33,744 bases of DNA from Parvularculaceae bacterium. Its GTDB lineage: Bacteria; Pseudomonadota; Alphaproteobacteria; Caulobacterales; Parvularculaceae. The notes under the pieces were generated by a model. It was given only the letters and a program-made list of their open reading frames with translations, was not told the DNA's origin and did no database searches. This document shows positions 1 to 33,744 of this stretch, one piece after another. A program made the position numbers and the translations under genes. Every line of letters begins with the position of its first letter. The stretch's first letter is position 1. The DNA lies in the NCBI GenBank assembly GCA_021776465.1, contig JAJFFU010000031.1, positions 1 to 33,744 of the forward strand. The letters are read 5' to 3'.

Positions 1-1043
1 CGCGCATTGCCGAGCAGGATCGGCCGCGGCGCTATCAGCGCCAGTAATTGATGCTGATCGATTGGCATGTCGGTTTCGCTGGCATAGGCGCGCGCAAACC
101 AGTGCGGATAATTTTCCGTCATGGAGGCAATACTTTCTCCCGGCTTGCCCCGATTAAGCGAGGCGCCGCCGGTGCCTGATTGATGGGCAATGACGCCGTC
201 GATGCGCGCGTCGAAAGCGGCCGCATAAAGCGCCGCCTTGCCGTATCGTGAATGGCCCCAGGCGATGTAGGCGTTTTTATCAAAGCGTTCGTCGCTTTCG
301 AAGGCGTCGGTCATGCGCCCATAGAGCCAGGCCCAGGCGGCAACCGCGCCCCAACGCGTTTCGTCGTCGTCATATCCGGTTGAAAGTCGGCGCAATTCTG
401 CGAGCCCTTCTTCGCTCCGGTCCGGCGCAACGGAACTTGGAAAAAACGACGCAACCGCATAGCCGCGGTCAAGAATTTCCTCGTAAGGGGGCGTGCAAAT
501 AAATCGACCAAAGACATAACTCGCGATGGATCCGAAAAAACCGCCATTCATGGAGTCTGCGTCATCGGGCTGTGAAACGCCCGAATGCGGCATCGCGTCC
601 CACGACGGACAGAACGTCTGCATCATGATGAGCGGCGCCGGTCCGGCGGCGTTATTGGGAACGACCACCTGAACCAGAAAGCCGCCGCGATCCATCACCT
701 CTTTCGTTTCAACAGCAACGCCGTTGAACGTCGCCGTCGCCGACAGCGTCCACTCTTCAAGGCGCCCGCGACCGCCAAAGGCGGTCTCGTCAATCACCCG
801 CTTTTCGATGATGCGTGTCGCCGATGCATCCGGCATCGCGCCAATAACGTGTCGCTCAAAGGCCGCGCGCAATTGCGGCGCGCGCTCATTGCGCCAGGCC
901 GCGACGTCGTCGCTTTCGCTCAAAACCGGCGGTGTCGCGACGGCGCCGTTGGGCTTTAAATCCGTCCATGCGAGCGTGAGCTTTACGCAAGACGACGAAA
1001 CCGCAGCGGCGGCGAGTAAACTTAGGATTTTAAAGACGCGCAT
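1..1043 (-). CDS. CE15-like (glucuronoyl esterase family) alpha/beta hydrolase, partial
   Basis: This reading frame starts at ATG 1043 and runs off the window at position 1, so about 347 N-terminal residues are visible and the C-terminus is missing. The first 19 residues form a hydrophobic signal-like segment ending in SSSC, so export is likely; the lipobox is poor, so lipoprotein status is unclear. The nucleophile motif GHSRYGKAAL places Ser at about residue 265. It is followed by SGTGGASLNR, then NYPHWF, then DQHQLLALIAPRP. This order is what I know from bacterial carbohydrate esterase family 15 and its relatives, which cleave glucuronic acid esters linking lignin and xylan. The catalytic His expected further on lies outside the window. 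The substrate is inferred from family only; a related sugar-acid or acetyl esterase is possible. Confidence 0.75.
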   Translation of the reverse strand, partial: MRVFKILSLLAAAAVSSSCVKLTLAWTDLKPNGAVATPPVLSESDDVAAWRNERAPQLRAAFERHVIGAMPDASATRIIEKRVIDETAFGGRGRLEEWTLSATATFNGVAVETKEVMDRGGFLVQVVVPNNAAGPAPLIMMQTFCPSWDAMPHSGVSQPDDADSMNGGFFGSIASYVFGRFICTPPYEEILDRGYAVASFFPSSVAPDRSEEGLAELRRLSTGYDDDETRWGAVAAWAWLYGRMTDAFESDERFDKNAYIAWGHSRYGKAALYAAAFDARIDGVIAHQSGTGGASLNRGKPGESIASMTENYPHWFARAYASETDMPIDQHQLLALIAPRPILLGNA

Positions 1044-1130
1044 GAAGTACCTGAACAAAAAACTCACTCTAAGCTTTCACGAGACCGGTATGCGCAGAAG
1101 GTTTCAAGTCACATTGCGGTCAGATGGATT

Positions 1131-1817
1131 TTAAAGGCGGCGAAAAACCAGATAGGCGGGCGTTCGACCTTCCCTTGCAGCCTTTGCCGCATAACGTGTT
1201 TCAGGCCAGTCGGCGGGTTGTGCTTTCCAGTCCGCCGCGCATTGCGCCGTCCATTCAAGCCCTGAAGCGTGGCGCGCATGCATCAGCGTCCAGCCGATAT
1301 AGTCCGGAATATCAGACGCGACGCGCAACTCGCCGCCGGGGCGCAACACCCGTGTCGCTTCAGCAAAAAACCACGGCGAGATCATGCGCCGTTTGTGATG
1401 GCGCTTTTTCGGCCAGGGGTCTGGATGAAGGACAAACAGCTTTGACAACGATCCGTCCGGCAATGCCTCGAGCAAGGGCCGCGCATCGCCGAAATGAATA
1501 CGGATATTTTGAAGACCCTGATCGTCAATTTTCGTCACCAGTTTGGCGACGCCGTTCACAAAAGACTCTGCGCCGATCATACCGACCGATGGGTTTTTCT
1601 CCGCCTGCCAGGCGAGATGCTCGCCGCCGCCAAACCCTATTTCAAACCAGAATTCCGTCACGTCCGGAAACAGCGCCACCGGGTCAACGGGTCCGTCGTC
1701 GGGATCGGGCGCAGCGATAGTCGGCAAGAGTTCTGACATCAGTTGCGCTGGCCGAGCGCGGAGCGGCTTGTCTACTCGGCGCCCGTAAAGATTGGGAAGA
1801 TATTTGCTGTCTGTCAT
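1131..1817 (-). CDS. trmB: tRNA (guanine-N7)-methyltransferase TrmB
   Basis: It transfers a methyl group from SAM to guanine 46 in the variable loop of tRNA. The 228-residue protein has the SAM-binding motif FEIGFGGGEHL around residues 58-68 and the family signature HPDPWPKKRHHKRR at about 131-144, followed by a methyltransferase fold ending in a short basic tail. I start at ATG 1817 (MTDSKYLPNL) because the frame upstream of it is low-complexity Arg-rich sequence unlike the family. No Shine-Dalgarno is visible, and a TATAGA -10-like element lies nine bases before the ATG, which suggests a leaderless or nearly leaderless message. In many Alphaproteobacteria trmB directly follows metK; here two other genes lie between them. 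Confidence 0.93.
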   Translation of the reverse strand: MTDSKYLPNLYGRRVDKPLRARPAQLMSELLPTIAAPDPDDGPVDPVALFPDVTEFWFEIGFGGGEHLAWQAEKNPSVGMIGAESFVNGVAKLVTKIDDQGLQNIRIHFGDARPLLEALPDGSLSKLFVLHPDPWPKKRHHKRRMISPWFFAEATRVLRPGGELRVASDIPDYIGWTLMHARHASGLEWTAQCAADWKAQPADWPETRYAAKAAREGRTPAYLVFRRL

Positions 1818-1826
1818 AGTGGCGCG

Positions 1827-1855
1827 TCTATAGCGCCGACGGTCACTATTGTCTC
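1827..1855 (-). promoter_or_regulatory. Candidate trmB promoter, near-leaderless
   Basis: Reading the minus strand, GAGACA (1850-1855) and TATAGA (1827-1832) are separated by 17 bases, and ATG 1817 follows after nine bases. Transcription would begin within a few bases of the start codon. The hexamers match the sigma-70 consensus at four of six positions each, so this is only moderately supported. Confidence 0.4.
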
Positions 1856-1933
1856 GCCCGCCTTGCGTTCTTTGTCGCTGCTGCGCCAAATTGGTTGGAC
1901 AATCTGGATGACGGACAGACAAACGCGGATGGC

Positions 1934-4273
1934 ATGAAAAAAAGGCGGTATTGGACAGGCGCAAAGCGCGCGCCGGCGCAGGACAAGTTTTTTATCGACG
2001 CCCTGGATCCTGATTTGTGGACGCGCGGCGATGGAACGGACTGGGACGCCTGTTGGCATACAGGCATGCCTGTGCGCGGCGTTTATCGGAAAATGAAGCC
2101 GGGCCAATGGATCAATCATATTCCGGGCAATCATGCGCTGACGGTAAAATCCCTCCTTTATCAGTCGCTCGATGCAGCGCGCCGCCGGGCGCCCGCGGCG
2201 CTTAAGGATCGATATGAGTTTTTTCCAGACAGCTATTTGATGCCGGACGATTATCACGCGCTTCAACGCGAAGCGTTCGATCACCCGCAAAAACGCTGGA
2301 TCGTCAAACCGAAAAGCCTGTCGCGAGGCCGCGGCATCGAGGTCATCGCCGATGCGGGCGCAGCGCCGGCTGATGAAAAAATGCTGGTCCAGAAATATCT
2401 GAACGAACCACATTTGTTCGACGGGCGAAAATATGTCCTGCGGTGTTATCTCCTTATAACATCTGTCGAGCCGTTGCGGGTTTATCTGTACAAGGAAGGC
2501 TTTGCAAAACTGGCGTCAGAGCCATACCGCGACGGCGATTTCGACAATCTCTATGCGCACCTCACAAACCCCGATGTGAATGCTCTTAACGATTCGGTCG
2601 ATACGGCGGTGGAATTTCACAGCTTTGCCGATTACCGCAAATGGCTCACGAAAAATGGCGGCGACGCAGGTGCGATGTTCAGCGCTATTCGCGATATGGG
2701 CGCCATCACGGCCATCGCAGCGCGAGAGCATATGCGTGAGCGCCTTGCCAAAACCGGCGCATGGGCGCGCGGGTGTTGCGAGTTGATCGGCATGGACTGC
2801 ATGGTCGACGCCGATCTCAAGCCGTGGCTATTGGAATGCAACCTCAGCCCATCACTCGATGTCTGCGCGGAACCGGACGCCGGCGGCGTCATGGAAGAAA
2901 ATATCAAGCGCGCAGTCGTTACCGATCTTGTCGCCATGTCGGGCCTGAATGACCGCGCGAGGCGGGATGTTACCCCAAACGATATAGCTGCGATGATTGC
3001 CGCCAGCGAGCGTGAAGGCGACCGCGCCGGCGGTTTTGAACGCATTTATCCAGACGATGACGCCCGTGAATTTTTCCCTTTCTTTCCGGCGCCGCGCCAT
3101 GCCGACATCGCGCTCGCGGAAGCGATGAACGAGGGCGTCACGGACGATTATTGCCTAAAAACCAATGCCGCGGGCGAGTACGCCTTTGACGACGAACTCG
3201 TCTTGCACGGTGGAGAAAAAAATCAGCTGATGTCACCGCCAACCGCCGGCGCGTATATATGGTTGCGCGCGGGCGCCGGCGATCTTCCAAACGATATCGC
3301 CCGCGATCTCACCAATTTCTCCGACGCCCCGGGCATGGGCAAAGAACAAGCGCTCAAAACCGTGTGGGACACCCTCGCCGACTGGGGCGCGGCGGGCTTG
3401 CTGTCGCCCGCCGGCGAAGCGCCAGCAACGGAAGACAAACACTCGCCGCCAACACCGTCAGCATGGGTCGGAGAACATTCAGTTTATTTGGAAGGCGTGC
3501 TCTACCGTATTCGTGTTGCGACGCCGGAGATTGCAAACCGCCTGGAACCTGTCCTTGCCCCACTCGCCGCGGCGACCGACAGGAAAAGTGACACAGAAGT
3601 TTCCGTGCATACTGATCGCGCCGGCTATGCCATCGCCGTCGGATCTCGGCTGGTGCGCAGCAATTTACGCCTTGCCGAAGTCGCCGATGCGCTTTGCATG
3701 GTCCTGAGTGACGATGCAGTGGGGCGGGGCGATGGCGATGCGCCGCTCCTGTCTGCAAGCTTGTGGCGTATTGGCGATAAAACGGCGCTCATCGCATCGT
3801 CTCAAAAATCGCGCTGGGATTGCCTCGGCGTTGCTTGTCTTGAAGGAACTTCCGCAACATTGATTTCCGGCGCGTGCCGTCTTGGCGGATTGCCCGGCAG
3901 GGCGCTCCCGTTACCACTGCCAGCGAGGATCAAGGCGGAAGACACCGGAAACCCGGCGCCCTTCGTCAGTCAGTGGGCAAATGAAAACCGTGGCGCACTT
4001 ATCGCTTTAGAAAATACGCCTGCCGAGGAGTGCTCTGTGGACGTTGTAATAACGCCCATGTTTCAGGCGTCGGTGGAAGAGCCTGTGATAACCCGGCTCA
4101 TTGGACGCCCCGCGTTTTTGTCCTTGGCGTCGATGATTGCAGACCGCGCATTGTCCGCAACGGCGGCGGCGCGCATGGCGCATTGGCCGGGCGCAATTTC
4201 CTGCAGTGAAATTAAATTCGGCGACCGGCATACCGGTGCGCGCGCCATGGTCGAGACCATATCGGCGCTATAA
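1934..4273 (+). CDS. TTLL-like ATP-grasp ligase fused to PqqD-like and degenerate HprK-like domains
   Basis: A 779-residue protein with three regions. Residues about 110-310 match eukaryotic tubulin-tyrosine-ligase-like enzymes: WIVKPKSLSRGRGIEVI (122-138), VQKYL (152), RKYVLRCYLLIT (165-176), HLTN (209), and GMDCMVDADLKPWLLECN ending at Asn303. The expected metal ligands Asp288, Glu301 and Asn303 are present, so the ligase looks active. Residues about 406-490 resemble PqqD, a peptide-binding fold. Residues about 512-680 resemble HprK-related kinases, including LPLPLPARIK, but the P-loop position reads ALIASSQKSRWDC (about 618-630), without GxxGxGKS, so it should not bind ATP in the usual way. 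I infer ATP-dependent ligation of an amino acid to a peptide or protein held by the other two domains; the substrate is unknown. A TTG at 1895 would add 13 residues. The gene is divergent from trmB and convergent with the acidic lipoprotein gene. Confidence 0.85.
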   Translation: MKKRRYWTGAKRAPAQDKFFIDALDPDLWTRGDGTDWDACWHTGMPVRGVYRKMKPGQWINHIPGNHALTVKSLLYQSLDAARRRAPAALKDRYEFFPDSYLMPDDYHALQREAFDHPQKRWIVKPKSLSRGRGIEVIADAGAAPADEKMLVQKYLNEPHLFDGRKYVLRCYLLITSVEPLRVYLYKEGFAKLASEPYRDGDFDNLYAHLTNPDVNALNDSVDTAVEFHSFADYRKWLTKNGGDAGAMFSAIRDMGAITAIAAREHMRERLAKTGAWARGCCELIGMDCMVDADLKPWLLECNLSPSLDVCAEPDAGGVMEENIKRAVVTDLVAMSGLNDRARRDVTPNDIAAMIAASEREGDRAGGFERIYPDDDAREFFPFFPAPRHADIALAEAMNEGVTDDYCLKTNAAGEYAFDDELVLHGGEKNQLMSPPTAGAYIWLRAGAGDLPNDIARDLTNFSDAPGMGKEQALKTVWDTLADWGAAGLLSPAGEAPATEDKHSPPTPSAWVGEHSVYLEGVLYRIRVATPEIANRLEPVLAPLAAATDRKSDTEVSVHTDRAGYAIAVGSRLVRSNLRLAEVADALCMVLSDDAVGRGDGDAPLLSASLWRIGDKTALIASSQKSRWDCLGVACLEGTSATLISGACRLGGLPGRALPLPLPARIKAEDTGNPAPFVSQWANENRGALIALENTPAEECSVDVVITPMFQASVEEPVITRLIGRPAFLSLASMIADRALSATAAARMAHWPGAISCSEIKFGDRHTGARAMVETISAL

Positions 4274-4305
4274 AAAAACGGCGCTCCCGCGGGAACGCCG
4301 TTTTG
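4274..4305. terminator. Bidirectional intrinsic terminator
   Basis: Arms AAAACGGCG (4275-4283) and CGCCGTTTT (4296-4304) are perfect complements, and the intervening bases extend the stem through CCC/GGG. An A-run on the left and a T-run on the right make it work on both strands. It begins directly after the stop of the TTLL fusion gene and serves the convergent lipoprotein gene as well. Confidence 0.88.
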
Positions 4306-4335
4306 TAATTGGTCTACCGATGTTGCTGAAGCAAA

Positions 4336-4680
4336 TCAGCCGCCGCCTTCAACGGCTTCTTCGGCGTCATCAGCTGCTTCTTCAACAGCTTCCTCAACGT
4401 CTTCTGCGGCTTCCTCAGCAGCTTCTGCGCCTTCTTCGTAGGCCTCTTCTACTGCTTCGGCCGTTGCTTCAGCAGCTTCCGCCGCTTCTTCAGCCGCTTC
4501 CTCAACATAGTCGCCAGTCGCTTCGGCCGCTTCTTCGACTTCTTCAACAACCGATTCAGCAGCATCCTCATTGTCAGCTTGCGAGCAGCCGGCCAGCAAA
4601 AGCGCCGCAGGCGCGCCGACAATCAGCGCACGGCTTAAACGCGCCAACATTTTTTCACGCTCGTTTTTCAAAATCGTCAT
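4336..4680 (-). CDS. Glu/Ala-rich acidic lipoprotein
   Basis: A short lipoprotein of unknown function. With the start at ATG 4680 it has 114 residues: a basic N-terminus, a hydrophobic stretch, then LLLAGC with the lipidated Cys at residue 32. The next residues SQADN contain no Asp at +2, so outer-membrane sorting is plausible. The last 77 residues contain about 29 Glu and many Ala, no Lys or Arg, in irregular EEA/EEV blocks that would form a long acidic helix, ending in EGGG. ATG codons at 4698 and 4650 are alternatives; no candidate has a strong Shine-Dalgarno, and 4650 still leaves a good signal peptide. It ends tail to tail with the TTLL fusion gene. Similar Ala/Glu-rich lipoproteins occur elsewhere and have no assigned role that I know of. 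Confidence 0.78.
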   Translation of the reverse strand: MTILKNEREKMLARLSRALIVGAPAALLLAGCSQADNEDAAESVVEEVEEAAEATGDYVEEAAEEAAEAAEATAEAVEEAYEEGAEAAEEAAEDVEEAVEEAADDAEEAVEGGG

Positions 4681-4842
4681 AAGTTCTGCCCCGTTCATAT
4701 TTAGTGGACGCCTTCGCGCATCCGGGAAAATCCGCAGCAAACCCTGCCGCGGACGCCGGCCACGTCGCGTCGTACCATATTGCAACGCGAAGATAACGGC
4801 AATTTCCGCCGGGTGACCCTTTTTTCACATACGCAGCCAGCT

Positions 4843-4872
4843 AAAACGCCCGGAATTCGCGCCCGTGCCGGG
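4843..4872 (-). terminator. Possible weak metK terminator
   Basis: On the minus strand, CCCGG (4868-4872) and CCGGG (4849-4853) can pair across a long GC-rich loop, followed by CGTTTT. It lies about 20 bases after the metK stop. The short stem and long loop make this uncertain. Confidence 0.3.
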
Positions 4873-4892
4873 ACATTTTGACGCAACCAAGT

Positions 4893-6110
4893 CTAAAGCG
4901 CTGATTTCAACGCTTCAACGAGGTTGGTGCGCTCCCAGGAGAAACCGCCATCTTCGTCCGGATCCCGGCCAAAATGTCCGTAGGCGGCCGTTCGTGCGTA
5001 AACGGGCCGGTTTAGGTCGAGCGCGCGGCGAATGCCCGAAGGCGAAAGATCCATCGCTTCGCGAAGCGCCCGCTCCAGCGCCATTTCATCGACCTCGCCC
5101 GTGCCGTGCGTATCGACGTAAACGGAAAGCGGTTGCGCGACGCCGATCGCATAGGAAAGCTGGATCGTGCAGCGCTCGGCGAGTTCGGCGGCGACGACGT
5201 TTTTGGCGAGATAGCGCGCGGCATACGCTGCAGAGCGGTCAACCTTGGTCGTGTCCTTGCCGGAGAATGCGCCGCCGCCATGGGGCGCTGCGCCGCCATA
5301 GGTGTCGACAATGATCTTGCGCCCGGTGAGGCCTGCGTCGCCATCCGGCCCGCCGATGACAAACTTCCCGGTCGGGTTCACGTGCCATGCGCAGTCTTTT
5401 GATATTTCGATTTCTCTAAGGGCGCCGCGAATATAAGGCTCCACGACGTCGCGAACTTTCGCCGAATCCCAATCCTCATCGAGATGCTGCGTCGACAACA
5501 CGATCGACGTGACTTCCGTCGGACGACCATCGGCGTAACGCACTGTGACCTGACTTTTTGCGTCCGGCCCGAGACGGCCTGCGTCGCCTTCGCCGGCGTG
5601 ACGGGCTGTCGCGAGGTCTTTCAATATCCGGTGGCTGTAATGGATCGGCGCCGGCATGAGCGCATCGGTTTCGCGGCAGGCATATCCGAACATGATGCCC
5701 TGATCGCCTGCGCCCTCGGCGTTAGCGTCGGCCGCATTGTCAACGCCCTGGGCAATGTCCGTGGACTGACCATGCAGGAGAACGTCGACTTGCGCCGTCT
5801 CCCAGTGAAAGCCGTCCTGCTCGTATCCGATGTCACGGATGGCGTCCCGCGCCGCCTTGATAAAGGGCGCAGGCTCAACACCGCCATTTATTGTCAGCGC
5901 TTCGGGCGCACGAACTTCGCCGGCAATGACGACGCGGTTGGTTGTCGTCAGCGTTTCGCAGGCAACGCGCACGTCCCACGGGCTCATGCCCGCTGTTTCC
6001 GCCTCGCGATAAATGAGATCGACGATTTCGTCGGAAATCCGGTCGCAGACCTTGTCTGGATGCCCTTCGGACACGCTTTCACTGGTAAATTGGTAGGACT
6101 GACGCGCCAT
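4893..6110 (-). CDS. metK: S-adenosylmethionine synthetase
   Basis: It makes SAM from methionine and ATP in the cytoplasm, the methyl donor for TrmB and the radical-SAM cofactor for MiaB, both encoded nearby. The 405-residue protein starts [19 protein letters not shown] and has [12 protein letters not shown], then [20 protein letters not shown] for the phosphate-binding region, and runs through all three MetK domains. It is about 20 residues longer than the E. coli enzyme. ATG 6110 is the natural start because family similarity begins within a few residues. A promoter-like pair and a small inverted repeat lie upstream. I saw no SAM riboswitch consensus in the leader. Confidence 0.97.
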
Positions 6111-6123
6111 GGATATCCGGGCC

Positions 6124-6138
6124 TTTCATATAATGAAA
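6124..6138. repeat. Perfect 6-bp inverted repeat in the metK leader
   Basis: TTTCAT-ATA-ATGAAA lies 13 bases before the metK start codon and partly covers the only AAGG that could serve as ribosome-binding site. It could be a repressor site or a small leader hairpin. The arms are short, so chance is possible. Confidence 0.4.
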
Positions 6139-6153
6139 AGTTTATATGGCGCG

Positions 6154-6183
6154 CCTATAGCGAATGGCCGCCGCCCTGTCCAA
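6154..6183 (-). promoter_or_regulatory. metK: Candidate metK promoter
   Basis: On the minus strand TTGGAC (6178-6183) and TATAGG (6154-6159) are 18 bases apart, in the 108-base gap between the XRE regulator gene and metK. The predicted leader is about 36 bases. This would let metK be expressed apart from the upstream genes. Confidence 0.42.
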
Positions 6184-6218
6184 TATCAGCGAAAGCGGCC
6201 TGCGCGCACGCAAATATA

Positions 6219-6713
6219 TCAGTTTTTCTTAGCGGTTTCAGTTTCCGAAATCGAGCGAACAAGGTCCAGCACGCGTTTTCTGACGATCGGGTCCTCGATC
6301 TGCGTGTAGTAGCGGCAAAGCTGCACGCCTTCCTGCGAATGGAGGAGATCCATAAAGGGATCGCTCGGCGCGTCGTCTTCGGCAAAGCCGCGAGCGCCAA
6401 CCTCGGTGTCGTAGTCGTCGTAGAAAAACTGCACCGGCACTTCGAGAAGACCGGAAAGCTGCATCAGGCGGCCTGCGCCAATGCGGTTTGCGCCCTTTTC
6501 GTATTTCTGAACCTGTTGAAATGTAAGGCCCAGAGCCTTTCCCAACGCATCCTGGCTCATGCCAAGCACCATGCGCCGAAGGCGGACACGCCCGCCGACG
6601 TGAACGTCAATCGGGTCCGGACCGCCCTTCTTTTTCAGCGGTGTTTTCTTGCGGGTGGTTTTTTTTGAGACGACGGGTTTCGCCGCTTTCGTCGTTTTCG
6701 CCGTTCTGGCCAT
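6219..6713 (-). CDS. XRE-family (Cro/C1-type HTH) transcriptional regulator
   Basis: A 164-residue DNA-binding protein. The first 30 residues are a Lys/Thr-rich extension. A Cro/C1 helix-turn-helix follows at about 40-95, with GMSQDALGKALGLTFQQVQKYE carrying the two HTH helices and RIGAGRLMQLSGLLEVPVQFF closing the domain. The remaining 65 residues are acidic and helical. The position between lnt and metK and the domain layout match the conserved alphaproteobacterial regulators of the PhrR/PraR type, described in rhizobia as acid-stress and quorum-sensing or biofilm regulators. That functional assignment is by family and synteny only. It lies 69 bases after lnt and may be co-transcribed with it. 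Confidence 0.88.
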   Translation of the reverse strand: MARTAKTTKAAKPVVSKKTTRKKTPLKKKGGPDPIDVHVGGRVRLRRMVLGMSQDALGKALGLTFQQVQKYEKGANRIGAGRLMQLSGLLEVPVQFFYDDYDTEVGARGFAEDDAPSDPFMDLLHSQEGVQLCRYYTQIEDPIVRKRVLDLVRSISETETAKKN

Positions 6714-6782
6714 GATGTCACCTTCTGTGACGTTACATCCGCGCTTTGAATTTCACGCCCGGCCCTACTGGCCGATCGATTA

Positions 6783-8450
6783 TTATGGCTTTTTTACCGT
6801 ATCGCGTAAAGGTTGCAGCCTTCGGCCGACTGCGCGCGATAATATATGGCCCCAGAGGCCGGCCGCCAGCGCGCAGGCAATCATGAGAAAATAAAGGGCG
6901 TCACCGACGCGATCATAGATCGGCGGCGAAATCGCCCGCGGCAGCGCAGCGTTAATGCTCCCGCCGTCATAAAGCGGGATGCGCGCCAAGACCTGACCAT
7001 GCGCATCGATGAGCGCCGAAACGCCGGTATTAGCTGAGCGCGCCATGGGAAGGCCGGTCTCGATGGACCGCAACCGCGCCTGGTCCAAATGCTGGCGCGG
7101 TCCGGACGTGTCGCCGAACCAGGCGTCATTGGTCACGGTGATGATCAATTGCGGGCGCTCGCCGTCCGGGTAAACAGCGCCCGGGAAAATTGCCTCGTAA
7201 CAAATCAGCGGCGAAAATTTTATTCCGCTGGCGGAAAGAACGGCCGGCCCTTCGCCCGCCGCAAAACCAGCGTCGCCGTAAGGTGTGAGCTGCGCAAGGC
7301 CTATGGCGTTCAGTAAATCGTAGAAGGGAAGGTATTCGCCGAAGGGAACGAGATGATGTTTGTCATAGTGGCTGATTGAAGGATCGCCGCTCGCGAAACC
7401 TTCAACAACTGCAAGCGCATTGTAATACCGATAGGTGTTGTCGGCATTGATGCTGCGGCGTACCGCGCCGGCGATCAGGCTTGCCCCTTGCGGCAATTCG
7501 GTAGCCAGGATGTCGAGCGCTGTGTCGGCTTCATCAAGAAGCGGTGCGGCATTTTCCGGCCAGATGACAAGGAGAGGCGCCCCGTCTGATGCGCCATCTG
7601 GCAAATCGCCAAGCGAAAATTCCAGATTGCGGTAAAAATTATCGCCCCATTTGTCGGGGTTGATTTTGTCCCGTTGATTGATGTTCGGCTGAACGATCCG
7701 GAGGTAAGCGTCGGGTTGTTCAGGCTGAGGCAGCGCGAGCGACAAGCGCGCAAAACCGACCGCGAACAAAACAACGACGCCAATGACCGGCGCTGCACCC
7801 CATAGCGCTGTGCGGCGCGGGGCGACGCCGCGTGAAAGGCCAGCGGCCGCCGATCCGGCGATCGCAATCACGACGAAACTTAATCCGTATGCGCCATACC
7901 ATGCCGCCGTCTGGGCGCCGGCGGCTGTGCCTGCGAGCGCCTGGCCCGACAGGTTCCATGGCAATCCGGTCAGGATGTGACCGCGGAGATATTCGAAAAC
8001 AGAAAAGACCGCCGCAAACAGGATGATGCGCTGCCAGCCCGGTCGCCAAATCCCGATACAAACGAGCGCCGCAGCGCCGGAAAAAAGGGCAAGCCCCGCC
8101 GGCATGGCGGTCACGGCGATCGGCGCCATCCATGCAAACTGGTCGGCCTGGACGAAAAATGAAAACGCCATCCAGTATACGCCGGCAAGGAAATAACCGA
8201 AGCCGAACCACCAGCCCGAAGCAAAGGCGCGAAGGCGCGGGCGCGCGCTGTCTGCGGCGCCATCCAGCAAAATGATGAATGCCGTGAACGCAACGCCAAG
8301 CAGCGGCAGCGCGTAGAACGGCGCCAAAGCGAGCGCGCCCAGAACGCCCGCCGCAAACGCACATGCCGCGCGGCGCCATCCTGTCAGCGCACGCGCGCGT
8401 CCCGCGATTTCCTGGAGCTGGACGCCGATGCGCGCCAAGGCCTGATCCAT
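6783..8450 (-). CDS. lnt: Apolipoprotein N-acyltransferase
   Basis: It adds the third acyl chain to the N-terminal Cys of lipoproteins in the inner membrane, which completes maturation; several lipoproteins in this window would be substrates. The 555-residue protein has about six hydrophobic segments in the first 235 residues, then a carbon-nitrogen hydrolase domain at about 250-505, and one more hydrophobic segment near 518-535. The catalytic triad is visible: Glu299 in LLVIWPENAAP, Lys364 in HYDKHHLVPFGEYLPF and Cys417 in SPLICYEAIFP. The gene starts 16 bases after corC and belongs to the same operon. Confidence 0.96.
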   Translation of the reverse strand: MDQALARIGVQLQEIAGRARALTGWRRAACAFAAGVLGALALAPFYALPLLGVAFTAFIILLDGAADSARPRLRAFASGWWFGFGYFLAGVYWMAFSFFVQADQFAWMAPIAVTAMPAGLALFSGAAALVCIGIWRPGWQRIILFAAVFSVFEYLRGHILTGLPWNLSGQALAGTAAGAQTAAWYGAYGLSFVVIAIAGSAAAGLSRGVAPRRTALWGAAPVIGVVVLFAVGFARLSLALPQPEQPDAYLRIVQPNINQRDKINPDKWGDNFYRNLEFSLGDLPDGASDGAPLLVIWPENAAPLLDEADTALDILATELPQGASLIAGAVRRSINADNTYRYYNALAVVEGFASGDPSISHYDKHHLVPFGEYLPFYDLLNAIGLAQLTPYGDAGFAAGEGPAVLSASGIKFSPLICYEAIFPGAVYPDGERPQLIITVTNDAWFGDTSGPRQHLDQARLRSIETGLPMARSANTGVSALIDAHGQVLARIPLYDGGSINAALPRAISPPIYDRVGDALYFLMIACALAAGLWGHILSRAVGRRLQPLRDTVKKP

Positions 8451-8466
8451 CTCGCGCCTTTCGGGG

Positions 8467-9372
8467 CTATTCCGCTGCTTCGTTTTTGGCGCGCGTTGAC
8501 GGGCGAATGCGCAGACGCCGAACTTTGCGCGCGTCGCCTTCGGCGATTTCGATATCGAACCCGGACGGGCTGGAGATTATTTCGCCGCGCTGCGGCACAC
8601 GGCCCGCGATGGAAACAACATACCCGCCAACCGTGTCTATCTCATCGTCATCCAGGTTAAGTTGCGCGCCGGTTTCCGTTTCAAAAACGTCAAGTTCTGC
8701 GCGCGCATCAGCGACCCAACCGCCGTCAGCAGCCGGTGTTATAGACGGCTCTTCATCGTCGTCATGTTCATCATTGATGTCGCCGACAATTTCCTCGACG
8801 AGGTCTTCAATCGTAACGAGACCATCCGTGCCGCCATATTCGTCAATGACCAGCGCCATATGAATGCGCGAGGCTTGCATACGCAACAACATGTCAGTCA
8901 CCCGCATGGACGGCGGCGCATAAAGAAGGTCCCGGCGCAGAGACTTCAGCACCGGTTCTCCGCCCGCCTCAACGGTTCCACCGTTAGAGAGCAGGCCGAC
9001 GACATCTTTGATGTGAACCATTCCAACGGGGTCGTCGAGATCGCCGCGATAGATCGGCATGCGCGAATGGCCGGCGCTTGCGAATGTCTTGACGAGTTCG
9101 TCGAGTGGCGTGTTGATATCGACCGCGAAAATATCGGCCCGCGGCGCCATGACGTCAAAGACCTGTTTTTCATCAAACGCGATCACGCGCTCAATCATAG
9201 CGCGGCGGGCGTACGAAAAAGTGTCGTCATTTTCGCCGGCAAGACTGGCTGCGCCGTCTGTCGGCTCGACAATGTCGGCGACGTCTTGCTCGCCAAATAT
9301 CGCACGGATGCGCCCCAGAATACTGGTCTGGCGCGCCTTGTCTTCGGGATCTGGGTTGTCGTTCGTCATCAT
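8467..9372 (-). CDS. corC: CorC/HlyC-type CBS-domain protein
   Basis: A cytoplasmic 301-residue protein without membrane segments. Two CBS domains lie at about 70-195, including DVMAPRADIFAVD, GHSRMPIYRGD and VIDEYGGTDGLVTIEDLVEE, followed by a transporter-associated (CorC_HlyC) domain to about residue 290. Such proteins (CorC, YbeX) have been linked to magnesium and cobalt efflux and, next to ybeY, to ribosome metabolism; the molecular role is not settled. Two ATGs in a row (9372 and 9367-9369) overlap the ybeY stop, so translation is probably coupled. The neighbouring phoH-ybeY-corC-lnt order is the same as in E. coli ybeZYX-lnt. Confidence 0.92.
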   Translation of the reverse strand: MMTNDNPDPEDKARQTSILGRIRAIFGEQDVADIVEPTDGAASLAGENDDTFSYARRAMIERVIAFDEKQVFDVMAPRADIFAVDINTPLDELVKTFASAGHSRMPIYRGDLDDPVGMVHIKDVVGLLSNGGTVEAGGEPVLKSLRRDLLYAPPSMRVTDMLLRMQASRIHMALVIDEYGGTDGLVTIEDLVEEIVGDINDEHDDDEEPSITPAADGGWVADARAELDVFETETGAQLNLDDDEIDTVGGYVVSIAGRVPQRGEIISSPSGFDIEIAEGDARKVRRLRIRPSTRAKNEAAE

Positions 9373-9854
9373 TCTTCGTCGGCTACGGCGTATGGGTCGG
9401 GAACGCCAAGTGTCGCGAGAACCGCGCTTTCCTGCGCTTCCATCGCCGCCGCGTCTGCCTCTTCCTCGTGATCATAACCAATTAGGTGCAACATGCCATG
9501 GACAAGAAGGTGCGCCGCGTGATCGCGCAAGGACACGCCGCGGTCCGTCGCTTCCAATCGGCTGATTTCGAGCGCGAGGGCAATATCGCCGAGGTAATCG
9601 AGACCGGGCAACGGGGCGTCGCCAGCCGGAAATGAGAGAACATTGGTCGGGCGGTCCATGCCGCGAAATTCGGCATTTAAGGCGGCGATCGCTGCATTGT
9701 CCGTAAACAGGACCGACACTGCGTTCTTTGCGTCGGCGCAGCGCCTTCGCACGGCGCGGAAACATAATTCGCAAAGCGCCTCGGGCTCGATTTCCGCCCA
9801 GCCATCGCAATCCACACGCACGTCGCAGACCGTCTCGTCCGTCGCAATCATCAC
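9369..9854 (-). CDS. ybeY: Endoribonuclease YbeY (16S rRNA maturation)
   Basis: A zinc-dependent RNase needed for 16S rRNA 3'-end maturation and ribosome quality control. The 161-residue protein carries the metal motif HGMLHLIGYDH with His119, His123 and His129, preceded by TNVLSFP (70-76) and YLGDIAL (87-93), all typical of the family. The start codon overlaps the phoH stop and its own stop overlaps the corC start, so the three genes form a translationally coupled set. Confidence 0.95.
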   Translation of the reverse strand: MMIATDETVCDVRVDCDGWAEIEPEALCELCFRAVRRRCADAKNAVSVLFTDNAAIAALNAEFRGMDRPTNVLSFPAGDAPLPGLDYLGDIALALEISRLEATDRGVSLRDHAAHLLVHGMLHLIGYDHEEEADAAAMEAQESAVLATLGVPDPYAVADEE

Positions 9855-10825
9855 GGTTGGCGCCGTTTCCGGTCGCGCGCGTCATAAGCGGTAACGATGC
9901 GCGCAACGAGCGGGTGGCGCACAACGTCTGCGGCAGTGAAGCGCGCTTCGGAAACGCCCTCGACGCCGGCGACCACGGACAGCGCATCAGCAAGCCCGGA
10001 TCGCTCACCGCTCGGTAAATCTGTCTGGGAGGGATCGCCTGTCACCGCCATATGAGCGCCTTCGCCGAGCCGGGTCAGGAACATTTTCATCTGTTCCGGC
10101 GTTGCGTTCTGGGCCTCATCCAGGATCACCGCAGCGCGCGCCAGGGTGCGGCCGCGCATGAAAGCGATTGGCGCAATTTCGATATCGCCCGCGGCAATGC
10201 GGCGCTCAACATAATCCGTATGCATCATATCATGCAGCGCGTCGTATAGGGGACGCAAGAAAGGGTCGACCTTGTCCTTCATATCACCGGGGAGAAAGCC
10301 GATGCGTTCGCCCGCTTCGAGCGCCGGGCGCGATAAAATAATCCGCTCAACGGCGCCGGAGAGCAACAAGCCGACCGCATGGGCGACCGCGAGATAAGTC
10401 TTGCCCGTACCGGCAGGCCCGACGCCAAACGTCAAATCACTGCCATTGAGCTTATCTATATAGGCGGCCTGGTTCGCGGACCGCGGCACGATCAGGCGTT
10501 TCGGTGTCTTGATGGCGCGCGCGTCAACAGCCTCCGGCGATTTCATCACATCGACATTGCGCGCCGCGGCGCGAACATCTTCCGCGGCCACCGCCTCGCC
10601 GCGTTTCAGCCGCGCATAGAGGCGTTCAAGGGCCGCAATCGCACGCACCCGCGCACCCTCAGCGCCGGTCACGGCGAAGCGATTGCCCCGCGGGTCAATT
10701 CGCACGCCAAGGGCGTCTTCCAATATGGCGAGATGGGCGTCGTGGCTGCCGGAAAGTTCGGCGGCGAGCCCGTTGTCGTCAAAGTCGATATGCGCAACTT
10801 CGCCGGCGGTCGGTTGTTCGCTCAA
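9851..10825 (-). CDS. phoH: PhoH-like P-loop ATPase
   Basis: A 324-residue cytoplasmic ATPase of the PhoH/YbeZ family, functional partner of YbeY in RNA metabolism. The N-terminal 100 residues form the small domain that precedes the ATPase in this family. Walker A is GPAGTGKT (136-143), Walker B VILDEAQN (233-240), with RGRTLARA just before it and [11 protein letters not shown] after it. The gene overlaps miaB upstream and ybeY downstream by four bases each. Confidence 0.95.
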
Positions 10826-12213
10826 GCGGCGTCCTCACCCTCATCATTCAGCGCGCCGGCAAGCGCATTTGGCGTCACGCCCTCAATGCGCACCGGCGCA
10901 ATCGATCCTATCATGGAATCTGGCGCTTTTGCGTGAACGCTTTGCAAATATGGCGAGCGGCCAATGAGCTGGCCCGGGTGTCGGCCCGGCTTTTCGAAGA
11001 GAACCGGCAGGATCTGGCCTATCTGGGCGGAATTGAACGCAACCCGCTGGCGCTCCAGCAACGCCTGAAGACGGGCCAGCCGGTCATCCTTTTCGACCTC
11101 AGCCACTTGTTTGCGCATGGCCGCGCCCGGCGTACCGGGCCGGCGGGAATATTTAAAGGAATAGGCCGAGGCGTATTTGATGGTCTCAACGAGGGCCAAT
11201 GTCTCTTCAAACGCCTCGGTCGTTTCGCCAGGGAAACCAACAATAAAGTCTCCGGAAATCGCAATATCGGGCCGTGCGGCGCGAATTTTCTCGATCAGCC
11301 GGACATAATGGTCCGCGGTATGGCCGCGGTTCATGGCTTTCAGGACGTCGTCGGCGCCGGACTGCACGGGAAGGTGCAGATACGGCATTAATTTTTGCTC
11401 CTCGCCGAGCGCCGCGATCAGACCGTCATCCATGTCACGCGGGTGGGAGGTGGTGAAGCGGATACGCTCGATGCCGTCGATTTTCGCCAGATGACGACAG
11501 AGCTCGCCAAGACCCCAATTTCCGTTTTTGGCGCCGCTCTTATCGCCAGCGGGCGCAGCGCCGGCCCAGGCGTTGACGTTCTGGCCAAGGAGCGTGATCT
11601 CCCGCACCCCTTGCGCCGCAAGCATACGCGCCTCGCCAACAACCGCATCGACGGATCGGGAGACTTCGGCGCCGCGTGTGTAAGGAACGACGCAAAACGT
11701 ACAGAACTTATCGCACCCTTCCTGCACCGTGATGAACGCCGCCGGCCCGTCAGCTTCGCGCGCCGCCAGCCGGTCAAACTTCTCTTCGACAGCAAAGTCA
11801 GTTTCGAGAATGGCGCCGCGGCTGCGCGCATCGCGCGCCAGAAGCTCCGGCAGGCGATGATACGCCTGCGGACCAATGACCATATCGACGACCGGCGCGC
11901 GGGCGGAAATTTCCGCGCCTTCCGCCTGCGCCACGCAGCCCGCGACAGCGATGGTCATATCCCCGCCAGCCTCAGCACGGCGGGCCTTGGCCTTTTTCAG
12001 TCGTCCGAGGTCGGAATATACTTTCTCGGCGGCCTTCTCGCGAATGTGGCAGGTGTTCAAAATGACAAGGTCGGCATCGTCCGGCGCCGACGCCATTTCA
12101 TAGCCAATCGGCTTCAAAAGATCGGCCATACGCTCGGAATCATAGACATTCATCTGGCACCCATAGGTGCGGATGAATACTGATTTTCCTTGTTTTGGCC
12201 GCAAATCCGTCAT
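10822..12213 (-). CDS. miaB: tRNA-2-methylthio-N6-dimethylallyladenosine synthase MiaB
   Basis: A radical-SAM enzyme that adds a methylthio group to i6A37 of tRNA, using two 4Fe-4S clusters. From ATG 12213 the protein has 463 residues. The auxiliary cluster ligands are Cys19 (TYGCQMN), Cys55 (NTC) and Cys93 (AGC). The radical-SAM motif CDKFCTFC gives Cys167, Cys171 and Cys174. A C-terminal TRAM-like region follows. I chose this start because family similarity begins at RTYGCQMN and the 25 residues upstream are unlike the family. TATAGA lies nine bases before the ATG, the same layout as trmB, and no Shine-Dalgarno is seen. It heads the miaB-phoH-ybeY-corC-lnt operon. Confidence 0.95.
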
Positions 12214-12391
12214 CTGACGCCATCTATAATATATGAGCGCCGGTATGTAGGCGGCGCGCGCGGATGATGCAATCCGGTGGCGCGACACCGCCTCGCGAGA
12301 ATTTGAGGATGTGTGTTTTGCGCAACCGCGCGGCCTGGCTTATTTCCCTGAATCAGTCGGGCGGGCGTAATGAGTACAGAGTATTGGTAAT

Positions 12392-13108
12392 ATGAAATTC
12401 GTAGCGGCAGTTTTTTCAGGCGCAATGGCCGCCCTTGGCGGGACCGCAAACGCGGCCGACAACGATGACAATCCCGTCGTCATCGAACTTTTTACGTCAC
12501 AATCTTGCTCGTCATGCGTCGCCGCGGCGGCCTATTTCGAAGATCTCGCAACCCGGGACGACGTTGTCGCCCTTGGCTGGCATGTCGATTACTGGAACGC
12601 ATTGCAGACGCGTCATGGCCGCTGGGCTGATCCATACTCCGACGCTGCGCACACCGAGCGTCAACGCCGCTACAACCACAATTTGCGCGCAACAAACGCC
12701 GTTTATACGCCGCAAATCGTCATCAATGGCGCCAACGAAGCCGTTGGCTCGGCCCGCAGCGACGTCGAAAACCTGATCAAGGATGAAAAAGAATTCCCGC
12801 GCTCAGCGCAAATCACGTCCCTGCAACGCAAGGCCGATGGCGAGATTGTTTTTAGCCTCGCGGGAAAAGGCGAGGTCGTGCTGGTTTATTTCATGCCAAC
12901 GAGCCAGACCGCTGTGCGCGGCGGCGAGAACGCGGGGCGTCAATTCAACGATATCAATATCGTCACTGACGTAGCGATGCTCGGTGAGATATCGGATAAA
13001 AATACGTTCAATGCGGCAGCGCCCGCCAAGGGCGAAAATTGCGCTGTGCTGGTGCAAGCGCCAGAGCAGGGCCGCATTCTCGCGGCGCGATACTGCTCGA
13101 AAAGTTAA
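12392..13108 (+). CDS. DUF1223 thioredoxin-like secreted protein
   Basis: A 238-residue protein with a signal peptide ending at ANA (about residue 21). The DUF1223 signature is clear: VVIELFTSQSCSSC near the mature N-terminus with Cys39 and Cys42, LGWHVDYWNALQTRHGRWADP, and a segment reading VYTPQIVING. The fold is thioredoxin-like and the CxxC suggests redox activity in the periplasm, but no function is established for the family as far as I know. The last Cys at the C-terminus (RYCSKS) and one before it could form a further disulfide. It ends three bases from the convergent diiron-protein gene with no terminator between them, so the two messages must overlap. Confidence 0.9.
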   Translation: MKFVAAVFSGAMAALGGTANAADNDDNPVVIELFTSQSCSSCVAAAAYFEDLATRDDVVALGWHVDYWNALQTRHGRWADPYSDAAHTERQRRYNHNLRATNAVYTPQIVINGANEAVGSARSDVENLIKDEKEFPRSAQITSLQRKADGEIVFSLAGKGEVVLVYFMPTSQTAVRGGENAGRQFNDINIVTDVAMLGEISDKNTFNAAAPAKGENCAVLVQAPEQGRILAARYCSKS

Positions 13109-13111
13109 GGT

Positions 13112-14218
13112 CTACTCAGCTGCAACGACAGCAGCGCCTTCGGCCGCTACGCCTTTGACGTAGTCCTCGCGCGCCTTGCGGTTCATTTCGTCAAACTCCT
13201 CCGCACGCTGATCATCAATCGCCGTCAGATCATCATAATCAACATCGGCAAAACCGATGACGCCCATTTCGGTGTAAGCGCCTTTTACCTTGTCAGACCA
13301 CAAGCCGATATCGCGCACGATTGGCACAATGCGCTGGAAAAGCGTTTGCTGAAAATGCTGCTGAAAACCGGATTCCTTTTGCGCAGAGATAAAATCGTCC
13401 GCCGGCAAACCGAGATGTTCGTAAAGTTCGCGCGCCTCAAACCGGTCGCGCATCAAATAACACGCCTCGATCAGGAACTCTTCGCGCTCGTTGCGTTCAG
13501 CTTCCGTCAGTTCCGGATAATAATCACGCAACGTAACGCGCCCAAAGGAAACATGCCGGGACTCATCCTCCATGACAAAAGCGTTGACCTGTTGGGCCAG
13601 CGGGTTCTTTGCGATCTCGCGAATATTGTTAAACGCCGCCAGCGCAAGACCTTCGATCACAACCTGCATAGCAAGGTAAGTCATGTCCCAACGGGAATCG
13701 CGCAGCGCTTGATCAACAAGCGTCTGAAGCGGTTTCGTCATCGGATAGGCGACATCGAACCCTTCAAGGAATTTTTTATAGGCTTCCACATGACGGGCTT
13801 CGTCCATCACTTGTGTCGATGCATAGAACTTGGCGTCGAGGTCCGGCACTTGCTGCACGATTTTCGCCGCACAAATGAGCGCGGCCTGTTCGCCCTGCAT
13901 GAATTGCGAAATAATCCACGACTGCATGTGCCGGCGCAGCTCGACCTTTTCCTTGTTGCTCATCTTCGCCCAATAGGGCGTGTGAAACGGACCAGACAAT
14001 TCGTCCGGGATCTGCATCGGATTTTCAGTGTCGAGTTCCAACGACCAGTCGATGCGCTCTAGCGCATCCCACTGCATGTCTTTGCCCTTCTGATACAGAT
14101 GCATCATCTGCTTGCGGCCGTCGTCGTAATCCCAGTCAAACGACGCCTCAAAGCCTTGCGGCACGGTCCAGACCGGATCGATATCGGGGATCGGATAAAG
14201 GTCGCGTAAGGAAGCCAT
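13112..14218 (-). CDS. Ferritin-like diiron oxygenase/oxidase-type protein
   Basis: A 368-residue protein of the ferritin-like / ribonucleotide-reductase R2-like superfamily. A full set of diiron ligands can be read: Glu110 (QGEQAAL), Glu140 and His143 (DEARHVE), Glu189 (VVIEGLAL), Glu219 and His222 (EDESRHVSFG). This is the ExxH pattern of oxygen-activating diiron enzymes such as AurF-type N-oxygenases and fatty acyl desaturases. The length and last 70 residues do not tell me the substrate. There is no signal peptide, so it is cytoplasmic. A Shine-Dalgarno (AGGAG) supports ATG 14218. The promoter carries a tandem palindromic operator, so regulation by a small-molecule-responsive repressor, perhaps TetR type, is likely. 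It sits just downstream of fur but has its own promoter region. Confidence 0.85.
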   Translation of the reverse strand: MASLRDLYPIPDIDPVWTVPQGFEASFDWDYDDGRKQMMHLYQKGKDMQWDALERIDWSLELDTENPMQIPDELSGPFHTPYWAKMSNKEKVELRRHMQSWIISQFMQGEQAALICAAKIVQQVPDLDAKFYASTQVMDEARHVEAYKKFLEGFDVAYPMTKPLQTLVDQALRDSRWDMTYLAMQVVIEGLALAAFNNIREIAKNPLAQQVNAFVMEDESRHVSFGRVTLRDYYPELTEAERNEREEFLIEACYLMRDRFEARELYEHLGLPADDFISAQKESGFQQHFQQTLFQRIVPIVRDIGLWSDKVKGAYTEMGVIGFADVDYDDLTAIDDQRAEEFDEMNRKAREDYVKGVAAEGAAVVAAE

Positions 14219-14246
14219 GAAAATCTCCTGGGCGCAGCGTTTATCA

Positions 14247-14283
14247 GGTAAACTGGTTAGTGCATTACACTGGTGAGTTTACC
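14247..14283. promoter_or_regulatory. Tandem ACT-N4-AGT operator before the diiron gene
   Basis: Two copies of ACTGGTKAGT (14252-14261 and 14269-14278) lie 17 bp apart. They sit in a larger dyad with perfect outer arms GGTAAACT (14247-14254) and AGTTTACC (14276-14283). Each copy has palindromic ACT/AGT ends. The site lies 29-65 bases upstream of the diiron gene start and overlaps the expected promoter, so binding would repress. No repressor gene is adjacent. Confidence 0.6.
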
Positions 14284-14295
14284 ACATATTGTCAA
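14264..14295 (-). promoter_or_regulatory. Candidate promoter of the diiron gene
   Basis: On the minus strand a perfect TTGACA (14290-14295) is followed after 20 bases by TGTAAT (14264-14269). The spacing is longer than usual; a weaker -10 at standard spacing is possible. The element overlaps the tandem operator. Confidence 0.35.
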
Positions 14296-14324
14296 TCTTC
14301 CATCATTAATTTTGGCGGAATCTG

Positions 14325-14349
14325 TTAACAAAGCACCCTCTTTGGGCGC
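14325..14349 (-). terminator. Probable fur terminator
   Basis: On the minus strand GCGCCC (14344-14349) pairs with GGGTGC (14333-14338), one G-U pair, across a five-base loop and is followed by TTTGTT. It starts a few bases after the fur stop codon and would separate fur from the diiron gene. Confidence 0.5.
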
Positions 14350-14351
14350 AA

Positions 14352-14768
14352 TTAATCGCCGGATTTCTCAAGCGGCACGCCATAAAGCTCAAGCCGGTGA
14401 TCGACGAGCTTGTAGCCATGTTCTTCGGCGATACGCTTTTGCAGCTTTTCAATCTCTTCGTTGACGAATTCGATGACTTCGCCGCTGCGCAAATCAATCA
14501 GATGGTCATGATGATCGTCGCTCGCCTCTTCGTAGCGAGCGCGCCCGTCCTGAAAGTCGTGACGTTCGACAACGCCGGATTCCTCGAACAGGCGCATTGT
14601 CCGATAGACGGTGGCGATGGAAATATTTGCGTCAATCTCCGCCGCGCGGCGGTGGATTTCTTCCACATCCGGATGATCCTCAGCCACAGAAAGAACCCGC
14701 GCAATGACCTTGCGCTGTTCGGTCATGCGCATGCCTTTTTCGACGCAGAGTTTTTCAAGACGATCCAC
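14352..14768 (-). CDS. fur: Ferric uptake regulator family protein (Fur/Mur)
   Basis: A metal-responsive repressor of iron or manganese genes. I start it at GTG 14768, which gives 138 residues beginning DRLEKLCVEKGMRMTEQRKVI; AAAGGGAGA sits six bases upstream, whereas the ATG 54 bases further up gives an unusual extension. The winged helix includes ISIATVYRTM (49-58). The metal region is HHDHLIDLRSGEVIEF (86-101). The two Cys that form the structural zinc site in E. coli Fur are Asp92 and Ser95 here, as in many alphaproteobacterial Fur/Mur proteins. It follows rimI by 70 bases in the tsaB-rimI-fur group. Whether it senses iron or manganese cannot be decided from sequence. Confidence 0.93.
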   Translation of the reverse strand: MDRLEKLCVEKGMRMTEQRKVIARVLSVAEDHPDVEEIHRRAAEIDANISIATVYRTMRLFEESGVVERHDFQDGRARYEEASDDHHDHLIDLRSGEVIEFVNEEIEKLQKRIAEEHGYKLVDHRLELYGVPLEKSGD

Positions 14769-14838
14769 GATCGGTCTCCCTTTAAGCACAACCCTTATCC
14801 CTGTGCCGGGCGCAGGTTTCAACTGAAAAGCGAGCGCA

Positions 14839-15285
14839 TTAGATGTTCTTGCTCATAATCACCGCATCAGCGCCAGATCGGTAATAGGCCTTGCGCCGGG
14901 CGGTATCGGTAAATCCGGCGCGTTTATAAAGGCGCACAGCCGACATATTCGCCGGATCGACTTCGAGATAGATCGCGCCGGCCCCAGCGCGCTTCGCCGC
15001 ATCGAATACCGCACCCAGTAACGCGGCGCCAGCGCCGGACCCGCGCGCGTCCGGCACAACACCAATAGATAAAAGCTCCGCTTCTCCCGCCGCCGCACGC
15101 CAGATGGCGAAGCCGATTGGCGGCATTTTTTCCAGTTCACAAAAGACAATCTCGACACCTGCCGCACAGAACCCGCCAGCGACACCATCTGCGCCCCATG
15201 CGTGCTTTCCGAAAGCCGCTTCCTCAAGCGTTGCCAATACCTGCGCGTCGGACTTTTCCGCGCGACGGATAGTATAGGGCGTCAT
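14839..15285 (-). CDS. rimI: Ribosomal protein bS18-alanine N-acetyltransferase RimI-like
   Basis: A 148-residue GNAT acetyltransferase. The acetyl-CoA loop region reads LLSIGVVPDARGSGAGAALLGAVF (the RGSGAG core at about residues 80-85), and the C-terminal half has YLEVDPANMSAVRLYKRAGF, the standard GNAT signature of RimI. Its start codon overlaps the tsaB stop by four bases, so the two are translationally coupled. The tsaB-rimI pairing is common in Proteobacteria. GNAT substrates are hard to predict, but synteny makes RimI likely. Confidence 0.87.
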   Translation of the reverse strand: MTPYTIRRAEKSDAQVLATLEEAAFGKHAWGADGVAGGFCAAGVEIVFCELEKMPPIGFAIWRAAAGEAELLSIGVVPDARGSGAGAALLGAVFDAAKRAGAGAIYLEVDPANMSAVRLYKRAGFTDTARRKAYYRSGADAVIMSKNI

Positions 15286-15956
15286 AATTTTTGCTTCATC
15301 GCGCCTGCGGATTTGACGCCTGAGGGTTTTGCATCAGGCGGGCGCAAATATAATGGCGCTGGCGGGCCGGCTGGGGCCGGCGCAGCAGCGGTTAAAGTCG
15401 CCACCATAATCGGGTCAATTTGCGGGTCGGCGTCCGCCTCGCCAAAACCGTGTTGCGCCGGCAAAAGCGCGCTGCCTGTTCCAACGCTCAAGACGCTTCG
15501 AATGGCGGCGGAAGAGATCTGTGCGGCGGCCTCCTCAGGGGCCGCGACAAAAGGCGGAACGACGCAAACACCATCTCGATAAAGGCCCGCGTAAACCTGC
15601 CCGCGGCGCGCATCGATGACGCTCGCGACATCTCGGCCTTCCTCGTCAACATTTCGCGCCAGCGCTTCAAGGCTGGTGACGCCGATTACCCCGGCGCCGG
15701 TTGCAAGGCCCATAGCGCGCGAAAAAGCGAGCCCAACGCGCACGCCCGTAAAGCCGCCGGGTCCGACAACAACACCGATGCGATCGAGATCAGCCGGCGC
15801 GACCCCGGCCGCCTTGAAGACCGCCGCCGCCATTGGCGCGAGGCGCTCGGCGTGGCCCTTTTCGCGATCTTCAACTTCCACGGCCAACGCATCGCCATCG
15901 CGCGTGATCGCAACCGAACACCGTTGCAGCGCCGTATCTACAGAAAGGATCAACAT
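15282..15956 (-). CDS. tsaB: tRNA t6A37 biosynthesis protein TsaB
   Basis: A 224-residue ASKHA-fold protein that partners TsaD in making threonylcarbamoyladenosine at position 37 of ANN-decoding tRNAs. It begins MLILSVDTALQRCSVA, has GHAERLAPM at about 34-42 and VVGPGGFTGVRVGLAFSRA at about 63-81, all typical of TsaB. The last 40 residues are Pro/Ala-rich and end in a basic tail. The gene follows the nitroreductase by 21 bases and overlaps rimI. Confidence 0.93.
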   Translation of the reverse strand: MLILSVDTALQRCSVAITRDGDALAVEVEDREKGHAERLAPMAAAVFKAAGVAPADLDRIGVVVGPGGFTGVRVGLAFSRAMGLATGAGVIGVTSLEALARNVDEEGRDVASVIDARRGQVYAGLYRDGVCVVPPFVAAPEEAAAQISSAAIRSVLSVGTGSALLPAQHGFGEADADPQIDPIMVATLTAAAPAPAGPPAPLYLRPPDAKPSGVKSAGAMKQKL

Positions 15957-15977
15957 GGGGGTCGCCGCATTTGCGGA

Positions 15978-16571
15978 TCAGACAATCTTGCAGATTTCTT
16001 CGAAATCAAATCGCGGACTGCGCGGAAAAATATTTTCATCCGTGCCGTAACCAATATTACACAGGAAATTCGACCGATGCTTGGTGCCGGCGAAAAACGC
16101 CTCGTCGACGCCAGCCTTGTCAAACCCCGACATGGGCCCGCAATCAAGACCAAGCGCGCGGGCCGCGATCATGAAATAAGCACCCTGCAGCGTTCCGTTG
16201 CGAAACGCGGTCTCCTCGATCAGCGCGTCATTGCCGGCAAACCAGCTCTTGGCGTCCGCATGCGGAAAGAGTTTTGGCAACTGGTCATGGAACGCCATGT
16301 CATGGCCGATGATCACGCAACAGGGGGCCGCCATGGTCTTGGCGCGGTTGCCCTCCGCCAGGTGCGGCGCCAGGCGTTCTTTTCCTTCGTCGGAGGTGAC
16401 AAAGACAAAGCGCGCCGGGCTGCAATTGGCTGACGTCGCGCCCCATTTCATCAGATCATAAACCGCCTGCATCAGCGGCCGCGAGACCTCGCGCGCTTCC
16501 CAACCGTTGCGAGTGCGCGCCTCACGAAAGAGAACGTCGAGCGCTGCGTCATTGATGATTTTGTCGGACAT
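15978..16571 (-). CDS. RutE/HadB-like nitroreductase family protein
   Basis: A 197-residue FMN-dependent nitroreductase-fold protein very similar along its length to E. coli RutE, a malonic semialdehyde reductase: [72 protein letters not shown] and [10 protein letters not shown] occur in order. No other rut gene is present, so a role in pyrimidine breakdown is not supported; it may reduce another aldehyde, enone or nitro compound. ATG 16571 fits the RutE N-terminus and has AGAGAG upstream. It lies between nfuA and tsaB. Confidence 0.9.
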
Positions 16572-16650
16572 TGCAGTATCTCTCTTTATGCATACGGCGA
16601 ACTGGAAACGACTTAAATCGGCGGGCAAATGCGGCCGGTATGAATAAACG

Positions 16651-17238
16651 TCAGACCGCCGCCTCGACCTTCACGACTTCCGGCACATAGTGCTTTAACA
16701 TGTTTTCGATGCCGGACTTTAGCGTCATGGTTGAGGACGGGCAGCCGGCGCAGGCGCCCTGCATGGACAAAAAGACGACGCCGGTGCGCGGTTCAAAATG
16801 CTTGAACACAATATCGCCGCCGTCAGCGGCGACAGCCGGGCGCACGCGCGTTTCGATCAACTCAATAATCTGTTCCACCGTTTCGCGATCCTCGCCCTCA
16901 TAGTCGTCGAGGGACGTGGCCGGTGACGACGTCGGTGCGGCGTCTTCATTCAGGATCGGCAAGCCGGCCGTGAAAAAGTCCGCAATGGCGCCAAGGATCG
17001 CCGGCTTAACGTGGAGCCATTCGACCGCTTCCGCCTTTGTCACAGTAATAAAATCAGCGCCAAGATAAATCCCCATGACGCCGTCCGTTTCGAACAGAAG
17101 CCCGGCCAGCGGCGAGCCGGCCTGCGCCGTTTCAAAAGTTGGAAAATCAATGCCTAACTCGCCCTCGCCCAATACCGGGCGTCCGGGCAGGAACTTCATC
17201 GATTGCGGGTTCGGCGTGTCTTCGGTCTGAATAAACAT
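16651..17238 (-). CDS. nfuA: NfuA-type Fe-S cluster scaffold/carrier protein
   Basis: A 195-residue protein with an Nfu N-terminal domain ([19 protein letters not shown] at the start, about 1-90) and a NifU-like C-terminal domain (about 115-190) with GACAGCPSS giving Cys163 and Cys166, which hold a 4Fe-4S cluster between two subunits. This is the layout of mitochondrial NFU1 and alphaproteobacterial NfuA. It delivers clusters to targets such as radical-SAM enzymes; MiaB, encoded nearby, would be one. I chose ATG 17238 because NFU similarity starts there; upstream in-frame sequence is not family-like. Confidence 0.94.
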
Positions 17239-17493
17239 GGGGCGTTTTTTCCATTGCGCGCTGCCACTGTTAGGTAGGGTATCGCCGCATCGACGACAAG
17301 GCGTCGCGCCGCCAGGTAAATCACCATCACGCACGTCCAGCGGCATAAAACGAACGCGCTTGACGGCGTCCGAATTACCGAAATTTCGTCCTCCGCAAAA
17401 ACCGCCAGAAAAATGACGGCGGGCCCGTCTTCTTGCGTCAACCCGGAGGGCGGCGTAACGCTATCGGCAATAATTGACCCGGAGTGAGGCTGC

Positions 17494-19794
17494 ATGGACG
17501 ACGATACAATCAAGGTTTCCGACGAAGAAGCTCTTGAATTTCACAAGCGCGGCAAGCCCGGCAAACTTGAAATTACGCCAACCAAGCCGATGGTGACCCA
17601 GCGCCACCTGTCGCTCGCCTACAGTCCCGGCGTCGCCGCGCCAGTAAGGGCGATCGCGGAAAATCCGGATACCGCCTACGACTACACGTCAAAAGGCAAT
17701 ATGGTCGCTGTTATATCCAATGGCACGGCGATTTTGGGCATGGGCGATCTTGGCGCACTGGCGTCAAAACCGGTGATGGAAGGCAAGGCCGTCCTCTTCA
17801 AGCGCTTCGCTGATATCGATTCGATTGATATCGAGGTCGACACCAAGGACCCGGACGAATTCATCAATGCGGTGAAGTATCTCGGCCCGGCATTCGGCGG
17901 CATCAATCTGGAAGACATTGCCGCGCCGGAGAGCTTCATCATCGAGCAGCGCTTGAAGGAGCTCATGGACATTCCGGTGTTTCATGACGACCAGCACGGC
18001 ACGGCGATCATCGCGGCGGCGGGTCTCCTGAACGCCCTCGATGTCACCGGCAAGTCGATCAAGGACATCAAGGTCGCCGTTTCCGGCGCCGGATCGTCAG
18101 CGCTCTCCGTGATCGGCCTGATCAAGGCCATGGGCCTGCCTCATGAAAACGCACTTGTCTGCGATTCCAAGGGCGTTCTTTACAAAGGCCGAACCGACCG
18201 CATGGATCAATGGCGATCGGCCCACGCAGTGGAAACCGACAAGCGCACGCTCGCCGAAGCCATTGATGGCGCAGATGTTTGTATCGGCCTTTCCGTGGCC
18301 GGCGCCGTCACCCAGGACATGATCAAGTCCATGGCCAAAAACCCGATTGTTTTTGTGATGGCTAATCCGACGCCTGAGATTCTCCCTGAAGAAATTCAAG
18401 CCGTGCGCGACGACGCCATTATCGCCACCGGACGTTCCGATTATCCGAACCAGGTGAACAATGTGCTTGGTTTCCCTTACATCTTTCGCGGCGCGCTGGA
18501 TGCGCGCGCGCGCACCATCAATGACGAAATGAAAATTGCCTGCGCCGAGGCGCTGGCAAAACTTGCACGCGAGGATGTACCGGACGAAGTCGCCGTCGCT
18601 TACGGTAAGCGCCTGAAATACGGACCCGGCTACATTATCCCGACGCCATTCGATCCGCGCCTCATTTCGGAAATTCCGCCGGCTGTCGCAAAAGCCGCCG
18701 CCGATACGGGCGTTGCGCGAAAGCCATGCACTGACCTTTCCGCATACAAACAATCTCTCGCCGCGCGGCTCGACCCGTCGGCGTCGTTCTTACAGAAAAT
18801 ATCCTCATCCCTGCGCGCGTCAGAAACGCCGAGACGCGTCGTTTTCACAGAGGGTGAAGAGGAGGCGGTTGTGCGCGCCGCCTACATTTTCCAGCAGGAA
18901 GGCCTCGGCACGCCGGTGCTCATTGGCCGCGAGGACATGATCAAAAACGCCCTTGCTGACGCCGGCCTGCCGGTCAACACGAAATTTGAATCTTACCATT
19001 CCCGCACAGCGCCTCACAACGCAACGTACACGGAATATTTATATCAGCGCTTGCAACGACAAGGTCATTTGCGGCGCGACGCCCAGCGCCTCGTCAATCA
19101 GGACCGGAATGTTTATGCGGCCTGCATGCTCGCACACGGCCATGCCGACGGCATGGTGACCGGCGTCACCCGCCACTATGACGTTGCGCTCAACAATGTG
19201 CGCCTTGCGCTCGATGCCCGGCCCGGCGAACGCATGATCGGCCTTTCGGTTATTCTCACCAAAAACCGGACTTTGTTTATTGCAGACACGAATGTGACCG
19301 AACTGCCAAGCTCGCAAGATCTCGCGGAAATCGCCATGCAGGTCGCCCATGCGGCGCGACATCTTGGATTTCCGCCGAAAGTGGCGTTCGTTTCCTATTC
19401 AAATTTCGGTAATCCGAATACAGAGCACTCCCGGCGCGTCGCCGGCGCGGTCAAAATTCTAGACCAGCGCAGCGACGTTGATTTTGAATATGAAGGGGAA
19501 ATGACGCCGCGCATGGCGCTTAACGAAAAACTGCGCCAGCTCTATCCGTTTTCGCGGCTCAAAGGCGAGGCGAATGTCCTGATCACGCCGGGCGTTCATT
19601 CGGCTGCAATTTCGACCAAGCTACTTGGCGAGATCGGCGGCGCCATGGTGTTGGGGCCGATACTGATTGGTATGGAAAAGCCGGTTCAGATCGCACAAGT
19701 CGGCGCTGGCGTTACAGACATCGTCACACTCGCTTCCATGGCGGCGTATGAACTCGACAAGGAGCACAGAAGCTGGGCAGAGAAAACGGCGTAA
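17494..19794 (+). CDS. maeB: NADP-dependent malic enzyme with C-terminal phosphotransacetylase-like domain
   Basis: Oxidatively decarboxylates malate to pyruvate with NADP. The 766-residue protein has the malic enzyme part at about 15-430: SLAYSPGVAAP with Tyr43, VMEGKAVLFKRFADIDSIDIEVD with Lys98, NLEDIAAP and FHDDQHGTAI for the metal, then the Rossmann motif SGAGSSALSVIG. Residues about 435-766 form a phosphotransacetylase-like domain (VVFTEGEEEAVVRAAYI, HADGMVTG, GVTDIVTLASMAAYELD), which in characterised MaeB proteins is regulatory and binds acetyl-CoA. GGAGTGAGG just upstream supports ATG 17494. The 255 bases between nfuA and maeB hold the divergent promoters; I could not fix their exact elements. 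Confidence 0.96.
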   Translation: MDDDTIKVSDEEALEFHKRGKPGKLEITPTKPMVTQRHLSLAYSPGVAAPVRAIAENPDTAYDYTSKGNMVAVISNGTAILGMGDLGALASKPVMEGKAVLFKRFADIDSIDIEVDTKDPDEFINAVKYLGPAFGGINLEDIAAPESFIIEQRLKELMDIPVFHDDQHGTAIIAAAGLLNALDVTGKSIKDIKVAVSGAGSSALSVIGLIKAMGLPHENALVCDSKGVLYKGRTDRMDQWRSAHAVETDKRTLAEAIDGADVCIGLSVAGAVTQDMIKSMAKNPIVFVMANPTPEILPEEIQAVRDDAIIATGRSDYPNQVNNVLGFPYIFRGALDARARTINDEMKIACAEALAKLAREDVPDEVAVAYGKRLKYGPGYIIPTPFDPRLISEIPPAVAKAAADTGVARKPCTDLSAYKQSLAARLDPSASFLQKISSSLRASETPRRVVFTEGEEEAVVRAAYIFQQEGLGTPVLIGREDMIKNALADAGLPVNTKFESYHSRTAPHNATYTEYLYQRLQRQGHLRRDAQRLVNQDRNVYAACMLAHGHADGMVTGVTRHYDVALNNVRLALDARPGERMIGLSVILTKNRTLFIADTNVTELPSSQDLAEIAMQVAHAARHLGFPPKVAFVSYSNFGNPNTEHSRRVAGAVKILDQRSDVDFEYEGEMTPRMALNEKLRQLYPFSRLKGEANVLITPGVHSAAISTKLLGEIGGAMVLGPILIGMEKPVQIAQVGAGVTDIVTLASMAAYELDKEHRSWAEKTA

Positions 19795-19870
19795 AGCGTT
19801 CGCCATGATCGCTCCGTTTTCACAGCAAGTTCATTGGCGCGCCGGCTTTCCCCCGCGTAGCCTCTACGAC

Positions 19871-20731
19871 ATGAGATATTTTTTCCGCCCGCTTTTTTTA
19901 TTTCTTGCCTGTCTGACTTTCGCTGGTTGTGCATCAGCGCAAACCGCAATTGAGCGGCGCTTTATCCCTGACGCTGGCCTTGAGTTTCCGGCATTTGCAC
20001 AAAGCGATGACCGCTCATCCACGCGTGTCGAGAACACTGCCTGGAATGAATTTCTTATGCGATACGTTGCCCCGAACGCAGACGGCGTTAATCGCGTCCG
20101 GTATGGCGACGTTACGCCGGACGACCGCATATTACTCGGCGGGTACATCGCTGCGCTCGAAGCAGCAGATCCCGCATCGCTGTCGTCGGACGAACAGCTT
20201 TCTTACTGGATCAATCTTTATAACGCCGTCACCATCGCCGTTGTACTTGATCATTATCCGCTGTCGTCGATCCGCAAAATCAAAAGCGGGCCCTTCGATT
20301 TCGACGGGCCATGGGACGATAAGCGCGTAACCATCGCCGGGGCCGCGCTTTCATTAAACGACATCGAACACGGCATTATCCGTGCCGTATTCAACGAACC
20401 GCGCATTCATTACGCCATAAACTGCGCGTCTATCGGCTGCCCAAACCTGCGCAGCGAGGCCTATGAAGGTACAACACTAAACCACACGCTAAGCGAACAG
20501 GCGCGGACCTATATCAACCATCCACGCGGCGTATCCATCGACGAGAGGGGCCGGGTGACGGCGTCAAAAATATACGCCTGGTTTCGCGAAGATTTCGGCG
20601 AGAACGAAAGCGACGTCCTTGGCCATATTCGCCAATATGCAATGCCTGAACTTATCGGCGCGCTAGACGGCGCAACTAAAATTCAGCGCTACAATTATGA
20701 CTGGTCGTTAAACGGAGCCGGCCCCGAATAG
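19871..20731 (+). CDS. DUF547 family lipoprotein
   Basis: A 286-residue protein of the DUF547 family. It begins with a signal of about 19 residues ending FAGC, so it is probably lipidated at Cys20. Family landmarks include LSYWINLYNAVTIAVVLDHYP, DDIEHG-like LNDIEHGIIRAVFNEPRIHYAINCASIGCPNL (shown here only in parts: NDIEHGII and INCASIGCPNL), and a KIYAWFREDFG segment near the C-terminus. The biochemical function is unknown. I start at ATG 19871 because upstream in-frame codons would overlap maeB and destroy the signal peptide. It follows maeB by 76 bases and may be read through from it. Confidence 0.9.
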   Translation: MRYFFRPLFLFLACLTFAGCASAQTAIERRFIPDAGLEFPAFAQSDDRSSTRVENTAWNEFLMRYVAPNADGVNRVRYGDVTPDDRILLGGYIAALEAADPASLSSDEQLSYWINLYNAVTIAVVLDHYPLSSIRKIKSGPFDFDGPWDDKRVTIAGAALSLNDIEHGIIRAVFNEPRIHYAINCASIGCPNLRSEAYEGTTLNHTLSEQARTYINHPRGVSIDERGRVTASKIYAWFREDFGENESDVLGHIRQYAMPELIGALDGATKIQRYNYDWSLNGAGPE

Positions 20732-20891
20732 GCGCTCCGAACCATTACCCAACACCGCCGCCACAACAGGAAACTTGGTTAACGCCAAACGGCAATGCGT
20801 GACCGGCGTGCGGTTTGCATCCTGCTCCGCAGTTGCAAGGGGGCAAACTCGCGCGTTAGCCCCACCAACCTTCGCGTTGAGGATTTCCGTC

Positions 20892-21251
20892 GTGGAAAAT
20901 ATCGAGTTTCTGGGCATTTTGATCGTCGGGATTGCCGTCGCTGGCTGGTATTTCCTGAATGAGGAAAAAGGCGCCGATGGCGATATTGGCCTTCTCGCGC
21001 TCAAGCCTGACACCGTAGAAGCGCCGCAACAGCGCCGAAGCCGGTATCGGATGAAACCGCGGCGCGCCGTAAGAGCGCGGGACGCACGGTCCATTGATGA
21101 TGCAAAAGCTGCGGAAGCGGCCAAACCCGCCTATCGCGAGCTCGACGATGCAGCGCGGGCCCGGCGACGTTTTCGCCGTCAGGACGAGGCGCGATACCGC
21201 GTGAAAGACAAAATGGACGGCGACTTCGCTCCGCGCGATCCGGAAGGTTGA
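20892..21251 (+). CDS. Small single-pass membrane protein with a charged tail
   Basis: I do not recognise a family. From GTG 20892, with GAGG about ten bases upstream, it has 119 residues: one transmembrane helix at about 4-22 (FLGILIVGIAVAGWYFL), then about 95 residues that are strongly charged, rich in Arg, Lys, Asp, Glu and Ala, and probably cytoplasmic. An in-frame ATG at 20775 exists but the added stretch is less protein-like. It lies between the DUF547 lipoprotein and hemH on the same strand. The long Arg-rich tail suggests contact with nucleic acid or another protein, which is only a guess. Confidence 0.65.
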   Translation: MENIEFLGILIVGIAVAGWYFLNEEKGADGDIGLLALKPDTVEAPQQRRSRYRMKPRRAVRARDARSIDDAKAAEAAKPAYRELDDAARARRRFRRQDEARYRVKDKMDGDFAPRDPEG

Positions 21252-21346
21252 TCGCACCGCCTTCGCGACCACCACCCAAACGAAAAATCGCCGCATGCCG
21301 GCATTAATCCCTTTCGCGATCCGCGCATGCCGATTAAGTCTCGCCC

Positions 21347-22417
21347 ATGGACATCAGCGACACTCAGGAACCGGCGTCAATTCGTCGGCCGGGCGATCAC
21401 CCCTCGATCCCGGACGAGAAATGCGCCGTACTGATCGTCAATCTCGGCACGCCGGACGAGGCAACACCGAAAGCCGTACGACGGTATTTGCGGGAGTTTC
21501 TTTCCGACTCACGCGTCGTGGACTTCCCCCGCGCATTGTGGCTGCCAATTCTATACGGTGTGATTTTGAATGTGCGGCCCGGCGCGACGGCGCGAAACTA
21601 TGCAAAAATCTGGCGCGATGAGAGCAACGAGTCGCCGCTGCGATATTATACGCGCGCGCAGGCGAGCGCGTTGCAGGATGTTTTCGGCGACACTGTCCTC
21701 GTCGACTGGGCAATGCGTTACGGAAACCCGTCGATCAAAGAACGAATGAATGCGCTGATCGAAGCCGGTGCAACACGCATTCTGATATTACCGCTTTATC
21801 CGCAATATTCAGCGACTACGACCGCAAGCGTCATTGATGCAGTTGGCGCGGCGCTTGGCGACATGCGTTGGCAGCCAGCCATTCGGACCGCGCCGCCGTT
21901 TCACGACGAACCGTCCTATATCGCCGCCCTCGCCGCCATAGCGCGCCAGCGGATCGCAGGTCTTGGGTGGACCCCGGAACGGGTTTTGATTTCCTTTCAC
22001 GGCCTGCCGGAACGCTACTTTCTCGCCGGCGATCCCTATCATTGCCATTGCGCCAAGACAGCCCGGCTCCTGCGCGCGGAAATGGGGTGGGCTGACGAAT
22101 TCGCGCCGATGACGTTCCAGTCAATTTTCGGCCGCGAAAAATGGCTGGAGCCAGCGACGGAGAATGTTCTGAAATCGCTTGCCGGTGACGGCGTCAAACG
22201 CGTCGCCGTCATCACACCGGGCTTTGTCGCGGACTGCATAGAGACACTCGAAGAGATCGCCATCGCCGGGCGTGAAACATTCCTTGGCGCAGGCGGCGAC
22301 GCCTTTGACGCCATTCCCTGCCTGAACGATTCCGCTGAAATGACGACAGTTCTTGAAACGATTGTCCGGCGCGAAATGGCGGGTTGGATCGCACCGTCCG
22401 ATAATGGGCGCGCTTAG
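21347..22417 (+). CDS. hemH: Ferrochelatase
   Basis: Inserts ferrous iron into protoporphyrin IX, the last step of protoheme synthesis. The 356-residue protein has VLIVNLGTPDEATP at about 28-41, ILPLYPQYSATTTASV at about 147-162, the catalytic His218 in LISFHGLPERYF, DPYHCHC at 229-235, FQSIFGREKWLEPAT and the Glu-containing segment DCIETLEEI at about 297-305. A 24-residue extension precedes the conserved core; no Shine-Dalgarno is obvious at ATG 21347. It converges with ltaE and overlaps it by four bases. Confidence 0.96.
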   Translation: MDISDTQEPASIRRPGDHPSIPDEKCAVLIVNLGTPDEATPKAVRRYLREFLSDSRVVDFPRALWLPILYGVILNVRPGATARNYAKIWRDESNESPLRYYTRAQASALQDVFGDTVLVDWAMRYGNPSIKERMNALIEAGATRILILPLYPQYSATTTASVIDAVGAALGDMRWQPAIRTAPPFHDEPSYIAALAAIARQRIAGLGWTPERVLISFHGLPERYFLAGDPYHCHCAKTARLLRAEMGWADEFAPMTFQSIFGREKWLEPATENVLKSLAGDGVKRVAVITPGFVADCIETLEEIAIAGRETFLGAGGDAFDAIPCLNDSAEMTTVLETIVRREMAGWIAPSDNGRA

Positions 22418-23454
22418 CCGCGTTTCACCAGATCAACAAAAGAGGCGACATCTTCGTCAGTCGTACGAAACGAACAGATAAGCCGCTGCATCTTGCCGCC
22501 AGCGGGGTCGCCGGGCGTAATCCACGGATAAAAGATATGCCCTTGATCGCGCAGTCGTTCGGCCACGCCAGCGGGAAAGACCGCGAAAACTTCGTTGATC
22601 TCGGTCGGGTAAGAAACCTTAACGCCGTTTATAGCGGCCAGGCCCGCCGATAGTTTCTTCGCCATGGCGTTGGCGTGGGCCGCAAGGTCGAGCCACAATC
22701 CATTTTCAAAATAACCGTCAAACTGCGCCGCGATAAACCGCATCTTCGACCAGAGATGACCGGCGCGCTTGCGTCGGAAGTCAAAATCCGCGGCCTTCGC
22801 CGGGTCAAAAAAGACAACCGCCTCAGCGGCAATGCAGCCGTTTTTCGTGCCGCCGAAACAAAGGACGTCAATACCGGCGCGCCAGCTCAAATCCGCAGGC
22901 GCCGCGCCAATAGCGGCAACGGCGTTAGCGAACCGGGCGCCGTCCAGATGCACCGACAAACCGGCATCGTGCGCTGTTGCGCAAAGCGCCGTTAATTCGC
23001 TCGCGGAGTACACCGTGCCGCATTCGGTTCCTTGCGTCAGCGAAAGACAGGATGCAGGAGCGCCGTGCGGCGGGCGTTCGGGAAACCCGGCGAGCGCCTT
23101 TGATACAGCATCGGGCGTCAGCTTTCCGCCAAACCCGGCGACAGGCAAAATCTTTGCGCCGCCGGTGAAAAATTCCGGCCCGGCGCATTCATCCATTTGC
23201 ACATGCGATTGTTCGTGGGCGAGGATCATGCCGTAGGGCGGCGACAAGACAGACAGCGCCAGGCCATTGGCGGCGCCGCCGGTCGCCACAAAGAAAACGC
23301 GGCAGTCTTTTTCGAAGATATCACAAAACCGCGCTTCAACTTTTTTCGTCAGCTCATCGCCGCCATACCCGGGCGCCGCGCCGTCATTGGCGCGCGCAAT
23401 GGCCTCAAGGATCTCCGGCGCGGCGCCGGCCCAGTTGTCCGAAGCAAAAGTCAT
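22414..23454 (-). CDS. ltaE: Low-specificity L-threonine aldolase-like PLP enzyme
   Basis: Cleaves threonine or allo-threonine to glycine and acetaldehyde. The 346-residue fold-type I PLP enzyme starts FASDNWAGA, has VFFVATGGAANGLAL for the cofactor phosphate, VHLDGARFANAV with Asp171 and CFGGTKNG with the Schiff-base Lys204. Family proteins also act on other beta-hydroxy amino acids, so the substrate range is open. It lies convergent to hemH with a four-base overlap, and an intrinsic terminator just upstream isolates it from the secreted-protein gene. Confidence 0.93.
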   Translation of the reverse strand: MTFASDNWAGAAPEILEAIARANDGAAPGYGGDELTKKVEARFCDIFEKDCRVFFVATGGAANGLALSVLSPPYGMILAHEQSHVQMDECAGPEFFTGGAKILPVAGFGGKLTPDAVSKALAGFPERPPHGAPASCLSLTQGTECGTVYSASELTALCATAHDAGLSVHLDGARFANAVAAIGAAPADLSWRAGIDVLCFGGTKNGCIAAEAVVFFDPAKAADFDFRRKRAGHLWSKMRFIAAQFDGYFENGLWLDLAAHANAMAKKLSAGLAAINGVKVSYPTEINEVFAVFPAGVAERLRDQGHIFYPWITPGDPAGGKMQRLICSFRTTDEDVASFVDLVKRG

Positions 23455-23468
23455 TGGGCCTCACATAT

Positions 23469-23502
23469 CAAAAAGGCCCGACCGCGAAAACGCCGCCGGG
23501 CC
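23469..23502 (-). terminator. Intrinsic terminator after the small secreted-protein gene
   Basis: On the minus strand GGCCCG (23497-23502) and CGGGCC (23475-23480) pair around a 16-base loop, followed by TTTTT. It lies between the stop at 23526 and the ltaE start at 23454. Confidence 0.78.
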
Positions 23503-23525
23503 AATCTCAACAAAGAAAACGGGAA

Positions 23526-23855
23526 TTATTCCGTGATTGCCGTAACCGTCGCTGTACCGACGGCGCCGTCATTGGCCGTGTAACGCGTGGAGTCGCCAAC
23601 CTTCGGCTCCGCGGACGGTGTTTCAAAGACGACGCAACTATCGCCTTCTGCTGTAGCAAAGCACATCTTCGACGCGTCCGCATCGTAGGTGTATGTCGTT
23701 TGCGCGCCCTCTGCGAGCGTTGCGCCGCCGGCGCCATCCAGCGTCACCACAACGGTCTCGCCAGTGTCGCGTTTGAATTCAATCGTTGTAATGGCCGCCA
23801 TGGCCGATGTCGCCATCAAAGCCGTCGCCGCCGCTCCAATAATCAGTGTCCTCAT
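23526..23855 (-). CDS. Small secreted protein of unknown function
   Basis: A 109-residue protein with a clear signal peptide (cleavage likely after SAMA, residue 20). The mature 89 residues are Thr-, Ala- and Gly-rich and beta-like, with two Cys (MCFATAEGDSC) close enough for a disulfide. GGAGGG before ATG 23855 supports the start. I do not recognise a family. It has its own terminator and appears to be a single-gene unit. Confidence 0.78.
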   Translation of the reverse strand: MRTLIIGAAATALMATSAMAAITTIEFKRDTGETVVVTLDGAGGATLAEGAQTTYTYDADASKMCFATAEGDSCVVFETPSAEPKVGDSTRYTANDGAVGTATVTAITE

Positions 23856-23961
23856 GATATTCCCTCCACCGTCTGCTTTTGCAAAATCTGCTTTTTTAGT
23901 GGGCGGACGCTAACGCGCAGGACAGGCGCTGTCCCATTACTTTTTGCACAAATGGGGAAAA

Positions 23962-24630
23962 CTATTTGCGCAAATCAGCGGCCAAATCCGCATGATTGTT
24001 GACGAGACGCGCCGCGCCCGCCGTTGTCAGACGTTCGCCATGATCGCCGGATACGTGCCCGCCGCCGAGAAATCCCCATACGGTCATGCCCGCAGCGACG
24101 CCCGAACGCACACCGTTTTCGCTGTCTTCGATCGCTACGCAGTGCTCGGGAGCAACGCCGATCTGTGCAGCGGCATAGAGGAAAATATCGGGCGCAGGTT
24201 TCGCATGGGTCACAAGATCAGCGGAGTAAATATGCGGCGCCGCGAGCTCCCAAAGCGCCATCCGTTTCATTTTGCTTTCAAGAAAATGCGCACGGGACGA
24301 TGAAGCGACAGCGACGCCGTAGCCATTGTCATGGGCTGAACGTATTGCGTCCGACGCGCCGGCGATGACAGCAAGAGATTTCATTTCTTCCCGGCGCGCG
24401 CTCATCAGGCGCGCTTCCAGATCATCGGGGGCCGCGCCCAACTGCGCGCGAAAATCGTCCGTCACCGCCGCAAGAAATGCATCGTCATGCATGCCGATGA
24501 ACCGGCGCATATAGTCTTCGCGGGAGTAGGAAAGCCCCAATTTAGCGAGCGCGCGCCGCTCTCCGCGCATCGCCAGCACTTCTGAATCGACGAGGACGCC
24601 GTCGCAGTCAAAGATGATCGCCTTAAACAT
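23962..24630 (-). CDS. HAD-superfamily phosphatase (beta-phosphoglucomutase/Gph-like)
   Basis: A 222-residue HAD hydrolase of subclass IA. Motif I is FDCDGVLVDSE with Asp8 and Asp10; motif II is VAVASSS; the Lys-containing motif III reads HAKPAPDIFLYAA; motif IV is AIEDSENGVRSG. A helical cap lies between motifs I and II. This pattern is shared by sugar-phosphate phosphatases and beta-phosphoglucomutases; the substrate cannot be told. AGGA ten bases before ATG 24630 supports this start rather than the ATG 21 bases upstream. Confidence 0.88.
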   Translation of the reverse strand: MFKAIIFDCDGVLVDSEVLAMRGERRALAKLGLSYSREDYMRRFIGMHDDAFLAAVTDDFRAQLGAAPDDLEARLMSARREEMKSLAVIAGASDAIRSAHDNGYGVAVASSSRAHFLESKMKRMALWELAAPHIYSADLVTHAKPAPDIFLYAAAQIGVAPEHCVAIEDSENGVRSGVAAGMTVWGFLGGGHVSGDHGERLTTAGAARLVNNHADLAADLRK

Positions 24631-24755
24631 TGCCAGTCCTAAAAGGAACAATCCGGCCCGAAACCGGGGCGCCCCGCCGCATCCATTCTAGCGCTAAATA
24701 AATGGGGCGGTTAGGCTCGTGCAGACGACTAACACTTAAACGGGGAGAGATCGTC

Positions 24756-25247
24756 ATGAAACGCACATTTGCCTTAACAACGGCGCTTGCCGTTCTCATC
24801 GGGTCATGCGCCGCGCAAGACGCCGCGCGTCCGGACGTCATCACATTCGGCGCCAGCATCGATCAAATGGAAACCGCACTTGGCGCTCACTGCACTACTA
24901 TGACGACGCGGGAAACGCCGCCATTCATGCCGATCCACGAAATACAACATCAGACCGATTGCGACGGGTTTGAGTATTTCGGCGCGCCGCGTGCGGCCGA
25001 ATTTGTATTTGGCGATGACGCCCTCATCTTTGTCTGGATCCTGACGGAGAAGAGCGAAGAAGCGGCCATGGAACAAGCATTTACGGAACTATACGGAACG
25101 CCAACTCATGACACAGAGGGGTTTACGGCCTTCGCTGACGACAACGCCGCCGTCAGAAAAGATGTTCCTGAAGCGTTATTTTATAGCCCCGCAATTGCCG
25201 ATCAATATCGCGCATTTTTCGATGGTCAGGCCGCCGCGGCGCAATAA
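24756..25247 (+). CDS. Small probable lipoprotein, unknown function
   Basis: A 163-residue exported protein. The signal segment MKRTFALTTALAVLIGSC ends in a plausible lipobox with Cys18. The mature part is acidic and has Cys residues in TTM and TDCDGFEYFG contexts that could pair. I do not recognise a family. GGGGAGAG before ATG 24756 is a good ribosome-binding site. It ends at a strong bidirectional terminator shared with convergent hppA. Confidence 0.75.
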   Translation: MKRTFALTTALAVLIGSCAAQDAARPDVITFGASIDQMETALGAHCTTMTTRETPPFMPIHEIQHQTDCDGFEYFGAPRAAEFVFGDDALIFVWILTEKSEEAAMEQAFTELYGTPTHDTEGFTAFADDNAAVRKDVPEALFYSPAIADQYRAFFDGQAAAAQ

Positions 25248-25279
25248 AAAAAACCCCGGCGCAATGACCGGGGTTTTTT
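25248..25279. terminator. Bidirectional intrinsic terminator
   Basis: AAAAAACCCCGG (25248-25259) and CCGGGGTTTTTT (25268-25279) are perfect complements with an eight-base loop. It lies right after the lipoprotein gene and before the end of hppA on the other strand, and serves both. Confidence 0.92.
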
Positions 25280-25300
25280 AGTGTTTGTTGTTCGGCTGGT

Positions 25301-27427
25301 TTAGCCGGCGAGCACCGCCAGCAGCAGTAGCGCCACGATGTTCGTGATTTTGATCATCGGGTTTACCGCCGGGCCAGCTGTATCCTTGTAAGGATCGCCA
25401 ACCGTATCGCCGGTGATTGCGGCTTTGTGGGCGTCAGAGCCCTTGCCGCCATGATGGCCGTCTTCGATATATTTCTTGGCGTTATCCCATGCGCCGCCGC
25501 CGGCGGTCATGGAAAGCGCCACGAAAAGGCCGGTGACAATCACGCCCATGAGCATCGCGCCGACTGCAGAAAGCGCAGCTGATTTGTCTGCGACAAGCGT
25601 TATCGCAAAGTAGAGAACCAGCGGCGACAGGATTGGCAGCATAGACGGCACAACCATTTCCTTGATGGCCGCTTTTGTCAGCATGTCGACAGCGCGGCCG
25701 TAATTCGGCTTCGACGTGCCGGCCATGATGCCGCTGTCTTCGCGGAACTGCCTGCGCACTTCTTCAACGACGGCGCCGGCAGCGCGGCCAACAGACATCA
25801 TCGCCATGGAGCCGAAAAGATACGGCAACAGGCCGCCGACAAAGAGGCCGACAACCACGTAAGGGTTCGAAAGCGAGAAGTTCACCGCAACATCTGCAAA
25901 GAACGGAAACTCTTCCGGATGCGCGACAAAGTGTTTGATGTCTTCTGTATACGCCGCAAAAAGAACCAGCGCACCAAGCCCGGCCGAGCCGATGGCGTAG
26001 CCCTTGGTGACCGCTTTGGTCGTGTTGCCGACAGCGTCGAGTGCATCCGTCGTATCGCGGACAGATCCCTCAAGGCCGGCCATTTCCGCAATGCCGCCAG
26101 CATTGTCCGTTACCGGACCGAAAGCGTCGAGCGCGACGATCATGCCGGCAAGAGCAAGCATGGTCGTAACCGCCGTCGCAATACCGAATAGGCCAGCAAG
26201 GTTATAGGTGACAATGATGCCGATAACGATGACGAGCGCTGGCAAAGCCGTTGCTTCCATGGAAACAGCAAGGCCCTGGATTACGTTCGTGCCGTGTCCG
26301 GACTCAGATGACTTCGCCACGGATTTGACCGGACGGAAACCTGTGCCGGTATAGTATTCCGTGATCCAGACAATAAGGCCGGTAATCACCAGACCGACCA
26401 CACCGCACATGAACAGGCTCAACCCTGTGAACGCAGCGCCGGTCGATGTCGTGCCGATGGTTTCACTGAAGCCGAAGACTTTGAATGTCACCGCAGCGAT
26501 TGCGACGAGCGACAGAACGCCCGTAGCGACCAGCCCTTTGTAGAGGGCGCCCATGATGTTGGTGGAGCCTTTGCCGAGGGTCACAAAGAACGTGCCGATA
26601 ATCGACGTAATGATGCACACCGCGCCGATCGCCAGCGGGTAGAACATGAATTGCGACGCTTGCTCGGTGAAAAGGATCGAGCCGAGGACCATCGTCGCTG
26701 CGATAGTGACAACGTAAGTCTCGAAAAGGTCGGCGGCCATACCGGCGCAATCGCCGACATTGTCACCGACATTATCTGCAATCGTCGCCGGGTTGCGCGG
26801 ATCGTCTTCAGGAATGCCGGCTTCAACTTTACCGACGAGATCGCCGCCAACGTCAGCGCCTTTGGTGAAGATGCCGCCGCCGAGACGGGCGAAGACGGAA
26901 ATCAGCGAGGCGCCGAGGGAAAGCGAAATCAGCCCGACGACCACTTCGCGGCTTTCCGGTGCGTTGCCCATGAGACCCGTCAGGATCCCGTAATAGGCGG
27001 CAAGGCCCAGCAGCGCGAGACCGGCAACAAGCATCCCCGTGACCGCACCAGCGCGAAAGGCGACGGAAAGGCCTTTACCAAGGCTTTCGCTCGCCGCTTG
27101 CGTTGTCCGAATGTTGGCGCGCACTGAAACGAGCATGCCGACAAATCCGGCCGCACCCGACAGAATCGCGCCGATGGCGAAACCAATGGCGGGAACGAAA
27201 TTCAGTTTAAAGGCGAACAGCAAAACAAGGAACACAATCGCGCCGGCGATGGCGATGGTTGTGTACTGACGATTAAGATAGGCGGTTGCGCCCTCCTGAA
27301 TCGCCGCTGCAATTTCGCGCATTCTGTCCGTACCCGTAGGCATGGAAAGGACTGCGTTCACGGTAAAGACGCCATACCCTATGGCCGCCAAGCCGGCCGC
27401 GATGACCAACCAAAGCTCTAGGCTCAT
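25301..27427 (-). CDS. hppA: K+-independent proton-translocating membrane pyrophosphatase
   Basis: Couples hydrolysis of pyrophosphate to proton export across the inner membrane. The 708-residue, multi-pass protein contains the substrate motifs [20 protein letters not shown] (192-211) and [18 protein letters not shown] (219-236), [17 protein letters not shown] (434-450), and [19 protein letters not shown] near the C-terminus. The position that marks K+ dependence reads GNTTK with Lys471; a Lys there is the mark of K+-independent enzymes such as that of Rhodospirillum rubrum. AGGAGAG before ATG 27427 sets the start. The 215 bases upstream hold no gene. Confidence 0.96.
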
Positions 27428-27642
27428 GATATTTCTCTCCTGGAAATTCGCTTTAAGATCGTGGGGTGATTGCTGACATGGCCGCGGCGACACAACGGCC
27501 TGAAACCGTCACACGCGCGCTTCAATCAGCCCCCGATGAAAGACGGCCGGGAAATTGACAAAGGCGCCGTTGAAAATCAACCCAAAGTTAACGCACGCGC
27601 CGCATCGGCAAAGAATACATCAAAGGCGTAATGCCGCAGGCC

Positions 27643-28413
27643 CTATGCTGCGCGCTGGCGCATGGCCTGTTTTTCCGACGCTTCGGCGTCTGTCATCTCT
27701 TTAACCCAAGGGAATTTCTCGGCCGTTTCGTCTGTGTAACCAAGATTGCGGGCATGGGCGCTGCGTGGCCGGTCTTCCGTTTCGGCGTAAAACGTCCCGA
27801 AGGCGCGATCCCAGAAAAACTCGGCTATGCCGAAATTTCCCGTTTCGTCGTGGAAATGGTGGGCCAGGTGCCGCCTTTTGATGTCTCGCCAGAATTTCGA
27901 CTTCGGTTCGAATGCGAGATGCTCCCCGGCGTGCAGGAACTCGGTGTACATGGTCATCACCACCATGCCGGCGATTGCCGCGGCCGCGCCCGAGGCCCCG
28001 CCGATCAACCAGCCGATGGGCCCGGCGATCAGCATGATTGGCGGCACCGTCGTGTGCAATCCGCCGAAAAGCACTGATAAATCATTGGGAAAACGGTGGT
28101 GATCGTAATGCACCCGCTTCCAGAACCGCGCCAGAAACGGCGTTTTATACATCCAGCTGCCATGCAGGATGAAGCGGTGGGTGATGTACCAGGACAATGG
28201 GAAAATAAGCGCGCCCACCGCGACTGCGAGGGCTGTCGGGACAATTGCTTCAAACGTCAGCGCCGTAACAATCACGCAGGCGATAATCATCGCCGCGTAA
28301 AATTGAACGCCCGGATAGGTGACATAGGCCCGGACGAGATCGTTGAACGTCATACGGTTGAGGAGGTACTCTTCCGCTTTCCAGGCTTTGTAGCCGACAA
28401 ACAGTTTCATCAC
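27643..28413 (-). CDS. Fatty acid hydroxylase/sterol desaturase superfamily membrane protein
   Basis: A 256-residue membrane diiron hydroxylase. His motifs are HRFILH (79-84), HYDHH (102-106), EFLHAGEH (158-165) and HLAHHFH (182-188), on a frame of about four membrane segments (about 37-75 and 117-157). Such proteins hydroxylate fatty acids, sterols, carotenoids or sphingolipid chains. The next gene on the other strand begins the ceramide operon, so hydroxylation of a ceramide chain is an attractive inference, but not shown. Two ATGs in a row start the gene. The last 40 residues are hydrophilic. Confidence 0.88.
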   Translation of the reverse strand: MMKLFVGYKAWKAEEYLLNRMTFNDLVRAYVTYPGVQFYAAMIIACVIVTALTFEAIVPTALAVAVGALIFPLSWYITHRFILHGSWMYKTPFLARFWKRVHYDHHRFPNDLSVLFGGLHTTVPPIMLIAGPIGWLIGGASGAAAAIAGMVVMTMYTEFLHAGEHLAFEPKSKFWRDIKRRHLAHHFHDETGNFGIAEFFWDRAFGTFYAETEDRPRSAHARNLGYTDETAEKFPWVKEMTDAEASEKQAMRQRAA

Positions 28414-28779
28414 GCGGATTTCCAGTTTTGTTTCGCGAGCGCAGAATTAAGCCCGCAGGGCTCAGGTTTCAAGCTCAGAGCGGCTCTGGAAAACCCGGTA
28501 AACCGCTGGGTTTTCAAGGCTGTAATATCGCAGCGCAATAATTGATGGCGCTTTATGGCGCCTTTGCGCTTGCCGGTTGACCCTCGGGCCGGTATTCGCC
28601 CAAACTTAGTATTCGCGCTGGAATAGCGGAAGGTTGTGGAAATTGTCTCTTCTGCTTGCGCGCGCCGTGCCGTTTACCCGACGCCCATTCTCGGGCCCCA
28701 CGCTTGGGGACTTTCCGGGGGACCTTGAAGGGCGCAGTCTCATTCGCCGGCCTCGCGCCGGCCCAGTGCGGGGGCATTG
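28414..28779. other. Divergent intergenic region with three inverted repeats
   Basis: This gap separates the hydroxylase and ceramide operon starts and must hold promoters for both. I see no credible protein-coding gene. Three consecutive dyads lie near the hydroxylase side: GCCC-GCA-GGGC (28451-28461), CAGAG-CGG-CTCTG (28476-28488) and GAAAACCC-N11-GGGTTTTC (28489-28515). A further GGCGC/GCGCC hairpin lies near 28550. I could not place promoters with confidence. Confidence 0.6.
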
Positions 28780-30579
28780 ATGCCAGATAACCCGGAAAAT
28801 GTCGGCAATGATGAGGTCTTGGCGCCGACGCCAAGCCGGAATGAATCTTTGCCATTCCGGAGCGGCGGCTTCGCCACGGTCATCGACGCATTGGATTATG
28901 CTGCGCAAGGCGAAACCGGCTACAACTTTTTCAACCTTCGCGGCGACGTCACGGCGCGTCTTACCTATTCCGAGCTACGCACCAGAGCCAAGGCGCTGGC
29001 CGACCGCCTCGCCGGTCGATATGAGCGCGGCGCCCGCGTCGCCATTGTCGCCGAGACGAGCCCGGAATTCATCACTGCTTTCTTTGCCTGCCAATATGCG
29101 GGTCTTGCGCCGGCGCCGATGCCGATGCCGGTCAATCTTGGCGGCAAGGACGGATATATCCAACAGGTTCGATTGATGGTTTCGGGCGCCAAGGCGTCCG
29201 CCGTCATCGGACCAGCGTCGTTAAAAGATTTCATGATTGAGGCGGTGCGCGACGAGGTCGAGATCCTGGATTTCGAAACGCTCGACGAATTGCCATCTGA
29301 AGCCGGCTCGGCGAAAGCATTCGGTACGGATGATCGTTGCTACATTCAGTATTCATCCGGATCAACGAGCGCGCCCAAGGGCGTGATCGGCACACAACGG
29401 TCTGTTTGCGCGAATTTATCCGCGATAACCAATCACGGTCTTTACGCCCGCGAAGGCGACCGCGCCGCGAGCTGGTTGCCGCTCTATCATGATATGGGCC
29501 TGATCGGTTTCATGCTGGCGCCGTTATTTGCACAGATGACCGTTGATTTCCTGACCACATCGGACTTCGTACGCCGCCCGCTCATGTGGTTGCGGCTCAT
29601 CACCGAACACGGCGCGACGCTCACTTACAGCCCGTCTTTCGGATATGAGCTTGCCGCCAAACGCGCCGCGCGCGCGGAAAAAGGCGCCATTGATCTTTCC
29701 AGGCTGCGCGTTGCCGGCATTGGCGGCGACATGGTGCGCCCTGAAGCCCTGAACGCATTCGCCGAGGCCTTCGGCCCCATGGGTTTTGACAAAAACGCCT
29801 TCGCGCCAAGCTACGGTATGGCCGAAGCAACGCTCGCTATTTCCTTCCCGGAGCTTGGCAGCCCGATCACCATCGACGAAGTCGACATGCGCCATTACAC
29901 GCGTTCCGGCATTGCCCAACCTGCGTCCGCCGTCACCTTACCGGAAAATCGTCGCGGCTTTGTCCTTTGCGGTCGTCCGCTCCCCGATCATGGGATCGTG
30001 GTCAGAAACGACGATGGCGAGCCCACAGGCGAACGCGAAGTCGGACGCATCTTCATCAAAGGCCCAAGCCTGACGCCCGGTTATTTTTCCGACCCGGACG
30101 CGTCCGCTGCAATGTATCATGGCGAGTGGCTCGACACCGGCGATATGGGTTATTTCCTTGACGGCCAGATTGTCATCACCGGACGGGCGAAAGATCTCAT
30201 CATCATCAACGGCCGCAATATCTGGCCGCAGGATATCGAATGGGCTGTCGAAAGTGTCGAAGGTGTGCGCGGCGGCGGTGTTGCCGCGTTTTCTGTCGAT
30301 GACGGGCGCGGCGAGCGGATCGTTGTCGTCGCCGAGCGCCGCGGCATGAATGACGAAGCACTGGCGACGCTGAAACGCGAAATCGCCGGCGTCATCCAGA
30401 ATGCAGCAGGTGCGCCGGCTGAGGTCGTTCTCGCGCGGCCTCATTCCATGGTCATGACGTCTTCCGGGAAGCTATCGCGTGCGAAAGTGAAACAGAAATA
30501 TCTCGACGGCGCCTTTAACGAAGAAAAATCTTCCGGCGACGCGGCGCTTCGCCCAGCGTTGGCCGAAGCCCGGGTCTGA
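28780..30579 (+). CDS. aasR: Fatty acyl-AMP ligase / acyl-ACP synthetase for ceramide synthesis (AasR-like)
   Basis: Activates a fatty acid as acyl-AMP and probably loads it onto the small ACP encoded two genes on. The 599-residue adenylate-forming enzyme has the P-loop YIQYSSGSTSAPKG (188-201), SWLPLYHDMGLIG, APSYGMAEATLAISFPE and the C-terminal hinge DTGDMGYFLDGQIVITGRAKDLIIINGRNIWPQDIEW (DTGDMGYF and GRAKDLIIINGRN are its cores). This is the fatty acyl-AMP ligase type, with insertion and YHDMGLIG, rather than CoA ligase. In Caulobacter the same four-gene set includes an acyl-ACP synthetase needed for ceramide. I use ATG 28780. Confidence 0.9.
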   Translation: MPDNPENVGNDEVLAPTPSRNESLPFRSGGFATVIDALDYAAQGETGYNFFNLRGDVTARLTYSELRTRAKALADRLAGRYERGARVAIVAETSPEFITAFFACQYAGLAPAPMPMPVNLGGKDGYIQQVRLMVSGAKASAVIGPASLKDFMIEAVRDEVEILDFETLDELPSEAGSAKAFGTDDRCYIQYSSGSTSAPKGVIGTQRSVCANLSAITNHGLYAREGDRAASWLPLYHDMGLIGFMLAPLFAQMTVDFLTTSDFVRRPLMWLRLITEHGATLTYSPSFGYELAAKRAARAEKGAIDLSRLRVAGIGGDMVRPEALNAFAEAFGPMGFDKNAFAPSYGMAEATLAISFPELGSPITIDEVDMRHYTRSGIAQPASAVTLPENRRGFVLCGRPLPDHGIVVRNDDGEPTGEREVGRIFIKGPSLTPGYFSDPDASAAMYHGEWLDTGDMGYFLDGQIVITGRAKDLIIINGRNIWPQDIEWAVESVEGVRGGGVAAFSVDDGRGERIVVVAERRGMNDEALATLKREIAGVIQNAAGAPAEVVLARPHSMVMTSSGKLSRAKVKQKYLDGAFNEEKSSGDAALRPALAEARV

Positions 30580-30583
30580 ACTG

Positions 30584-31513
30584 TTGAAAGCGGCCGTAAC
30601 GGGCGGCGCCGGTTTTGTCGGCGGCGCGCTCATCACCCACCTGCTTGAAGAAAATATCGAGGTCGCGGCGCTCATCCGCGATCCGCGGCGGGTCAATTTT
30701 GACGACCGCGTCCAGATCGTTGAGGGTGACCTTGATAACGAAGCGGCGCTGGCCGCAATCGCCGACGGCGCGGATATGTTCATTCACCTCGCAGGCGTCA
30801 CCTTTCCGCGCAGCCACGATCTTTATCACAGCGTCAATGTTGACGGCGCAGCGCGCGCGGCAGGAGCAGCCGCTAGCGCCGGCGCCAAATTCGTACACGC
30901 ATCATCGATGTCGGCGCGCGAACCTGCGGTATCGCACTACGCGCGAAGCAAGCGGGAAAGCGAGGCGGCGGTAAAGGGTGCATCGGGCGAAAATCGCTGG
31001 GTGGCGCTGCGCCTGCCGGCGATTTACGGGCCGGACGACCGCGCCACACTGCCCTATTTCAAGCTCATAAAATCCGGCTTTGCGCTTGCCCCGGCGACGT
31101 CGCCGCCGGCGCGAGCATCACTGCTTTACGTTGATGACGCGGCGCGGGCGTTAGTCGCGGCCGGCAGGGAGCCCGTGGCCGGCGCCGTATTCGAAGTCGG
31201 CGATGAAACACCAGGCGGCCGCGAATGGCGCGAGATCGGCGAGTGTCTTGGCAATATCATGAACAAAAAAGTGAAGCACATTGCCGTCCCTCGTCCTGTG
31301 GTCGCAATGTTTCACAATATTTCGAGGGCGACTTCGGCACTTCGCGGCAAAAACCCGGATATACGCGCCGGTCAGGTCAATGAATTCTTTCATCCGGACT
31401 GGGCCGCGCGCGACAATTTATTCGCAGATGCTGTAAATTGGCGACCCGAAACGCCGCTCGCGGAAGGATTTGCAAAGACCGTGCGTTGGTATCGCGAGAA
31501 CGCCCTGTTATAA
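30584..31513 (+). CDS. cerR: NAD(P)-dependent epimerase/dehydratase-family reductase (CerR-like)
   Basis: A 309-residue extended short-chain dehydrogenase. The cofactor motif is TGGAGFVGG (6-14), with Asp49 in EGDLDNE; the active site has HASSMS (105-110) and YARSK with Tyr119 and Lys123. In Caulobacter the homologous gene of the ceramide cluster (CerR) reduces the 3-keto group of the ceramide precursor. Placement between the acyl-ACP synthetase and the ACP supports that role here. Translation appears to begin at TTG 30584, four bases after the preceding stop; no closer ATG fits the Rossmann start. Confidence 0.87.
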   Translation: MKAAVTGGAGFVGGALITHLLEENIEVAALIRDPRRVNFDDRVQIVEGDLDNEAALAAIADGADMFIHLAGVTFPRSHDLYHSVNVDGAARAAGAAASAGAKFVHASSMSAREPAVSHYARSKRESEAAVKGASGENRWVALRLPAIYGPDDRATLPYFKLIKSGFALAPATSPPARASLLYVDDAARALVAAGREPVAGAVFEVGDETPGGREWREIGECLGNIMNKKVKHIAVPRPVVAMFHNISRATSALRGKNPDIRAGQVNEFFHPDWAARDNLFADAVNWRPETPLAEGFAKTVRWYRENALL

Positions 31514-31521
31514 GCCGGGCC

Positions 31522-31537
31522 GCGCTCCCGCGAGCGC
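31522..31537. other. Intercistronic hairpin between cerR and acpR
   Basis: GCGCTC (31522-31527) and GAGCGC (31532-31537) form a perfect six-base stem with a four-base loop, followed by no T-run. It lies in the 58-base gap of the operon and may protect or partially separate segments of the message. Confidence 0.45.
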
Positions 31538-31571
31538 CGCGTACCCGCGCTTTGATTGAAGGAGAATATTC

Positions 31572-31835
31572 ATGTCCGGCATACGACAAGACGACGATCT
31601 TGTTTTCCGGAAAATCTGCTCGCTGATCGAGCCCTTGAATGAAAAGGGTGTCGAGTTAAGTCGTGAGACAGATCTGATCGCGGATCTTGAAATCGATTCT
31701 GTCGCCGTCCTCGACATGGTGATGGATATCGAAGATTTTTATGACATCTCTATCCCCGTCAACACGATTTCGGAAACGAAGACGATCGGCGAGCTTGTCG
31801 ATGCAATTCACGAAATCAAAAAAGAGCAGGCTTGA
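31572..31835 (+). CDS. acpR: Dedicated acyl carrier protein (AcpR-like)
   Basis: An 87-residue acidic acyl carrier protein. The phosphopantetheine Ser is Ser43 in ADLEIDSVAVLDMVMDIED, here DSV instead of the usual DSL. The four-helix pattern is complete. AGGAG seven bases before ATG 31572 is the best ribosome-binding site of the operon, as suits a highly made carrier. Its stop is three bases before the serine palmitoyltransferase start. Its job is presumably to present the acyl chain from the ligase to Spt. Confidence 0.93.
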   Translation: MSGIRQDDDLVFRKICSLIEPLNEKGVELSRETDLIADLEIDSVAVLDMVMDIEDFYDISIPVNTISETKTIGELVDAIHEIKKEQA

Positions 31836-31838
31836 GCG

Positions 31839-33041
31839 ATGGGCCTATTCGAAAAATTCAGAGCGACCGCCGTTACCTATGAAGCGCTGAAGGAAAGCGC
31901 GGGCCGCGATCCTTTCGGCGTCTCCATGGATGAAATGAAGGGGCCGACGCGCGCCATGGTCGAGGGCAAGGAAATCGTCCTTGCGGGAACCAATAACTAT
32001 CTCGGCCTTACCTATGACAAAGACGCCGTCGACGCAGCCAAGGACGCGGTTGTCGCCTCGGGTACTGGCACGACGGGATCGCGCTTCGCTAATGGCACCT
32101 ATGCCGGTCACCGCAACCTTGAGCACGAACTCGCAGAATTCCTCGGCTATAAGCATTGCATGGTCTTTTCGACCGGGTATCAGGCAAACCTTGGGGCCAT
32201 CTCGGCGCTGGTGCAGCCGCCCGAGGATGTCATTTTAATCGATGCCGACTGTCACGCCTGTATTTATGACGGGTGCCAACTATCCGGCGCGGAGACAATC
32301 CGCTTCCGCCATAATGATCCGGAAAGTCTCGACAAACGCCTTTCAAGGCTGAGACCCGACATCAAAGGCAAGCTCGTTTGTTTTGAAGGCATGTATTCCA
32401 TGTTTGGCGATGTGGCGCCCGTTAAGGAACTTGTCGAAGTCGCCCACAAACACGGCGCCTACGCCCTTCTCGATGAGGCACACTCATTTGGCGTTTTCGG
32501 CGACAATGGTCGCGGCGTCTGTGAACGGGACGGCGTTCTCGACGCGGTCGATTTCTATACGGGTACATTCTCGAAAAGCCTCGCATCGATCGGCGGCTTC
32601 GTGGCCTCCAACCATCCCGAGCTTGAATATCTGCGATTTTCGAGCCGGCCCTATATGTTTACCGCCTCGCCGTCCCCCGCCAATGTGGCGGCGGCGAGTG
32701 CAGCGCTGGCGCGCCTGAAAGGCGATCAATCCATGCGCAAACAGCTCTGGGAAAACGCCCATCGCGTCTATTCGGCGTTTCAGCAGCTTGGCTTTGATCT
32801 GTGTGCGCCTGAAAGCCCGGTGATCGCTGTGAAGCTGGACAACCGCGAACAAGCGTTCCTGGCCTGGAATTTCCTGATGGAAAACGGCGTTTACGTTAAC
32901 CTCGCCATTCCGCCCGGCACGCCAAATGCAACGTCGATCCTTCGGTTGTCGGTTTCGGCCGCACATACGGCGGACGACCTCGATATTGTGGTGGGCGCTT
33001 ATACGGCGCTCTCCGAACAGCTTAACGCCGCGGCGACCTGA
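31839..33041 (+). CDS. spt: Serine palmitoyltransferase
   Basis: Condenses serine with an acyl thioester to form 3-ketosphinganine-type product, the first committed step of sphingolipid synthesis. The 400-residue alpha-oxoamine synthase has His139 (DADCHA), Asp212 and His215 (LLDEAHSFGVFG) and the PLP Lys246 in TGTFSKSLASIGGF. The N-terminal part reads NNYLGLTYD and GTTGSRFANGTYAGHRNLEHEL. These match bacterial Spt better than the related KBL, BioF or HemA because of the acyl-ACP and CerR context. It starts three bases after the ACP gene. Confidence 0.92.
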   Translation: MGLFEKFRATAVTYEALKESAGRDPFGVSMDEMKGPTRAMVEGKEIVLAGTNNYLGLTYDKDAVDAAKDAVVASGTGTTGSRFANGTYAGHRNLEHELAEFLGYKHCMVFSTGYQANLGAISALVQPPEDVILIDADCHACIYDGCQLSGAETIRFRHNDPESLDKRLSRLRPDIKGKLVCFEGMYSMFGDVAPVKELVEVAHKHGAYALLDEAHSFGVFGDNGRGVCERDGVLDAVDFYTGTFSKSLASIGGFVASNHPELEYLRFSSRPYMFTASPSPANVAAASAALARLKGDQSMRKQLWENAHRVYSAFQQLGFDLCAPESPVIAVKLDNREQAFLAWNFLMENGVYVNLAIPPGTPNATSILRLSVSAAHTADDLDIVVGAYTALSEQLNAAAT

Positions 33042-33199
33042 TTGTCGCCGAGCGCCGCCGGCTCTGAAAAAGACATGGGAGACGACGTGCGATCAGGCTC
33101 ACAAACGCGTTAGCCGCATTATGACCGCATTTTCGTCTCTTAAGGGCGCGAGCGACGTTTTAGGGTGTTGGGTTGTATCTAGTAGGTGAGAATTTGACG

Positions 33200-33697
33200 A
33201 TGGCTTTGAACAAATCATTATGGATTGCGCTCGCAGGAACGCTGATGTTTGGCGCTACGGCTGCAAGCGACAAGGCCGAAGTCGATCTCTCCCTGTTTGA
33301 TTTTGACCATGTGAGTTGCACGGGCGCGGCGAACGAAATCAGGCTTGTCATCGACGGATTGGACAACAGCGTTGGCCTCATCACGGTCGATCTTTATATG
33401 AACGACAATGACGGTTTTTTGAAGCGCGCCGGACGCGTTAAGCAGCGCCGCGCCGCCGCGAAAGCGCCCCATACGGCTCTTTGCGTCGCGGCGCCCGAAC
33501 CCGGCGAATACGCTATTGCAGTGTATCACGATGAAAACGCCAACAAGACGTTCGACAAAAATGCGTTCGGATTACCAGCCGAGCCCTGGGGCATCTCCAA
33601 CAACCCGAAAGTCCGGTTTGCGCCGCCTCATGTAGAAGAAGCGCTGTTTCCCGTAGACGCCGACAACGGCGCCGCAGTGGTCATCAAGCTGAACTGA
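33200..33697 (+). CDS. DUF2141 secreted protein
   Basis: A 165-residue protein with a signal peptide ending near ATA (about residue 22). The DUF2141 core is clear: an N-terminal strand region IRLVIDGLDNSVGLITVDLY, a paired Cys (SCTGA and LCVAAPEPGEYAIAVYHDEN) and NKTFDKNAFGLPAEPWGISNN. The family is periplasmic or outer-membrane associated and has no known function. AGGTGAG upstream supports ATG 33200; an in-frame TTG at 33173 is less likely. It lies 158 bases after spt, so it may belong to the operon or have its own promoter. Confidence 0.88.
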   Translation: MALNKSLWIALAGTLMFGATAASDKAEVDLSLFDFDHVSCTGAANEIRLVIDGLDNSVGLITVDLYMNDNDGFLKRAGRVKQRRAAAKAPHTALCVAAPEPGEYAIAVYHDENANKTFDKNAFGLPAEPWGISNNPKVRFAPPHVEEALFPVDADNGAAVVIKLN

Positions 33698-33704
33698 CGC
33701 TATA

Positions 33705-33721
33705 GGCGTTGTCGCAACGCC
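33705..33721. terminator. Hairpin after the DUF2141 gene
   Basis: GGCGTT (33705-33710) and AACGCC (33716-33721) form a perfect six-base stem with a five-base loop eight bases after the stop. There is no T-run after it, so it may only mark a factor-dependent end. The rest of the window to 33744 shows no gene. Confidence 0.3.
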
Positions 33722-33744
33722 GTCGGCGATCATGGCGCGACGGA

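Follow-up and report, generated by a model that had tools for sequence, protein, structure and literature searches.

The window, a 33,744-nucleotide stretch of contig JAJFFU010000031.1 from a marine Parvularculaceae bacterium, carries on its forward strand a gene (positions 1934–4273) whose open frame runs from an ATG at 1934 to a stop at 4273 and encodes a protein of 779 amino acids. An earlier note on this DNA had given these coordinates and this frame correctly. Reading of the frame reveals an alternative start, a TTG located 39 bases upstream of the ATG, that would yield a protein of 792 residues. The gene has full-length homologues, and its product fuses a TTLL-type ligase to a PqqD-like and an HprK-like domain. 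Convergent with it on the reverse strand, with 62 bp between the stop codons, lies a second gene (4336–4680) for a leader-tagged, Glu-rich protein of 114 amino acids, the proposed substrate. In the window's genus, both genes sit in a conserved stretch beside metK and trmB-like genes. The description of the locus as a single-protein peptide-modifying enzyme may still hold for the catalyst, but the system comprises at least two genes, the leader-tagged partner at 4336–4680 having been missed.

The N-terminal region of the fusion protein (residues 1–384; 1934–3085, forward strand) is a ligase of the tubulin polyglutamylase type with an ATP-grasp fold, similar in build to the animal enzymes that modify the Glu-rich tails of tubulin. 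It matches the Pfam TTL model with an E-value of 3.2e-57 and 194.4 bits, above the curated cut-off of 20.1, and the protein displays both the TTLL fold and the ATP-grasp metal ligands. Asp288, Glu301 and Asn303, the metal ligands of the active site in this family, are identical in 36/36 aligned fusion homologues, as are Lys125, Gln153, Lys166 and Arg170. The TTLL identity and the three ligands named in the earlier note are thus borne out, and by homology the window enzyme is assigned to the TTLL family. A comparison with solved structures by sequence revealed TTLL6 (E = 2.6e-40), TTLL7 (6.3e-35) and TTLL11 (5.6e-22), all of them glutamylases, as the nearest relatives, followed by TTL (2.2e-13) and LOC100158544 (PDB code 5vlq; 1.5e-12), presumably the glycylase TTLL3. 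When the predicted model was compared with 1000 chains, the best 50 of the 1000 structure matches were TTL or TTLL folds; because the ligase dominates this list, it is uninformative on the PqqD or HprK parts.

Arg131 of the window protein (codon 2324–2326, forward strand) aligns to Gln180 of TTLL6, the residue that chiefly determines elongase selectivity according to the part of PMC12366701 that was available. This column holds Arg in 15 and Lys in 21 of the 36 fusion homologues; in the alignment, the engineered TTLL6 chain has Arg, wild-type TTLL6 Gln and TTLL7 Met. An initiation analogue is present in the solved structures of both engineered and wild-type TTLL6. Because TTLL7, a glutamylase, carries Met and the wild-type TTLL6 structure, which has Gln, likewise contains the initiation analogue, the Arg or Lys of the fusions is suggestive, a hint towards branching and not a proof of it.

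A PqqD/RRE-like domain follows the ligase (residues 406–492; 3149–3409, forward strand). When the domain alone was aligned by hhalign to stand-alone PqqD-HprK proteins, an E-value of 1.4e-12 was obtained. In the predicted model, strands at residues 413–418, 421–426 and 431–433, together with a short one at 408–410, precede three helices that end at residue 486. An RRE is defined as three strands followed by three helices (PMC12710340, in its available part), and both this order and the profile homology to PqqD are present in the fusion. The Pfam PqqD model has no match at E ≤ 1 in the window protein itself, and in three scanned fusion homologues it gives E-values of 1.7e-3, 8.9e-5 and 2.5e-4 (19.1, 23.2 and 21.7 bits), all below the curated cut-off of 23.4. 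The PqqD-like segment proposed at about residues 406–490 is therefore upheld by its strands and three helices, by its profile and by the homologue matches, and not by a Pfam match of the window protein.

The remainder of the protein (residues 511–778; 3464–4267, forward strand) constitutes a degenerate domain related to HprK kinases. For this domain alone, hhalign gave an E-value of 1.2e-6, or 2.7e-8 when the HprK-like protein L043 was included in the comparison set. The domain is real by profile, and the range of about 512–680 suggested for it was too short, since the match extends almost to the C-terminus (about 778). The comparison set consisted of L043 and of four proteins of 372–384 residues (L042, L044, L045 and L053) that combine PqqD with an HprK-like kinase and have an intact P-loop; the stand-alone proteins were obtained as short matches in a profile search of 398 phylum genomes with the first fusion alignment. 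The gene of L043 adjoins one that reads like a radical SAM enzyme. TIGR04352 (HprK-related kinase A) matches L042, L053 and L043 with E-values of 1.8e-19, 1.2e-18 and 9.2e-12, and Pfam PqqD matches L042 and L053 with 1.9e-3 and 3.4e-4, in every case under the cut-off; NCBIfam has no match to the window fusion protein. Aligned profile against profile, the C-terminal halves of the 36 fusions and the five stand-alone proteins match across both domains in one line of 315 columns (probability 99.0, E = 3.3e-18). From this end-to-end alignment with a P-loop-intact unit, the two C-terminal domains are real. The C-terminal half thus looks, by its profiles, like one PqqD-HprK unit minus its kinase site rather than two separate acquisitions. 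It is filed neither as an active HprK kinase, as the P-loop is absent, nor as a PqqD at the curated threshold, although profile homology links it to both.

In the profile-profile alignment, the stretch ALIASSQKSRWDC (residues 618–630; 3785–3823, forward strand) lies opposite GQPGAGKST of the stand-alone proteins, in agreement with the loss of the P-loop noted earlier. A Walker A motif of the form GxxxxGK[ST] occurs in 0/36 homologues and in 0/17 further frames, 16 of which cover the HprK-like part. The replacing stretch is poorly conserved, Trp628-Asp629 being kept in 13/36 homologues. Continued kinase activity, directed at the leader or at the partner and relying on another mode of nucleotide binding, has a precedent in LppK, an HprK-like kinase that is encoded with a discrete RRE and phosphorylates a serine of a RiPP precursor (PMC13381572, in its available part); given the missing motif and the drift at its position, we consider such activity very improbable. 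The data favour an HprK-derived module that has lost its P-loop, as the earlier note had supposed; this module may bind peptide.

A search for homologues, directed at conservation of the fusion and at steady neighbours, revealed the fusion in four families, with 12, 2, 21 and 18 genomes and 53 in all, and with the partner gene adjoining in 54/54 loci. This conservation rules out a chance fusion of domains that are unlinked elsewhere, and on the evidence of its homologues the fusion is confirmed as an observation far beyond chance. The window's family has it in 12/62 genomes. A sample of 289 genomes of the class contains it in two besides the window's own, with a partial match in G160, and a sample of 398 genomes of the phylum in three, own genome included. 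In two families of another class of the same phylum, taken for Gammaproteobacteria, it is present in 22/131 genomes (family of G712, with one truncated copy in G730 and one stop-interrupted copy in G746) and in 18/121 genomes (family of G470, one copy being split). Contig C28 of G029 holds a 5' fragment of the fusion. The TTL model gave 48 matches at E ≤ 0.001 in the 398 phylum genomes: those in G000, G470 and G712 are the fusion, 44 others are short and partial, and one in G650 was rejected as a fusion, the N-terminal part of its protein reading by eye like a glycosyltransferase. A weak profile match, L197 in G855, reads as a GGDEF/EAL protein and was therefore set aside as chance; weak profile matches also occur in G860 and G872.

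The window partner begins with a leader or signal peptide (4579–4680, reverse strand; MTILKNEREKMLARLSRALIVGAPAALLLAGCSQ) with a lipobox-like LAGC, supported by alignments A4 and A5 and by held-out tests of a leader model. The rest of the protein (4336–4578, reverse strand) is a Glu/Ala-rich tail; beyond residue 41 there are 28 Glu, one Ser, two Thr and no Lys. The EAEGE repeats of other partners are more regular than this tail, to which Pfam Apolipoprotein has a weak match (22 bits, the cut-off being 90; E = 1.2e-4); the NCBIfam model of Ala-zipper lipoproteins of the Lpp/OprI type scores 16.6 bits against the partner, below its cut-off of 43. Given the irregular tail and the weak likeness to helical lipoproteins, the partner in the window's genus could be a structural lipoprotein. 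It was also recovered, with an E-value of 3.3e-4, by a model built from the cytochrome-linked partners of other genomes.

The partners share the N-terminal sequence (K/R)xxLLxxL(S/T)(R/K)xLxxxxP (alignment A4, 19 rows), which lies inside an apparent signal peptide. By eye, the signal peptide ends in a lipobox-like motif (e.g. LAGC) in 10/19 rows and resembles a signal peptidase I site in most others. At the first 15 fusion loci, a small gene with the conserved N-terminus and a Glu-rich tail was found in 14, and at the fifteenth in another frame. Partner and fusion are arranged convergently, divergently or on the same strand. At L029 and L030, the partner is divergent from the fusion and continues at its C-terminus into a monohaem cytochrome c domain. 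The partner forms of L030 and L058 score above the cut-off of the Pfam SoxA/TsdA cytochrome model. In the families of G712 and G470, a small partner gene follows the fusion on the same strand, often with a cytochrome-linked one nearby. Leader-tagged Glu-repeat cytochromes c were found by the leader model up to 19 kb from the fusion. The partner family, as shown by sequence, consists of a conserved leader and a Glu-rich repeat that either ends the protein or is continued by a monohaem cytochrome c domain. Antisense frames beside the fusion (L022, L027, L028, L032 and L033), which looked gene-like in a greedy gene call, were discarded as shadows of the repeat gene. The DinB-like, sigma factor, TetR-like and rhodanese-like neighbours labelled by eye in the families of G712 and G470 were likewise rejected as parts of the system, none of them lying beside the alphaproteobacterial fusions.

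The position of the repeat bears on the chemistry. It extends to the C-terminus in the small partners and is internal in the cytochrome-linked ones; a C-terminal addition could therefore not decorate the internal repeat, and decoration would have to be on side chains. The TTLL family includes tyrosine ligases and glycylases, and TTLL11 and TTLL6 are able to extend the main chain (PMC12340829 and PMC12366701, in their available parts), so the ligase might add glycine, tyrosine or another amino acid, or might extend the C-terminus, which the repeat of the small partners reaches, instead of modifying internal Glu side chains. We judge this unlikely: among solved structures, E-values put the polyglutamylases many orders of magnitude ahead, and the internal repeats argue against C-terminal extension. 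Alternatively, the ATP-grasp domain could form bonds between Glu side chains and Lys, Ser or Thr of the same protein, in the manner of graspetide ligases that form lactams and lactones in leader-bearing peptides (PMC8939145, in its available part). The tail at L024, which beyond residue 40 lacks Lys, Ser and Thr altogether, argues against such cross-linking, though other tails keep a few of these residues: Lys is absent beyond residue 41 in 10/15 alphaproteobacterial partners, and most tails, including that of the window, retain Ser or Thr. The enzyme domain, moreover, is TTLL by sequence and fold, and the words TTL and tubulin are absent from the available part of the same survey. Cross-linking of this kind is accordingly very unlikely, and glutamylation of the repeat remains the preferred reading.

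The leader is specific to the repeat genes and linked to the fusion. Across four families, a partner gene is present at 54/54 loci whose fusion is intact, split or interrupted by a stop; these are 37/37 loci read at length, where a leader-tagged partner always lies within 554 bp of the fusion gene, and 17/17 further loci in the family of G470, each read with about 1.5 kb of flank. The arrangement that defines RiPP-type pathways, a precursor gene with a leader beside an RRE-bearing modifying enzyme, is thus found at 54/54 loci, and by its gene content the pathway is filed as RiPP-like. Among 13,057 frames of the 37 loci, the model of alignment A4, which contains 19 of the genes it was run on, gave 50 leader matches, all of them in frames that contain a Glu repeat (49 recognized as such at 9 Glu in 30, one judged by eye). 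Conversely, 58 frames in these loci are Glu-rich, and 49 of them carry the leader.

A held-out leader model was built from 13 rows of the window's own family and applied to 25 loci in the three other families, which comprise 8,725 frames. It found the partner in 24, the best match without a repeat having an E-value of 0.07. Only L178, which has a truncated ligase, was missed; the 19 kb around this truncated copy contain no leader-tagged repeat gene. At the 17 further loci, the model found 17/17 partners. It was also applied genome-wide at E ≤ 0.01 to 80 genomes chosen from the lists of the class and of the families of G712 and G470, and matched in 41/41 genomes with an intact or interrupted fusion, 0/38 without and 0/1 with a truncated one; because the compared genomes are related, the separation of 41/41 from 0/38 does not amount to 79 independent events. 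All 15 of the matches fetched from outside the stretches read earlier proved to have the leader and the Glu repeat. Eight of them lie 9–26 kb from the ligase, six at about 2 kb and one on another contig; 14/15 have CxxCH and a conserved C[MIL][VI]AP, the exception being a repeat-only protein in G776, 26 kb away. Weak leader matches were seen in long frames of fusion-bearing genomes (G834:C8, G806:C1, G746:C6 and G759:C22).

In the sample of 398 phylum genomes, strong leader matches (E < 1e-14) are confined to the three fusion genomes; as these three were in that leader model, the informative part is the absence elsewhere. The next-best matches (E of 1.6e-4 and above) fall in 21 genomes, and of the 17 that were read, 0 have a Glu repeat; several of the weaker ones, which on inspection by eye resemble YebC or the signal peptides of Pal lipoproteins, were rejected. 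A model of four cytochrome-linked partners matched in 14/16 fusion-bearing and 0/14 fusion-less genomes, or in 10/12, each time at the partner gene, when the four genomes that supplied the model are held out. The two genomes it missed, G032 and G045, have the partner gene by reading. A few further matches of this model cover other parts, e.g. the cytochrome domain alone.

The conserved stretch with metK and trmB-like genes could reflect inherited synteny, and the repeat proteins might then be mere neighbours of the fusion, for instance acidic envelope lipoproteins, the enzyme modifying something else. This is highly improbable in view of the 54/54 loci, which occupy different surroundings in four families with three gene arrangements, and of the genome-wide coincidence of 41/41 versus 0/38. 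In addition, G038 has two diverged copies of the fusion (L021 and L031), each with its own partner.

We propose, with a probability of about 0.72, that the fusion gene encodes a leader-guided protein glutamylase that acts with the leader-tagged Glu-repeat partner. The RRE/dead-HprK half would bind the leader of the partner in the cytosol. The TTLL half would then activate the carboxylates of Glu side chains in the repeat at the expense of ATP and couple to them a free amino acid, most probably glutamate, through its amino group. Export would come after ligation in this presumed order, and maturation by signal peptidase I or II would take place beyond the cytoplasm. This would yield an exported, polyanionic protein or lipoprotein, to which a cytochrome c is tethered in some cases; its role in ion binding or as a tether of electron carriers is a guess. 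This sequence of leader capture, repeat glutamylation and export is proposed from the homology, from the internal repeats and from MNIO systems, where preliminary results make the signal peptide part of what the enzyme pair recognizes (PMC12452194, in its available part). A eukaryotic parallel is found in the Glu-Gly repeats of RPGR, which are glutamylated by TTLL5 (PMC13052805, in its available part). Many genomes have a second leader-tagged repeat protein that holds a cytochrome c. A broader reading, that a leader-addressed TTLL writes a bacterial polyglutamyl code by placing side-chain glutamate on exported Glu-repeat proteins across the genome, c-type cytochromes included, seems to us to stand at slightly better than even odds.

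A comparison with known systems reveals similarities and differences. The fusion shares its ATP-grasp fold, active-site residues and low-complexity Glu-rich acceptors with the eukaryotic TTLL polyglutamylases (TTLL6, TTLL7, and TTLL5 on RPGR), but it is bacterial, its partners have signal peptides, and the RRE/HprK half replaces a microtubule- or cofactor-binding domain. To the TIGR04352-type PqqD-HprK fusions and the paeninodin/Lpp-type HprK kinases it is related through its C-terminal half, which can be aligned over its whole length to stand-alone PqqD-HprK proteins; the lost P-loop and the fused ligase set it apart. RimK lies outside the TTL family, modifies the C-terminus and is not known to use an RRE or a leader. 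As the glutamylase of ribosomal protein S6, it resembles the fusion in being a bacterial ATP-grasp ligase that adds Glu to a protein (PMC4431377, in its available part). As in PqqD/RRE systems, strands precede three helices (PMC12710340), the domain is fused to a modifying enzyme, and a precursor-like neighbour gene has a conserved leader; by contrast, four scanned members fall below the Pfam PqqD cut-off, and the partners are repeat proteins and not, so far as known, small natural products. In bufferins and lipoprotein-RiPP hybrids (MNIO), precursors likewise carry Sec (PMC12452194) or lipoprotein signal peptides (PMC12636315), whereas the enzymes are iron oxidases of mostly Cys-based chemistry and recognition in PMC12636315 proceeds via a C-terminal motif, according to the available parts of both papers.

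Among the matches listed for open PMC full text, to which this search was confined, no paper concerns a bacterial TTLL with an RRE or these repeat proteins. The fusion and its leader-tagged, exported Glu-repeat proteins point to an undescribed bacterial system of protein modification. If the proposal is true, a modification studied in eukaryotes as a code of cytoskeleton and cilia, TTLL-type glutamylation, also operates in bacteria, in a compact form with one enzyme and its leader-tagged partners, which would offer a simple TTLL model for reconstitution. It would represent a new use of an RRE, the guiding of protein glutamylation, and the conversion of a kinase to a binding role; it might also provide a means of adding glutamate branches to selected proteins by way of a tag. 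Should the polyglutamyl-code reading be true as well, the partners would form a new class of leader-guided modified proteins, and their products a polyanionic envelope layer that tethers electron carriers.

The fusion could not be attributed to phage or plasmid cargo: the window fusion protein has no match in PHROGs, and a tblastn search of plasmids with two fusion members gave no match. A defence system was likewise rejected, as PADLOC has no match to the two scanned fusion proteins. The acidic tail of the partner has a weak PADLOC match to ZorA (E = 3.9e-4). The distribution of the fusion is patchy, as for an accessory trait.

Two diverged copies of the fusion are encoded within the single genome G038 (loci L021 and L031), and each of them is accompanied by its own leader-repeat partner. 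In genome G730, the fusion is truncated to a frame of 285 aa (locus L178), and no tagged repeat protein was found in this genome with the leader model, an apparent joint loss of the two.

The leader is also carried by Glu-repeat monohaem cytochromes c, which were found at L057 (6595-7239), at L058 (3496-4200), and at loci L199-L204 and L206-L213. A CMVAP-like Cys motif is conserved among these proteins, and a SoxA/TsdA-type domain is present in the members that were scanned. For seven of the fetched cytochromes, the distance to the ligase gene is 9-19 kb.

The minus strand of the window further encodes a predicted AurF-like N-oxygenase (13112-14218; Pfam E=3.9e-17) and a glucuronyl-esterase-like protein that is incomplete at the contig end (3-1067; Pfam GCE_fung, E=8.9e-22). 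At several loci within the genus, relatives of the latter protein are encoded close to the fusion.

Stand-alone PqqD-HprK fusion proteins of 372-384 aa, putative kinases with an intact P-loop, occur at loci L042, L044, L045 and L053; in the last, the following frame resembles, by reading, a nucleotidyltransferase. At L043, an HprK-like protein and an adjoining gene that by reading resembles a radical SAM enzyme occupy positions 1492-2379 and 2712-3575. A further bacterial TTL match (L062, 1444-3585; E=8.5e-13) is distinct from the fusion/leader-repeat system; the N-terminal part of the protein that contains it resembles a glycosyltransferase, again by reading.
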